Source: Devosia sp.
GTDB taxonomy: Bacteria > Pseudomonadota > Alphaproteobacteria > Rhizobiales > Devosiaceae
NCBI GenBank assembly: GCA_028290665.1
Contig: JAQGJK010000026.1
Location: 216,861 to 280,860 of the forward strand
Direction: 5' to 3'
Length of the DNA: 64,000 bases
This document shows, in pieces, positions 1-64,000 of this stretch. The notes under the pieces are model-generated. The model did no database searches and had not been told where the DNA came from. It saw only the letters and a list, made by a program, of their open reading frames with translations. How positions within the stretch are numbered: the first letter of the stretch is position 1; each line of letters starts with the position of its first letter. The translations under genes and the position numbers were made by a program.

Positions 1-35
1 GCCCGGCTGGCCGTCTCCAGAACTTCGGCAATCAT
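1..35 (-). CDS. 5' end of a CDS running off the window (MIAEVLETASRA...), translationally coupled to the ArsR gene; possibly an SRPBCC/AHSA1 protein
   Basis: ATG (CAT at 33-35) overlaps the TGA of the upstream ArsR ORF (ATGA). Product is a guess from common ArsR-SRPBCC gene pairs. Confidence 0.4.
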   Translation of the reverse strand, partial: MIAEVLETASR

Positions 36-367
36 TGATCGATCTCCTGCAACAGGCTGCGCAACGCGCCGAGGCGCTGGCGCCAAAAGACGCCGTAATG
101 GGTCATCCAGTCGAACAGCGGCTCAAAGCCGTCCGGCCGCGCCCGGTAAAAGGTTTTCCGCCCGTCGGGCCGTTCGAGCACCAGCCCCGCTGCTTTCAGC
201 CGCTTCAAATGCTGCGACACTGCACCCTGGCTGACGCCGCTCCCCGCCGTCAGCTGGACGACGCTGATCTCTTCGGTGCCGACGATCCGCTCGAACAGCT
301 CCCGCCGGGTCGGATCGGCCAAGGCGCGGAGAACAACATCGATGCTGGCTGGTTCAGGCATCTCCAC
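32..367 (-). CDS. ArsR-family winged-helix transcriptional regulator
   Basis: LADPTRRELFERI...VSQGAVSQHLKRLKAAGLV typical ArsR HTH. Confidence 0.9.
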   Translation of the reverse strand: MEMPEPASIDVVLRALADPTRRELFERIVGTEEISVVQLTAGSGVSQGAVSQHLKRLKAAGLVLERPDGRKTFYRARPDGFEPLFDWMTHYGVFWRQRLGALRSLLQEIDQ

Positions 368-472
368 TCATTAGCGAGGACTGATTGATAAGTCAACGCT
401 AATTTATGTGTGATGCGGTGGAGACCCCATGACGCTGTCACCCTGAGTTCGAACCCCAACCGCAAAAACCAA

Positions 473-499
473 AACGGCCGCCCGATGGGGGCGGCCGTT
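473..499 (-). terminator. Rho-independent terminator candidate downstream of mucR-like gene
   Basis: aacggccgccc-gatgg-gggcggccgtt stem; minus-strand transcript continues into ttttggttttt. Confidence 0.65.
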
Positions 500-526
500 G
501 GCGACGCTTTTCAGTGTTTCAATGGA

Positions 527-949
527 TCAGGCGGCTTTGCGGCCGAGACCGTTGTCCTTGGCCAAACGCGAGCGGGTTGCCGAATAGTTCGGTGCAACCA
601 TCGGGTAGTCGGCCGGCAAGCTCCACTTTTCGCGATACTGCTCGGGCGACAAATCGTAATGCGTCCGCAGATGCCGCTTCAGCGACTTGAACTTCTTGCC
701 GTCTTCGAGACAGATGATAAAATCCGGATTGATCGATTTTTTTACCGAAACGGCCGGCTTCTGGTCTTCGACGATGACAGGGACCGAGTTGGTGTGCAGC
801 GCCGTCAGGGTCGCATGGATGTCGACAATCAACTTCGCCAGGTCAGTCGAACTCAAGGCATTGTGGCTGACATAGGCGCAGACAATTTCAGTGCTCAATT
901 CGATAAGCTCACTGCCGCCCTCGAGGGCGACACGGGTGAGATCATTCAT
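527..949 (-). CDS. MucR/Ros family transcriptional regulator
   Basis: IICLEDGKKFKSLKRHLRTHYDLSPEQYREKWSLPADYPMVAPNYSATRSRLAK is the MucR signature. Confidence 0.95.
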   Translation of the reverse strand: MNDLTRVALEGGSELIELSTEIVCAYVSHNALSSTDLAKLIVDIHATLTALHTNSVPVIVEDQKPAVSVKKSINPDFIICLEDGKKFKSLKRHLRTHYDLSPEQYREKWSLPADYPMVAPNYSATRSRLAKDNGLGRKAA

Positions 950-1113
950 ACTCTAGCCTTTCGTATACAACAGGGACACCGATGATATTGGCCGGTGCCG
1001 TTGTAGCGATTGGTAAACGTGTTTGCAGTCTCGTGCAACGTTTGAGCAAATGAACTGTGTATGCACTAACGGCCGAACATGACTAGGATTGTCGCTTTTC
1101 AGTGTCCGCAAAC

Positions 1114-1452
1114 TCATCTTTCAGTGTCTGCAAACTCATCCACAGCAGTCGATGCTGCCGGACGGTGCCCGGTCAGATAGCTCGCCCGCGCTAGTAGATG
1201 TGCGGATAACGGGGTGGTGAGCAGCACGAAGCCGATGCCAAGCCCCGCTCGCAATGCCACCGGCCCATCGAGCGAAACCATTGCAATCGCTGCGAAAATC
1301 AGACCGCAGCCAACGGCTCCGGCTTTCGATGCCGCGTGCATTCTGGTGTAAAAATCGGGGAAGCGCAGCAATCCGATGGCCGCCAGCAGCCCAAACAGCG
1401 CGCCGAAAATTACTAACACGATACTTGCGAAGACCAGCGCGTCGTTAAACAT
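1114..1452 (-). CDS. mnhG: Mrp-type Na+/H+ antiporter subunit G
   Basis: MFNDALVFASIVLVIFGALFGLLAAIGLLRFPDFYTRMHAASKAGAVG...; last gene of the mnhA-G order. Confidence 0.9.
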   Translation of the reverse strand: MFNDALVFASIVLVIFGALFGLLAAIGLLRFPDFYTRMHAASKAGAVGCGLIFAAIAMVSLDGPVALRAGLGIGFVLLTTPLSAHLLARASYLTGHRPAASTAVDEFADTER

Positions 1453-1768
1453 TGTGGCTTTTTTCCTCCCGCTGTTCCAGACCGCGACTTTTCGTCCCAT
1501 GCCGCAGCAGGTAGCGCGCGAGGGCGACGGTGGCGAGGAAACCGATCAGCGCCAGCCCGATGGCGAGGTCGAGATACAGCGTCATGCCGGTGCGGATGGC
1601 GAAAATCACGATGCAGCCGATGGTGAGCGTCGTCAGCAGGTCCAGCGCCAGAATCCGATCGGGCAGCGTCGGCCCGATAACCAGCCGCACCAGCGTCAAC
1701 GCCATCGCCAGCCCCTCGAGCCCCAGCGCTGCCCACGTCGCCAGTTCGAGCCACGCCAGGGCAGTCAT
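1445..1768 (-). CDS. mnhF: Mrp-type Na+/H+ antiporter subunit F
   Basis: VRLVIGPTLPDRILALDLLTTLTIGCIVIFAI; operon position. Confidence 0.9.
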   Translation of the reverse strand: MTALAWLELATWAALGLEGLAMALTLVRLVIGPTLPDRILALDLLTTLTIGCIVIFAIRTGMTLYLDLAIGLALIGFLATVALARYLLRHGTKSRGLEQREEKSHNV

Positions 1769-2244
1769 CGAAACACCGCCATGATCCGCGCCTCAAAGCC
1801 CGCGGCAATCCCGGCGATCAGCGTCTCGCGATTAGTCAGTTGCAACACGTGGACATACAGCACGCTTCGGTCGGCCGACACATCGAGGCTTAGCGTCCCC
1901 GGCGTCAGGGTGATCAGGCTCGCCAATAGCGTGATCTCAACATCGGTCGTCACAAGCAGCGGATAGGCGATGATCGCCGGACGCAGCCGCGCCTTGAGAT
2001 TGGGAGTCAGCGCCAGCACCGCGACGCCGATCGCGCTGGCCAGCAACTCCCACACGAACAGCCCGGCCAGCGCGACGATGGCCCGCACCCGCCGCAGCCC
2101 ACCCGTCGCCTTCACCCGGTCGCGCAGAATGAAGCCGACCAGCAGCCCAAACCCGGCGCCGAGCAACAGGTTGAGGGTTTCGAAACTGCCGCTGACGACG
2201 CCCCACAGCAACGTCACGGCGACGACGATCAGCGCCAGGGTCAT
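1765..2244 (-). CDS. mnhE: Mrp-type Na+/H+ antiporter subunit E
   Basis: LTPGTLSLDVSADRSVLYVHVL typical MnhE; operon position. Confidence 0.9.
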   Translation of the reverse strand: MTLALIVVAVTLLWGVVSGSFETLNLLLGAGFGLLVGFILRDRVKATGGLRRVRAIVALAGLFVWELLASAIGVAVLALTPNLKARLRPAIIAYPLLVTTDVEITLLASLITLTPGTLSLDVSADRSVLYVHVLQLTNRETLIAGIAAGFEARIMAVFR

Positions 2245-3830
2245 GGCACGCCTCCGAAGCCAACCGCCGCAAGATACCGCGCCGGATCGAGCAGATCACC
2301 GGCGGCGATCAGGCTGCCGCGCAGCAGCGGCTCAGGCCACAGGCCAAGTCCGAGGATCAGTATCACCAGCACGAACGCCGACATTCCCCCGAACCACGCC
2401 TCCCGCCGCGACAGGTGCTGGTGCCGCAGCGGCGCGCCCTCGACCCCGTCGTGCAACGGCCCCTGCCGCCAGAAGATATGCGCCCACAGCCGCGACGCGG
2501 CGAGGAGGGTGAGGAACGCATTGAGCAGGATCGCCGCAATCAGCAGCAGCGCCACGGCATCGACCGGCCCACCGCCTGCCAGCCCCGACCGTGCAATACC
2601 CGCCTGCAGCACTTGCAACTTGGGCCAGAAACCGAGGAACGGCGGCACCCCGGCGACCCCCAGCAGCAACACGAGGAACAGCATCGACACCAGCGAACTG
2701 GCGCCATAAACGCCGCCCATCGCCCGCGTGTCGGTCGCGCCGGTCACCGTCTCGATCAACCCCGCGACCAGATACAGCGCCGCCATGCTCAGCATGGCCT
2801 GCAGGATATAAAGACTCGCCCCGGCAATCCCCTGCGCGCCCCCGAGCGCGATGCCGGCCAGCACCATGCCGATGCCGCCGATGACGAAAAACCCCAGCGC
2901 CCGCCGCAGATTGGTCTCGGCGATGGCCCCGAGCGGCGCCAGCAGCAGCGTCAGCACCGCGATCGCCACTAGCGCCGGCATCAGGAAATCCCCGACGCCC
3001 GGCATCACCGTCACCAGCGTCCGCAGCAGCGCATAGACCCCGACCTTGGTCAGCAGGCCGGCGAATAGCGCCGACACCGCGGGGGAGCCGGTATGGTAAC
3101 TCGCCGGCAGCCAGGAATTGACCGGAAACGCCGCCGCCTTCAGCCCGAACGCCAACAGGAACAGTGTCCCCACCACCGCCATCGCCGCCGGATTGGTGCG
3201 CGGCGCCGTGGCCACCAGGTCAGCCATGTTGAGCGTCCCCGCCGCGCCATACAGCAGCCCGAGCGCGATCAAAAACACTGTGGTGCCGAGATAATTGAGG
3301 AAGCCGTATTTGATCGCCGCATCTAGCTGAGCCACCCGGCGACCGCTGATCAGCAGCCCCAACGCCGCGATCAACAGGACCTCGAACCACACATAAAGGT
3401 TGAACAGATCCCCGGTCAGCACCGCGCCGCCGACCCCCGCCAGCAACAGCAGCACCAGTGCGAAATACCCATCGGCGGAGCGCGTCGCCGACCGCTCGGC
3501 AAAACCATAGACCAGCACCACCAGCGTCACCACCGCCCCCGCGAGCGCCAGCGCTGTGCCCAGCACATCGGCGGCAAAGCTGATGCCGAACGGCGGCAGC
3601 CAATTGCCCATGATCATCGCCACCGGCCCGTCGACCAACACCCGCTGCAGCAACGCCGCATCCACCGCGATGATGGCGACAACGAACAGCACGGCAACCG
3701 CGCCGGAAACCTTGTCGAACCGACGCGACAGCAGCAAAACCGTCGCGCCGATGAGGCCGAGCAGCACCGGCAATACCACCAGCCAGTCGGCGATCACGGT
3801 CGGGCCAGCAGTCATGCCGGTGCCCATCAA
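2241..3830 (-). CDS. mnhD: Mrp-type Na+/H+ antiporter subunit D (NuoN/MrpD proton antiporter family)
   Basis: 529 aa polytopic; FGLKAAAFPVNSWLPASYHTGSPAVSALFAGLLTKVGVYALLR. Confidence 0.93.
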   Translation of the reverse strand: MMGTGMTAGPTVIADWLVVLPVLLGLIGATVLLLSRRFDKVSGAVAVLFVVAIIAVDAALLQRVLVDGPVAMIMGNWLPPFGISFAADVLGTALALAGAVVTLVVLVYGFAERSATRSADGYFALVLLLLAGVGGAVLTGDLFNLYVWFEVLLIAALGLLISGRRVAQLDAAIKYGFLNYLGTTVFLIALGLLYGAAGTLNMADLVATAPRTNPAAMAVVGTLFLLAFGLKAAAFPVNSWLPASYHTGSPAVSALFAGLLTKVGVYALLRTLVTVMPGVGDFLMPALVAIAVLTLLLAPLGAIAETNLRRALGFFVIGGIGMVLAGIALGGAQGIAGASLYILQAMLSMAALYLVAGLIETVTGATDTRAMGGVYGASSLVSMLFLVLLLGVAGVPPFLGFWPKLQVLQAGIARSGLAGGGPVDAVALLLIAAILLNAFLTLLAASRLWAHIFWRQGPLHDGVEGAPLRHQHLSRREAWFGGMSAFVLVILILGLGLWPEPLLRGSLIAAGDLLDPARYLAAVGFGGVP

Positions 3831-4204
3831 TAGCTCAATGGCGGGCGCGGCCCGTCTTCGGGCTCGGCCAGCCGCATCGACGCGGTGTCATCGGCATCGA
3901 GCGTCCGGTAGGCGCGATAGGCCAGCACCAGCAGAAAGGTGAACATCGCAAAGCCGATGACGATGGCCGTCAGGATCAGTGCCTGCGGCAACGGATTAGC
4001 AGTCGCCAACGCCGGCACCTGCAGCCCTACCGGCACGATCGGCGCCACTTCGCGCGTCACCCGGCCGGCGGTGAAAATCAGCAGATGCGTCGCATTGCCC
4101 AGCACCACCAGCCCCAGCAACATGCGGATGATGCCGCGCGACAGCAGGAACCAGATGGCCGTGGCAAAGAACAGCCCGGCGAGGATGGCCAGCGCTACTT
4201 CCAT
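3827..4204 (-). CDS. mnhC: Mrp-type Na+/H+ antiporter subunit C (NuoK-like)
   Basis: RMLLGLVVLGNATHLLIFTAG...DPLPQALILTAIVIGFA-type motif (here ANPLPQALILTAIVIGFAM). Confidence 0.93.
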   Translation of the reverse strand: MEVALAILAGLFFATAIWFLLSRGIIRMLLGLVVLGNATHLLIFTAGRVTREVAPIVPVGLQVPALATANPLPQALILTAIVIGFAMFTFLLVLAYRAYRTLDADDTASMRLAEPEDGPRPPLSY

Positions 4205-4627
4205 CTACGCGCCCTCCCCGCCAGCTTCGAGCGCCAGCACCACCGAAACGATGCTGCCGAATACCGTCAAGTAAACGCCGAGATCGAACAGCATCGGCGT
4301 CGACACGCTTATCGGCGTGCCGAACAATTGCACCTCGGCCCACAGCCCGGTCAGGAACGGCACGTCATAAAACACCGACAGCACCCCGGCGAGCGCCGCC
4401 AGCAGCACCCCGACCCCGGCATAATTGAGCGCGTCGAAATGCAGCGCCCGGCGCGTCGCCATAACGCCATTGGCCATGCCGAGCAGCGCCATGGCCGCCG
4501 CGGCGATCAACCCACCGACGAAGCCGCCACCGGGCTCGTTGTGGCCGCGCAGCAGCAGATACAGCGAGAACACCAGCATCGCCGCGACGATCACCGGCGC
4601 CATGGTGCGGAACAGGAGCGAGTTCAT
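4205..4627 (-). CDS. mnhB: Mrp-type Na+/H+ antiporter subunit B
   Basis: [27 protein letters not shown] is the MnhB motif. Confidence 0.93.
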
Positions 4628-7176
4628 GCCCCACTCCCGTCTGGCCGAAGCTTTGCCTCTACGGGGTGAGCAGCCTGTGCCTTTAAATCCGGCACGCTTA
4701 ATGCCGGCACCAGCACGATCGGCGGCCGCCGTCGCGGCTTTCGCACCGTCGTTGGCAGCACCGGCATTGCCGCTGGCTTGCTCCGGCGCAGCAGCGCCAG
4801 CACGGCAATCCCCGCCGCCAGTACCACCGAAATCTCTCCGAGCGTATCAAGGCCACGGAAGTCGACGATGATGACATTGACGATATTGCGCCCATGCGCC
4901 TCGGGCACGCTATGCGCGGTAAAAAACTCTGCCAGCCGCGGGTCGAGCGGATGCGACAGCACCAGCAGCAGCGCCGCCGTTAGCCCGACGCCGCACAGCA
5001 CCGCCAGCGTTCCGTCGCGCAGCAGGTCCTCGATTTCACGCGGATCGCGGCGGTCGAGCGCCAGCCGCGTCATCACCAGCGTCAAAATCACCACCGCCAG
5101 CACTTCGACCACCAGTTGCGTAAACGCCAGGTCGGGGGCGCCAAACACCAGATACACCAACGCCACGGCCAGCCCTTGCACCCCGAGTGCGACGATGGCG
5201 CCGAGCCGCGTCCGCGCTAGCAGCAGCGCCACCAGCCCGGCAGCGGCAAGAGCAAAAATCCCCCATTCGTAAAACCTCAACTGCGGCAGCAGCGGCCATG
5301 GCGGCAGCGCCCGGTAGCTCAGCATCGGCACGAACAGAGCCAGCGCCAGCAGGCCGAACACCGTCACCACATAAAGTTCGAGCCGCCCGTGATGGATAAA
5401 CCGCGTCACCGCCCCAGCCAACCGGATCAGCCCGAACATCGCCCGATCAAACGCGGCATCGAAGGTAAACCGCACCGCTCCCTGCACCCGCCGCAGCAGT
5501 GTCCGCAACTGGTCGAGCCGCGCAAAAGTCGCCGCCGCCACACCCCAGGTCAGCAGCGACAACCACAGGGCCAGTGAACCGAAATCCGGCACAAGACTCA
5601 AATGACTTGCAACCGCCCGCCCCGCCACCGCCGAAGCAGCCGGCGCGATAGCCATCATGCCGAACCACCCGATCAGCACCGCCGCCCCGATACCCGCCGC
5701 CGCCAGCACCAGCGGCCCGAGCAGCAGGCTCAGGCCCGCCTCATGCGCCCGCTTGGGAGTTTGCACAATCGGCCCGAGGAACGGCCTGATGGCGATGGCG
5801 AGCGCAATACCCCCGAGCACGCCATTGCCCAGCACCGCGACGATCAGCGCCGCCAGCTCAAGGCCACTGCCCCCGAGTGCCAGGTACAGTTCCTCCTTGC
5901 CGAAGTAGCCGAGCGTCAGCGGCAGCCCCAGCATCGACAGCGCCGCACCCGCCGCGGCAAGAAAACTCAGCGGCATCCGGCGCGCGAGGCCCGACAGCGC
6001 CCCGAGTTCGCGCGTCCCGGTCGCATGGTCGATCGCCCCCACCACCATGAACAGCGCCGCCTTGTAAAGCGCGTGCCCGACAAAATACAGCATCGCCGCG
6101 CTGACCGCCGCATCGGAGCCGAGCCCCAGCATCAGCACCAGCAGCCCGAGCGAAGCGATGGTGGTTTGCGCCAGCATCAGCTTGAGATCAGTCTGCCGCA
6201 ATGCCGCCACCGCGCCCCACAGCAGCGTCACCCCGCCGACAGCAACCAGCGCGCCGGTCCACGCCTCGGTCCCGCCCAGCACCGGCGACAGCCGCGCCAG
6301 CAGGTAAATCCCCGCCTGCACCATGGTCGCCGAATGGAGGAACGCCGACACCGGGGTCGGCGCCTCCATCGCATTGGGTAACCAAAAATGAAACGGCACC
6401 TGCGCCGATTTGGTGAATGCCGCCAGCAGCACCAGCAGCAGTGCCGGCAGGTAACCCGCGGTGCCGCCGAGACTGCCGCCGGCCAGCAAATCGCTCACCC
6501 GCCAAGTCCCAGTCATCGCCGCCAGCAGCACCGCGCCAAGCAACAACGCCAGCCCGCCAATGCCGGTCACCAGCAGCGCCTGGACCGCCGCCCGCCGCGC
6601 CGCCTGCCGACCCCGGTCAAAACCGATCAGCAAAAACGAAAAGACGCTGGTCGCCTCCCAGAACACGAACAGCAGCACCAGATTGTCGGCCAGTACCAAT
6701 CCGAGCATCGCCCCGGTGAACCCGAGCAGCAGCGCCAGCAACCGGCCGAGGTCCGGGTGACCCCGCAAATACCCGCCGGCGTAAATCAGCACCACCGCTC
6801 CGATGCCGCTGATGGTCATCGCGAATACCAAACTGAGGCCATCGAGTCGCAGGTCGAGACCGATGCCATAGCTGACGATCCAGTCGAGATGCACCAGGAT
6901 GATTTCGCCGCCGGCGACCCGTTCGACCAGCGTCGCGAGGTAAGCGAACATCGCCGCAGGCAACACCGCAAGCAAAACGCCGGCAAACCGCCGCAGGACA
7001 AGTGTCATGCCTGCAGCGACAAGCGCCAGCAGCAACGGGGCGACCGGGAGCAGCGCCAGCAGCAAATCGGGGCGAAACGGCAAGCGAACTGGTCCCAAAA
7101 CGGCAAATCGCCCGCAATCTAGCGGCTGGCACCGGCAGGACAACCCCTCAACCGGCCCGACAGCCAATTGCCACAA
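4624..7176 (-). CDS. mnhA: Mrp-type Na+/H+ antiporter subunit A (start uncertain)
   Basis: Long polytopic protein with proton-antiporter core ([43 protein letters not shown]) and MrpA C-terminal domain ([24 protein letters not shown]). Confidence 0.93.
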
Positions 7177-7223
7177 GCTTTTGCGAGGGTTAGCAGTTCA
7201 CCCGCCACATCCCGAGACCGTCC

Positions 7224-9311
7224 ATGTCCCCGACCCCGCCGATCGCCAAACAGCAAAAGCACAGCGCCACCCACCACGGCATCACTCGCGACGATCCCTA
7301 CCACTGGCTGCGTGCCGACAACTGGCAGGAGGTCATGCAAGTCCCAGAAACCCTCGCACCTAACATCCGGGAATACCTCGAAGCCGAGAATACCTATTAC
7401 GAATCCGCATTTGGCAAACCGACCGAAGCGCTGCGCGAAACCCTCTACCGCGAGATCCGCGGCCGCATGAAAGAGGACGAAACCGGCATCCCGACCCCCG
7501 ACGGCCCCTTCGCCTACAACGCCCGCAACGAGACCGGCAAGCAATATCCCATACTCGTCCGCACCCCGCGCGCCGGGGGTTCCGAGGAAATTCTGCTCGA
7601 CTGCAACACCGAAGCCGGCGACGGATTCTTCGATTTCGGCGGCGCCGATCACGATCCGAGCCATCGCTGGCTGGCCTGGAGCGCCGACCGGCAGGGCTCG
7701 GAATATTACACCGTCCACTTCCGCGACCTGGGGACCGGCACCGATACCGCTGAAATCATTGCGGAAACCGCCGGTGACGGCGAGTGGTCTGCCGACAGCC
7801 GCCACTATTATTACACCGAATACGACGACAACCACCGCCCCTACCGGGTTCGCCGCCACGCCATGGGCACCCCGCAAACCGACGACGCCATCATCTACGA
7901 AGAGTCCGATCCCGGCTTCTTCGTCGGCATCGGCCGCCTGCTGTCGGGCGCTTATCTCGTCATCGACAGCCATGATCACCAGACCAGCGAAGTCCGCCTG
8001 ATCGACGCCGCGACCGGCGGTGACCCCATCCTCGTCGCCGCCCGCATCGCCGGTCGCGAGTACGATGTCGATGAGCGGCACGGCGTGCTGTACATCCGCA
8101 CCAACGCCGACGACGCCGAAGATTACAAGATCGTCACCGCCCCTGCCGCGACACCAGGCGCCGAGCACTGGGTCGACCTGATCCCCCACCGGCCGGGCGT
8201 CTTAGTGCTGTCCGCCGACGTCACCGCCACCCATCTGCTCCGCCTCGAACGCTTCGAAGGCCTGCCGCGCATCGTCATCCGCAACCTTAAAACCAACGCC
8301 GAGGAAACCGTCGGCTTCGACGAGGAGGCCTATTCCCTCGGCATGTCGCTCGGCTACGAGTTCGCTACCCCAACCTGGCGGCTGAGCTATTCCTCCCCGA
8401 CGACGCCGTCGGAAACCTACGACGTCGACTTCCTGACCGGCGCCCGCACCCTGCTGAAACGCCAGGAAGTCCCCTCGGGGCACAATCCCGACGACTACGT
8501 CACCCGCCGCATCTTCGCCGACACCGGCGATGGCGAGCGCGTTCCGGTCACTGTCCTCCACCACCGCTCGACCCCGATCGACGGCACCGCGCCGGGCCTG
8601 ATCTATGGCTACGGCGCCTACGGCTACTCGCTGCCGGCGGCGTTTTCGATCTCGGCGCTGTCATTCGCCGATCGCGGTTTCATCTATGCCGTCGCCCATG
8701 TCCGGGGCGGCATGGAGAAGGGCTATGGCTGGTATCGCACCGGGCGCCATCGCGATAAACTCAACACCTTCAACGACTTCATTGCCGCCACTGAAGCCCT
8801 CGCCAGCCAGCATTTCGTCGACGCCAAGAAAGTCGTAGCCATGGGCGGCTCCGCTGGCGGCCTGCTGATGGGCGCCATCGCCAACATGCGGCCCGACCTC
8901 TACGCCGGCATCATCGCCCAGGTGCCGTTCGTCGATGTGCTCAACACCATGCTCGATGACACCCTGCCGCTCACCCCGCCCGAATGGCCCGAATGGGGCA
9001 ACCCGATCCTCTCCGCCGAGGACTACGCCCTCATCGCCTCCTACGCGCCCTACGAACAGATCGCCGCCAAAGCCTACCCACCAATCTTCGTCCTCGCCGG
9101 GCTGACCGATCCGCGCGTCACCTATTGGGAGCCGGCCAAATACGTCGCGAGGCTACGTGCGACGGCGACCGGCACTGCACCGCTGCTGCTCAAGACCAAC
9201 ATGGGCGCCGGTCATCAAGGCGCCACGGGGCGCTTCGAGCACATCAAGGAAACCGCGCAGAGCTACGCTTTTGCGTTGTGGGTGCTGGGTTTGGACAAAT
9301 CCTCCCCCTGA
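7224..9311 (+). CDS. S9 family peptidase (oligopeptidase B / prolyl oligopeptidase)
   Basis: MGGSAGGLLMGAIANMRPDLY (GxSxGG nucleophile), ETGKQYPILVRTPR, GHQGATGRF His region. Confidence 0.93.
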   Translation: MSPTPPIAKQQKHSATHHGITRDDPYHWLRADNWQEVMQVPETLAPNIREYLEAENTYYESAFGKPTEALRETLYREIRGRMKEDETGIPTPDGPFAYNARNETGKQYPILVRTPRAGGSEEILLDCNTEAGDGFFDFGGADHDPSHRWLAWSADRQGSEYYTVHFRDLGTGTDTAEIIAETAGDGEWSADSRHYYYTEYDDNHRPYRVRRHAMGTPQTDDAIIYEESDPGFFVGIGRLLSGAYLVIDSHDHQTSEVRLIDAATGGDPILVAARIAGREYDVDERHGVLYIRTNADDAEDYKIVTAPAATPGAEHWVDLIPHRPGVLVLSADVTATHLLRLERFEGLPRIVIRNLKTNAEETVGFDEEAYSLGMSLGYEFATPTWRLSYSSPTTPSETYDVDFLTGARTLLKRQEVPSGHNPDDYVTRRIFADTGDGERVPVTVLHHRSTPIDGTAPGLIYGYGAYGYSLPAAFSISALSFADRGFIYAVAHVRGGMEKGYGWYRTGRHRDKLNTFNDFIAATEALASQHFVDAKKVVAMGGSAGGLLMGAIANMRPDLYAGIIAQVPFVDVLNTMLDDTLPLTPPEWPEWGNPILSAEDYALIASYAPYEQIAAKAYPPIFVLAGLTDPRVTYWEPAKYVARLRATATGTAPLLLKTNMGAGHQGATGRFEHIKETAQSYAFALWVLGLDKSSP

Positions 9312-9426
9312 AGCGATTGTCGCGGCACGGCTTCCGGCCTATATCGGTCGGGAACGCCGATCCGTGCCCGCGACGCGGCAAAACCTCAATAGCATCCACA
9401 ACTTCAACACCATCAGGAGGCTGCAA

Positions 9427-10029
9427 ATGGCTTTTGAACTTCCCCCGCTCCCCTACGCCTACGACGCGCTCGGGCCCTTCATGAGCAAGGAAACCCTCGA
9501 GTTCCACCACGACAAGCACCATCAGGCCTATGTTACCAACGGCAACAATCTGCTGAAGGATTCGGGCCTCGAAGGCCAGTCGCTGGAAGAAATCGTCAAG
9601 GCCAGCTACGGCAAGAACGCCGGCCTCTTCAACAATGCCGGCCAGCACTACAACCATCTGCACTTCTGGCAGTGGATGAAGCCGAATGGCGGCGGCAAGT
9701 CGATCCCGGGTGACCTGCAGAAGGCGATCGACAGCGATCTCGGCGGCTACGACAAGTTCAAGGCCGATTTCATCGCCGCCGGCACCACCCAGTTCGGCTC
9801 CGGCTGGGCCTGGATCGCCGTCAAAGACGGCAAGCTGTCCATCGACAAGACCCCGAACGGCGAATCGCCGCTGATCAAGGGCGCCACGCCGATCCTCGGC
9901 GTCGACGTGTGGGAACACTCGTATTACATCGACTACCGCAACGCCCGCCCGAAATACCTCGAAGCCTTCGTCGACAGCCTGATCAACTGGGATCATGTCG
10001 CCGAACTTTACGCGGCAGCAGCCAAGTAA
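9427..10029 (+). CDS. sodB: Superoxide dismutase [Fe/Mn]
   Basis: MAFELPPLPYAYDALGPFMSKETLEFHHDKHHQAYV...DVWEHSYYIDYRNARPKYLEAF; start at the internal ATG after an AGGAGG-like RBS. Confidence 0.97.
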   Translation: MAFELPPLPYAYDALGPFMSKETLEFHHDKHHQAYVTNGNNLLKDSGLEGQSLEEIVKASYGKNAGLFNNAGQHYNHLHFWQWMKPNGGGKSIPGDLQKAIDSDLGGYDKFKADFIAAGTTQFGSGWAWIAVKDGKLSIDKTPNGESPLIKGATPILGVDVWEHSYYIDYRNARPKYLEAFVDSLINWDHVAELYAAAAK

Positions 10030-10050
10030 CTCCGACACTCTCCATCGGAA

Positions 10051-10070
10051 AAGCCCGCTTCGGCGGGCTT
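10051..10070 (+). terminator. Rho-independent terminator of sodB
   Basis: aagcccgc-ttcg-gcgggctt followed by ttttgtt. Confidence 0.85.
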
Positions 10071-10150
10071 TTTTGTTGCCGCAGAGTCGTCAAGTCCGAA
10101 ATCACCCTGGCGGCATGCAACCTCGCGCTACCGGCGACGCTTCCCGTGTG

Positions 10151-10167
10151 TTAGCTTTTGGTTAACC
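10151..10167 (+). promoter_or_regulatory. CtrA-like box (TTAG-N7-TTAACC), one mismatch to TTAA-N7-TTAAC
   Basis: ttag-cttttgg-ttaacc just upstream of a receiver-domain ORF. Confidence 0.35.
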
Positions 10168-10180
10168 ATAGGAGACGCGA

Positions 10181-10690
10181 TTGCGCGAGCCGGTCCGTAC
10201 CGTAGTCGTCATAGCCGCCAATCCAGCGCTCTCCTCGATTCTCGCTGCCATGCTGGCAACCGATCCGGCCCTGCGCGTCCGGCAGTTCGAAACTCTCGAC
10301 GCGGTGCGCACCTATCTCTATCTCGCCGCCGTCGATCTCATCGTCGCCGATTTCGACTGCGAAGAAGCGCCCGCAGCCGAACTGACACTGGCGTTGCGCG
10401 GCAACCCGCAACTCGACCACCGCCAGTTCGAAGTCATCGCGCTGGCGCACGCCATCAAACCGGCCACCAAGCTCGAAGCCCTGCGCGCCGGCATTGCCGA
10501 AGTCATCGTCAAGCCGATGTCGCCGCGTTATCTGCGGGAGCGGGTCCAGGCCCGGCTGCGCACCCGGTCCAACTACCAGCGGCCGCCGACGCCGCGCCTC
10601 GGCAACGAGGCCCTCCAGGCGCTGATCCGCGGCAGCGACAATGTCATCCCGCTGTTTGGGCGCGCATCGGACCGGCCGCGGCATGCTTAA
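10181..10690 (+). CDS. Receiver-domain (CheY-like) response regulator, TTG start
   Basis: VVVIAANPALSSILAAML...VDLIVADFDCEE...GIAEVIVKPMSPRYLRERVQ: conserved Asp and Lys-Pro positions. Confidence 0.75.
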   Translation: MREPVRTVVVIAANPALSSILAAMLATDPALRVRQFETLDAVRTYLYLAAVDLIVADFDCEEAPAAELTLALRGNPQLDHRQFEVIALAHAIKPATKLEALRAGIAEVIVKPMSPRYLRERVQARLRTRSNYQRPPTPRLGNEALQALIRGSDNVIPLFGRASDRPRHA

Positions 10691-11259
10691 CTCCCGGTCA
10701 GCCAGGCAATCTTGCCCCATAGCGCCGGCACGGTGTCGGCGAACTGAATGATTCGGTCGTGGCCGCGCACGTCGTGGGCCACCACATCGACCGCCAGCCC
10801 GCGCAGCACTTCGAACGCCCGGTTACGATTGAGCAGCGCCACGCCCTTACCGCTGGCGCCCGCTCCAGCCCGCGCCCACACGGCATAAAGGCTCGCGGCC
10901 GATTGCAGCGAACCCGGCAGGCCGACGAACACCTGCGCCAGTTCCGCCATCCGCGCGATGCGCTCTTCCTTGGTGTCGAACCGCTCGAGCGGGACTTCGC
11001 TCAGCGCCACCGGCAAATGGGTTGTCGGGCTGCCGATGATGGTCACCTGACCCCCGCCGGCACGCGCCGCAGTAATCAACGGCACCGGCAGCATTAAGTC
11101 ATCGTCAAGCACAATAATGTCTGCGCCATGCCGGGCAAAATAGCCGCCCGCCTGCGCCATGATCGAGGCCCGTTCGGCATCGCCGGGTCCACGATCGGAC
11201 GCAAAGACGGCGAGCAACGGCCGCCGTCCGGCACCCGCCGTCGAGCTAGCGCCGGCCAC
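10687..11259 (-). CDS. SLOG/LOG-like Rossmann-fold protein (degenerate PGG motif), GTG start
   Basis: AQVFVGLPGSLQSAASLYAVWARAG...GKGVALLNRNRAFEVLRG resembles the LOG-family FVALPGGxGTxxELxxVW...KPVxLLN segment. Confidence 0.5.
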   Translation of the reverse strand: MAGASSTAGAGRRPLLAVFASDRGPGDAERASIMAQAGGYFARHGADIIVLDDDLMLPVPLITAARAGGGQVTIIGSPTTHLPVALSEVPLERFDTKEERIARMAELAQVFVGLPGSLQSAASLYAVWARAGAGASGKGVALLNRNRAFEVLRGLAVDVVAHDVRGHDRIIQFADTVPALWGKIAWLTGS

Positions 11260-12748
11260 GCTTCATTCCACCGAGAATCCCGCGCACCAGCGCCCCACCA
11301 AGCGCCGTCGCCGCCGAGCGCAGGAAGGATTTCATCGCCGCCTCGGCCGGGGTTTGGCGGGTCGAACGCGTCGCAGCGCGGGGCTTTGGCGCATCGTATC
11401 GCTCCGGCAGGCCATTTTTCAGCTCGTCGGACAGCTCCTTGTCGCGTGCCGCATCTGCCTCGCGCCGCGCGGTTTTTTCCGTCAGCACCTCATAGGCCGA
11501 TTGCCGATCGATCGCCGTGTCGTACAGCCCCGCCACCGGGCTCGCCGCCATCAGCGCCTGCCGTTCCTCCGGAGTAATCGGCCCGAGGCGGGACGAAGGC
11601 GGCCGCATCAGCGTTCGCCCGACGACCGAGGGAATACCCTTGTCCTCGATCACCGAGACCAACGCTTCGCCGGTCCCGAGTTCGGTGATCACCTGCTCCG
11701 TATCAAACGCCGGATTGGGCCGAAAACTCTCGGCCGCCGCCCGTACGGCCTTCTGCTCGCGCGGCGTGTAGGCGCGCAGCGCGTGCTGTACCCGATTGCC
11801 GAGTTGCGCCAGCACGGCCTCGGGGACGTCCATCGGGTTCTGGGTGACGAAATAGACGCCAACCCCTTTGGAACGCACGAGTTTCACCACCTGCTCGACC
11901 TTGTCGATCAGGGCTTTTGGAGCCCCATCGAACAGCAGATGTGCCTCATCGAAAAAGAACACCAGCTTCGGCTTATCGAGGTCGCCCACTTCCGGCAGTT
12001 CTTCGAACAACTCACTCAATAGCCAGAGTAGGAACGTCCCGTACAGCCTTGGCGCCTGCATCAGATCATCGGCTGCCAGCACCGAAATCACGCCTCGCCC
12101 GTCAGGGGCCGTACGCATCAGGTCGGCGATTTCGAGCGCCCGCTCGCCAAAGAAATTGTCCGCGCCCTGCTGCTCCAGCACCAGCAGCGCCCGCTGGATG
12201 GCACCGATCGATTGTGTCGCGACATTGCCGTACCGCGTCGAAATCTCGTCGTCGCGCTCGCCGATTTCGACCAGCAGCGCGCGCAGATCCTTGAGGTCGA
12301 GCAGCAGCAATTGCTCATCATCGGCCAGCTTGAAGGCAACGTTGAGCACCCCTTCCTGGACATCGTTGAGGTCGAGCATCCGCGCCAGCAGCACCGGGCC
12401 CATCTCCGAGATGGTCGCTCGAATCGGATGTCCCTGCTTGCCGAACAGATCCCAGAAAATCGCGGGGAAAGCCTCGAACGTGTAATCCTCAAAACCGATG
12501 TCGGCGGCGCGCTTGACCAGGAAATCCTGGGGCGTCCCGATCATCCCGATACCTGAGAGATCGCCCTTGATGTCAGCGCAGAACACCGGCACTCCGGCAC
12601 GCGAAAAACCTTCCGCCATGATTTGCAGCGACACAGTCTTGCCGGTACCGGTCGCCCCGGTGATCAGCCCGTGGCGATTGCCGTATTTGAGCTGCAGATA
12701 TTCCGGCCGGTCGCTGTTGCCGAGATAGACCTTGTCGTCAACGAGCAT
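11246..12748 (-). CDS. HerA-like helicase/ATPase, DUF853 (YjgR-like)
   Basis: HGLITGATGTGKTVSLQIMAEGFSRAGVPVFCADIKGDLSGI (Walker A), KLVFFFDEAHLLFDGAPKALIDKVEQVVKLVRSKGVGVYFVTQNP (Walker B). Confidence 0.93.
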   Translation of the reverse strand: MLVDDKVYLGNSDRPEYLQLKYGNRHGLITGATGTGKTVSLQIMAEGFSRAGVPVFCADIKGDLSGIGMIGTPQDFLVKRAADIGFEDYTFEAFPAIFWDLFGKQGHPIRATISEMGPVLLARMLDLNDVQEGVLNVAFKLADDEQLLLLDLKDLRALLVEIGERDDEISTRYGNVATQSIGAIQRALLVLEQQGADNFFGERALEIADLMRTAPDGRGVISVLAADDLMQAPRLYGTFLLWLLSELFEELPEVGDLDKPKLVFFFDEAHLLFDGAPKALIDKVEQVVKLVRSKGVGVYFVTQNPMDVPEAVLAQLGNRVQHALRAYTPREQKAVRAAAESFRPNPAFDTEQVITELGTGEALVSVIEDKGIPSVVGRTLMRPPSSRLGPITPEERQALMAASPVAGLYDTAIDRQSAYEVLTEKTARREADAARDKELSDELKNGLPERYDAPKPRAATRSTRQTPAEAAMKSFLRSAATALGGALVRGILGGMKRGRR

Positions 12749-12891
12749 GGGCGCCTCTGATTTGCCTGCCCAGTTATAGTCCCGTGCGGCGGGGCGGCAA
12801 GCTTGCACTCTCGCGGTAAGTCGCACCGACGCCCTAACCATGCCGACAGCGAGACGTAGCCTTGGGCGTCAGATCCGGCGAAACTGGTGCC

Positions 12892-14244
12892 ATGAACCAT
12901 GCTTATCGCCCTACGCGCCGCCAATTGCTCGCCGGCTTTGCCGCCATCACCGCCCTGCCCCTGACCGGCCCGGCCTTAGCCGTCGGTCCGCTCGATGCCG
13001 CCGACTACGGCCTTATCGCCGACAGTGTCGATGATCAGACCGCGACGTTGCGGACAGCAATCTCTGAAGCCGTTGCCGCCGGACGCCCGCTGTTCATCCC
13101 CGGCGGCACCTATCTGGTCGCCGACCTCGAATTTCCGGCCCTCGCCAACATTATCGGCGTCCCAAGCGCCACGATCCTCGCCCCCTTCGGCAGCGCTCGC
13201 ATCGCCCAGATCGACGGCGCCCCCAGCGTCAACCTCGACGGCATCACCTTTGCCGGCGAAACGCGCGGCCCGTCCGATGGCGATTCGGGCCTCATCGAGA
13301 TCGTCGACGCCGAAAATTTTACGCTCAGTCGCTGCGCCTTCCTCGGCTCAGCCGCTAATGGTCTCGTCCTCCGCGCCAGCAGCGGCACCATCGCCGATGG
13401 CGATTTCGACGGCCACGCCTTCGCGGCGATCTTCTCGCTCGACAGCAATGGCTTGCGGATCGCCGATAACCGCATTCGCAATTGCGCCAATAACGGCATC
13501 CTGATCTGGGGCTCGGAAAACCGCCGCGACGCCTCGATCGTCACCGGCAACACCATTTCCGCCATCGACTGGGTTCGCGGCGGCAACGGCCAGAATGGCA
13601 ACGGCATCAACGTCTTCCGCGCCGATGCGGTAATTCTCGCCGACAACCAGATTTCCGACTGCGCCTTTTCCGCGATCCGGCTCAACTCGACTAGCGACAC
13701 CCAGGTTTCGGGCAATATCTGCACCAGTTCTGGCGAGGTCGCGATCTTTTCGGAATTCGCTTTTTCGGGCTCGATCATCGCCAACAATGTCGTCGATGGC
13801 GCTGCCGGCGGCATCTCGATGACCAATCTCGATGCCGGTGGACGCCTCGCCATCTGCTCCGGCAATCTCGTCCGCAACATCGCGCCGCGCTCGGAAACCA
13901 ACCCCGACACCACCCCTTTTGGCATCCACGGCGAGGCCGATACGGTCATCACCGGCAATGCCATCAGTGCTGTCCCCGGCACCGCTATTACCGCCGGCTG
14001 GGGACCATTCCTCGACACGGTGATCGTTACCGACAACATCATCACCGACGCCGAAATCGGCATTGCCGTGTCGGTCGTCGACGATCCGGCGGTCGGTCCG
14101 GTGCGCATCGACGGCAATGTGCTGAGCAAAATCCGCGGCTACGCCATCATCGGCATGGCCTGGGACGACATCGTCACCCCCGACCTCGCCCGCGACGCCG
14201 CCCAGTTCCCACACGTCAGCATGGGCGAAAATGCAGTCGGCTAG
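12892..14244 (+). CDS. TIGR03808-type Tat-exported right-handed beta-helix repeat protein
   Basis: TRRQLLAGFAAITALPLTGPALA Tat signal; repeated NxI/NGI beta-helix coils. Confidence 0.85.
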   Translation: MNHAYRPTRRQLLAGFAAITALPLTGPALAVGPLDAADYGLIADSVDDQTATLRTAISEAVAAGRPLFIPGGTYLVADLEFPALANIIGVPSATILAPFGSARIAQIDGAPSVNLDGITFAGETRGPSDGDSGLIEIVDAENFTLSRCAFLGSAANGLVLRASSGTIADGDFDGHAFAAIFSLDSNGLRIADNRIRNCANNGILIWGSENRRDASIVTGNTISAIDWVRGGNGQNGNGINVFRADAVILADNQISDCAFSAIRLNSTSDTQVSGNICTSSGEVAIFSEFAFSGSIIANNVVDGAAGGISMTNLDAGGRLAICSGNLVRNIAPRSETNPDTTPFGIHGEADTVITGNAISAVPGTAITAGWGPFLDTVIVTDNIITDAEIGIAVSVVDDPAVGPVRIDGNVLSKIRGYAIIGMAWDDIVTPDLARDAAQFPHVSMGENAVG

Positions 14245-14285
14245 AAACCGACATCAGGAAGCCCTGACGAGGCTTGTCGCGTCGC

Positions 14286-14594
14286 TCAGGACACTTCCAA
14301 CGTGACAATGCCGCTGACGTCGACGTCCCGCTCGGCATGCCAGGTGTCATAGGCCGCCTGCATCCGGATCCACAGTCCGGCGCCGTTGCCGAACAATTTG
14401 CCAAGCCGCACACCCACTTCCGGCGATACCGGCTTCCGTTCAAGCAGGATGTCATAAAGGTGCTGCCGGGAAATCCCGAGCAAGCGCGCAATCTCCGCCT
14501 TGGATTTACCGATGCCGGCAATAATCTCGGCGAGCAGCGCTCCGGGATGATTTGGGCTCCGGGCAGCAGATCGATTGGCGATGTACAGCGTCAT
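14286..14594 (-). CDS. higA: HigA-family antitoxin (addiction-module HTH)
   Basis: HPGALLAEIIAGIGKSKAEIARLLGISRQHLYDILLERKPVSPEVGVRLGKLFGNGAGLWIRMQAAYD. Confidence 0.92.
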   Translation of the reverse strand: MTLYIANRSAARSPNHPGALLAEIIAGIGKSKAEIARLLGISRQHLYDILLERKPVSPEVGVRLGKLFGNGAGLWIRMQAAYDTWHAERDVDVSGIVTLEVS

Positions 14595-14604
14595 GATTGG
14601 CTCG

Positions 14605-14883
14605 CTAGTGATATTGCTCGAAATCGATGGCCACGGCCCCATCGGGCTCGAAAGCGAAGGTAAGTGTCCACGGTCCATTGACATGAATGGTGTATCGGAC
14701 TGGCTCGAAACCTTTCAGCGCATGAAAATCGAAGCCTGGCAAATTCATGTCCGCAGGCCGCACCGCAGCGTCGAGGGCATCAAGCCGAAGCAGCAGACGA
14801 CGATAAAATTTGGCATCGATTTTAGAACTGGAATTTGTCGACCAAAGCTCTGCAAGCCCTTTGCTTCTAAAGCTTTTGATCAT
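14605..14883 (-). CDS. higB: HigB/RelE-like toxin
   Basis: MIKSFRSKGLAELW...RLDALDAAVRPADMNLPGFDFHALKG...YTIHVNGPWTLTFAFEPDGAVAIDFEQYH; directly upstream of higA. Confidence 0.92.
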   Translation of the reverse strand: MIKSFRSKGLAELWSTNSSSKIDAKFYRRLLLRLDALDAAVRPADMNLPGFDFHALKGFEPVRYTIHVNGPWTLTFAFEPDGAVAIDFEQYH

Positions 14884-14925
14884 GATACATGTAAGCCATT
14901 AGCAGACAATCTGTCAAGTGCTCAC

Positions 14926-15963
14926 TTACAGATAATCGGGCGCTCCTCCTCGATCCTGATTGAAACCTACCGCCCGCATTTCACCCACCACCGGGCCGCG
15001 CACATTGCGGATGGGCTGGGTCACAAAACCCTCGAGCACCTCGCGCTGCGCTGCATCCGGCCCGGCGAACGCCAGCAACAGTGCCGCCACCATCGCTTGC
15101 GATGCGGCCATGTTGCCATCGTCGCACTTGACCGCATAGCCGAGCCCGAGGTCGCGGATGGCGCCGCACTGCACGCCTTCAGCGCCGCCCTTCTGCATCA
15201 GCCGGCCACGAAATGCCTCCATCACCACGGTATCGAGGTGTCCAGTGCCGGCAACCAGCAGCGGATGCCGGGTCGCGGCATCGAACACATGCTGGCCGGC
15301 CAAGGCGATAGTTTCCGGGAGACCCTCCCCGGTCGAGAGCCGGGCGAAGCCGCGGGCCCACGCAACTAGCGGCGCCGCCCAGGTCGGGATCGAACAGCCA
15401 TCGGTGCCGCAGCGATCGGTGGTGAGGCCTTCGCCAATCACCGCTTCAACCGCCGCCCGCACCTCACGCTGCACCGGGTGTTCCCGCTGGACATAGCCGG
15501 CCGTCGGTACGCCAAGTGCGAGCGCCACCGACAGCATGCCCGAATGTTTGCCGGAGCAATTGTTGTGCAGTGCCGTCGGCGCCTCACCGCGCGCCCGTAA
15601 TTGCTCCCGCGCCTGCCCGTTGCTCGGCTGATGCGCACCGCATTCGAGGTCGTAAACATCGAGCCCTTCCCGCGCCAGAAATGCCGTCACCCCCGCGACA
15701 TGCACATCTTCGCCATGGTGCGAGGCACAGGCGAGGGCGAGTTGTTCCTCGGTCAGGGCGAATTTGTCGATGGCTCCTGAGGTCACCATTGCCATGGCCT
15801 GCATCGATTTGATCGCCGAGCGCGGGAACACCGGCAGCGCGATATCGCCACCCGAAGCGATGATCCGGCCCGCGGCGTCCGAGACGACGAAAGCCCCGCG
15901 ATGCCGGTTTTCGATGACATTGCCGCGCGTCTGCTCGGCGAGAATTGGATTTGCGTCCATCAC
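14926..15963 (-). CDS. Asparaginase (rhizobial/type II AnsA-like family)
   Basis: PVFPRSAIKSMQAMAMV...LACASHHGEDVHV...LHNNCSGKHSGML...DGCSIPTWAAPL. Confidence 0.92.
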   Translation of the reverse strand: MMDANPILAEQTRGNVIENRHRGAFVVSDAAGRIIASGGDIALPVFPRSAIKSMQAMAMVTSGAIDKFALTEEQLALACASHHGEDVHVAGVTAFLAREGLDVYDLECGAHQPSNGQAREQLRARGEAPTALHNNCSGKHSGMLSVALALGVPTAGYVQREHPVQREVRAAVEAVIGEGLTTDRCGTDGCSIPTWAAPLVAWARGFARLSTGEGLPETIALAGQHVFDAATRHPLLVAGTGHLDTVVMEAFRGRLMQKGGAEGVQCGAIRDLGLGYAVKCDDGNMAASQAMVAALLLAFAGPDAAQREVLEGFVTQPIRNVRGPVVGEMRAVGFNQDRGGAPDYL

Positions 15964-16073
15964 AGAAAAACCGGCCTCGGAGTGATCCTTGAAGGATAAC
16001 GCCGGGCCGGGAAAGTCAACTCGTCAGGGAGGGTGACGAGCGGTGGAGGCAGGAAGGAAACAATAGTCGCGGG

Positions 16074-16412
16074 TCAGATGTCCCAGTCGGTCGCGATGGT
16101 CAGGAACCGGGAATTAACCCAGCCCTTCTGCTCGCCGCGTTCGACGAGGCACCAGTCGGCTCCGACTGCGACGACGATGCAGCGCTCGACATAGACGTGA
16201 ACGCCAGGCTCAAGCGCGCCGACCTTCTTTGAATAGGACGCCGGCCATTTGCGCATGTTGAGCACGTCCCAGTCGGCGACGCCGACCACCTGAGCCTGAT
16301 CATCGACCGAGTAGCCTTCCGCCATGGCGGGGGATACGGCGAAGGCAGCGGCGCCGGCGACGATGAGGCCGGCGAGAGCGGCGATCAGGAGTGTTTCGTG
16401 ATGTTTGTGCAT
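16074..16412 (-). CDS. Secreted SH3-domain (bacterial SH3/YgiM-like) protein
   Basis: signal peptide then WDVLNMRKWPASYSKKVGALEPGVHVYVERC...DWCLVERGEQKGWVNSRFL. Confidence 0.8.
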   Translation of the reverse strand: MHKHHETLLIAALAGLIVAGAAAFAVSPAMAEGYSVDDQAQVVGVADWDVLNMRKWPASYSKKVGALEPGVHVYVERCIVVAVGADWCLVERGEQKGWVNSRFLTIATDWDI

Positions 16413-16774
16413 TTCAAATCCTCGGAGTTTGGGGTGGCGTTTCGTTGTGATCACCCTAGTGCCGAAGCTTTGAACCCGCGCTGAGACCGCCATTCAGAGT
16501 TTGTTCATTTTTAAAGCGAGGTTGACGCCGAGACGCGGAAAAGGCGGACGCTCGTGGCGCCCGCCTGTTTGGCTAGTGAAGTCCGGGTGATCCCATTTGG
16601 CGCCAGACCTGCGGGGAGTTTCGCTCCAGCCTGCCTGGCCGCCGTTGACGTCACTGTTCTGACAACGCTGCGTTGAATCCATGCTGAGAGCGGCATTCAG
16701 CGGGCATTCACCGGCAGAACCCTTTGCGCCGTCCGACGGCGTTGCTAGGGTCCCGTCAAAATCGGAGGAAAATC

Positions 16775-17629
16775 ATGCGCATCATCGTCACCGGCGGCAG
16801 CGGCAAACTCGGTCGTGCCGTGCTGCGCGATCTCGTCGATCAGGGGCACAGCGTGCTCAATCTCGATCAGGCGATGCCGCGCGAGGCCATCACCAAGACC
16901 GTCAGGATCGACCTCACCGATTTCGGGCAAGTAGCCGAGGCGATCCTTGGCGGTATCGACGAGAGCCGCGACAAGGTCGATGCCGTGGTGCATCTCGCGG
17001 CCATCCCGGCCCCCGGCCTTACCGCCAATTCGCGCACGCTCAAAAACAACGTTCCCTCGACCTACAACGTGTTCGAGGCGTGCCGGCTGGCTGGGGTGAA
17101 AAACATCGTTTTCGCCTCATCGGAAACTGTGCTCGGCCTGCCCTTCGACAATCCGCCGCCGTACGTGCCCGTCGACGAGGACTATTTTCCGCGGCCGGAG
17201 ACCGCCTATTCGCTCGGCAAGCTGCTCGATGAGACCATGGCCGCACAGTATTGCCGCTGGGATCCGGCGCTGAAGATCGTGGCTTTGCGCTTTTCCAACG
17301 TCATGGACGTCACCGACTACGCCAAATTCCCGGGCTACGACAGCGACGCCAAGGCGCGCAAGTGGAACCTGTGGGGCTATATCGACGCGCGTGACGGGGC
17401 GCAGGCAGTGCGCAAGGGTCTCGAAGCGAGTTTTACCGGCTTCGAGCCGTTCATCATTGCCAGTCCAGACACGGTGATGAGCCGACCCAATGCCGAACTG
17501 CTCGCCGAAACCTTCCCCAATGTGCCACAAAAGCGCTCGTTCGGGCCGAACGACACTCTGCTGTCGATCGACAAAGCCCGGCAGCGGCTCGGCTACGCGC
17601 CCGAGCACAGCTGGCGCAACCATGTCTAG
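16775..17629 (+). CDS. NAD(P)-dependent epimerase/dehydratase (extended SDR)
   Basis: MRIIVTGGSGKLGRAVLRDL (GxxGxxG); YSLGK variant of YxxxK. Confidence 0.9.
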   Translation: MRIIVTGGSGKLGRAVLRDLVDQGHSVLNLDQAMPREAITKTVRIDLTDFGQVAEAILGGIDESRDKVDAVVHLAAIPAPGLTANSRTLKNNVPSTYNVFEACRLAGVKNIVFASSETVLGLPFDNPPPYVPVDEDYFPRPETAYSLGKLLDETMAAQYCRWDPALKIVALRFSNVMDVTDYAKFPGYDSDAKARKWNLWGYIDARDGAQAVRKGLEASFTGFEPFIIASPDTVMSRPNAELLAETFPNVPQKRSFGPNDTLLSIDKARQRLGYAPEHSWRNHV

Positions 17630-18491
17630 CGGACGTGTGATCCGGCTCGGCGGCCACGGACTGCCCGTCGATGCGAACGATCCCGAAGCGTTTGCCCGCG
17701 CCCACGTCGCGTTCGGTTATGGCGCAGCTTACTGTCCGCCGGTAACGCTCGATGATGTCGCGCGCCTGCGGGCCATCGAGACGGCGTTCTTGGCAGCTGA
17801 TGTCAGCATCGCGGAAATCGGCATCTGGCGGAACCTGATCGCGCCCGAAGACGAGCGGCGCCGGGCCAATCTCGCCTACGCCGCCGAACAACTGGCAATT
17901 GCCGACGAAGTCGGCGCCCGTTGCGCGGTGAGCTATCTCGGGTCGTTTGCGCCGGGAACCGATCATGATGCCGATCCGCGCAATCTCGGGCCGGAAGCGT
18001 TTGATGCCGCCGTCGAGACGGTACGCCACCTGCTCGACAGCATCAAACCCCGCCGCACCAAATTCGCGCTCGAAATGATGCAGAACAGCCTGCCCGATAG
18101 CATCGACGCCTATGTCGACCTAATTGCTGCGATTGACCGTCCGGCCTTCGCGGCACATCTCGACCCCGTCAATCTGATCATGGCGCCGCGCACGTACTGG
18201 AATAACGCGGCGCTGATCCGCGAATGCTTCGAGAAACTTGGGCCGTGGATCGTTTCGTGTCACGCCAAGGACATCACGCTTCGCCCGCAGGCGGCGCTGC
18301 ATCTCGACGAGGTCATCATCGGTACCGGCGTCCTCGACTACCGCGCTTACATCACCGCGTTGCAACAGCTGCCGAGTCCTGTGCCGCTGATGCTCGAACA
18401 TCTCGAGCCCGGCGACTATGCAGTGGCACGGGATGCAGTGTTCGCCGTCGGCGACGCTGCCGGGATCGAATTCATGCATTGGGCGAGGTGA
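17622..18491 (+). CDS. Sugar phosphate isomerase/epimerase (AP endonuclease 2-like TIM barrel)
   Basis: FALEMMQNSLPDSIDAYVDLI...PAFAAHLDPVNLI...IVSCHAKDI...GTGVLDYRAYI...MLEHLEP; start overlaps upstream stop. Confidence 0.85.
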   Translation: MSSGRVIRLGGHGLPVDANDPEAFARAHVAFGYGAAYCPPVTLDDVARLRAIETAFLAADVSIAEIGIWRNLIAPEDERRRANLAYAAEQLAIADEVGARCAVSYLGSFAPGTDHDADPRNLGPEAFDAAVETVRHLLDSIKPRRTKFALEMMQNSLPDSIDAYVDLIAAIDRPAFAAHLDPVNLIMAPRTYWNNAALIRECFEKLGPWIVSCHAKDITLRPQAALHLDEVIIGTGVLDYRAYITALQQLPSPVPLMLEHLEPGDYAVARDAVFAVGDAAGIEFMHWAR

Positions 18492-18514
18492 TGCGCAGCG
18501 GTATCGGGACTGGC

Positions 18515-18585
18515 TGGGGCGCTAGGATTCGAACCTAGGAATGTCGGTACCAAAAACCGATGCCTTACCACTTGGCGACGCCCCA
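18515..18585 (-). tRNA. tRNA-Gln(TTG)
   Basis: Reverse complement tggggcg...tcggt-ttttggt-accga...ctagg-ttcgaat-cctag-cgcccca folds as a cloverleaf with anticodon TTG. Confidence 0.9.
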
Positions 18586-18742
18586 ACGCGCGCGTTCCTA
18601 CACGCTTTGCCAAGGCCCCGCAACCAAGCGGGAAACGGATGGAATCGCCGCTTGTCTTGCCCGGGAATGCCCACTATAAACCGCCGCGATACATCGGCCA
18701 GCGGATCGATCGTCCCGCCCGCACCCGTCGCCGAGATCATGC

Positions 18743-18819
18743 CGGAGTATAGCGCAGCCTGGTAGCGCACCTGCTTCGGGAGCAGGGGGTCGAGTGTTCG
18801 AATCACTCTACTCCGACCA
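18743..18819 (+). tRNA. tRNA-Pro(CGG), CCA encoded
   Basis: cggagta...cctgc-ttcggga-gcagg...gagtg-ttcgaat-cactc-tactccg-acca; anticodon CGG. Confidence 0.93.
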
Positions 18820-18823
18820 ATTG

Positions 18824-18855
18824 AGCCGGACCTCCCACGAGGTCCGGCTTTTTTA
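18824..18855 (+). terminator. Rho-independent terminator after tRNA-Pro
   Basis: agccggacct-cccacg-aggtccggct followed by tttttat. Confidence 0.85.
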
Positions 18856-19011
18856 TTCCGCGAAGTTAGTGCCGGGCCAGTCGCCCACCAATTCGCGCTG
18901 CTTTTTCTTCAATACCGAACATAGCCGCCAGCACGACGCATCTCGGCCAAGCCCTGCAACAATCTCGTCGACCTGATGTTTCACCTGCAATCAACAAGGG
19001 AGGAATCTATC

Positions 19012-19533
19012 GTGAAGAAAATCATCGCCATGCTCATGCTCGCCGCCTGTTTGCCGCTCACCGGCGCAGCTTTCGCTCAGATGCCTGAGATTACCGCGAC
19101 TTTTGCCGACGCAACCTGGAATGGCGAAACCGTGCCGGCTGGTCAGAACTGCCCGTTGCAGGGCGGCGCGGGCGCCACCCCGGCTTTGATGCTGACCGGC
19201 GTTCCGGAGTTGACCACCGCAATTCGCCTGTCGTTCAATGACGAGACCTACCAGCCGATGAATGATGGCGGCCACGGCGTTGTGGAATTCGCGGTCACCC
19301 CTGACCAGACCGGGGCTGTCGAATTGCCAAGCGTGCCTGGCAACACCGCAGAGGGCCTGCCTGACGGTGTGACGATTGCCGCTGCTGCCCGCTCTGAAGG
19401 CGACTACGCCAGCGCCGGCTATCTGCCGCCGTGTTCCGGCGGCCAGGGCAATACCTACTCGGCCAACATCACGGCGCTTAACGCTGCCGGTGACGAGATC
19501 GGCCAGGGCAAGGTTACACTCGGCAAATACTGA
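19012..19533 (+). CDS. Secreted hypothetical protein (GTG start)
   Basis: GGAGG-like RBS, VKKIIAMLMLAACLPLTGAAFAQ signal peptide; no family recognised. Confidence 0.75.
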   Translation: MKKIIAMLMLAACLPLTGAAFAQMPEITATFADATWNGETVPAGQNCPLQGGAGATPALMLTGVPELTTAIRLSFNDETYQPMNDGGHGVVEFAVTPDQTGAVELPSVPGNTAEGLPDGVTIAAAARSEGDYASAGYLPPCSGGQGNTYSANITALNAAGDEIGQGKVTLGKY

Positions 19534-19567
19534 AACCGCGTCGCTCTCAACTAGGCGTTCATACTTA

Positions 19568-19594
19568 CGCCGGCCCCAGCGGGGCCGGCGTTTT
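19568..19594 (+). terminator. Hairpin terminator candidate between convergent genes
   Basis: cgccggcccc-agc-ggggccggcg then tttt. Confidence 0.65.
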
Positions 19595-19601
19595 CATGCC
19601 T

Positions 19602-20654
19602 TCATGCCGGCACGAAGCTTACGACTACGCCTTTCGACACCATCTTCGACAGTTCGACCGCGTCCCAATTGGTCAGGCGGATGCAGCCATGCGAGCCGAC
19701 CTTGTCGATCAGCGACGGCGACGGCGTGCCGTGGATGCCGAAAGTTGGCTCCGATAGATCGATCCAGACTGAACCCACCGGGCCGTTGGGACCGGGCGGG
19801 AGCGTCAGCACCTCGGTGTTGTCGCCCTGCTGGAAGTTGACCTCCGGATTATAGGTATAAGTCGGGTCTGGCGCGACCGCTTCGACGGTATGCTCGCCCG
19901 AGGGTGATGGGTTGTCTTCACTGCCGATGGTTGCGGGATAAGCAGCGATCAGCATGCCGTCGGCGCCATAGGCAAACACCTGCCGCTTGTCCTTGTCGGC
20001 CTCGATGCGTACCACCTGCCCCGTCCGGTCCGGCCCAACTCCAGCGGCATAAATCGTTTCGCCGACACTGAAAGTTGCTTGCGGATTGAGGGCGATGAGA
20101 AACTTCTCGTCCATATGAAATCGTTCAGCTAATTCTTCCGTAACGCTGGTGAAACCAAGGTAATCCCGCAGCGCCAGTTCGGCATAATCGGTCGGTAGCG
20201 GCGCGACGATCGCAGCAACGTCGGCGTCAGTCACGACGTAACTGCCGATGACCGCCTCGGCGGTGTCGAGGCGTGCCAACATTTCGGCATCAGCCACGCC
20301 ATCTACCGGCAAACCCTGCATTGCTTCGAAGGCCGATACCGCCTTGCGGACATTGTCGCCATCATAGCCATCGATGACGCCGGGGGAGGCTCCCGCCCGA
20401 TCGAGCAGGATTTGCAGGCGCACTATGGCGGGGCTCGGCGCCTTAGGTTTGCCAGCCTCTAAGCGCGCCCATACCAACGCACCGTTGACCGGTGCCACCG
20501 GCTGCTTTTCCGGGGCAATGTCGGAAAGCGCCGCCGAGTTGATCGCATCGACGGTGATCAAAGCGTCGATCGCGACAGCATCCTGCGCCAAAGCCGTTGC
20601 CGACGAGATGAGGGTAAAGGCGGCGGTCACCATCGAGACGCGCATCAGTTTCAT
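19602..20654 (-). CDS. L,D-transpeptidase (YkuD) with N-terminal peptidoglycan-binding-like domain
   Basis: FGIHGTPSPSLIDKVGSHGCIRLTNWDAVELSKMV (HGTxxxx...SHGCIRL). Confidence 0.95.
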   Translation of the reverse strand: MKLMRVSMVTAAFTLISSATALAQDAVAIDALITVDAINSAALSDIAPEKQPVAPVNGALVWARLEAGKPKAPSPAIVRLQILLDRAGASPGVIDGYDGDNVRKAVSAFEAMQGLPVDGVADAEMLARLDTAEAVIGSYVVTDADVAAIVAPLPTDYAELALRDYLGFTSVTEELAERFHMDEKFLIALNPQATFSVGETIYAAGVGPDRTGQVVRIEADKDKRQVFAYGADGMLIAAYPATIGSEDNPSPSGEHTVEAVAPDPTYTYNPEVNFQQGDNTEVLTLPPGPNGPVGSVWIDLSEPTFGIHGTPSPSLIDKVGSHGCIRLTNWDAVELSKMVSKGVVVSFVPA

Positions 20655-20901
20655 CGTTTTGTCCCCTGCGCCCAAAGCGCGTTTGCCAGCAACATTCGGT
20701 GCGACATGGTTACGAAACGACTAAACTCTGCCCGGCTATCCACTGCAGGCCAGACACATCATCGCGAGCCGGCCAGCCGTGCCAGCTTTTTTCATCTGAT
20801 AGGGAGTTGTCGAGGGAATGCAGTCGGTCGCCAGGACCTGCTATCGGGCAGGCGACCAAGGTGTGCATGGTCACGTGTGGCGGAGTCAGATCCGCGTAAG
20901 C

Positions 20902-20930
20902 AAAAAAGGCTGGCGCATGGGCCAGCCTTT
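20902..20930 (-). terminator. Rho-independent terminator downstream of bioY
   Basis: minus strand aaaggctggc-ccatgc-gccagcctttttt. Confidence 0.8.
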
Positions 20931-20952
20931 CAGCATTCAACGGATCGATGCT

Positions 20953-21579
20953 TTACCTGCGGAGCAGCACCGCGCTCGCGCCGGAGACGGTGATCGCGGC
21001 AAGCGCCATCTTGAGGGCATCCCAGATCAGGAACGGCTGCACCGCCTGGGCAAAGGCGCTGCCAAGGACATCGGTCTGATCGATCCAGGTCGCCCCGCCC
21101 GAGAATGCAACAAGCCACGCATAGCCGAAGACCAGGCAGATGGCGTCCGCTGCCAGCATGATCGCCAACATCGGCAGGATTTTCTTGCCGAGGCTGGCTT
21201 CACTGGCGCGGCCGATGAGATAGGCCATCGGCACGAAGCCGATGATGAAACCAAAAGTCGGGCTGAGGATGTAAGCCGGGCCACCGCCATTGGCGAACAC
21301 CGGCAGGCCGGAGAGGCCCTCGACGATGTACAGCACGACGCTCGCGACGCCGATGCGCCAGCCGGCAGCACCGGCGATCAGCGCCACCGCAAGGGTCGCC
21401 AGCGTCACGGGCACCGGCCACACCGGTACCTGGATTTTTGCGGCCAACGCGAGCAGCATCGATCCGGCGATTGCCGCGACGATGCCAGCCACCAGACGCG
21501 ACGTCGAGGTGCGGGTTTGCAGCATTTCGTAAAGCGTGTTCGGCGTGGTCAAACCGGCGGCCATTTCGTACCCTTCCAT
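20953..21579 (-). CDS. bioY: Biotin transporter S component BioY
   Basis: KIQVPVWPVPVTLATLAVALIAGAAGWRIGVASVVLYIVEGLSGLPVFANGGGPAYILSPTFGFIIGFVPMAYLIG. Confidence 0.95.
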   Translation of the reverse strand: MEGYEMAAGLTTPNTLYEMLQTRTSTSRLVAGIVAAIAGSMLLALAAKIQVPVWPVPVTLATLAVALIAGAAGWRIGVASVVLYIVEGLSGLPVFANGGGPAYILSPTFGFIIGFVPMAYLIGRASEASLGKKILPMLAIMLAADAICLVFGYAWLVAFSGGATWIDQTDVLGSAFAQAVQPFLIWDALKMALAAITVSGASAVLLRR

Positions 21580-21625
21580 CGCAAGCGCGTAGTCCCGTTT
21601 CTAATCGCAAGGCAATCAATCCGCA

Positions 21626-22543
21626 ATGGCGTCGCCAGCCCCGTCCCTCCCGGCTGCACCAGATTTTCTTCCGCAGATCGGCGTGCCAGTCCGCGTCGCC
21701 CCAGGCATCGTTCGGGTAACCGCGCCCAATGCCGGACCCTACACCTTCACCGGGACCAACAGCTTCATCCTCGGCGACGCATCGCTCGTCGTCTTGGACC
21801 CCGGACCCGCCGACGATAAGCATCTGGAGGCCTTGCTGACCGCAATCGGCCGGCGACCGGTCGAAGCCATCATCCTGACCCATACGCACAAGGATCACTC
21901 GACGCTGGCACCCGCTCTCAAGATGGCAACAGGCGCTCCATTGTGGTTTGGCGGCAAGCACCGTTTGTCGCGACCAGCACTCCCGCACGAGCGCATCGCG
22001 CTGGCAGGGGCGTGCGACTGGACGCTCGAGCCCGATCGCATCCTGCACGATGGGGAACGCCTTGCCGTCGCGGGTCTGGCGTTGACTGTCATCGCGACGC
22101 CCGGGCACTGCGCCAATCACCTCGCCTTCGCCGTCGATGGCACCGACATGCTGTTCAGCGGCGACCACGTCATGGGCTGGAGTTCGACGCTGGTGTCGGT
22201 GCCGGATGGCGACATGGGGAGCTATCTTGCCTCGCTCGACCGGGTCATCGAGTTGCCGCACACACATTATCTGCCGGCGCATGGCGGTCCGATCACCGAT
22301 GGCAAAGCCTATGCCATTGCGCTCAGGGCGCATCGGGAGACCCGAAACCAACAAATCGTTGCTGGTGTCATCGCTGGCGATCGCAGTGTCGGCGCCCTCC
22401 GACGGCGGATTTATCCCGATCTTAAACCAGCACTGGTCATTGCGGCTCGGATGACGCTCGCGGCCCACATCGAGTACCTCGCGAGCCGTGGCGAGGTGGC
22501 GACGCGGCGCGGGCCGTTCGGCCTCCGCGTCACTCCGGTCTAG
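21626..22543 (+). CDS. MBL-fold metallo-hydrolase (LACTB2-like)
   Basis: THTHKDHS, TPGHCANHLAF, FSGDHVMGW, LPAHGGPI. Confidence 0.93.
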   Translation: MASPAPSLPAAPDFLPQIGVPVRVAPGIVRVTAPNAGPYTFTGTNSFILGDASLVVLDPGPADDKHLEALLTAIGRRPVEAIILTHTHKDHSTLAPALKMATGAPLWFGGKHRLSRPALPHERIALAGACDWTLEPDRILHDGERLAVAGLALTVIATPGHCANHLAFAVDGTDMLFSGDHVMGWSSTLVSVPDGDMGSYLASLDRVIELPHTHYLPAHGGPITDGKAYAIALRAHRETRNQQIVAGVIAGDRSVGALRRRIYPDLKPALVIAARMTLAAHIEYLASRGEVATRRGPFGLRVTPV

Positions 22544-23361
22544 CCCCCAGCGTCGCCCTCGACGGGTTCGGGCACCTCCTCAGCACCGCTGCCGTCGAGC
22601 GGGGCGATGGCGGCCGGGTTGTCGCGCATCAGCAAGGTCACGGCGTTATCGAGCGCCAGCAGGAAGGTCTCGATCCGGCCGCCATTGGCGCCAAAATCGT
22701 GAAAGCCCGAAATCGAGGCAGAGCGCATGTCGACTACGGTACCAGCGGTGTCGCCGCGCACGCGCAGCACAGCTTCGTCACGCCAGCCGAACGGCGTGGT
22801 TTCGAGCGCATTGATGGTGCCGATGCCGAGTACGCCAACCGGCGGCTGTCGATCGATCACTTCCCAGCCTCGGCTGGCGACGAGGTTGTCGATGATGGCA
22901 AAGGTTTGTGCGGCGGTCAGCGGATAGCGCCGCTGGCGGGCATTGGGGAAAGTCGTGGCGACTTCCGACAGTTCGGTCGGCGTCAGTGGACTGGCGGTTG
23001 CAACGACCAGCGTCGGGGGGTCGGCGAGATCGGTGGCGAAGTCGAGTACTCGCGGGTCGCGCCACGCAAGGTACCCCAGCCACAGGAACGGCACGAGACA
23101 GCCGAGCGCAATCACCAGCCCCCACAGCGCCCGGCTCCACCCCTGATCGCCCGAATTCCACAGGCGGACTAGCGCACTGAGGCTGACCGCCAGCGCCAGC
23201 AGCGTCACCGCCAAGGCAATAGTGCCAATGAATTCGAACGCCGTGCTGTCGACGAGCCGGAGATGATGCAGCAGCACCGGAAACACCAGCAACGGCAGCG
23301 CGAAACTCGACAGCCGCCGGGCCCAGATTGCCCATTTCGAGGTGCGGACGAGGATGCGCAT
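22540..23361 (-). CDS. DUF1499 domain-containing membrane protein
   Basis: YPLTAAQTFAIIDNLVASRGWEVIDRQP...IGTINALETTPFGWRDEAVLRVRGDTAGTVVDMRSASISGFHDFGANGGRIETFLLALD. Confidence 0.85.
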   Translation of the reverse strand: MRILVRTSKWAIWARRLSSFALPLLVFPVLLHHLRLVDSTAFEFIGTIALAVTLLALAVSLSALVRLWNSGDQGWSRALWGLVIALGCLVPFLWLGYLAWRDPRVLDFATDLADPPTLVVATASPLTPTELSEVATTFPNARQRRYPLTAAQTFAIIDNLVASRGWEVIDRQPPVGVLGIGTINALETTPFGWRDEAVLRVRGDTAGTVVDMRSASISGFHDFGANGGRIETFLLALDNAVTLLMRDNPAAIAPLDGSGAEEVPEPVEGDAGG

Positions 23362-24509
23362 CAGGTGCCGGTGGTCGCGTCGCGCAGCGGTACGCTGTCG
23401 CACATGGCGGTGATCGCCCGCCACTCCGCGGCGCTAAATGGACCGGGGCCGGGCGTATCGGTGCGCGGTTGGGCTTCCAGCGCCAGCCGACGTTCCTCCG
23501 TCAGCGGATGCGTACTGAGCAGCGCCAGCGCTTTGGTCATGTCGTCATCAGCAGCGATCCGGTCGAGCAAATCCCCTAGCGCGTGCGGACTGAACCCAAG
23601 GCGCAGCGCGGCTGCGGCAGAAAACTCGTCGGCCTGCCGCTCATGCTGGCGTGAAAAGCGCGTGTCGATCAATGCCGAACCAAGACCCGCGGCCACCGAC
23701 AAGCCGGTCATGTCGCCGAGAATGAACCCGACCAGTGCACCGGTGCCGGCGGTGGCGATGATCTGCTCAAAGCCGTGGCGATACACCACGTGACCGATTT
23801 CGTGGGCGACGACGCCGGCGAATTCATCGGGGCTTTTGACGGTGTCCATGAGCGCCGAGAAAATGTAGGTGCGTCCCCCCGGCAGCGCGAAGGCATTGGC
23901 GATCTCGGATTTCACCACGGTGATCGACAGGTTGAACGGCGAATTGGTGTCGGCCAGCACCTCCTGCCCGAACCGGGCCAGCGCCCGGTTGGCGACGCTC
24001 TGCGGGTTGGGGTCGCAGACGACGAACGTCCCCTGCTCTCTGAACTGGTCCTCCATCTGCATCGCGACGGTTTCGCCGAGATTTTCCTCCCATTGCGGCG
24101 GCACCAGCCAGACGACGCGCTCGGCAAGGATCGGCACGCCGACGAGGTAAGTCAGGATTACGGCGACCAGCGCCAGCGAACTCGACGCCGCGATCACCAG
24201 CTGCCGCCGCGAATCGGCACGGGAATGCTCGCCGAGCGCCGGCAGCATCGCCGTCGCGCGCTCGATCTCTGCCGCGTCGGTAACGAGCAGCCGCGCGCCA
24301 GGGAGTTCGGCACTCATGCCGATGCGCATCTCGCCCTTGCGACCCGGCACCGGATACACCCCGCCCGCCGGCCATTGCTCGACCAGTTCGCGGCTAATCA
24401 AGCCGTAGACGGCGAGCATCGGGCCCGCAGCGGCGGGTTCCACCTGACAGATGACGTCGAGCGGCGAGGCCAAATGTCCGTCGTAGTAGCGGCCGGTCAA
24501 TTGCATCAA
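23361..24509 (-). CDS. M48 family metallopeptidase
   Basis: NAFALPGGRTYIFSALMDTVKSPDEFAGVVAHEIGHVVYRHGFEQ (HExxH). Confidence 0.95.
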   Translation of the reverse strand: MMQLTGRYYDGHLASPLDVICQVEPAAAGPMLAVYGLISRELVEQWPAGGVYPVPGRKGEMRIGMSAELPGARLLVTDAAEIERATAMLPALGEHSRADSRRQLVIAASSSLALVAVILTYLVGVPILAERVVWLVPPQWEENLGETVAMQMEDQFREQGTFVVCDPNPQSVANRALARFGQEVLADTNSPFNLSITVVKSEIANAFALPGGRTYIFSALMDTVKSPDEFAGVVAHEIGHVVYRHGFEQIIATAGTGALVGFILGDMTGLSVAAGLGSALIDTRFSRQHERQADEFSAAAALRLGFSPHALGDLLDRIAADDDMTKALALLSTHPLTEERRLALEAQPRTDTPGPGPFSAAEWRAITAMCDSVPLRDATTGT

Positions 24510-25726
24510 TACGCCCCAACATTGAGCGCATCGGCGAGACCTTCGCCCGCCAGCGAATGATCTTCGGCGCGGGCCTGCACGGTCTTGAGGCTATCGGGAT
24601 TGGTCAGCACGGTGCCCCGCGCGATCAGGCGCCAGAAACCAAATCCGAGGATGATCTCCCACAGCAGGGTGAAGGTGCCGAACACCAGCAGGTAGCCGAT
24701 AACGAGCAATGTGGCGCTGATCAGGCCGCCGCTGAAAATGGTGGCGAAATTGGGCAGCGAGCCATCTGACCCCGGGGCCTCGCCGCCGACCGCATACAGG
24801 ATCACCACGCCGATGACGATCAGCAGACCCAGCGCCAGCGACGTCACGATCCCGAACACGGCGCTCTGCAGCATGAACGACCGCGCCGTGACGTTGACGG
24901 TCACCTCGCAGGCGCCAATACGCAACGTCGACAGCATCCGCGTGGTTTCGCGGGCGCGGAATATCGAACTGGTGACCCAGAAGATCAGCAGCGTTACCGC
25001 CCCGAGCAGCACCGAAGTCGCGTCGGGCATGAACCAGCCATCGGTGTTGGTGTAGCCCTGTGCCCCGATGACATAGCCGAGTGTGATCAGTGCCGAAATC
25101 AAGGTCAGGAAATAGGCGAGATAGTACGGGCCTGCGAGTTTTCGCCAATTGCCGGTCATGCTAAACTGCCGATTACCGAACCAGGTGTGGTTGTAGCGGT
25201 AACGCCAGAGGCCGGCGGCCATGCCGGGATAGACCAGCCCGAGCGTCAGCACCATCAACACGGACCAGAGGAACCGCCACAGCGCATAGCCCCAGGCATT
25301 GCCGTCCTGGTCGAAGCGGATGCCGCGCCACAGCGTCCGCGACAGCCGAAAATCCCGGCCGCGATACAGTGCATAGCCGGACAGGAACCACAGCCCGACG
25401 AACACCGCGAGAATGCCCAGCACGGCGACGGTCTGGTTCTGCGTCTGCAGATAAAAAAACAAGCCGTAGAGCGGCAGGAAAATCGCCACGGCCAGCATGA
25501 AGCCGATGAGCAGTTGCAGCGCGCTGCCGGTGTAATCCAGCGGATCGCCATCGATCTCGGTGTTCGACCAGAAGAAGCGGCGTTTCGCCGTGGTCAGCCA
25601 GAACCGGTAAACGCCGATGGTCGGGATCATCAGCACATAGCCACGGATGAGGATGCCGAACAGTTGCCGCCTTGTGCCGGTAAAGCGCACCGCGACCTGC
25701 CTCTCACCCAGTTGCCCCGTCGACAT
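24506..25726 (-). CDS. DUF898 (YjgN-like) membrane protein
   Basis: FTGTRRQLFGILIRGYVLMIPTIGVYRFWLTTAKRRFFWSNTEIDGDPLDYTGSALQLLIGF. Confidence 0.92.
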   Translation of the reverse strand: MSTGQLGERQVAVRFTGTRRQLFGILIRGYVLMIPTIGVYRFWLTTAKRRFFWSNTEIDGDPLDYTGSALQLLIGFMLAVAIFLPLYGLFFYLQTQNQTVAVLGILAVFVGLWFLSGYALYRGRDFRLSRTLWRGIRFDQDGNAWGYALWRFLWSVLMVLTLGLVYPGMAAGLWRYRYNHTWFGNRQFSMTGNWRKLAGPYYLAYFLTLISALITLGYVIGAQGYTNTDGWFMPDATSVLLGAVTLLIFWVTSSIFRARETTRMLSTLRIGACEVTVNVTARSFMLQSAVFGIVTSLALGLLIVIGVVILYAVGGEAPGSDGSLPNFATIFSGGLISATLLVIGYLLVFGTFTLLWEIILGFGFWRLIARGTVLTNPDSLKTVQARAEDHSLAGEGLADALNVGAY

Positions 25727-25792
25727 CGCTGCGCCCCGTCCAGTCGTCAATACACGATTCCATGCCGCGGACAGCGCCGCAAGCGCAGCGCG

Positions 25793-26497
25793 TCAGGGAT
25801 TGAGGCGCTGCCGCGTCCAAGGTGATTGTGCATCGGCCCGCAGGAACTGCATCCGGTTGTGCAATCGAAATTCCCCGTCCTGCCAGAACTCGAACTCGCT
25901 CGGCACCAGCCGAAACCCGGACCAGTGCACCGGGCGCGGAATTGGGCCCGAACCGAACTCGGCGTCGAGCCGATCCCAGCGCGCCTTCAACTCGTCGCGC
26001 GATGCCAGCGGCCGAGACTGTGCCGACGCGTGTGCGCCAATCTGCGAGCCCCGCGACCGGGTCGCGAAATAGGCGTCGGCTTCCGCCACGGTCACGACTT
26101 CGACCGGCCCGCGCATCCGGACCTGCCGTCGGACCGATTTCCAGTGCATCACCAGCGCCGCCTGCGGGTGAGCCTGCAACTCCTCGCCCTTGGCACTGTC
26201 GAAATTGGTGAAAAACGCGAAACCGCGTTGATCCCGAGCGTTGAGCAGCACCATCCGGACATTGGGCAGGCCCAAGGCATTGACGGTGGCGAGCGCCATC
26301 GCATGCGGATCGTTGAGTTCTTTTTCCTTCGCCACCGCGAACCATTCTTCGAATAGGGCGAACGGGTCGATTGCGCCAGTAAAGGCATCATCAAAAATCA
26401 GGTCGGACAATGCTGGCACCAAAGCCTCCAGGGATTGCCCGGCCGATGCTGGACATCGGCCAAGGCCATCGCCATATAGATCGGCGACAGGCGGCAT
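25793..26497 (-). CDS. pdxH: Pyridoxamine 5'-phosphate oxidase (start uncertain)
   Basis: HAMALATVNALGLPNVRMVLLNARDQRGFAFFTNFDSAKGEEL...WSGFRLVPSEFEFWQDGEFRLHNRMQF...WTRQRLNP. Confidence 0.95.
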   Translation of the reverse strand: MPPVADLYGDGLGRCPASAGQSLEALVPALSDLIFDDAFTGAIDPFALFEEWFAVAKEKELNDPHAMALATVNALGLPNVRMVLLNARDQRGFAFFTNFDSAKGEELQAHPQAALVMHWKSVRRQVRMRGPVEVVTVAEADAYFATRSRGSQIGAHASAQSRPLASRDELKARWDRLDAEFGSGPIPRPVHWSGFRLVPSEFEFWQDGEFRLHNRMQFLRADAQSPWTRQRLNP

Positions 26498-26531
26498 CGC
26501 AACCGCCGCCGATGATTTGGGTATCAAGAGT

Positions 26532-27470
26532 ATGCGTGATCCATACACCGTGCTCGGGGTGCCGCGGAATGCTGACGAAAAGGCGATAAAATCCGCCTAT
26601 CGGAAGCTCGCCAAGGCGTTTCACCCCGACCAGAACCAGGACGACCCGACGGCGCAGGCAAAGTTCGCCGAGGCCTCGGGTGCCTATGAACTGCTGACCG
26701 ACAAGGACAAGCGGGCGCAATTCGACCGTGGTGAAATCGACGCCAGCGGTCAGCCAAACTATGCCGGGTTCAACCCTGGTGCCGGCAGGGCGCGGCAGGG
26801 CGCAGGTCCCGGTGCGGCTTTCTCCGCCGAAGATGTGCTCAAGGAATTTATGAGCGGCCTTAGCGGCCAACAGCGCCGGCCTCGCGGTCCGCAGCCCGGC
26901 GGCGCGCAATGGGATCCGTTCATCGGCACTATGGGTGGCAGCGCCGCGCGCGCCTCGGCCAAGGGCGATGACATCGCCGTGGTCGCGACGGCTTCGCTCG
27001 AAGACGCGAACGCCGCGGCCTCGGTGCAGGTACGGATGCCGAGCGGTAAAGTGCTCGCAGTAAAACTGCCCGAAAAGGTCGAGGACGGCCAGCAGATCCG
27101 CCTCAAGGGCCAGGGCAACGCCTCCCCGATGGGCGGCGACCCGGGCGACGCGCTGGTCACCGTTCGCTTCGAGCGTCACAAGCTGTTCCGCCGCGACGGT
27201 CTCGACCTGCGCGTCGATGTCCCGATCACGCTCTACGAAGCCGTGCTCGGCGCCAAAGTCCGGGTCCCGACGCTCGATGGTTCAGTCGAACTCAACCTGC
27301 CGGCCGGCATCGACACGGTCAAATCGCTGCGGCTGAAAGGCAAGGGTCTCTATGGGCAGGGCGATCTTTTCGTCAACCTCAAGATCAAGCTGCCCGATAC
27401 CGGCGACGCCGATCTCGAGAGCCTGATGCGGTTCTGGCGCGATTCGAAGCCCTATAAAGTCCGCGATTAG
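26532..27470 (+). CDS. DnaJ C-terminal domain/CbpA-like J-domain protein
   Basis: MRDPYTVLGVPRNADEKAIKSAYRKLAKAFHPDQN J domain plus VDVPITLYEAVLGAKVRVPTLDG C-terminal domain. Confidence 0.95.
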   Translation: MRDPYTVLGVPRNADEKAIKSAYRKLAKAFHPDQNQDDPTAQAKFAEASGAYELLTDKDKRAQFDRGEIDASGQPNYAGFNPGAGRARQGAGPGAAFSAEDVLKEFMSGLSGQQRRPRGPQPGGAQWDPFIGTMGGSAARASAKGDDIAVVATASLEDANAAASVQVRMPSGKVLAVKLPEKVEDGQQIRLKGQGNASPMGGDPGDALVTVRFERHKLFRRDGLDLRVDVPITLYEAVLGAKVRVPTLDGSVELNLPAGIDTVKSLRLKGKGLYGQGDLFVNLKIKLPDTGDADLESLMRFWRDSKPYKVRD

Positions 27471-28387
27471 CGCGGTGCGGCGGCGCGACTGAGGCGGTCA
27501 TTGATCGCCTCACCAAGCCCGGTCATCGGCACCGGCGACACGGCGATAGCGTCCGTCTTGCCATCGAGGTCGTGCAACATCGCGAACAGATTGCGCGCCG
27601 CCTCCCGCAAATCCCCCGACGCCGAGAGGTTTCGGGCCGATCCGAGGACATCCCCAAAGCCGAGTAGCAATTCGCCCGGTCGCACCGCTTCGGCATTCAG
27701 TCGCAGCGTCGCGCGGGGTGCGTAATGGCTGGCAAGCATACCCGGTGCGCTAATGGCCGCATCGGCGGCCGGCAGTTCCACCGGCCGCCCGAGTACCGCT
27801 TCGATCTCTTCTCGCGCCAGCGCACCCGCCCGCAATTGCACGACGCGCGCGCCGTCGACGGCGAGAATTGTCGACTCGACGCCCGCCAGACACGGTCCGC
27901 CATCGAGCACCGGCACGCGTCCGGAAAAGCCGGTCCACACCTGCCCGGCGGTCGTCGGCGATAGCCGGCCCGAGGGGTTGGCGGACGGCGCAGCCAGCGG
28001 GCGGCCGACTGCGGTAATCAGGTCCCGGGCCATCGCATGCCCCGGAATCCGCACCCCGACAGTGTCGAGCCCGGCCGTAACAAGGTCCGAAATCCGGTTC
28101 CCTGCCCGGCCCGGCAGCACCAGGGTCAGCGGGCCCGGCCAGAATTGCCCGAGCAGTTCCGCCGTCCCGTCGAACACCGCCACCTGCCGTGCCATCGCCA
28201 GATCGGCGCAGTGCACGATCAACGGGTTGAAGCGCGGCCGGCCCTTGGTTTCATAGATCCGCAGCACCGCGTCGTCGTCGGTCGCGTCGGCTCCGAGGCC
28301 GTACACCGTCTCGGTCGGAAACGCGCAAACCTGGCCATCGCGCAGCAGCGCTGCCGCCTCCGCCAGTGAAATCGCCGGAAATGTCAT
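27467..28387 (-). CDS. L-threonylcarbamoyladenylate synthase (Sua5/YrdC)
   Basis: CAFPTETVYGLGADATDDDAVLRIYETKGRPRFNPLIVH; Sua5 C-terminal domain APGMLASHYAPRA. Confidence 0.95.
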   Translation of the reverse strand: MTFPAISLAEAAALLRDGQVCAFPTETVYGLGADATDDDAVLRIYETKGRPRFNPLIVHCADLAMARQVAVFDGTAELLGQFWPGPLTLVLPGRAGNRISDLVTAGLDTVGVRIPGHAMARDLITAVGRPLAAPSANPSGRLSPTTAGQVWTGFSGRVPVLDGGPCLAGVESTILAVDGARVVQLRAGALAREEIEAVLGRPVELPAADAAISAPGMLASHYAPRATLRLNAEAVRPGELLLGFGDVLGSARNLSASGDLREAARNLFAMLHDLDGKTDAIAVSPVPMTGLGEAINDRLSRAAAPR

Positions 28388-28426
28388 CACCGGTGTTTGA
28401 CAAACCCCCACCGGTCCCGTCAAGAA

Positions 28427-29380
28427 ATGTCGATGACGACTTTGCTGGTCAGCCAGCCGAATTTCGAATCGCACGCGACGCCCGGGGGCCACCCGGAGCG
28501 GCCGGATCGTATTCGGGCGGTGAACGAGGCGCTTTCGAAGCCGCGTTTTGCCGGGCTGTTGCGGCAGAGTGCACCATCGGCCGATTTGGCCTTAGCCGAA
28601 CTCGTCCATGCTCCCGGTTATCTCGAAGCCCTGCGCCGGGCCCGCCCCGCTGAGGGGATCGGGCGGATCGACGAGGATACGTTCATTTCATCGGGTTCGA
28701 TGGATGCGGCGGCGACGGCGCTCGGGGCGGGATTGCTGGCGCTGGACGCGGTCGTCCTCGGCGAGACCGACAATGCCTTCTGTGCCGTGCGCCCGCCCGG
28801 GCATCATGCCGAAATCGAGACCCCGATGGGGTTTTGCCTGATCAATGCGATCGCCGTCGTCGCCCGCGAGGCGCAGCGGCGGCACGGGGCCGAGCGGATT
28901 GCCATCGTCGATTTCGACGTGCATCACGGCAATGGGACGCAGGATATCTTCAAGGCCGATCCGACGGTATTCTACGCCTCGAGCCACCAGATGCCGCTCT
29001 ATCCCGGCACCGGCGCGCTTAGCGAAATCGGCGTCGGCAACATTTTTAACGCTCCGCTCGCTGCCAACAGCGGCACCGAGGCGATGCGGGAGGCCTACCT
29101 CGCCCGCATCCTCCCGGCACTTACGGCCTTCCGCCCTGATATCCTGCTGATCTCGGCCGGGTTCGACGCCGATTACCGCGACCCCCTCGCCCAACTCACC
29201 TGGCGACCCGACGATTTCGCCTGGGTCACGGCCAGGCTGATGGATGCCGCCGATGTACTCTGCAGTGGCCGCGTCGTTTCGATGCTGGAGGGCGGCTATG
29301 ACCGGCACGGGCTGGCCGACGGGGTGACAAGCCATGTCGGCGTGCTTATGGATGGCACCGCCGAGCGCCACGCCGGCTAG
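28427..29380 (+). CDS. Histone deacetylase family protein
   Basis: HPERPDRI...RPPGHHAE...GFCLINAIAVVAREAQ...IVDFDVHHGNGTQDIF...LISAGFDADYRDPL. Confidence 0.95.
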   Translation: MSMTTLLVSQPNFESHATPGGHPERPDRIRAVNEALSKPRFAGLLRQSAPSADLALAELVHAPGYLEALRRARPAEGIGRIDEDTFISSGSMDAAATALGAGLLALDAVVLGETDNAFCAVRPPGHHAEIETPMGFCLINAIAVVAREAQRRHGAERIAIVDFDVHHGNGTQDIFKADPTVFYASSHQMPLYPGTGALSEIGVGNIFNAPLAANSGTEAMREAYLARILPALTAFRPDILLISAGFDADYRDPLAQLTWRPDDFAWVTARLMDAADVLCSGRVVSMLEGGYDRHGLADGVTSHVGVLMDGTAERHAG

Positions 29381-29389
29381 GAGGTTCCG

Positions 29390-29647
29390 ATGGCCAAACC
29401 CGTGACCGCCGCCGCGACCGACGGCATCGCCGTCATGAGTTTTGAAACCGCGCTCGCCGAACTCGAGACTATCGTCGCCAAACTCGAAAGTGGCCAGGCG
29501 CCGCTGGCGGAGTCGATTGCTATCTACGAGCGCGGCGAGGCGCTTAAGTCGCATTGCGAGATGCTGCTGAAATCGGCAGAAGCGCGGATCGAAAAGATCA
29601 CGCTCAGGAATGGCGTTCCGACCGGCACCGAGCCGCTCGACGCCTAA
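29390..29647 (+). CDS. xseB: Exodeoxyribonuclease VII small subunit
   Basis: [54 protein letters not shown]. Confidence 0.95.
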
Positions 29648-29661
29648 TTGGAATTTAACCC

Positions 29662-30270
29662 ATGGCCGACCCCGCCCCGCGGAGCCTCCGCACCTTCCGG
29701 CGCATCCTGTGGGCGCTTGTCGCTGTCGTCGCCATCGGTGCCACGGCGTTTTACCTAATGCGCCCGGTCAACACCGCCGTCGGAGTGAACGGCGGCAGGT
29801 TCGCCCTGCAATCGACGACCGGCGGCAATTTCACCGATGCCAGCCTTAAGGGCGTCCCATCGCTCGTGTTCTTTGGCTACACTTTCTGCCCCGATGTCTG
29901 CCCGACGACTTTGGCCGAAATGACCGCGATCCGAGACCAGCTGGGCGTCGGTCCCGACAAATTGCGTATCATTTTCGCGACCGTTGATCCCGAGCGCGAC
30001 ACCATCGACGCGATGACCAGCTATCTCGCCGGCTATGGCGAAGGCATCGTCGGGCTCACCGGCACACCGGCGGAAGTCACTGCCGCCGAAGCCGCCTTCG
30101 GTGTGTTTGCCGAGCGCCGCGAGAACGAAACCGAGCCGGAATTCTACTTCATGGATCACACCGCCACGGTATTCCTGTTGAATGCCGACGGGCAATTCGA
30201 AGGCACCATCGCCTATGGCGAGGGCCATGATACGGCGGTCGGCAAGGTCAAGCGCCTGATCGGGGCATGA
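29662..30270 (+). CDS. SCO1/SenC family copper chaperone-like protein
   Basis: LVFFGYTFCPDVCPTTLAEM (CxxxC), FATVDPERDT, FYFMDHTATVFLL. Confidence 0.95.
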   Translation: MADPAPRSLRTFRRILWALVAVVAIGATAFYLMRPVNTAVGVNGGRFALQSTTGGNFTDASLKGVPSLVFFGYTFCPDVCPTTLAEMTAIRDQLGVGPDKLRIIFATVDPERDTIDAMTSYLAGYGEGIVGLTGTPAEVTAAEAAFGVFAERRENETEPEFYFMDHTATVFLLNADGQFEGTIAYGEGHDTAVGKVKRLIGA

Positions 30271-31004
30271 GCGGACGCATTCGCCTCGACCTGGCGCTCG
30301 AAGCCCGCCGTCTGTTGCCGAGCCGGGCGCGAGCCCGCGACGCCATCACCCGGGGCACGGTGACCGTCAACGGCGTCCAGGCGACAAAACCACATCAGCA
30401 AGTTGCCGCCACCGACATCATCGTCCTCGACGATCCGGCGGCGCACTACGTGTCGCGAGCGGCGCTCAAGCTGATCGCCGGACTCGACGCCGCCGGCATC
30501 GACGTCACCGGCATGATCGCCCTCGACATCGGTTCCTCGACCGGTGGATTCTCGCAGGTGCTGCTCGAACGCGGTGCAGCGAAGGTTTACGCCGTCGATG
30601 TCGGTCACGATCAACTGCACGCCTCCCTGCGGAGGAGCCGTCGCGTCGTCAGCCTCGAAGGCACCAATGCCCGCGACATCACCGCGACACTGATCCCGGA
30701 AATTATCGACGTCCTCGTTTGCGACGTCAGCTTCGTCTCGGTGGTCAAAGTCCTCGCCGCGCCGCTGGCCCTGTGCAAACCCGGCGCCACCACAATCATC
30801 CTGATCAAGCCGCAGTTCGAAGTCGGCCGCGACAATGTCGGGCGCGGCGGTATCGTCACCGACGCGACGGCGATCGAGCGAGTGAATGACGACGTCACCA
30901 ATTTCATGGCTGCCGGGGGCTGGGAAGCGCTGACAACCCTCCCCTCCCCGATCACCGGCGGCGATGGCAATCGCGAAACCGTCGCAGTGTTTCGGAAGCT
31001 CTAA
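30267..31004 (+). CDS. tlyA: TlyA family rRNA (cytidine-2'-O)-methyltransferase
   Basis: S4 domain [65 protein letters not shown]. Confidence 0.95.
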
Positions 31005-32107
31005 TACCCAACCCCGCCATCCCGACCAGTCTGCGCACGATGGCGCAGGAAATGATCGGCCAGCACACACGCCATCATCGCCTCCCCAATCGGCACCGCT
31101 CGAATCCCGACGCACGGATCGTGCCGGCCCTTGGTCACCACTTCGGTATCCTCATTGCTCGTCGTCACGCTCCGACGTGGCGTGAGGATCGACGAAGTCG
31201 GCTTGACGGCGAAGCGGCAGACGATCGGATCGCCATTCGAAATTCCGCCAAGAATGCCGCCTGCCTTGTTGGTCAAAAAGCTCGGCCCGGCATTCCCGGC
31301 CCGCATTTCGTCAGCGTTTTCAGTGCCGATCAGGCTTGCCGCCTCGAAGCCCGCGCCGATCTCCACGGCCTTCACCGCATTGATGCTCATCATCGCCGAC
31401 GCCAGATCGGCGGATAGTTTGCCGTAGATCGGCGCACCCCACCCTGGAGGCACACCCTCGGCGACGACTTCAATCACCGCACCAACGGAATTGCCCGACT
31501 TCCGCAGGCCATCGAGATAGCCCTCCCACAGCACCGCGGCCTTGGGATCAGCACAAAAGAACGGGTTATTGTCGACTTCCGCCCAGTCGAAATTGGCATA
31601 GTCGATCTTGTGCGGCCCCATTTGCACGAGGCTGGCACGAACCGTCACATTGGGCACCACCAGCCGCGCCACCGCCCCCGCAGCGACCCGGGCCGCCGTT
31701 TCGCGCGCCGAGGCGCGGCCCGAGCCCTTGTAGTCCCGGATGCCGTATTTCTGGTGATAGGTGTAATCGGCGTGGCCCGGCCGATACTTGTCCTTGATCT
31801 CCGCATAGTCCTTCGAGCGCTGGTCGGTGTTCTCGATCATCAGCGAAATCGGAGTGCCCGTAGTGCGCTCGCCGCCAGTATTTTCGTCCTCGAAAGTCCC
31901 CGACAGGATATGGACGACATCATCCTCGCGCCGCTGCGTTGTGAACCGCGACTGCCCGGGCTTGCGCCGATCGAGATCGCGCTGGATGACCTCCGCGCTG
32001 ATCGGTAAGCCCGGCGGGCAGCCATCGACCACCACCCCCAACGCCGGCCCATGGCTTTCACCCCAGGTGGTGAACCGGAACATGTGGCCGAACGTGTTGA
32101 ATGACAT
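31001..32107 (-). CDS. aroC: Chorismate synthase
   Basis: [34 protein letters not shown]...[18 protein letters not shown]. Confidence 0.98.
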
Positions 32108-32157
32108 GACAGGACCCCGGGACGGTAAAGGCTTCTAGGAGGGCGCGGCCCCGCGGG

Positions 32158-32787
32158 TCAATCGTCCCAGCTTTCGCCAGCCGGGTACACTGTCGCCTTG
32201 CCATCGGCGAAATGCACAACCGAATCCTGTGGCGGGAACCAGTTGACGGCGCGTTCGGGGGCAAAATCCTCGATCAATCGGCGAAACACCCGCAGCACGC
32301 CACCATGGGAGACAATCACCGAGGGTCCTTTAAGGTCGCCGGCGAAGCTGATGATCCGCGTGGCGAGATCCTCATAGCTTTCGCCCTCGTCGGGCCGAAA
32401 CATCCAAAATGCCGCGTCGCGCTCGCCGGCAATCGGCATCAACCCAGTGGCGAGTTCAGTGTGCAGCAGCCCCTCGTATTTCCCGAACGAGATTTCGACC
32501 AGTCGCGGTTCGATTGCGACCTCAGGCAATGGGTCGGTAAAGCTGTTGCGCACGCGCTCCATGGTCTCCCGCGTGCGGCCGAGCGGTGAGACATACCAGT
32601 TGAAATCGCCAGGCTTCCTACCGGAGCGCTCGATCAGGCGCCGCAGCAGCGCGCCGTTGAGATCGGCCTGGGCCCGGCCGACATCATTGAGCGGAATGTC
32701 ACGCGAGCCCTGATAGCGGCCTTCGGCGTTCCAGTCGGTCTGGCCGTGACGGATGAACCAGAGTTCGGGCCAGACGAGTTCGGTCAT
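32158..32787 (-). CDS. Histidine phosphatase family protein
   Basis: LWFIRHGQTDWNAEGRYQGSRDIPLNDVGRAQA (RHG motif). Confidence 0.93.
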   Translation of the reverse strand: MTELVWPELWFIRHGQTDWNAEGRYQGSRDIPLNDVGRAQADLNGALLRRLIERSGRKPGDFNWYVSPLGRTRETMERVRNSFTDPLPEVAIEPRLVEISFGKYEGLLHTELATGLMPIAGERDAAFWMFRPDEGESYEDLATRIISFAGDLKGPSVIVSHGGVLRVFRRLIEDFAPERAVNWFPPQDSVVHFADGKATVYPAGESWDD

Positions 32788-32789
32788 CA

Positions 32790-33605
32790 TCAGGTGGCCG
32801 GCGTGGCCTCGGCAGATGCTGGTTCGTCGAGGAACATGCCGATGATGTTGAACCCGCAATCGACATATTGAATTTGGCCGGTAACACCCGAGGCGAGATC
32901 GGAGAGCAGATAGAGGGCCGCGGAACCAACTTCGTCCTGGGTCACGTTGCGCTTGAGCGGAGCGGCCTTCTGCTGGTAGCGCAGCATGTCACGAAGACCC
33001 GAAATACCGGACGCGGCCAGCGTCTTGATAGCGCCCGCCGAAATGGCGTTGACGCGGACGTTCTTTTTCCCCAGATCGGCGGCGAGGTAGCGAACCGAGG
33101 CTTCGAGCGCAGCCTTGGCAACGCCCATGACGTTGTAATTGGGCACGTATTTCTCGGCGCCATAATAGCTCAGCGTCAGCAGCGAGGCGCCGGGGTTGAG
33201 CATTGCCTCGGCACGCCGCGCCACGGCGGTGAAGCTGTAGACGGAGATGTTCATCGTCAGTGCAAAATTCTCGGCGGTGGTATCGAGATAGCGGCCCTCA
33301 AGCTCATCCTTGTTGGAATAGGCGATGGCGTGGACGAGGAAATCCATCGTGCCCCACTTCTCCTTGAGCACCCGGAAGGTCTCGTCCATGGCGACGTCGT
33401 TGGTCACGTCGCACTCGACCAGCGTGGTGACGCCAATCTCGGCGGCAAGCGGTTCGACGCGCCGCTTGATGCCCTCGCCCTGATACGACAAGGCGATCTC
33501 GGCACCTTGGGCGGCAAGCGCTTGGGCAATGCCCCAGGCGATCGAATTCTTGTTGAGAACACCCATGATCAGGCCGCGCTTGCCAGCCATCAAACCCTGA
33601 GCCAT
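32790..33605 (-). CDS. fabI: Enoyl-[acyl-carrier-protein] reductase FabI
   Basis: GLMAGKRGLIMGVLNKNSIAWGIAQALAAQGAEIALSYQGE...YYGAEKYVPNYNVMGVAKAALEASVRYLA. Confidence 0.98.
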   Translation of the reverse strand: MAQGLMAGKRGLIMGVLNKNSIAWGIAQALAAQGAEIALSYQGEGIKRRVEPLAAEIGVTTLVECDVTNDVAMDETFRVLKEKWGTMDFLVHAIAYSNKDELEGRYLDTTAENFALTMNISVYSFTAVARRAEAMLNPGASLLTLSYYGAEKYVPNYNVMGVAKAALEASVRYLAADLGKKNVRVNAISAGAIKTLAASGISGLRDMLRYQQKAAPLKRNVTQDEVGSAALYLLSDLASGVTGQIQYVDCGFNIIGMFLDEPASAEATPAT

Positions 33606-33712
33606 ATCGTTCTCCCGTACCGCAATCGCGCTTTTGCCGCTTGTCGCACAGCCGTTTTAGGCGGGCAAGTTATCCCTTCCGCGTCGCCTGCCCCACCATT
33701 AAGATCACCGCC

Positions 33713-35128
33713 ATGGCGCTTTCCTCCCAGTCGATTATCGCCGGCCTGACCGAATTGCTCGGGCCGTCCGCCGTGATCGGCGAGGTCGCCCGGATGGGGG
33801 CGTTCCTCATCGAACCGCGCAAGCGCTTCCACCAGACCGCTACGGCAATCGTGTTGCCGCAGACAGTCGCGCAGGTGCAGGCGATTGTCCGCTTCGCTGC
33901 GGAACACCGGCTGCGACTCATTCCACAGGGCGGCAATACCGGGTTGGTGGGCGGCCAGGTCCCGCGGTTTGGCGACGAAATCATCGTCAGCACGATTAAC
34001 CTCAACCGGGTGCGGTCCGTCGACGCCGCGGCGGGACACATGACCGTTGAGTCCGGCGTGATCCTGCAGGAGGCGCATGCCGCGGCCGAAGCCGCGGGCG
34101 CCATTTTCCCGCTTTGGCTCGCGTCGCAGGGTTCGGCGCGGATCGGCGGCGTGCTGTCGTCCAATGCCGGCGGCGTCAATGTCCTCGCCTATGGCAACGC
34201 AAGAGACCTTACCATGGGCGTCGAAGCCGTGCTGGCCGATGGTCGGCTGTACCAGGGCCTCAATTCGCTCAAGAAGGACAATACCGGCTACGATCTCAAG
34301 GACTTGCTGGTCGGCGCCGAAGGCACGCTCGGCATCATCACCGCTGCCACCCTCAAGATCTTCCCGCAACCGGAAGATTATGAGACCGCCATTGTCAGTC
34401 TCTCAAATCTCGATGCCGCGCTCAACCTGTTCGAGTTCCTGCGGGCCCGGGCCCGTCGACGCCTCAGCGCCTTTGAGATTGTGCCCGCTCTCGGCCTCGA
34501 AATGCAATTGCGCCATGGCATGCTGGCGCGCGACCCGACGCCCGGTCCGTCGCCATGGTATGCGCTGATCGAAGTGTCGCGCCTCACCAAAGGCGCGTCC
34601 GGCACCTTGAAGACCGCCATCGAGGCGGCTTTTTCCGTCGGCCTCCTCGACAATGCCGTGTTCGCGGAATCGATTGCCGATCGCGCCCTGATGTGGGCTT
34701 TCCGCGAGCAGATGAGCGAGGTGCAGTCGAAGGAAGGCGCTTCGATCAAGCACGACGTGTCGGTGCCGATCGACGACGTGCCGCAGTTGATCGCCGAAGG
34801 GGTTGCCGCGGCCGAGCGCCTTGTGCCCGGCATCAGGGCAGTCCCCTTTGGACATCTGGGTGACGGCAACATCCACTTCAATTTCAGCCAACCCCTCGGG
34901 GCCGACGCGAAAGCGTTCATGGAGGCCTCCGACGAGGTCGTCCACGAGGCGATCTATGAAATCGTCCTCCGCCTTGGTGGCTCCATTTCGGCCGAGCACG
35001 GCATCGGCCAGCTCAAGACCGCCCTGTTGAAGCAGGTCAAAGACCCGGTGGCGCTCGAAATGATGCGGGCCATCAAGCAGGCGCTCGACCCGCTCGGCAT
35101 TCTCAATCCAGGCAAGCTGCTGGACTAA
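33713..35128 (+). CDS. FAD-binding oxidoreductase (GlcD/D-2-hydroxyglutarate-lactate dehydrogenase family)
   Basis: RLIPQGGNTGLVGGQVP; GEGTLGIITA-type motif; C-terminal GGSISAEHGIGQLK. Confidence 0.93.
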   Translation: MALSSQSIIAGLTELLGPSAVIGEVARMGAFLIEPRKRFHQTATAIVLPQTVAQVQAIVRFAAEHRLRLIPQGGNTGLVGGQVPRFGDEIIVSTINLNRVRSVDAAAGHMTVESGVILQEAHAAAEAAGAIFPLWLASQGSARIGGVLSSNAGGVNVLAYGNARDLTMGVEAVLADGRLYQGLNSLKKDNTGYDLKDLLVGAEGTLGIITAATLKIFPQPEDYETAIVSLSNLDAALNLFEFLRARARRRLSAFEIVPALGLEMQLRHGMLARDPTPGPSPWYALIEVSRLTKGASGTLKTAIEAAFSVGLLDNAVFAESIADRALMWAFREQMSEVQSKEGASIKHDVSVPIDDVPQLIAEGVAAAERLVPGIRAVPFGHLGDGNIHFNFSQPLGADAKAFMEASDEVVHEAIYEIVLRLGGSISAEHGIGQLKTALLKQVKDPVALEMMRAIKQALDPLGILNPGKLLD

Positions 35129-35189
35129 GTGGTCGGCAACACTTTGGTGCCTACTTGATAGCGGTGCCGGCCGGGGCCATTTCGGGACA

Positions 35190-35768
35190 ATGACCCGCGG
35201 AACTCCCCCAATGCTCGAAGACATCCAATTCCTCGACGACGCCACGCGTCCCGAACCCATCAAACTGGAGGGCCTGACACCGGCCCAGCGCGAGCCCGGC
35301 CAGCATCTACGGATGATCCACGATCACCTCCGCCACAACATGCTGACGCTCGACGCGCTGATCACGCGCGCGGCGGCCGGCGGGGTAACCTCGGCGGAAA
35401 TCGCTGCCGAGACGTCGGGGCTTGCGATGGTGGCCAACTACCGCCGTTTCGGCAATCTCTGCGGGCAGCATTGCCAGATCGTCGAGATGCACCATTCCAT
35501 CGAGGATTACGCGATTTTCCCGGCTCTGGCGCAGCAGGGTGAGGGGTTCAGGCGGATCGCCGAACGCCTGAAAGCCGAGCATGTCGTCGTGCACGAGCTG
35601 CTGGAGCGCCTGGTCGAGACCCTGAATACCCTCGCCAGTGCCCCCGGCCCCGAGACCTTCGCCGCAGCCCACACCATCTACGAAGCCCTGGCCCGCGTCC
35701 TGCTCTCGCATCTCGGCTATGAAGAAGAAGCGATGGGCGATGCGCTCGGATATTTCGGTCTGCACTGA
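35190..35768 (+). CDS. Hemerythrin domain-containing protein
   Basis: LRMIHDHLRHNMLTL...CQIVEMHHSIEDYAIFPAL...LKAEHVVVHELLERL: His-rich four-helix motif. Confidence 0.85.
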   Translation: MTRGTPPMLEDIQFLDDATRPEPIKLEGLTPAQREPGQHLRMIHDHLRHNMLTLDALITRAAAGGVTSAEIAAETSGLAMVANYRRFGNLCGQHCQIVEMHHSIEDYAIFPALAQQGEGFRRIAERLKAEHVVVHELLERLVETLNTLASAPGPETFAAAHTIYEALARVLLSHLGYEEEAMGDALGYFGLH

Positions 35769-35832
35769 GCGATCATTGGGCGATGGCCATCAAGTAATGA
35801 CCCGATCGTTTCAACGCGCCAGAGTAGCGCAA

Positions 35833-36561
35833 TCAGAACAGGTCCAGCTGGCCCGACCCTACCCGCTGCTTCGGCTCCGGATCCGCCACAGTTTCCTTAG
35901 CCCGTTCAATCAGTTGCGGACCCTCGTTGCGGTTTGAATTGACCTCCGTCGAGACCGGATAATACGCCATCGTCCCCGCCGGGAGCGGCGCCAGCAGGCT
36001 TTGCGCCTGCAGTCCGTTGAGGCTGCCGGTATCGAGCCAGGCGTCGACGTCGTCACCCGTTAGGACGACCGGCATGCGATCGTGGATGTGGGCGGTGTCC
36101 TCGCCCGAGGCGGTGGTGCAGATGGTGACGGTGTCGACCTCCTCGCCATTCGGGCCCATCCAGATCGAATAGAGCCCGGCAAAGGCCATCGGGGCGTTGC
36201 CGCGGAGGGTGATGTAATACGGCAGTTTCTTCTTGTCGGGGCCGATCATCCACTCATAGTAGCCGGTGGCCGGCACCACGCAGCGGGTGTTCTTGATGGC
36301 GCTGCGGAACGCCGGTTTGTCGGTGATGCCCTCGGCCCGGGCGTTGATGATCAGCGGGAAGTCCTTCGGGTCCTTGACCCATCCGGGCATGAAGCCCCAG
36401 CGCGCCAGATGCGCCTGCCGGCGACCTTCCGATTGCCAGATAGCAACCACCGGCTGGGTCGGCGCGATGTTGTAGCGCGGAGGATAGATGAGCTCGTTCA
36501 ACGTCTTGAACAGCTCGACCATCATCTCCGGCGGCAGTGTATAGGCGTAGCGACCGCACAT
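35833..36561 (-). CDS. SOS response-associated peptidase (SRAP/YedK/HMCES family)
   Basis: MCGRYAYTLPPEMMVELF...NIAPTQPVVAI...RWGFMPGW...NARAEG...RCVVPATGYYEW; catalytic Cys2. Confidence 0.95.
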   Translation of the reverse strand: MCGRYAYTLPPEMMVELFKTLNELIYPPRYNIAPTQPVVAIWQSEGRRQAHLARWGFMPGWVKDPKDFPLIINARAEGITDKPAFRSAIKNTRCVVPATGYYEWMIGPDKKKLPYYITLRGNAPMAFAGLYSIWMGPNGEEVDTVTICTTASGEDTAHIHDRMPVVLTGDDVDAWLDTGSLNGLQAQSLLAPLPAGTMAYYPVSTEVNSNRNEGPQLIERAKETVADPEPKQRVGSGQLDLF

Positions 36562-36615
36562 GCTGTTGATCTCCCGCGGCCAATTTAAGCACTTGCAACA
36601 CGCCACGCAAACCCG

Positions 36616-37029
36616 ATGTCTTGCGGCATGTTGCCGGTTCCAAATGCCGCGAGTGTGGCCCTGCTCGATCGTGACCGCGTGCTGCTGATCCGGCGGGCAC
36701 GGGCGCCGTCGCAAAATCTGTGGACGCTCCCGGGTGGCCGTCGTGAGGGCGAGGAAACGCCCGAGGCCTGCGCCAAGCGCGAGGTATTTGAGGAACTCGG
36801 GCTCAACTGTTTTGCGCTGAAACCGCTCGGCGTCCGGACTTTTGCCGCCCCTAATGGCCAGTGGCGGCTGGCGGTATTCGCGACCGAGGCGTTCGACGGC
36901 GAAATCGTCGCCTCCGATGAAATCGCCGAGTATCGCTGGGCGCGGCTCGCTGACCTGCCGAGCCTCGCAACCACCGACCGGCTCAACGAGGTAGTCCAGC
37001 GGGCGTTTGCGATCTTTGACCGCACGTGA
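36616..37029 (+). CDS. NUDIX hydrolase
   Basis: LPGGRREGEETPEACAKREVFEELGL Nudix box. Confidence 0.93.
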   Translation: MSCGMLPVPNAASVALLDRDRVLLIRRARAPSQNLWTLPGGRREGEETPEACAKREVFEELGLNCFALKPLGVRTFAAPNGQWRLAVFATEAFDGEIVASDEIAEYRWARLADLPSLATTDRLNEVVQRAFAIFDRT

Positions 37030-37073
37030 GCGTAACTGGACTTCTCCAGGCAAGCTGACCTAAGACGATTGGC

Positions 37074-37436
37074 ATGCGCCGTGTCCTGCTCATCCTCCTT
37101 GCCGTTGTTGCGTTTGCCGCGCCTGCCCGGGCCGTCGATCCGCCCTATGAAGTGGAAATGGAACGGCTCGCCGAGATCATGGGTAGCCTCTATTTCCTGC
37201 AGCCCCTCTGCAAAGCCGGCAACCAGGACTGGCGACAGCAGATGAGTGAACTGATCGACCTCGACAAGCCCGACGATGACCGCAGGCAGCGGCTGTCGGG
37301 GGCCTTCAATGCCGGCTACACGGCCTATTCACGCTTCCATCGCACCTGCACCGATATCGCTCACGAGGCGCTCAACCGACTGCTGACCGAGGCCGTCGAC
37401 CTCGCCCGCGACATCCATCAGCGCTTCGCGGAATAG
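37074..37436 (+). CDS. TIGR02301 family exported protein
   Basis: signal peptide; MERLAEIMGSLYFLQPLCKAGNQDWRQQMSELI...SGAFNAGYTAYSRFHRTC. Confidence 0.85.
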   Translation: MRRVLLILLAVVAFAAPARAVDPPYEVEMERLAEIMGSLYFLQPLCKAGNQDWRQQMSELIDLDKPDDDRRQRLSGAFNAGYTAYSRFHRTCTDIAHEALNRLLTEAVDLARDIHQRFAE

Positions 37437-37532
37437 GCTGCCGACACGCGTTAAGTAAAACGCCTGAGGCTCCGTTAACCTTCGGGTGACATCTGTGGCG
37501 ATGCGGCTCAAGTGGCATGCTAGGCCAGCTTT

Positions 37533-37811
37533 ATGGCCGACACCAAACACCAATTCGCCGCCGCGATGGCACACGACAGCTCCGACGCCGACCGCGACGA
37601 ACGGCAGGCCGCGCTGGAATACCTGGCGGGCGCCTGGAATACCGCCGAGGACGAAGGCGTCGAAACCCTGGCCCTCGCTCATGCCGCCCTGTTTGCGGCG
37701 CTGGCAACGTTCGTCCGCAACCACGGCGAAGAAGCGACGGCGCTGCTGGTCGACGGGCTGCCTGAGCGGATTCGCGCCGGGGAATACAATCTCGAGCGGC
37801 AGTTGCAGTAG
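37533..37811 (+). CDS. Small hypothetical protein
   Basis: 92-aa ORF in good GC3 frame; MADTKHQFAAAMAHDSSDADRDERQAALEYLAGAW. Confidence 0.5.
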   Translation: MADTKHQFAAAMAHDSSDADRDERQAALEYLAGAWNTAEDEGVETLALAHAALFAALATFVRNHGEEATALLVDGLPERIRAGEYNLERQLQ

Positions 37812-37866
37812 GCCGCGCACGGGTGGTAGGGCCGAACTCAAACACCGGGTCATGCGCCCGTGGCTA

Positions 37867-38194
37867 CCCCACCCTCGATCCCTCCCCTCAAGGGGGAGGG
37901 AGGCAATGGGGTTGGCTTACACATTCCGAAACTACTGCACTTACAGTCAGCTAAGTGAGGGGAACGGGTGCCGCATGCCCTCCCCTCCCCCTTGAGGGGA
38001 GGGCTAGGGTGGGGGTCGCTCCAGGTGCAGGAGGTTTGATTGGATGCGCCACCTTGCCAGTGCATTTAGTGTTGCCGCGAGGTGATATGCCCACCAGCAG
38101 TGGTCTGCAAATAGCCATCAGATTCCTCCCTCCCCCGAAGTAGGGAGGGTAGCGTCGTTAGCGCCCTGGCGCGTAGCAAAGCTAGGGTGGGGGG
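37867..38194. repeat. Cluster of three palindromic intergenic repeat elements with a shared ctagggtgggg end
   Basis: ccccaccct..ccctcccctcaagggggaggg (37867-37900), cctcccctcccccttgaggggagggctagggtggggg (37978-38015), cctccctcccccgaagtagggaggg...gctagggtgggggg (38126-38194). Confidence 0.75.
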
Positions 38195-38240
38195 ACTTTC
38201 TGCTGTAACTTCCACACCCTCACCCCCACAGGAGGCCCCG

Positions 38241-38789
38241 ATGCGCCTGATCCTCGCCGCCGTCTTCACCCTCCTCACCCTACCGTCCCTCGCCCAGGCA
38301 ACCCTCGAACCCCCTCCAGGCGGCTATGCCGTCTCCCGCGATCTGTCGCAACTCCCGGCCCCGGTGCAGGAAACCTATGCCGCGCTGGTTGCCGCAGCGC
38401 AGTCCGGGGATATGGCAAGCCTCGGCAACCTGTTCGATGCCCAGCCCTCGCAGCCGCGGGTGAGCTTTGGTGACACTGAAGACACGGTGGACTACCTAAA
38501 AAACGAATCGGCTGATGGCGACGGCCTCGAAACGCTCGCCATTCTTGCCTCGCTGCTCGATAGCGAGTTCGCGGCGCTCGATGCCGGCGATGGCAGCGTG
38601 CTGTATGTCTGGCCATCGCTCGCCGTGTTCGACGACCTCTCGGCGCTCGACGCCACGCATCGCGTCGAAGGCATCCGGATCATGGGCTATCAGCCCTTCC
38701 TCGGCATGGCGGAATATGGCGGCTGGCTGTATTGGCGGCTTTACCTGTCGGCCGAAGGCGAAGTGCAGGCCTTCATCGCCGGGGATTAA
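38241..38789 (+). CDS. Secreted hypothetical protein
   Basis: MRLILAAVFTLLTLPSLAQA signal peptide; no family recognised. Confidence 0.7.
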   Translation: MRLILAAVFTLLTLPSLAQATLEPPPGGYAVSRDLSQLPAPVQETYAALVAAAQSGDMASLGNLFDAQPSQPRVSFGDTEDTVDYLKNESADGDGLETLAILASLLDSEFAALDAGDGSVLYVWPSLAVFDDLSALDATHRVEGIRIMGYQPFLGMAEYGGWLYWRLYLSAEGEVQAFIAGD

Positions 38790-38792
38790 AAC

Positions 38793-40124
38793 CTAGACCC
38801 GTCCCAGCGCCTCGCCGAACCGCATCGGCTGCCCAATTGCCGGGGTGACGAGTTCGCCCTGCCACATCACCGTCTGGCCGCGGACGATTGTGCCAACTGG
38901 CCAGCCAGTGACGGTGACGCCGTCATAGGGGGTCCAGCCGGCTCGGCTCTTGACCCAATCGTTGCGGATGGTCTCGCGGCGCTGCAGATCCACCACGGTG
39001 AAATCGGCATCGTAGCCGGCGGCGATACGGCCCTTGTTAGCAATGCCGAACAGCCGGTTGGGGCCGGCGCTGGTCATGTCGACCAAGCGTTCGAGGCTCA
39101 ACCGCCCGGCATTGACGTGGTCGAGCATGATCGGCACCAGCGTCTGCACCCCCGTCATGCCGGAATGGCTTTCGGGATAGGGATGGTCTTTTTCCGCTCG
39201 GGTGTGCGGCGCATGGTCGGAGCCGAGAATATCTGCGGTGCCATCGACGACGCCTTCCCAGATGCGGGCGCGATGAGCGGCGTCGCGCACCGGCGGGTTC
39301 ATCTGCACATAGGTGCCGAGCCGCTGGTAGGCAGTCTCGTCGAGCGTCAAATGATGGGGCGTGACTTCGACACTCGCCACATCCTTGTGCAGCCGCAAAA
39401 ACTCCATCTCCTCGCCGGTCGAGATGTGCAGCACATGGATACGCTTGCCAGTGCGTCGGGCCAGCTTGACCAGCCGCTCGGTGGCCATCAATGCCGCCAT
39501 CGGATCGCGCCAGATCGGGTGGCTCGACGGGTCGCCCGGGACTCTCAAGGGCTTCCGCTCCTCAAGGCGATATTCGTCTTCGGCGTGAAAAGCAGCGCGG
39601 CGGGAGATGGCCGACAGGATCGCTTCGAGCCCGCCATCGTCGGGCACCAGCAGGGAACCGGTGGAGGAGCCCATGAACACCTTGATCCCGGCGCAGCCCG
39701 GCAGGCGTTCGAGTTCGGCAAGGTCGCCGATATTGTCGTGCGTGCCGCCGATGTAAAACGCGAAATCGCAGTGCATGCGGCCAGTGCCGCGGCGGATCTT
39801 ATCCTCGAAAGTCGCCTGCGAGATGGTCAACGGGTTGGTGTTGGGCATCTCGAAGACGCCGGTAACGCCGCCTATCACCGCTGACAATGAACCGGATTCG
39901 AGGTCCTCCTTGTGGGTCAGCCCTGGCTCACGGAAATGCACCTGGGTATCGATCACCCCAGGGAGGATGTGCAGCCCCGTGCAATCGATGATCTCGCCGG
40001 CCGACGCCGTGCCGAGGTCGCCGAGCCCCATTACCCGGCCACTGGTGACCCCGATATCGGCACGCCGCACCCCATCCTGGTTGACGATGGTACCGTGCTT
40101 GAAAACCCGGTCGTAGTGCGCCAT
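38793..40124 (-). CDS. pyrC: Dihydroorotase
   Basis: LHILPGVIDTQVHFREPGLTHKEDLESGSLSAVIGGVTGVFEMPNTNP...DILGSDHAPHTRAEK. Confidence 0.95.
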   Translation of the reverse strand: MAHYDRVFKHGTIVNQDGVRRADIGVTSGRVMGLGDLGTASAGEIIDCTGLHILPGVIDTQVHFREPGLTHKEDLESGSLSAVIGGVTGVFEMPNTNPLTISQATFEDKIRRGTGRMHCDFAFYIGGTHDNIGDLAELERLPGCAGIKVFMGSSTGSLLVPDDGGLEAILSAISRRAAFHAEDEYRLEERKPLRVPGDPSSHPIWRDPMAALMATERLVKLARRTGKRIHVLHISTGEEMEFLRLHKDVASVEVTPHHLTLDETAYQRLGTYVQMNPPVRDAAHRARIWEGVVDGTADILGSDHAPHTRAEKDHPYPESHSGMTGVQTLVPIMLDHVNAGRLSLERLVDMTSAGPNRLFGIANKGRIAAGYDADFTVVDLQRRETIRNDWVKSRAGWTPYDGVTVTGWPVGTIVRGQTVMWQGELVTPAIGQPMRFGEALGRV

Positions 40125-40204
40125 GTCTGCCGTCCCCGCTCAGGCATTTGTCGCCCAATTGTCGACCCGATTTAGTGGACGCTGCGTCCAAGAGGCAAGT
40201 GATC

Positions 40205-41032
40205 ATGACGACTGCCCTGCGTGACGATCGCGCGGTGTTCCGGTTTTCCGGTCCCGATGCCCACAAGCTGCTCAACGACGTCGTCACCGGCCCGATCCCC
40301 AAGACTGAAGGCCCCGCAGCGTGGTGGGCGCTGCTGACCCCGCAGGGCAAGGTACTGGCCGAAGGGCTGGCAGGGTGGTTCGAAGAGGCGCTTTGGCTCG
40401 ACGTGCACCGCTCGGTCGCCGATGACTTTTTCAAACGCATGCGGACGTATCGCCTGAGGGCGCAGGTGGTGATCGAGGATTTGTCCGCCACCCACCGCGT
40501 CGGCTTTACACAGGACACAGAGCCCGGTGGCGTGACCCATACCGATCGGCATGGCGCCGTCGACCTCGGCTGGCGGACCATCGCCCCGGTCGAGGAAACC
40601 GCAGGCTGGCTTGCCGATGGCACGATCTACGCCCGCGAGCGCATCGCCGCCGGCATTCCGCAACTCGGCGCCGATTTTCCACCGGGCGAAGTGTTCGCGC
40701 ACGATATGGGCCTCGACTTGCTCGACGGCATCGATTTCGACAAGGGCTGCTATGTGGGCCAGGAAGTCGTCAGCCGGATGAAGCATCGCGGCACAGCGCG
40801 GCGCCGGCCGGTGCTGGTCACCGGCGTCGTTGCTCCCTCCAGCTCGCCAGTACTCGCCGGCGGTCGCGAGGCCGGCACGCTCGGGGCGGTGGTCGATGGG
40901 GGGGCCGTCGCCATCCTGCGGCTCGACCGGGTCACCGATCCGGCAGCGGTGACCGTAGCCGGTCAGCCGGTTACCGTCAGCCTGCCGCTCTGGGCGACGT
41001 ACCACTTTGGCGAATCAGGCCCCGACGCGTAG
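40205..41032 (+). CDS. ygfZ: YgfZ/GcvT-like folate-binding protein
   Basis: FDKGCYVGQEVVSRMKHRGTARRRPVLV motif. Confidence 0.93.
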   Translation: MTTALRDDRAVFRFSGPDAHKLLNDVVTGPIPKTEGPAAWWALLTPQGKVLAEGLAGWFEEALWLDVHRSVADDFFKRMRTYRLRAQVVIEDLSATHRVGFTQDTEPGGVTHTDRHGAVDLGWRTIAPVEETAGWLADGTIYARERIAAGIPQLGADFPPGEVFAHDMGLDLLDGIDFDKGCYVGQEVVSRMKHRGTARRRPVLVTGVVAPSSSPVLAGGREAGTLGAVVDGGAVAILRLDRVTDPAAVTVAGQPVTVSLPLWATYHFGESGPDA

Positions 41033-41078
41033 CTTTCCCGTGGGCGACAGGGCGCCTTAAGCTCAAATAGGGGTTGGC

Positions 41079-41684
41079 ATGGCAGCGGCGACATCGCGGG
41101 CCTGGCAGCGGATGCTGTCGGGACGCCGGCTCGATATCCTCCACCCCTCCCCCATCGATGTCGAACTGTCCGACATCGCTCATGGCCTCGCCCGAGTGGC
41201 GCGCTGGAACGGCCAGACTTCCGGCGATTTTGCCTTTTCGGTCGCCCAGCATTCGGTGGTGGTCATGGCGATCTTTTGCGCCCTCAACCCCGATGCGCCG
41301 AACACCGCGATCCTCCACGCGCTGCTGCACGACGCGCCCGAATATGTGATGGGCGACATCATCTCGCCGTTCAAGGCGGCGATGGGCGGCAATTACCGGG
41401 AGGTGGAGCAGCGCCTGCTCGGCGCGATCCATCTGCGCTTCGGCCTGTCCGCCAGCGCGCCCGAAGCACTGATCAAGCAAATCAAAAAAGCCGATCGGGA
41501 AGCCGCCTACCTCGAAGCGGTGACGCTTGCCGGTTTCGGTGCTGTCGAAGCCCGCAAATGGTTCGGCGAGCCGAGCCTTGTGAGCTTTGACCGGGAAGCC
41601 ATCGCGCAATTGCTCAAGCCATGGCCGGCGCCCGAGGCCAATGCAAGGTTCATCGCCGAGTTCGAAAAGCTGGCGCAGCGCTAA
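41079..41684 (+). CDS. HD family hydrolase (YfbR-like)
   Basis: HGLARVARWNGQTSGDFAFSVAQHSVVV...ILHALLHDAPEYVMGDIISPFK. Confidence 0.92.
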   Translation: MAAATSRAWQRMLSGRRLDILHPSPIDVELSDIAHGLARVARWNGQTSGDFAFSVAQHSVVVMAIFCALNPDAPNTAILHALLHDAPEYVMGDIISPFKAAMGGNYREVEQRLLGAIHLRFGLSASAPEALIKQIKKADREAAYLEAVTLAGFGAVEARKWFGEPSLVSFDREAIAQLLKPWPAPEANARFIAEFEKLAQR

Positions 41685-41891
41685 ACGCTCGCGGTCGCGG
41701 CCACTCAGCCCAAACTCGCAAGCCTTTGAATTAAATACAATTAAAATTATCCGCGCCGGTTAACCCTGGCGCCAAAACCGCTTTGACTGGACGGAGCGAC
41801 ATGGTTGATGAAGGGTTAATGGTGTGATCGACGCCGGCGGAAGATTCGACCTTTTGCCGCGCCGACCGCGTCACAGCCCGGAGGCAGATCG

Positions 41892-42407
41892 ATGCAGACC
41901 ATTTCCCGCTATGTCGTTATCGCAGGCGCCGTCGGCGGTGTCGCGGCCGGGTTGTTCATGTTGCCCGACATGCTGCCCGCGGCCTTCGCCAAGGACCCGA
42001 CAGTCCGCTTCCTGTCGACCACGGGTACCGATTTCCTGACTCCGCAGGGGTTCAGCGCCGCGTCGCTGATCAAGATCGGCGAGAGCCGGTTCCGCGTCGG
42101 CACCGAACCCTGGGTCGATACCGACGCGCAGGCGGTCAGCGTGGTTCGCAAGATCGGTTACGGCCACACCACTTGGGTCAACATCACGACGACCAATACC
42201 GGGGTGTATTCGACCGATGCCCTCGCGTCGCCGCATGTGCAATATCCCGGCGTCGAAGTATCCGAAATCGAGCCGCAACATTTCGGCGGCACGGCGTGGT
42301 TCTATGTCGATGGCACCGGTTGGATGCCGGCCGAGTTGATCGGCGCGGACTCCTTCGTCGGAGTCCCGAAGGCCCCCGGCTCGACCTATCTGACTGAACC
42401 CCAATAA
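41892..42407 (+). CDS. Hypothetical membrane-anchored/exported protein
   Basis: N-terminal hydrophobic segment MQTISRYVVIAGAVGGVAAGLFMLPDMLPAAFA; no family recognised. Confidence 0.7.
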   Translation: MQTISRYVVIAGAVGGVAAGLFMLPDMLPAAFAKDPTVRFLSTTGTDFLTPQGFSAASLIKIGESRFRVGTEPWVDTDAQAVSVVRKIGYGHTTWVNITTTNTGVYSTDALASPHVQYPGVEVSEIEPQHFGGTAWFYVDGTGWMPAELIGADSFVGVPKAPGSTYLTEPQ

Positions 42408-42421
42408 CCGTCTGCCGTTTG

Positions 42422-42442
42422 CAAGCGGGCTCAGGCCCGCTT
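42422..42442. terminator. Possible bidirectional hairpin between convergent genes
   Basis: caagcgggc-tca-ggcccgcttg, overlapping the stop of the minus-strand gene; no clear U-tract. Confidence 0.3.
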
Positions 42443-43432
42443 GAAGGTATAAAAGATATGATGATCGATGGTCGTCAGTTTCTTTAGCCGCGGCGCCCAG
42501 TACGGGTAGACGTAGTTGGCGTGATAATGCGTGGCGTTGGCGACTTCCGGCAGGTAGAGCGTGCCGCCGACCACGCCACGAGCGATATCCTCGGCCTGCT
42601 GCCAGGATTTCTTATCCTTGATAGTCTCGGGAATGCCGTCGCAGGCGAACGAGAACTGGCAGGCATTGCGCTTCTGCGAGTTCTGGAACACCACGCCGCA
42701 GATGGTGTTGGGATAGAGTTTGTGGGCAACGCGGTTCATCACCACCTGGGCGACGCCGATCTGGCCGCGATAGCTTTCGCCGCGAGCTTCGAAATAGATG
42801 GCCGTGGCAAGGCACCACAATTCGCGGTCCGAAGTCGCGAGTTCCTCGGGCGATAGCGTTGTCGGGGTCGGCGGCGCCAACTCGCGGGCATAGGCGAGCT
42901 GTTGGGACGGTACCATCGGCATGATTTGGTCGGGCGCGAGGCTCGCGATGGCGTCGAGCGCCGAGGAATTGGCGATGACTTCCGGATCGAGCGCGGCGAC
43001 AGCGACCGCTGCGGGCGCCACGATGATCGGCACAGCCGCAAGCTGAACATCGGGCGTGCCGGGCACGCGCAGCGCCGCGAGTTCGGTGCGGCCAATTTCA
43101 AAGCCGGCGGTGAAATCGGCGGCGTCGATGCTGATGCGCTGCCGGTCGGTCTTGGTGGCGCGATTGGGGCCGACGAACGCGCCGGCTTCGAACACATGGT
43201 CGATGGCGCCAGTAATGATTACATCGGTGTCGGTATAGGCAATCGAGGCGAGTTGCGTAATCGGCAGCGCGGTGCCGTCCGGCATGGCGATCTCACCAAA
43301 GCCCGGGCCGACGGCGTTCCCGGTCAAGGCGCCATACCCAGCAGAGAAAATTACCGCCGCGAAGATGAACTTCGCCAGGCGTGGCACACGCCGGACCGGT
43401 CTGGCCCGCTGCGCCCCTACTCGATGGGCCAT
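42431..43432 (-). CDS. Cell wall hydrolase (SleB/CwlJ domain)
   Basis: LWCLATAIYFEARGESYRGQIGVAQVVMNRVAHKLYPNTICGVVFQN...CQFSFACDG. Confidence 0.95.
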   Translation of the reverse strand: MAHRVGAQRARPVRRVPRLAKFIFAAVIFSAGYGALTGNAVGPGFGEIAMPDGTALPITQLASIAYTDTDVIITGAIDHVFEAGAFVGPNRATKTDRQRISIDAADFTAGFEIGRTELAALRVPGTPDVQLAAVPIIVAPAAVAVAALDPEVIANSSALDAIASLAPDQIMPMVPSQQLAYARELAPPTPTTLSPEELATSDRELWCLATAIYFEARGESYRGQIGVAQVVMNRVAHKLYPNTICGVVFQNSQKRNACQFSFACDGIPETIKDKKSWQQAEDIARGVVGGTLYLPEVANATHYHANYVYPYWAPRLKKLTTIDHHIFYTFKRA

Positions 43433-43673
43433 ACTGTCCGCAACTCACAACGCAACTTGATTCAAGGCATGGACGCTAAAAATGCCGACAATCCGGATCA
43501 TCCCCCATTAGGGTTATCGCCCGGTAAACGCCGACAATCCGGCCAGTTGCCAGTGGCTATCCGGTTAATGTCGGAGGCAAGTCCAACTGAGTCGCAACCG
43601 CCAAGCGGCTTGACTGCCGCTGTGCCGCACAATCGCCACGGGGGTTAACGAATTACTATAGCCCGCCGTCGCG

Positions 43674-45920
43674 TTACTCGACCTGTGCGAGGGTCAACCG
43701 GGCAATGGGAACGCGGTAGGGCGAGCAGCTGACATAGTCCACACCGAGCCCGGCAAAAAACCTGAGCGAGGCCGGGTCGCCGGCATGTTCGCCGCAGATA
43801 CCGATCTTGAGCTTGGGGTTAGCGGCACGGCCGCGTGCGATGGCGATGGCGATCAGTTCGCCGACCCCCTGCTGGTCGAGGGTGACAAACGGATCGGTTT
43901 CGTAAAGCCCCAGCCGCTGGTAGGCCGCAAGAAACGCCGGGGCGTCGTCGCGGGAGATGCCGAAGGTGGTCTGCGTCAAATCATTGGTGCCGAAGGAGAA
44001 AAAATCGACCCCCTGCGCGATCTCTCCGGCCCGCAGCGCCGCGCGCGGCAATTCGATCATGGTGCCGAAGCTGAACAGCACGCGGCCCGAGCGCTCGAGG
44101 CCCGAGCTTTCGAGGATTGCCATGACGCGGTCGCGGATGAAGGTCACTTCGCTGGTGGTCGAAACGAACGGCACCATGACCTCGACAGCGACAGCCGGGA
44201 CCTGGGTGGCAGCGGCGGCCTTGACGCCAGCCATCAGCGCCGCGATCTGCATTTCGAGGATTTCCGGATAGGTCACGGCCAGCCGCACGCCGCGATGCCC
44301 GAGCATCGGGTTGACTTCGCTCAGCCGCTCGAGCCGGCGGCGCAGGGCGCGTTCGTCGAGCCCGAGCGACCGCGCGGTTTCGGCGATGTCGTCATCGGAG
44401 CGCGGCAGGAATTCGTGCAGCGGCGGATCGAACAGCCGCACCGTCACCGGCCGGCCACCCATCACTGAGAACAGCGCCGCATAGTCGCCGGTCTGGAAAT
44501 CGATCAACCCGGTCAGGGCCTTGGCGCGGTCATCTTCATCCTCCGAGAGAATGAGCCGGCGCAGCGCCACCATGCGTTCCTTGGCGAAAAACATGTGCTC
44601 CGAACGCGCAAGGCCAATGCCTTCGGCGCCAAAGCTCAGTGCGGTATTGGCGGCTTCGACAGTCTCGACATTGGTGCGCACCTCGATGCGGCGAGTGGCG
44701 TCGGACCAGTCGAGCAGCGTACCGATAGCGCCGCCGATATGGGGCTGGGCCAGCGGCAATGCGCCGATATAGACCGCACCATCGGTGCCATCGATGGTCA
44801 GTCGATCCCCGGCGCGAAACACCTTGTCGCCGATGCGGCAACTCATGTCGGCGAGATCGACCGAGAGGCTGCGCACACCGGCGACGCATGGCTTGCCGGT
44901 GATGCGCGCGACCACCGCGGCGTGGCTGGTCATGCCGCCACGGGCAGTCAGGATGCCGGTCGCGGCCTTCATGCCCTCGATATCAGCGGGGCCGGTTTCG
45001 TTGACGACGAGAATGCAATGCCGGCCACGCGCCCGCAACCGCGCTGCGTCCTCCGCGGTGAAGGTCACGACGCCGGACGCCGCCCCCGGGGAAACTCCGA
45101 GGCCGGTAGCGAGCTTGATCGCGGTGCTCGATTTCAGTCGCGGATGCAGCATCTGCGACAACCGCGACGGATCGGTACGGCGCACCGCCTCAGCCTTGCT
45201 CCAGATACCGCGGCTGACGCGATCGACCGCGGCTTCGAGCTCGGCTGCGGCGCCAACTTCGATCGGCCGGGCCGACATGAACACCGGCACCCCGGCCTCC
45301 ACCGAAACCAGCGCGACCATGTGCCGCCCCGACAATCGGTCAAGCGCCAAAGACAACGCAGTGGTTTCTGGCGGCAGGCGAAGCAGCGGACCGCCCTGCG
45401 GCGCCGCGGGACCGAGCGCACCGGTCTGCGCGTCGCGCGTGAGAAAGGCGCGGGGCTCGCCGCTGACACTCGCCTGGACGATAACCAGCTGCCGGTCGTC
45501 CTCCGTGCCGAACGATTCGAACGCCTCGGCAATGGCGCGACCGAGCGGACGCGTCGGATCGACCGATTCGGCAGCGTTGTGCGGCGCGGCAATGCCCGGT
45601 TTTGCCGGCATCAGCCCGGCGCTGTGGGTTGCGGCCGAGGTGCGAACCACCAGCGGCGGCGGCTGGTAGCTGCGATTTACGAGGCGGAACAGCGTCGCCA
45701 CCCAATGGGTGCGCAGGCGGTTATCCGCGTCGTGCCGCTCTGCCTGCAGCGCGGCCCACGCCGCCCAGGTAATGCAGATGGTCGGGACAGTCGGCAGGCC
45801 GAGGTCGGCGATCGCCGAAATCCAGCGCGCCTTGCCCGTGAGCAACCCAGCCTGGGCGGGGGTGAGGTTCGCCTTGCCCAACGCCGGGGCAATGGCAAAC
45901 ATCTCCTGCGCGATGCTCAC
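43674..45920 (-). CDS. PPDK-like PEP-utilising enzyme (PEP-binding and phosphohistidine domains; reduced N-terminal nucleotide domain; start uncertain)
   Basis: GGMTSHAAVVARITGKPCVAG (catalytic His), GIGLARSEHMFFAKERM, GTNDLTQTTFGISRDDA, KIGICGEHAGDPASLRFFAGLGVDYVSCSPYRVPIARL. Confidence 0.9.
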   Translation of the reverse strand: MSIAQEMFAIAPALGKANLTPAQAGLLTGKARWISAIADLGLPTVPTICITWAAWAALQAERHDADNRLRTHWVATLFRLVNRSYQPPPLVVRTSAATHSAGLMPAKPGIAAPHNAAESVDPTRPLGRAIAEAFESFGTEDDRQLVIVQASVSGEPRAFLTRDAQTGALGPAAPQGGPLLRLPPETTALSLALDRLSGRHMVALVSVEAGVPVFMSARPIEVGAAAELEAAVDRVSRGIWSKAEAVRRTDPSRLSQMLHPRLKSSTAIKLATGLGVSPGAASGVVTFTAEDAARLRARGRHCILVVNETGPADIEGMKAATGILTARGGMTSHAAVVARITGKPCVAGVRSLSVDLADMSCRIGDKVFRAGDRLTIDGTDGAVYIGALPLAQPHIGGAIGTLLDWSDATRRIEVRTNVETVEAANTALSFGAEGIGLARSEHMFFAKERMVALRRLILSEDEDDRAKALTGLIDFQTGDYAALFSVMGGRPVTVRLFDPPLHEFLPRSDDDIAETARSLGLDERALRRRLERLSEVNPMLGHRGVRLAVTYPEILEMQIAALMAGVKAAAATQVPAVAVEVMVPFVSTTSEVTFIRDRVMAILESSGLERSGRVLFSFGTMIELPRAALRAGEIAQGVDFFSFGTNDLTQTTFGISRDDAPAFLAAYQRLGLYETDPFVTLDQQGVGELIAIAIARGRAANPKLKIGICGEHAGDPASLRFFAGLGVDYVSCSPYRVPIARLTLAQVE

Positions 45921-46020
45921 GAGGCCGTCCTTCCCGAATTCCGTTCGCCATAATTGCCGAATGCCGCACCGCCCGCAACAGCACTTGACTTGGCCCCTGC
46001 CAGAAAGCATCTGACCAAAG

Positions 46021-46983
46021 ATGGAAACAAGGCCGCAACTTGACATCGTGCTGTGCGCGCCCCGCGGCTTTTGCGCCGGGGTCGACCGCGCCATCCAGAT
46101 CGTCGAACTGGCGCTCGAAAAATACGGCGCCCCGGTCTATGTGCGCCACGCCATCGTCCATAACAAATACGTCGTCGAGGGCCTCAAGCAAAAAGGCGCC
46201 GTGTTCGTCGAGGAGCTCGGGGAAATTCCCGCCGGTACCGCAGCGCCCGTGGTATTCTCGGCGCATGGCGTACCCAAGGCCGTGCCGGCCGACGCATCGG
46301 CGCGGCGGATGTTCTTTCTCGACGCTACCTGCCCACTGGTCAGCAAGGTGCATATCGAGGCCAACCGGCATTTCAACGAGGGTCGGGAGATCGTCCTCAT
46401 CGGTCACGCCGGGCATGTCGAAGTGATCGGCACGATGGGGCAATTGCCGGAGGGGTCCATCACCCTGATCCAGACCGTCGCCGACGCCGAGGCCTACCAG
46501 CCGCGCAACCCGGAGAAGCTGGCGTTCGTGACACAGACGACGCTGTCGGTCGATGACACCCGCGACATCGTCGCGACGCTGCGGCAGCGGTTTCCGGCGA
46601 TCGCGCTGCCGCACAAGGAAGACATCTGCTACGCGACCACCAACCGGCAGGAAGCCGTCAAGCGCGTCGCCCCGAACGTCGAGGCGATGCTGGTGGTCGG
46701 CGCCCCCGAATCCTCCAATTCGGTACGGTTGGTCGAAGTGGCACAGCGCGCCGGTTGCCCCAACGCCATGCTGGTCGAACGCGCCGACCGGATCGAGTGG
46801 AGCCGGTTCGAAGGCATCCGGCGGCTTGGCATCAGCGCTGGCGCGTCGGCGCCCGAAACCCTGGTCGATGAAGTGATCGAGGCGTTCGCCGAGCGCTATA
46901 CGATCAGCGTCACCGCGTCGGGCCAGCAGCGCGAGACCATCACCTTCAACCTGCCCCGAGAACTGAGGCCAGTAGCCGTTTGA
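46021..46983 (+). CDS. ispH: 4-hydroxy-3-methylbut-2-enyl diphosphate reductase
   Basis: [56 protein letters not shown]. Confidence 0.98.
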
Positions 46984-47510
46984 ACACCCCCGATTTGACC
47001 CTCATCGAAACCGACCGGCTGTGGCTGACCGGCTGGAAGCCCGAGCAGATCGGGGATTTTTACCGCCTGCATGGCGACCCGGTCGTGGCCCGCTACCTCA
47101 CCGAACACGGCCAGCCGTGGACGCATGCCGAAATGGACGCGGCCCTCGCCCACTGGATCGACCTGTTCGACCGCCAGCAGATGGGTAAGCTCCGGCTGGT
47201 GCGCAAAGCCGATGGCGTGCTGGTCGGGCGCTGCGGTTTCGGCGTCTATGGTCCGGACGAAGTGCCCGAGATCGGCTACTCGCTATACCCGGAATTCTGG
47301 GGCAATGGCTATGTGTTCGAGGCGGCGAGTGCGCTCCGCGACTGGTACTGGCGCTCGACCGATCGCGACCATTTCATCGGGCTTGCCGATGTACGCAACG
47401 AGAACTCGCTCAAAGTCCTCCGCAAGCTCGGCGGGGTCTACACCCACACCGGCGACAACGATCACGGCCACACCTGCGAGTGGTACAGCTACAGGCGTCC
47501 CGCTGCATGA
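46980..47510 (+). CDS. GNAT family N-acetyltransferase
   Basis: [16 protein letters not shown]...[26 protein letters not shown]...[17 protein letters not shown] start overlapping ispH stop. Confidence 0.93.
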
Positions 47511-47977
47511 CCGACTTCGTCACCATCCACACCGATGGCGCCTGCTCCGGCAATCCCGGCCCCGGCGGCTGGGGCGCGGTGCTTGAAAGCGACGGCAATC
47601 TACGCGAGTTGAAGGGCGGCGAGCAGTTGACCACCAACAACCGAATGGAACTGACCGCGGCGATCGAAGCGCTCAATGCACTGAAACGCCCCTGCACCGT
47701 GCAACTGTTCACCGACAGCAATTACGTCAAAGGCGGCGTGACCGGCTGGATCCATGGCTGGAAAAAGAACGGCTGGAAAACCTCCGATAGGAAGCCGGTC
47801 AAGAACGTCGAACTCTGGCAGGCGCTCGAAGCCGCAACGCAGCGGCACACGGTCAGCTGGCACTGGGTCAAAGGCCACGCTGGCCACGACCTCAACGAAC
47901 GCGCCGACCGACTAGCCAATGAAGGCATGGCGCCATTCAAGCCCGCCAAACCCGAACGCTTCCTACCGCCGGTGTAA
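47507..47977 (+). CDS. rnhA: Ribonuclease HI
   Basis: [22 protein letters not shown]...[14 protein letters not shown]...FTDSNYV...[19 protein letters not shown]. Confidence 0.98.
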
Positions 47978-48037
47978 GGTTGCGCGCTTCCTTCTTCCCT
48001 AGCGGGAGCGGGCGATAGGGCCGCCGACGCTCATTTT

Positions 48038-48555
48038 CTGCCTTCTTTCTCCCTTGAGGGAGAAGGTGGCGCAAAGCGACGGATGAGGGGTCTGATGCCT
48101 TTCGGCTGCTACGCCGCTCTATCGCCAACTCGCCCGACAATCATCAGACCCCTCATCCGCCCACCGGCACCCTCGGGTCGAGCCCGAGGGCAGGCTTTCT
48201 CCCGAAAGGGGAGAAGGCGATGGAGCCGCTGGCACCATCTTCGATCGTCCTTCTCCCGCAAGGGCGACAGCGATAGCGCCAACACCTCGCTGCACTTCCT
48301 TCCCCTCTTCCGCTCGCGGGAGAGGGTGGCGCGCGGCGCCGGGTGAGGGCCTGACGCCTCGACCTCACTCTGCAAACACCCCTGTCGCTCCCTTCTCCCC
48401 TCGCGGGAGAAAGTGGATCGGGGTATCCGAGACGGATGAGGGGGCGGCTGACTCTCGATGGACCCTACAACCGCCCACTCGCCCGACAATCATCAGCCCC
48501 CATCGCCTACCCCCGGGGTCGAGCCCGAGGGCTCGCCGTCTCCCCTTGCGCACGC
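48038..48555. repeat. Compound palindromic intergenic repeat array (hairpin - inverted repeat - spacer - inverted repeat - hairpin), at least two diverged copies
   Basis: Perfect 18-bp inverted repeat cggatgaggggtctgatg (48080-48097)/catcagacccctcatccg (48142-48159), flanked by ttctcccttgagggagaa and ttctcccgaaaggggagaa hairpins; 20-bp direct repeat actcgcccgacaatcatcag at 48128-48147 and 48477-48496. Confidence 0.85.
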
Positions 48556-48574
48556 TGGCCGATACAGCCACCGC

Positions 48575-50203
48575 TCAGCTTGCCAGTTCCCGCTCCGCGA
48601 CCGCATCGACCTCGTCGTCAGCGTCGAAATAGGCCGAGGGGAGGAGGCGCTCCTCGCTTTCGGCATCCTCGATGTCGAGCTCAAGCCCGCCGCTGATAGT
48701 CCCGAGCAGCAGTTCGGCGTCGGCGATCGGCAGCGCCTCGACTTCGCGGAGCTTGCGATTGATCGTGCGATTGCGGGTTTCGGCGGTTTCGATCTGGCGG
48801 GCGGCCTGGTCGAGTTTCTTTTTCACGCCCGACAGAACCACGGCAAATTTCTCGAACTCCGTCTTCACGGCACCGAGCACCTTCCAGACTTCGCTCGAAC
48901 GCTCCTGGATGGCGAGGGTACGAAAGCCCATCTGCAACGAACTGAGGATCGCCGTAAGCGTCGTCGGCCCGGCAACGCTGACGCGGTAAAGCCGCTGCAA
49001 TTCGTCGGTGAGACCGGGGCGGCGAATGGCCTCGGCATACAGGCCCTCGGTCGGCAGGAACATGATGGCAAAATCGGTAGTGCGCGGCGGGTGGACATAT
49101 TTCGTCGCGATGTCCCGGGCCGAGGCCTTCAGCCGCTGCTCAAGCGCTCGGGTGGCGGCTTCGGCAGCAATCAGATCGCCAAGTTCGGCCGCAGCCTGCA
49201 ATCGCTCATAATCTTCGATGGGAAATTTCGCGTCGATCGGAAGCAACACTTCCTCGCCCTTGCCCTGCCCCGGCAGGACGATGGCGAACTCGACGCGGTC
49301 GGCGCCGGTGTCGGCGGTGATGACGTTCTTCCGGTACTGCGCCGGGGTCAGCGTCTGTTCGAGCAACGCGCCAAGCTGCACCTCGCCCCAGGTGCCACGC
49401 GCCTTGACGTTACTGAGCACGCGCTTCAGATCGCCGACGCCGGTGGCGAGCGTCTGCATTTCGCCAAGGCCCTTGTGCACGGCTTCGAGCCGATCGCTGA
49501 CCACCTTGAAGGATTCGCCCAGCCGCCGATCGAGCGAGTCCTGCAACTTCTCATCGACGGTGAGCCGCATCGCTTCAAGTTTTTCACCGTTTTCGGTGCG
49601 CAGCGCTTTCAGCTGATTTTCCAGCCCCTCGCGCAGCGATTCGCCGGCCTTGGCGTAAGCATCGGTCAGCCCGGTCAGCTTGCCTTCGAAGCTTTCATGC
49701 TGGGATTTCTGGATATCGAACAGCCGGCGCGATTGCGCCTCGGTCAGATCGCCGAAGCGCTTCAAACTGTCGTTGACGGTTTCGGCAAGCAGCTTTGCCG
49801 CTGCAGCTGCTTCAGTCTGCATCGTGCCAAGCCTCACATCGACACCACCGCGCAGTTCCTTGACTGCCGTCACCAGCCCCTCGTGATTGAGCCGATGCTG
49901 GACCGACGCGGTTTCGGCCGAGGCACGCAACTGCTCGGCAAACAGCTGCAACTGCTCCTTTTGCTGGCGCGCCATACCTTCGGTTTGCGCGGCCGAGGCC
50001 TGCGCCATGGCGCCGATGGCGTGCACCACTTCGATGCGGAGATCGCGAGCTGCCTGCCCCGACTCGGCGCGGCCAAGCCGCAGGCCTTCCTCGATCAGGC
50101 GCGACTGCCGCATCGTGCCGCGGGCCGCGACAGCGGCAAAAAACATCCCCAGCGCCGCCAGCACCGCGATGGTGGCAAGCAACGCCATTTCGACGCCAGT
50201 CAT
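48575..50203 (-). CDS. rmuC: DNA recombination protein RmuC
   Basis: KARGTWGEVQLGALLEQTLTPAQYRKNV...LPIDAKFPIEDYERL...FAIMFLPTEGLYAEA. Confidence 0.95.
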   Translation of the reverse strand: MTGVEMALLATIAVLAALGMFFAAVAARGTMRQSRLIEEGLRLGRAESGQAARDLRIEVVHAIGAMAQASAAQTEGMARQQKEQLQLFAEQLRASAETASVQHRLNHEGLVTAVKELRGGVDVRLGTMQTEAAAAAKLLAETVNDSLKRFGDLTEAQSRRLFDIQKSQHESFEGKLTGLTDAYAKAGESLREGLENQLKALRTENGEKLEAMRLTVDEKLQDSLDRRLGESFKVVSDRLEAVHKGLGEMQTLATGVGDLKRVLSNVKARGTWGEVQLGALLEQTLTPAQYRKNVITADTGADRVEFAIVLPGQGKGEEVLLPIDAKFPIEDYERLQAAAELGDLIAAEAATRALEQRLKASARDIATKYVHPPRTTDFAIMFLPTEGLYAEAIRRPGLTDELQRLYRVSVAGPTTLTAILSSLQMGFRTLAIQERSSEVWKVLGAVKTEFEKFAVVLSGVKKKLDQAARQIETAETRNRTINRKLREVEALPIADAELLLGTISGGLELDIEDAESEERLLPSAYFDADDEVDAVAERELAS

Positions 50204-50267
50204 TGTTGTTCCCCGATCCCCTGCGAGAACAATCGCAGAACATCGGCGGGATTGCAAACAGGTTAAA

Positions 50268-51086
50268 TCAACCGACGACAACGCCGGTGAGCAGCCGCGC
50301 GCCGATCTCCTTGACGAAGCGGGCGGCCACCATCGCCGTCGTGTCATTGAGGTCGCGCGAGGGATTGAGCTCGACAATATCGGCGCCGACCAGCTCGCCC
50401 TTGGTGCGATGCACCAGCCGGATCACCTCGCGCACCGTCAGCCCGCCCGGCTCGTGATGCGAGACGCCGGGGCAATGCGCTGGGTCCATCGCGTCGAGGT
50501 CGAGCGAAATATAGAATGGCCCATCAAACGCCAGCTGGGGCAGCGCCTCGTGCGCGTGCATTTCATAGCACTCCACACCGAAGCGTTTGACCTGCTCCCG
50601 TTGATGCGCATTGAGCGTGCGGATGCCGACCTGCACCCGTCGCGTGATCACCCCGGCCTCCAGCAGCCGCGCGAATGGCGAGGCGTGGCTGAAGGGATTG
50701 CCCTCGTAATCGTCGTAAAGATCGCCATGCGCATCGATGTGCAGCACGGCGAGACCCGGGTAGCGGGTAGCGTGCGCGGCAATCAGCGGGTGGGCGATGG
50801 AGTGGTCGCCGCCGAGGGACAGCACAAGGTGGCCGCGGTCGATCAGCCCTTCGGTCGCGGCGCGGATAGCAAGATTAGCCTCGAGCGGCGGCCAGTCGCC
50901 GATCAACAGATCGCCGGCATCATGGAAATCCGGCGCATTGGCAAAGTCGACGCCGAGCTCGCTCCAGGCATTGGCGGAGGGGGCCAGCAGCGCCTGCCGG
51001 ATCGCCCCCGGCCCCGCCGCCTGTCCCCGCCACGCGCTGGAATTGGCATCATAGGGAATGCCTTGCAGGGAGACGGGGGTGGTCAT
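50268..51086 (-). CDS. Arginase/agmatinase family ureohydrolase
   Basis: LSLGGDHSIAHP...VLHIDAHGDLYDDYEGNPFSHASPFARLLEAG...YISLDLDAMDPAHCPGVSHHEPGGLT. Confidence 0.95.
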   Translation of the reverse strand: MTTPVSLQGIPYDANSSAWRGQAAGPGAIRQALLAPSANAWSELGVDFANAPDFHDAGDLLIGDWPPLEANLAIRAATEGLIDRGHLVLSLGGDHSIAHPLIAAHATRYPGLAVLHIDAHGDLYDDYEGNPFSHASPFARLLEAGVITRRVQVGIRTLNAHQREQVKRFGVECYEMHAHEALPQLAFDGPFYISLDLDAMDPAHCPGVSHHEPGGLTVREVIRLVHRTKGELVGADIVELNPSRDLNDTTAMVAARFVKEIGARLLTGVVVG

Positions 51087-51102
51087 TTGGTGCGCGTCCC
51101 GG

Positions 51103-51474
51103 CTATTCGGGGCTGCAGGTGACTTGCGAGAAATTGCCGTTTTCGAGTTGAATGGTGATGTCGAAACCAACCGTGCCGCCGACGTCGCCGAGGACAGTTG
51201 CGACCACGGTGTTGCCGCCCGAGGACAGGCCGCCGAGCGGGCCGTCCCAGTTGATGGTGCCGCCTTCAGTCAGTTCATAGGGGTAGTCGCCCTCGAACTT
51301 TCCGTCCCAGGCCGGGCCGCGATACTGGCCGTCCTCGAGTTCGATATCGCCCATGTAATAGGTGCCGAGCGTGCAATTGTAGCGCCCGTCCTTGAGCTCG
51401 ACGGTTTGCAACTGCGCCAGCGCCGGAGTGGCGAGGAGCAACAGGGCGGCAGTGGACAACAGGGGTTTCATCAC
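51103..51474 (-). CDS. Secreted hypothetical protein
   Basis: [21 protein letters not shown] signal peptide; stop overlaps region next to glyS; no family recognised. Confidence 0.7.
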
Positions 51475-53495
51475 CCGGCAACTTTCGAAAAATCGGCGAC
51501 GAGCCGCATGGTGTCACGAAGTTTGGCGAGCAGCGTCAGCCGGTCGGCGCGCTTTTCGGCGTCGGGATCGTTGACCAGCACTTCGGTGAAGAACGCATCG
51601 ACCGGCTGGCGCAAGGTCGAGAGCGCGGCGATGGCGCCGCGATAATCATCGGCGGCAACACGAGCCGACACCTCGGAATAGGTCTTCGCGACGACCCTGC
51701 GGAGTTCGAATTCCTCCGGGCCGGGCTCGGTCCAGGTGAACCCGTCCCCACCATAACCGCGCTTGTCCTGCTTTTCCTCGGCGGCGAGAATATTAGCGGC
51801 GCGCTTGTAGCCGGCGAGCAAATTAATGCCATCCGCCGACGACAGCAGCGCCGACAGCGCCTCGACCCGCCGGGTGATTTCCAGCACATCGTCGCTATCG
51901 GGCGTGATCACCGCATCGACCAGATCGTGCCGGGCGCCGGCATCGCGCAATGTGACTTTCAGGCGATCGTGGAAGAAGGCGAGGAGGTCTTTTTCGACCT
52001 TGAGCGGGAATGCCAGAGCGTTTTCGGAAATAATCCGGATTACCCCCAGCGCCGCGCGCCGCAGCGCAAACGGGTCACGGGAGCCGGTGGGCTTTTCATC
52101 GATCGCCCAGAAGCCGGTCAGCAGGTCGAGCTTGTCGGCCAGCGCCACGGCGATGGCGACCGGCTCGGTGGGCACCTTATCGGTCGGCCCGACCGGCTTG
52201 TAGTGCTGGGCGATGGCATCGGCGATGGCAGGGGCCTCGCCCTGCGCCAGCGCGTAATACCGCCCCATCAGGCCCTGCAGCTCGGGAAATTCCCCGACCA
52301 TGCCGGAGACGAGATCGGCCTTGGCCAGCCGGGCGGCGCGACGCGCCTGTACGGGGTCGGCGCCGACCAGCGGGGCGATCTCGCCAGCGAGTTTTTCGAT
52401 CCGCTCGACGCGCTGCAACTGGGTGCCGAGTTTCTGGTGGAACACCACGTCCTTGAGCTTGGGCACCGCATCGGCCAGCGGGGTCGCGAGGTCGGTGGTG
52501 TAAAAGAACTTCGCATCGCTCAGCCGCGCGCGAATAACACGCTCATTGCCGGCGATGATGGTGGCGCCGCCATCATTCGCCACCTGATTGGCAATGATGA
52601 TGAATTTGGGCGCGAGCTTCCCCTTGGCATCACGCAAGCAAAAGCATTTCTGGTTGACGCGGATCGTCGCGATGATGGCTTCCTCGGGCACGGCGAGAAA
52701 GGCCGGATCGAACGATCCCATCATCACCACCGGCCATTCGACCAGTCCCGCGACCTCTTCGAGCAGCCCCTCATCGGCAATGACACTCAGCCCCTGCGCG
52801 AACGCGAGGTGCTCCGCGTCGGTGCGGATGATGTCCTTCCGGCGATCAATATCGAGCACCACTTTGGCGCGTTCGAGCGCCGTCAGGTAGTCGTCGAACC
52901 GCTTGATCCGGATAGCGTTGGGCGCGAGGAACCGATGGCCGAAGGTGGTCTGGCCGGAAGCGATGCCGCCGACGTTGAACGCGATCACTTCCGGCTCATC
53001 GTTCTCAGCGCCAAATGTCGCAGTGATGGCGCGCAGCGGCCGCACCCAAGTCAGCCCGCCTTCGCCCCACTGCATCGATTTGGGCCAGGAAAAGCCAGTG
53101 ACCACCCCCGGCAGCAGCGCCGCCAGAATGTCCGTCGCCTCGGCGCCGGGCTTTTCCACCACGGCAACGTAAAACTCGCCTTTCTTCGGGTCAGTCACGA
53201 TCCGCGCCTGATCGATCGAAGCGAGCCCCGCGGCCTTCAGGAACCCGTCGATCGCCTGCTGCGGTGCGCCCACACGCGGCCCCTTTTTCTCCTCGCGCGT
53301 ATCGGGCGAGCGGGCCGGCACCCCGGTGACGGTCAGCGCCAGCCGGCGCGGCGTCACGAACGCCTTGGCGCTTTCATAAAGCAGCCCCTCGGCAACCAGC
53401 GCATCGGTCACGGCCTTGCGCAGTTCCTCGGCCGCCTTCCGCTGCATGCGCGCCGGAATTTCCTCGGAAAACAGTTCAAGCAGCAGTTCGGGCAT
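51471..53495 (-). CDS. glyS: Glycine--tRNA ligase subunit beta
   Basis: [29 protein letters not shown]...[19 protein letters not shown]. Confidence 0.97.
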
Positions 53496-53576
53496 GTCGA
53501 AACTTCGCGCTAGAGTGACGGGCCTGCGTAACAAGCGCCGCCCGAGCTGTCCATCGCGCGGTAACAGGAGCGTTAA

Positions 53577-54062
53577 ATGCCAAAAGTCCCGGATCCCCCG
53601 CCAACGTTGCGAGAGGTCACGCCGGCAGTAATGGCGGAAGTGCGAACGCTGATCGACGCGGCGCATTACGGCTCGCTCGGCACGCTCGATCCGGCCGACG
53701 GCTACCCCAATATTAGCCGCGTCAACCTGCTGATCGGGCCCGATGGTGGGCCACTGACTTTCATCTCGGCGCTGGCGGCGCACACCGTCGCGCTTCGCGC
53801 CGATCCACGCTGCGGCCTGCTAATCGGCGAAGTCGGCAAAGGCGACCCGGTCGCCTACCCGAGGCTGGCGCTCAAGTGCCACGCCGAGTGGCTCCCGACA
53901 GCCGATGCACTCCGATCGGCATGGCTTACGGCGCACCCCAAGGCGCAGCTTTACATCGACCTGCCGGATTTCAGCTTCGTCGCGCTGCGGCCAGTCTCCG
54001 CGACTTATATCGATGGGTTTGGGCGGGCGTATGCGCTCTCCGCAGAGCACTTCGCGCCTTGA
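53577..54062 (+). CDS. Pyridoxamine-phosphate-oxidase-like FMN-binding (HugZ-type) protein
   Basis: [63 protein letters not shown]. Confidence 0.85.
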
Positions 54063-54087
54063 CGAAACTGTCTGCCGGGGCCCGCGC

Positions 54088-56010
54088 TTACCAACCCCCG
54101 CCGCCGCCACCGCCACCGCCACCGCCTGAAAATCCACCACCGCCGCCGCCACCTGACGATGACGACGACACCGGCTGCGCGGCGATCATCGCGGCGCTCA
54201 TCCCGGCGGCGACCGAGGCGACGGAATTGGACAGTTTGCCAGGCGAAAAACTCGACCCGGAATACCACAGCGGGCGGTAAGCCCCGGCGGTCGCGCCGGC
54301 CACGGCGTTGAGGGCGAGTGCAGCCTCGAAGTGCTTGGACCACGGTTTTTCGACCCCGAGCGCGATGGCGAAGGGCAGGATGCCTTCGAAGCGCTCTACG
54401 GTCAGCGGTGGCTCGGCGACGATGTTGAGGCGATTTTCCTCGGCGGTGTCCATATACATGCGGAAGCCCTCGATCTGGTCCATCACCTTGCGGCCCTGCA
54501 CCGTCGGGGCGCGCATCAGCACGGCGAAGATAACGTTGGTGAGGGTGATCGAGGCCGCCCCGATGATGGCGGCGCTGAACGACAGGCCGGAAAAGATCGA
54601 GGCGATACTACCGCCGAGATTGATCAGCACGATGACGATGCCGATCCCGATGCCGATTTTCGAGATGCCGGCGCCGGTCCACAGCGATTTGAACACCCCG
54701 GTAAATAGCCCGAGGAACACGCCGGCGAATGCCGCAGCGCCGAGCCACACCCAGTCAAGCACGCCGGTCAGCGCCATGAGCAGCAGGCAGGCCATCGACA
54801 ACAGGAACCCGACGATGATGTAGCCGAAGTTGTTCTTGAAATAGACCTGCCGGTTTTCCTTTTCGATCGTCGCGATGAACTCCCCCCGCTTGGCGTTGAG
54901 CTTGGGGCCGGTGGTAGTGTCGATGGTCAGCGTGCCGCTCGCGGCGATGTGGTCGTAAACCAGTTTTTCGCCGGCCGGCAGCGCGTCCGGGCGGGCATTG
55001 GTGAGGGTCAACCGCAACGCCTTGCCGGCATTGTCGATGGTGAGGAGGCCCTTGGCGCCGAGGTCGAAAATCGCCGAGGTGAACGCCGTCCAGCCGGTCT
55101 GCTGCCAGCCCATGTAGTGGACGAAATGCGCCAGCGCCGGCGAAAAGCCCTTGGGCGGATGGAACAGCGGAACGATGGTGCCGCGCGCCGGATCGCGCCC
55201 GACAGCGTTCCATGCGTACAGGAAATACCCGAGCACGATCAGCACCGACAGCGCCGGCAGGATCAGGTCCCGGTGGTCCGAGAGCCAGTACCAAAAGGCG
55301 GTGGCGCCATCGGGCTCGGCCACCACCCCTTTCGGAAAATTGACGAACACGCTCATCCCCTCATAGGGCGCGAGCGGGCTGGTCAGCTTGAAACTGATGG
55401 TGTTGGGCGTGGCGCCCGGGACGATTTCGACATTGGATTCGGTTGATCCGAACCCGCCGGTATAACCGCCCGATTGCCGCACCACGGCGCCCTCGGGCAG
55501 CGTCAGCGTCGCCGTCGCCCGCCGGATGGGAAATTCCCAATAATTGCCGGTGGCGTTCCAGTACAATTCGTCGTGGTCGATGAAAAACCGGGCCATCCGC
55601 GTCGAGGTGTATTTGACGCGGTAGCGGTGCGGCCCGGTGCTGATCAGCACATCGGGATCGCCGATGCGGATGCGGATGCCGCCCTGGATGCTCTCGGTCG
55701 AATAGGGTTCGGCCTTGCCGTCGCGCAGCACCTCCAGCACGTCGAGATCAGAACGCAGCCGGGAGCCGTCATCGTTGATCAGCACCGTCGGAATGTCGCG
55801 AAAAATACCGCGACGGATCGAGTTGCCCTCGGCTGTGACTTCGATGGTTTCGGTCACCGTAACGGTGCCATCGGTCGCCAGCACGACATTGCTGTCGAAG
55901 CCCCGGATTTCCTCGCGGGCAATAGCCGGGACCGCGAACAGCAAAAGGGTAAGAAACGCCAGTAGCCAGGGCTGCCCCGTCGAGCAGTGGCGAGAAACCA
56001 TCCTCAGCAT
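54088..56010 (-). CDS. DUF2207 membrane protein with poly-Gly C-terminus
   Basis: IRGFDSNVVLATDGTVTVTETIEVTAEGNSIRRGIFRDIPT; C-terminus SSSSSGGGGGGGFSGGGGGGGGGGGW. Confidence 0.92.
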   Translation of the reverse strand: MLRMVSRHCSTGQPWLLAFLTLLLFAVPAIAREEIRGFDSNVVLATDGTVTVTETIEVTAEGNSIRRGIFRDIPTVLINDDGSRLRSDLDVLEVLRDGKAEPYSTESIQGGIRIRIGDPDVLISTGPHRYRVKYTSTRMARFFIDHDELYWNATGNYWEFPIRRATATLTLPEGAVVRQSGGYTGGFGSTESNVEIVPGATPNTISFKLTSPLAPYEGMSVFVNFPKGVVAEPDGATAFWYWLSDHRDLILPALSVLIVLGYFLYAWNAVGRDPARGTIVPLFHPPKGFSPALAHFVHYMGWQQTGWTAFTSAIFDLGAKGLLTIDNAGKALRLTLTNARPDALPAGEKLVYDHIAASGTLTIDTTTGPKLNAKRGEFIATIEKENRQVYFKNNFGYIIVGFLLSMACLLLMALTGVLDWVWLGAAAFAGVFLGLFTGVFKSLWTGAGISKIGIGIGIVIVLINLGGSIASIFSGLSFSAAIIGAASITLTNVIFAVLMRAPTVQGRKVMDQIEGFRMYMDTAEENRLNIVAEPPLTVERFEGILPFAIALGVEKPWSKHFEAALALNAVAGATAGAYRPLWYSGSSFSPGKLSNSVASVAAGMSAAMIAAQPVSSSSSGGGGGGGFSGGGGGGGGGGGW

Positions 56011-56023
56011 GATGCGCCGCCGG

Positions 56024-56581
56024 TCAGAACTTGACAGTCGGCACGGCGCGGTCGGCGGCGTTTTCGAGTTCGAAATACTCGGCCTTCTTGAAGCCGAAAC
56101 TGTTGGCAACGAACACCGACGGGAAGCTCTCGACGGCGATGTTGAGGTTGCGCGCGGCGCCGTTGTAATAGCGGCGGGCCAACTGGATTTCATCCTCGAC
56201 AGTCTGCAGTGCGCCCTGGAATTCGAGGAACGTGGTGTTGGCCTTGAGGTCGGGATAGGCCTCGGCGGTGGCGATCAGCCGCCCGAGCGCCGATGACAGC
56301 TGGCCTTCCGCGGCGGCGCGCTGTTCGGGCGTCCCGCCGGCGACACTCGTGGCCGCGGCGCGGGCATTGGTCACCGCTTCGAGCGTTTCGCGCTCGTGGC
56401 TCATATAGCCCTTCACTGTCTCCATCAGATTGGGAATGAGATCGGTGCGGCGCTTCAGCTGCACGTCGATGCCCGACCAGCCCTCTTCGGTCAGCTGCCG
56501 GTTTTTGACCAGGCTGTTGTAGAGCACGATGGCGTAAACGACGATGGCGGCAATGATGCCGAGCACGATCCAGCCGAACAT
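56024..56581 (-). CDS. lemA: LemA family protein
   Basis: YNSLVKNRQLTEEGWSGIDVQLKRRTDLIPNLMETVKGYMSHERETLEAVTNARAAA...YNGAARNLNIAVESFPSVFVANSFGFKKAEYFEL. Confidence 0.97.
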   Translation of the reverse strand: MFGWIVLGIIAAIVVYAIVLYNSLVKNRQLTEEGWSGIDVQLKRRTDLIPNLMETVKGYMSHERETLEAVTNARAAATSVAGGTPEQRAAAEGQLSSALGRLIATAEAYPDLKANTTFLEFQGALQTVEDEIQLARRYYNGAARNLNIAVESFPSVFVANSFGFKKAEYFELENAADRAVPTVKF

Positions 56582-56683
56582 GAAACTATCCCCAGTTGCA
56601 GCGCACCGTCACATCCCCCGCGATGCCGGCGCACTTCGAGCGCAACAGTGTCACTTGCCCGCCACGACTTCAACAGCGCTGCG

Positions 56684-56860
56684 TCAAACCTCGTCCTCAG
56701 GCTCCAGCGGCAGCCCCGGCCGATACTTGCCCTTCCGCACATAAGCCCTCGGGTCCTTCTCGACCCGCTGCTCAAACGACCCCTGCCGCAACGACTTCGC
56801 CGCGAGATTCCGCGGCGCGATGGTCTTGCGGTTGAGCCTGGTGTGAGTGGGCGTTTTCAT
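56684..56860 (-). CDS. 58-aa basic protein resembling alternative ribosome-rescue factor ArfA
   Basis: MKTPTHTRLNRKTIAPRNLAAKSLRQGSFEQRVEKDPRAYVRKGKYRPGLPLEPEDEV; F-QRVEK...Y-RKGK matches the ArfA core motif as remembered. Confidence 0.6.
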   Translation of the reverse strand: MKTPTHTRLNRKTIAPRNLAAKSLRQGSFEQRVEKDPRAYVRKGKYRPGLPLEPEDEV

Positions 56861-56954
56861 GAGATTCAAGGCAGTGCGAGGCCGTCGAAACAGCAACGCC
56901 GCAGCGTTAAGCGGACCGGCTGGAATTCAGTCTTAATCGACGGCGCACTGAAAC

Positions 56955-57701
56955 TCAGAGCGTTGTCGAAGTTATCGGCGTGGTTTTCGAGGGGAGCGGG
57001 CGACCTTCGATATAGTGACCGTAAAGTGTAGTGATAATACCGACGCCGACTAACAAAGCCAGCCAGCTGGTAGCTGCCTCCCAAATGATGCCGAGCGGAC
57101 GTAGGGACCCAACCAGCATCATTGATGGGATGGAGATAACAAGCGCGGCGATAGCCGAGATGAACGCCAAGGCAAGAATATCACCACTGGCGCCACGCGT
57201 CGCATTCCATGCCTCGCCCAATCGCAGCGGTCGCTTGATGGCAGCGGCCGGAAGGATCAGCGCCAGTCGATAGAGTACGACCATGAGGATAAAGACGATG
57301 ACTGGGAAGATCAGAACCGCGCCTAGCGTTCCCCCTAGCAACGCCACCGGACTAACTAACAATGCGACGAGCAAAACAACGGGGATCGACAGTAGACTGA
57401 GCACCAGCGACCAGCCGAAATAAGCAAGAATGCGATCGCCATGAAAGCGCGGCAGCCAGCCAACCGGCAACTCGTCCAGCAGAATGAAACGGTGCCAGGC
57501 AACCGCGATCCAGAGGCTGCCCAAACCAGCAAGAAAAGAGACCAGGACGGCAAGCGGCGAGGGCGACGCGACGTCGGCGCCGCTTAGCAGCGAATACGCC
57601 GCGATTGCTGGAACGAAGTACAGCAGGATCGAAATCCGGAATGCGTACTGCAGATTGTCAAAAACTAGCCGAACGGCATGAAGAAACAGTCTTAAGCCCA
57701 A
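56955..57701 (-). CDS. Integral membrane hypothetical protein
   Basis: about 5-6 hydrophobic segments; no family assigned. Confidence 0.7.
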   Translation of the reverse strand: MGLRLFLHAVRLVFDNLQYAFRISILLYFVPAIAAYSLLSGADVASPSPLAVLVSFLAGLGSLWIAVAWHRFILLDELPVGWLPRFHGDRILAYFGWSLVLSLLSIPVVLLVALLVSPVALLGGTLGAVLIFPVIVFILMVVLYRLALILPAAAIKRPLRLGEAWNATRGASGDILALAFISAIAALVISIPSMMLVGSLRPLGIIWEAATSWLALLVGVGIITTLYGHYIEGRPLPSKTTPITSTTL

Positions 57702-57800
57702 AACGACGTCCCCCTGTGGATCGAAGCTAGCCGCTTACGCGGGCGACCTCGATCATCCCCGGTACAGGGTACAGGCAGATTACTAGAAACTGCAATCTGT

Positions 57801-58727
57801 TCACGTCGCTCCCCCCGCCTCGGTCTGCAGCCACCCCTCCCCGCAGGCTTTCGCCAGTTCGCGGATGCGCAGGATGTAGCTCTGGCGTTCGGTGACCGAG
57901 ATGACGCCGCGGGCGTCGAGCAGGTTGAAATTGTGGCTGGCCTTGATCACCTGCTCATAGGCAGGCACGGCGAGGCTCTGGCGCCCCTCGCTGGCGCCGA
58001 GTTTCAGCAAAGCGAGGCATTCCTTTTCGGCATCGGCGAAGTGGCGGAACAGCATTTCGGTGTCGGCGGCTTCGAAATTGTACTTCGAGAACTCCCGCTC
58101 GTTCTGCAGGAACACGTCGCCATAGGTGACTTTTTCGGGGCCCTCGCGGCCGTTGAAATTGAGGTCGTAGACGTTCTCGACCCCCTGCACATACATGGCG
58201 AGGCGTTCGAGCCCATAGGTGATTTCGCCCGGCACGGGCTTGGTCTCGAACCCGGCGACCTGCTGGAAATAGGTGAACTGGCTGACTTCCATGCCGTCGC
58301 ACCAGCATTCCCAGCCCAGCCCCCAGGCGCCGAGCGTCGGGCTTTCCCAATCGTCCTCGACAAAGCGGATGTCGTGCAGTTTCGCGTCGAGCCCGATCTC
58401 GGACAGCGAATTGAGGTACAATTGTTGGATATTGTCGGGGCTCGGCTTCAGCATCACCTGGAACTGATAATAATGCTGCAGCCGATTGGGATTGTCGCCA
58501 TAGCGCCCATCCTTGGGCCGGCGCGACGGCTGCACATAAGCGGCCTTCCACGGCTTCGGCCCCAGCGCCCGGAGCGTCGTCGCGGGGTGAAACGTCCCGG
58601 CGCCAACCTGCATGTCGTAGGGCTGTAAAATAACGCAGCCCTGATCCGCCCAATAGCGCTGCAAGGTCAGGATCAGGCCCTGGAACGAGTTCCGCGGGTC
58701 CATGTGGGCAGGGAGATCATTGAGCAT
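57801..58727 (-). CDS. glyQ: Glycine--tRNA ligase subunit alpha
   Basis: [84 protein letters not shown]. Confidence 0.98.
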
Positions 58728-58807
58728 CTGGCGATAAGTCCGGAGGGCGAGGCGCGGGGCTCTTACCACGAGGCAACCGGGTTAAGAAGTCTTGCCGAGA
58801 CGGCAAA

Positions 58808-59029
58808 CTAACGCCGATCCCGGTCGTCACTCGGCCGATAGGTGCCGTCCTTGTCGCGTTCGAGGGTGATGACATCGGGGCGGCCGCGTTCGGCGAGGTC
58901 GCGTTTGCGGCGGTCGGCATCGACGGCCCGGAAGCCGCGCTGCCAGTCGCGGAGGATACGGCGCACGCCGAACCAGATCAGCATGCCGATGCCGGCGAAG
59001 ATGGCGATGCGAATGAGCCAGCCAGTCAT
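58808..59029 (-). CDS. Small single-TM hypothetical protein
   Basis: MTGWLIRIAIFAGIGMLIWFGVRRILRDWQRGFRAVDADRRKRDLAERGRPDVITLERDKDGTYRP. Confidence 0.7.
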   Translation of the reverse strand: MTGWLIRIAIFAGIGMLIWFGVRRILRDWQRGFRAVDADRRKRDLAERGRPDVITLERDKDGTYRPSDDRDRR

Positions 59030-59073
59030 CGGTGCCCCCAGAGTTGATCCGATGTAATGGGAGGCGCCGGGTT

Positions 59074-59898
59074 TTACCAGTCAAGTCGTCCGGTGCCGCG
59101 CAGGATGGCCTCGAACTCCGGGGCAAAGTCGTGGCCTGCGGCGCCATGCAGCGCCCGGCTGGCGAGCAGCGTCAGCGGTGCCCGCGAGCCTTTCACACCG
59201 CGAACGAGAACGCGCGATGCCGGCGCATCGGGTCGTGGCACCAGGGGCAACGCGGTGATGGCGCCGAAGCGGACGGCAAAACTTGCCAGCACGACGCCAA
59301 GCAGCGTCGCCGGCAGGACGAAAATCGTCTCGCCGCCATTGCACACCGATGTCGCGGCGGCTTTGACCCACAGGTCGAGCGCATCGGCCGGCATGTGCCG
59401 GGCTCCCGCACGGCCTGGATCGGTGGCGAGGGTCCCCTGCCCGGCGGAAAAGAATGGTGGATTGGCGATTACCGTGTCGAAGGCGTCAGGCAACAGGCCG
59501 GCCGCCTTGCGCTCGACCCCCCTCGCCGTAACATCGACCAGCGCCACCCTTGCGCGGTTGGCAAAACCGTTGGCCGCCAAATTGGCCACGGCTAGCGCCA
59601 CGAGGTCGGGATCGCGCTCCGCGAGCAGCGCCGTGCGATCACTTCGCTGCGACAGCGCCACCAGCCCGGCGGTACCGACGCCGCAGCCGAGATCGAGCAC
59701 CGAGCGGCTACCCGGTGCAACCGCGGCCCCCAGCAGCACGGCATCGAGCCCGGCGCGATAGCCCTTGGCGGGCTGCGACACGGTGAGCGCCCCCCCGAGA
59801 AAGGCATCGATTGTCGGCGCGAGGTGATTTACAACCGGTTTTACATCGGCGCGTGGCTGGTCTAGGGACATCGCACCTTCCGGCGGGTTCGGCTGCAA
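59074..59898 (-). CDS. tRNA1(Val)-A37 N6-methyltransferase-like (TrmN6) SAM methyltransferase
   Basis: YRAGLDAVLLGAAVAPGSRSVLDLGCGVGTAGL...FDTVIANPPFF (NPPF). Confidence 0.88.
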   Translation of the reverse strand: MQPNPPEGAMSLDQPRADVKPVVNHLAPTIDAFLGGALTVSQPAKGYRAGLDAVLLGAAVAPGSRSVLDLGCGVGTAGLVALSQRSDRTALLAERDPDLVALAVANLAANGFANRARVALVDVTARGVERKAAGLLPDAFDTVIANPPFFSAGQGTLATDPGRAGARHMPADALDLWVKAAATSVCNGGETIFVLPATLLGVVLASFAVRFGAITALPLVPRPDAPASRVLVRGVKGSRAPLTLLASRALHGAAGHDFAPEFEAILRGTGRLDW

Positions 59899-59959
59899 GA
59901 CTACCGGGCCGATCCCATCGGCTCAACCGGAAATGCCGCGAGGCGGCGATGAGGACTTC

Positions 59960-60976
59960 ATGGCAGCATCTGCCGCGACCGCAGAGTTACGCAGCGAGAC
60001 CAGCGCCATCGAGCGGCTGATCGAAGTGACGCGCGCCGATATGGCGAGGGTCAACGACATGATCCTCGCCCGTGCCCAATCGCATGTCGACATGGTCCCG
60101 GAACTAGCGCGCTACCTGATCGAATCCGGCGGCAAGCGGCTGCGACCGATGCTGGTCGTCGCCGCGGCGCAGCTGTTCGGCGAGGCCAATGGCGCCGAGG
60201 TCAATTTCGCCGCGGCCATCGAATTCCTTCACAACGCCACCCTGCTGCACGACGATGTCGTCGACGAAAGCGACATGCGGCGCGGCCGGCCGGCGGCGCG
60301 GATGGTGTGGGGTAACCAGGCCAGCGTATTGGTCGGGGATTTTCTGCTCGGGCAGGCGTTCATGATGATGGTCGAAACCGGCGAACTGCCGGCGCTGTCG
60401 GTGATCGCCAAGGCCTCGACGGTGATCGCCGAAGGCGAAGTGTTCCAGTTGGCCAAGACCGGCGATCTATCGACCACCCCGGCCGACTACGAGGAAGTGA
60501 TCCGCGCCAAAACGGCGACGCTGTTCGAGGCGGCGACCGAGATTGGCGCGATGGCAGGCGGCGCCGATGCGGCGGGCCGGCAGGCGCTGCGGGCCTATGG
60601 CTTGGCGCTCGGCACGGCGTTCCAACTGGCCGATGACGTGCTCGATTATCGCGGCGAGGCCGGCACAATGGGCAAGAATGCCGGAGACGATCTGCGCGAA
60701 GGCAAGATGACCCTGCCGCTGATCCTGGCGCTTAACGAAGCCAGCGCCGAGGAGCGCGCGACGATCGCCGGCGTGCTCGGCAATGCCGATGCACCCGACA
60801 GCGGCCTTGGCGAGGTGATCGCGATTTTCAATCGCTACCGCACCCTCGAACGCACGGTCGAAGTGGCCGAGGGCCATGCCAATGCCGCACGCGAAGCGCT
60901 GCGCAACCTGCCGAATTCCGAAATGCGAGCCTTGCTCGGCGAGATCGCCGAATTCTCGGTCGGGCGCGCCTACTGA
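59960..60976 (+). CDS. Polyprenyl (octaprenyl/decaprenyl) diphosphate synthase
   Basis: GGKRLRPMLVVAAAQLFG...LLHDDVVDESDMRRGRPAARMVWGNQASVLVGDFLL...FQLADDVLDY (DDxxD motifs). Confidence 0.96.
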   Translation: MAASAATAELRSETSAIERLIEVTRADMARVNDMILARAQSHVDMVPELARYLIESGGKRLRPMLVVAAAQLFGEANGAEVNFAAAIEFLHNATLLHDDVVDESDMRRGRPAARMVWGNQASVLVGDFLLGQAFMMMVETGELPALSVIAKASTVIAEGEVFQLAKTGDLSTTPADYEEVIRAKTATLFEAATEIGAMAGGADAAGRQALRAYGLALGTAFQLADDVLDYRGEAGTMGKNAGDDLREGKMTLPLILALNEASAEERATIAGVLGNADAPDSGLGEVIAIFNRYRTLERTVEVAEGHANAAREALRNLPNSEMRALLGEIAEFSVGRAY

Positions 60977-61839
60977 TTGACCAGCGGCGCCGCCGCGACC
61001 CAGTGGTCGGGCCATTCGGCGCGGAGTTCATGGGCAGCCTGATGCGCCAGCGCCGCCGAGCCGAACACTCCGAACACCGTCGCACCCGATCCTGACATCC
61101 GCGCCAGCATGCAGCCGCCGGCCCGCGCCATTCGCTCGATCAGCGCGGCAATTTCGGGCAGCATGGCGATGGCCGGCGTTTCGAGGTCGTTGCGGGTCTC
61201 GGCGAGCCAGATGCCGAGCTGAGCGGGTCGGGTCATCGGCTCGGGCAGCGGCGGCAGCGGCTCGTTGTCATGGATCAGCAGCCGGCGAAACACTTCCGCG
61301 GTAGCCAGCGGCAGCAGCGGGTTGATCAGTACCACATGCACCGCAGGAAAAGCCCGCAGCGGCGTCACGATCTCGCCGACGCCCCGGATGGTCGCGGGCA
61401 TCGACAACAGGCACGCCGGCACATCGGCCCCGAGGGTGGCGGCGATGGCAACGAGGTCGCGCGGGGCGATATCGGGTTCCCCCAGCACCGCCATCAAGCG
61501 CAGCGCCGCAGCGGCATCGGCCGAGCCGCCACCGAGCCCCGCAGCGATCGGCAGGTTCTTTTCGAGCGTGAATTTCAGCCCGGTTGCGACATGCGTCGGA
61601 AACCGTGCCCGGAACGCCGCGACGGCGCGCATCACCAGATTGCCGTCGCTGGTCCCGAGCCGTTGCGCGAACGGACCTCGAATGGCGAGCGTATCGGCCG
61701 GAGCCGGTTCGGCGCTCAACTCATCGCCGACATCGGCGAACACCACTAGGCTTTCGAGGTCGTGATAGCCGTCGTCACGCCGCCTGGTGACGTGCAGCGC
61801 GAGGTTTAGCTTGGCCGGCGCCGCTTCGCTGATGCGCAA
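60970..61839 (-). CDS. ispE: 4-diphosphocytidyl-2-C-methyl-D-erythritol kinase
   Basis: APAKLNLALHVTRRRDDGYHDLESLVVF...LEKNLPIAAGLGGGSADAAAALRL...MSGSGATVFGVF. Confidence 0.97.
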   Translation of the reverse strand: MRISEAAPAKLNLALHVTRRRDDGYHDLESLVVFADVGDELSAEPAPADTLAIRGPFAQRLGTSDGNLVMRAVAAFRARFPTHVATGLKFTLEKNLPIAAGLGGGSADAAAALRLMAVLGEPDIAPRDLVAIAATLGADVPACLLSMPATIRGVGEIVTPLRAFPAVHVVLINPLLPLATAEVFRRLLIHDNEPLPPLPEPMTRPAQLGIWLAETRNDLETPAIAMLPEIAALIERMARAGGCMLARMSGSGATVFGVFGSAALAHQAAHELRAEWPDHWVAAAPLVNQ

Positions 61840-61850
61840 CGGGCTTGAGC

Positions 61851-63596
61851 TTACTGGGTCATCGCCTCGGTCAACGGCTCGAGCGGCGGCAAGCCGTTGA
61901 TCAGCTTCGAGGTCACGCGGGCCCGCACCGGCCCATCATCCTCGTCGAGCGAGGAGGCAATGTTCCACTGGAAACGCGCTTCGAGCGTGCGGCCGATGCG
62001 CCAGTAGGCATCACCCAGATGGTCGTTGATTTCCGGATCGGTCGGCATCAGCTGCACGGCGGTTTCGAGCACCGACACGGCTTCGTCGAGCCGGCCGAGC
62101 TTGTAGAAAGCCCAGCCGAGGCTGTCGACGATGTAACCATTGTTGGGCACCGCGGCGACGGCTTCCTCGATCAGTCCCAGCGCCTGGTCAAAGTTCATGT
62201 CCTGGTCGATCCAGCTGTAGCCGAGATAGTTCAGCACATCCGGCTCGCCCGGATTAAGGTCGAGGGCTTTCAGGAAATCGGCCTCGGCCTTGGGCCATTC
62301 GCCGGCCCGCTCATAGGCGATGCCGCGCACGTAATAAATCCGCCAGTCGGACGCCACATCGCCGGGCTTGGCATCGAGCGCCTTGCCGTAATTGACAGCC
62401 GCTTCGGCATATTGCTCGTCATAGCGCAGCAGGTCGCCGTAAGCCGTGGCGGCAGTCATATCGTCGGGATTGGTGGCCACGATGTTGCCGAGCCGGCGCA
62501 GCGCTTCGGGCCGGTCGCCCAACAGGTCGAGGTTCTGAGCTATGCGCACCACGGCGCCGGGCTTCAGCGGCGAAGTGGCCGGAATCGAGTCGTAGATGCG
62601 GTTGGCGGCTTCGTTCTGGCCGGAAAAGTCCAGCAGCTGGCCATAGCCCATAGTCGCGATATCGGACTTGGGATCGAGGTAACGGGCAAACTGCATGTAC
62701 ATCATGGCAACATCGGCGCTGCCATCCTGCAGCAGCACTTCGCCGAAGCTGTAGAACAGTTCGGCGGCGCCGCCCTGCGCCGTCGAGAGGAACAGGCCGG
62801 GCTTTTCGCCGGCCGCGAGCTTGGTCTTCAGGGCCGTTAGCAACGGATCGCTGAAGCCGCGCGCCTCATAGGCGGCGATGACGGCATTGGCGTCGTCGAA
62901 ACGCCCGGCATTGGCGAGGATGCGCGCATTGGCCTCGACCAGCCGCGGATCGAGCGGGGTCACCGCCAGCGCCTCGGCAGCAAAGCCGATGGCCTCATCG
63001 GAACGGCCGGCGACATCGAGCATCAGTGCCCGGTGATAGACGCTGAAATCGCGGAGGCCGGCGTCGTCGAGTTCATCGAGCAACTCACTCGCGCCATCGA
63101 CGTCGCCCTTGCCGGTCATGGCCCAGGCGGCCAGCAACTGGGCGGTGATGGCGTTGAAGCTATCGTCGCCGATGCCGCCGACTGCCTGCACCACGGCATC
63201 GAACTCGCCCTGCTTCATCGCCTCGACGGCGATGACCACGGCGGCCAATTGGTTGCCCGGATCGAATTCGAGCAGGTGCTCCGCTGTCGATGCCGAAGCA
63301 CTGATCTGACCATCGGCCGCCTGCGCGATGAAGGCGCGTTCAACCAACAGCGGATTGTCCCAATCCCCCTGCGCCGCGGCCATGAAAAAGCTCGCAGCTT
63401 CGCTAGTGCGCAAATCCTTCAGTGCCTGTTCGCCGGCGAGGAAACTGCCGGTAACACCGGGGTCGATCGGCTCGAAAGTCTCCGGATTAGCAAGCGGCGG
63501 CGCGATCTCGGACTGCGCGGTGGCGACGGCACCGGACAGGGCCAGCCCCGACACCATCAGCAGGGTACCGGCAAAGAGATGAACGAGTTTGGCCAA
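61851..63596 (-). CDS. Tetratricopeptide-repeat protein, probably exported (TTG start inferred)
   Basis: LAKLVHLFAGTLLMVSGLALSGAVATAQ signal peptide; multiple TPR units such as EADFLKALDLNPGEPDVLNYLGYSWIDQ. Confidence 0.85.
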   Translation of the reverse strand: MAKLVHLFAGTLLMVSGLALSGAVATAQSEIAPPLANPETFEPIDPGVTGSFLAGEQALKDLRTSEAASFFMAAAQGDWDNPLLVERAFIAQAADGQISASASTAEHLLEFDPGNQLAAVVIAVEAMKQGEFDAVVQAVGGIGDDSFNAITAQLLAAWAMTGKGDVDGASELLDELDDAGLRDFSVYHRALMLDVAGRSDEAIGFAAEALAVTPLDPRLVEANARILANAGRFDDANAVIAAYEARGFSDPLLTALKTKLAAGEKPGLFLSTAQGGAAELFYSFGEVLLQDGSADVAMMYMQFARYLDPKSDIATMGYGQLLDFSGQNEAANRIYDSIPATSPLKPGAVVRIAQNLDLLGDRPEALRRLGNIVATNPDDMTAATAYGDLLRYDEQYAEAAVNYGKALDAKPGDVASDWRIYYVRGIAYERAGEWPKAEADFLKALDLNPGEPDVLNYLGYSWIDQDMNFDQALGLIEEAVAAVPNNGYIVDSLGWAFYKLGRLDEAVSVLETAVQLMPTDPEINDHLGDAYWRIGRTLEARFQWNIASSLDEDDGPVRARVTSKLINGLPPLEPLTEAMTQ

Positions 63597-63723
63597 AGCC
63601 TTCGATGCTCCAGTGGATGGGCGCGGATGTACCGGCGCAAGTTGCGCGGCAGGATGTCGATTTTGGGACCGGGCCGCAAGTGGCGGGCACGATGTCGTGA
63701 CGGTTTGAGATCGGCAGCCGACC

Positions 63724-64000
63724 TCACATGCCGGCATAGTTCGGGCCCGACCCGCCCTCGGGCGGCACCCAGTCGATATTCTGGGCCGGATCCTTGATAT
63801 CGCAGGTCTTGCAGTGGACGCAGTTGGCGGCGTTGATGCGGAACTCGGGCGACCCGCCAATTTTGACGACCTCATAGACCGCGGCAGGGCAATAGAGCCG
63901 TGCCGGTTCGCCGTAGTTCGGCAGATTGTCGCGGATCGGCACCGCTGGGTCGCGCAGCCGCAGATGCACCGGCTGGTCCTCGTCATGGGCGATATTAGAC
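63724..64000 (-). CDS. Electron transfer flavoprotein-ubiquinone oxidoreductase, C-terminal part (truncated by window edge)
   Basis: VHLRLRDPAVPIRDNLPNYGEPARLYCPAAVYEVVKIGGSPEFRINAANCVHCKTCDIKDPAQNIDWVPPEGGSGPNYAGM: 4Fe-4S ETF-QO C-terminus; frame continues to window end. Confidence 0.92.
   Translation of the reverse strand, partial: SNIAHDEDQPVHLRLRDPAVPIRDNLPNYGEPARLYCPAAVYEVVKIGGSPEFRINAANCVHCKTCDIKDPAQNIDWVPPEGGSGPNYAGM

Follow-up and report, generated by a model that had tools for sequence, protein, structure and literature searches.

Introduction

Does a short, basic open reading frame in a stretch of Devosia DNA of 64,000 nucleotides (the window) encode ArfA, the ribosome-rescue factor that acts with RF2, in a bacterial class from which ArfA has been reported absent, and if so, how would its production be controlled? 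A survey of 15,259 genomes recorded ArfA in none of 2,376 Alphaproteobacteria and restricted it to gamma- and some betaproteobacteria and, as BrfA, to a few Bacillus (PMC11633108); reviews likewise confine it to beta- and gammaproteobacteria (PMC8012679; PMC8874680). Control of ArfA in E. coli is encoded within the gene itself: a stem-loop in arfA acts as a transcription terminator or is cleaved by RNase III, and the resulting nonstop mRNA is silenced by tmRNA (PMC8012679). An earlier note on the window, made from its letters alone, had proposed an ArfA-like identity for the open reading frame, and the evidence bearing on that proposal is set out here.

A conserved small gene in Devosia

The stop-free minus-strand translation of positions 56684-56860 is MKTPTHTRLNRKTIAPRNLAAKSLRQGSFEQRVEKDPRAYVRKGKYRPGLPLEPEDEV, followed by the stop. 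The description of a strongly basic protein of 58 residues containing LRQGSFEQRVEKDPRAYVRKGKY is exact, with 14 Lys/Arg against 7 Asp/Glu, and the acidic end PLEPEDEV noted in place of the hydrophobic tail of ArfA is likewise seen in the translation. The ATG at 56860 agrees with the starts of orthologues; starting instead at a TTG located 36 nt further upstream would lengthen the protein to 70 residues, and no Shine-Dalgarno sequence is evident upstream of the ATG. Coordinates of the gene, its predicted segments and its neighbours are given in Table 1.

Table 1. Features of the ArfA-like locus, in coordinates of the window
Feature	Position	Strand	Basis or remark
ArfA-like CDS, 58 aa, ATG start, TGA stop	56684..56860	-	Translation, orthologues, dN/dS
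N18-K35, predicted RF2-contacting segment (N18, A21, L24, F29, RVEK)	56756..56809	-	Aligns with ArfA N14-K31; contact predicted
D36-Y46, predicted mRNA-channel basic segment (Y40, R42, K43, K45)	56723..56755	-	Binding predicted by homology
Acidic C-terminal tail R47-V58 (PLEPEDEV)	56687..56722	-	Replaces terminator-encoded hydrophobic tail of relatives
lemA, downstream neighbour, Devosia-conserved	56024..56581	-	PF04011, E 7.2e-58; synteny
DUF2207 membrane protein, second downstream neighbour, Devosia-conserved	54088..55992	-	PF09972/PF20990; synteny

Conservation in relatives, one of the checks that the earlier note had suggested, was borne out: tblastn with the protein gave matches at E<=0.1 for 25 of the 101 genomes searched, its own included, with the best relative at E 1e-11. 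Comparison with 11 named loci, from Devosia species or MAGs labelled Devosia, Hyphomicrobiales or Rhizobiales, gave dN of 0.31-0.44 and dS of 0.65-2.0. The open reading frame in Devosia is a real gene under purifying selection. The notion that it arose by chance might draw on its small size, the lack of a clear Shine-Dalgarno sequence and the overlap of open reading frames on the opposite strand, but it has practically no probability left and is refuted by conservation, with orthologues at a conserved place and nonsynonymous changes fewer than synonymous ones.

Kinship with ArfA

Single-protein searches alone would return the wrong negative on kinship with ArfA. The 58-residue protein has no match to PF03889 (ArfA) and a sub-threshold one to DUF7230 (PF23876; 22.2 bits, under the 27-bit cut-off) in hmmscan, and nothing was found for it in NCBIfam or the PDB. 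The match to the E. coli ArfA core that the earlier note had described as close is real but weak when taken alone: the local alignment to enterobacterial ArfA scores 41 against a shuffled mean of 23.4, with 12 of 2000 shuffles as good, and requires a 3-residue gap at KGKGS. The weak DUF7230 match and the empty PDB search would also suit a small basic nucleic-acid-binding protein, short, Lys/Arg-rich and probably disordered, that resembles ArfA by composition without being its kin.

Profiles built from the family give a different answer. Alignment A1 comprises 21 family members and no ArfA sequence; N18, A20, A21, L24, Y40 and R42 are invariant in it and F29 is present in at least 90% of rows. 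Searched against the PDB (177,635 distinct sequences; hmmsearch), its profile retrieved six significant entries, every one of them ArfA, with E values from 6.5e-5 to 1.3e-4 for the ArfA chains and 0.31 for the next match. Aligned by hhalign with 18 gammaproteobacterial ArfA proteins, A1 reached a probability of 94.2 (E 1.2e-7) and a score of 36.3, compared with 17.1 for the best of 200 column shuffles and 16.5 for the reversed profile. A wider alignment, A3, behaved similarly in the shuffle test; A4, a narrower alignment than the more diverse A1 and the one used for the collection scan of relatives, scored more weakly (26.1 against shuffles of at most 19.6), with no shuffle equalling the real score.

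Sequences intermediate between the two groups point the same way. Twenty of the 21 A1 members match DUF7230 at E<=1 (best 1.4e-10) and seven match PF03889 weakly (best E 0.0041). Using the A1 profile, five alphaproteobacterial relatives were found (L068, L069, L071, L061 and L054) that pass the 25.5-bit cut-off of PF03889 with 26.7-32.8 bits, so that the suggested PF03889 check, negative for the single protein, succeeds for its relatives. These are probably small unannotated genes; several carry a full or near-full KGKGSY motif, with KGKGS intact in L068 (NPVAARLSKSRFKPKTVLARKGKGSYRRRSKH), L069 and L071 (NPIAEDLRSPKYKKRIVKPKKGKGSFKRKKK). Used alone, PF03889 finds matches above cut-off in 6 of 277 alphaproteobacterial genomes. 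That column-shuffled profiles of equal composition fall short of the ArfA score, that bridging sequences pass PF03889 and that internal terminators occur at the same position as in ArfA genes makes resemblance by composition a very improbable explanation.

Kinship of the 58-residue protein with ArfA is thus supported by profiles with null controls, by bridging sequences and by the RNA-level signature of relatives described below, in line with what the earlier note had proposed. Sequence comparison also suggests that DUF7230, of which no mention was found in the literature searched, belongs to the ArfA superfamily. As the window's protein has neither a match to the PF03889 model nor KGKGS, it is not filed as a strict member of that family.

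Intragenic terminators in relatives and their absence from Devosia

In the DNA of relatives, a strong hairpin followed by a run of Ts lies immediately after the codons for RKxKHKKG and well ahead of the stop codon (in L013, for example, AAAAAGGGACATTTGG...CCAAAATGTCCCTTTTTTATT). The arrangement lies within the reading frame in most Devosiaceae relatives outside Devosia and in others of the class (L006, L010-L019, L022, L086, L093, L123, L127, L129, L136, L138, L141, L144 and L147; in L006 and L010 the hairpin is followed by four Ts only), and the hydrophobic C-terminal tail of these relatives (PFF, PFLL) is largely the translated T-run of the terminator. Three lines of evidence set these structures apart from background: Firstly, hairpin/T-run sites at or below -17 kcal/mol occur in 19 of 53 alphaproteobacterial members against 4 of 393 other ORF ends at the same loci (Fisher p 6e-16; the scanned lengths are similar, not identical). 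Secondly, when each of 22 members was recoded synonymously 300 times, between 0 and 9 of the recodings attained the energy of the real hairpin; this null is conservative, as the encoded amino acids are themselves favourable to a hairpin. Thirdly, the stems covary, with at least three pair types at each of positions 4 to 10.

No such structure was found in the window's gene, where the fold z is 0.02, neither a minus-strand terminator nor any terminator call was obtained, and the tail hairpin falls inside the synonymous-codon null (48 of 300). The earlier note had seen no hairpin or terminator within the frame and had supposed that tmRNA-type control might be absent; the first observation holds and the second is consistent with the sequence, given that relatives have the internal terminator and Devosia, including the window, does not. 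Among the Devosia orthologues tested there is no hairpin/T-run site and tails fold no better than their synonymous recodings, L020 being a partial exception. Translation in the window and the Devosia orthologues ends at a normal stop after an acidic tail, and absence of the hydrophobic tail is a lineage trait of the Devosia clade. In the gene tree, built on few columns and with mostly weak support, the window and six Devosia members fall inside a group mostly with terminators, a placement which suggests that the terminator was lost in the Devosia clade; L020 and L021 are placed elsewhere. Rfam gave no match at gathering threshold near the ArfA-like gene. At one further locus from a Devosia MAG (L114, ~1364-1700), the frame extends unusually far past the core, perhaps through a frameshift or assembly error.

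Sequence motifs and predicted contacts

ArfA is not known to adopt an ordered form except when bound to the ribosome together with RF2. The segments of the family that would contact either partner can be compared residue by residue. The equivalents of ArfA Asn14 and Phe25, the invariant N18 and the nearly invariant F29, keep the 11-residue spacing seen in ArfA. E. coli ArfA uses F25, L19 and L24 to contact V198, F217 and W319 of RF2 and places its C-terminus in the empty mRNA channel (PMC5378476; PMC6299226), and F29 fits the role of F25. Replacement of Ala18 by Thr inactivates E. coli ArfA (PMC5378476); in an ungapped alignment K22 falls at the Ala18 position and S28 at Leu24, with the invariant Ala at position 21 one position before ArfA Ala18, whose place A21 may take. 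KGKGS, invariant in the ArfA set compared, is absent as KGKGS(Y) from the 58-residue protein and from all 21 rows of A1, and the D36-Y46 segment is three residues shorter than the corresponding KGKGS-Y segment of ArfA; individual KGKGS residues are reported as non-essential in E. coli (PMC6299226).

These differences are the ground for supposing that the protein descends from an ArfA-like ancestor and kept ribosome or RNA binding, with rescue activity lost in the Devosia clade after KGKGS, the Ala18 equivalent and the terminator had gone. KGKGS and the terminator are indeed both missing, Lys stands at the Ala18 position of the ungapped alignment, the gene is absent from many Devosiaceae, and many carriers also have ArfB. 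We nonetheless judge loss of rescue unlikely, since the gene is under purifying selection in Devosia, the residues from N18 to R42 listed above are invariant across the family with F29 nearly so, and the 3-residue shortening is also found in relatives that keep the terminator, so it is not tied to the disappearance of the regulatory signature.

The release factors of the window's genome, which also encodes tmRNA, bear on the choice of partner. In its RF2, the residues aligned with E. coli V198, F217 and W319 are all conserved, on an E. coli numbering that we take partly from general knowledge; in its RF1 the switch loop lacks a Trp, and the F217 position is occupied by Ala. Recruitment of both RF1 and RF2, with weaker specificity for RF2, would make the protein a rescue factor of the kind of Francisella ArfT, an RF-dependent factor that is likewise short and lacks both an exact KGKGS and internal-terminator control (PMC6299226). 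The make-up of RF1 speaks against such dual recruitment, as does the reversal of motifs: ArfT has KKGGSTNKK but nothing hydrophobic where ArfA has F25; in the Devosia protein the hydrophobic residue is present and the motif absent. Kinship of mechanism with ArfT, itself reported as having evolved independently of ArfA (PMC6299226), therefore appears improbable. Burroughs and Aravind 2019 describe a broad 'ArfT family' of charged helices, found singly or as repeats within stress proteins (PMC6514570); it was considered as a home for the protein and set aside.

The prfB gene of the window's genome (L118:840-900) carries a programmed-frameshift site, AGGAGG...CTTTGAC, with the tripeptide SPY rather than SPF, which makes autoregulation of RF2 of the E. 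coli type probable.

Proposed function and regulation

Taken together, the sequence comparisons make it likely that the open reading frame encodes a divergent ArfA-type, RF2-recruiting rescue factor from a clade that has escaped terminator/tmRNA feedback. Its basic C-terminal half (AYVRKGKY) would enter the mRNA channel left empty when a ribosome runs off the end of a nonstop message, the N-x-A-A-K-x-L-x4-F-x-x-R-V segment would contact RF2, and RF2 so positioned would hydrolyse the peptidyl-tRNA without a stop codon. With KGKGS replaced by a shorter linker and the Ala18 position offset, the predicted outcome is rescue that depends on RF2 but engages the channel in a modified way. For the majority of close relatives outside Devosia, the intragenic terminator would yield a nonstop arfA message, and their protein would build up only under tmRNA limitation; lacking a terminator and ending at a normal stop after the acidic tail, the Devosia factor is expected to be produced whatever the tmRNA status.

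The wider reading carries somewhat less confidence, though we still lean towards it: that an overlooked alphaproteobacterial branch of ArfA, including DUF7230, is subject to tmRNA feedback through intragenic terminators of its own, and that the Devosia clade, whose channel motif is already shortened, also lost the terminator. The product would be a second-line rescue factor, made constitutively and altered in its binding to the channel. This branch is probably more interesting than the window's single gene. If real, it would revise ideas of when ArfA first appeared and assign a function to DUF7230, and it could explain how some alphaproteobacteria without ArfB might tolerate loss of tmRNA. The Devosia clade would offer a natural experiment in which the same factor occurs with and without an intragenic terminator, making the purpose of ArfA's tmRNA-dependent control testable, and would also test the need for KGKGS in mRNA-channel sensing.

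Comparison with other small rescue proteins

With ArfA/YhdL (PF03889) the Devosia protein shares its size, the order of Asn, Phe, Tyr and Arg, the RVEK and the basic RKGK end and, through its relatives, the intragenic hairpin/terminator, a feature that is not universal among ArfA genes; it differs in the motif, alanine offset, acidic tail and model score already described. An N-x-x-A-K-x-L ... Y-S-R-K pattern is common to it and DUF7230, a Pfam family without assigned function. BrfA of Bacillus subtilis is a small RF2-dependent factor made from nonstop mRNA via an internal terminator, as the relatives of the window's gene would be, but is described as unrelated in sequence and is Bacillus-restricted (PMC6881298; PMC8012679).

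Distribution

The ArfA-like gene, counted at E<=1e-6, is present in 28 of the 101 genomes; ArfB is present in 64. The two are not mutually exclusive (15/13 versus 49/24, p = 0.25; lowest p, in a family subset, 0.058), which makes the ArfA-like factor one among several backups and no strict substitute; complementarity with ArfB was dropped as functional evidence on account of this coexistence (p 0.06 to 0.25). No ArfB turned up in the genome of the window itself, an absence that says little as the assembly is only 61% complete. A search for plasmid copies found none, and among phages just two matches were obtained, both at E 0.5 (Roseobacter phage CRP-13 and Pelagibacter phage HTVC115P); an ArfA reported from a pelagiphage (PMC12753301) was not recovered in this search. 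Across sampled alphaproteobacterial genomes, the family profile finds members in 38 of 385 (E<=0.001), about a tenth.

Genomic surroundings

The downstream lemA and DUF2207 genes are arranged as in the window in 9 of the 11 named Devosia-type loci; lemA is probably context outside the mechanism, and the DUF2207 gene is context only. At its C-terminus the DUF2207 membrane protein has a long low-complexity stretch rich in Gly and Ser (54088-54200 of the window, minus strand). Upstream of the ArfA-like gene, the window has an open reading frame at 56955-57701 without a Pfam match. At several Devosia loci (L106-L110, L113, L115 and L116) the upstream gene resembles what we take to be moaB, and at two of these loci, L106 and L115, the stop codon of that gene falls just a few bases short of the ArfA-like ATG, close enough to suggest translational coupling. 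In L109 and L110 (~4400-4940), a small basic open reading frame, MIRKL[RK]SGEYRLYS[KR]KTDPKTGKRRNLGTF..., lies between the moaB-like and ArfA-like genes.
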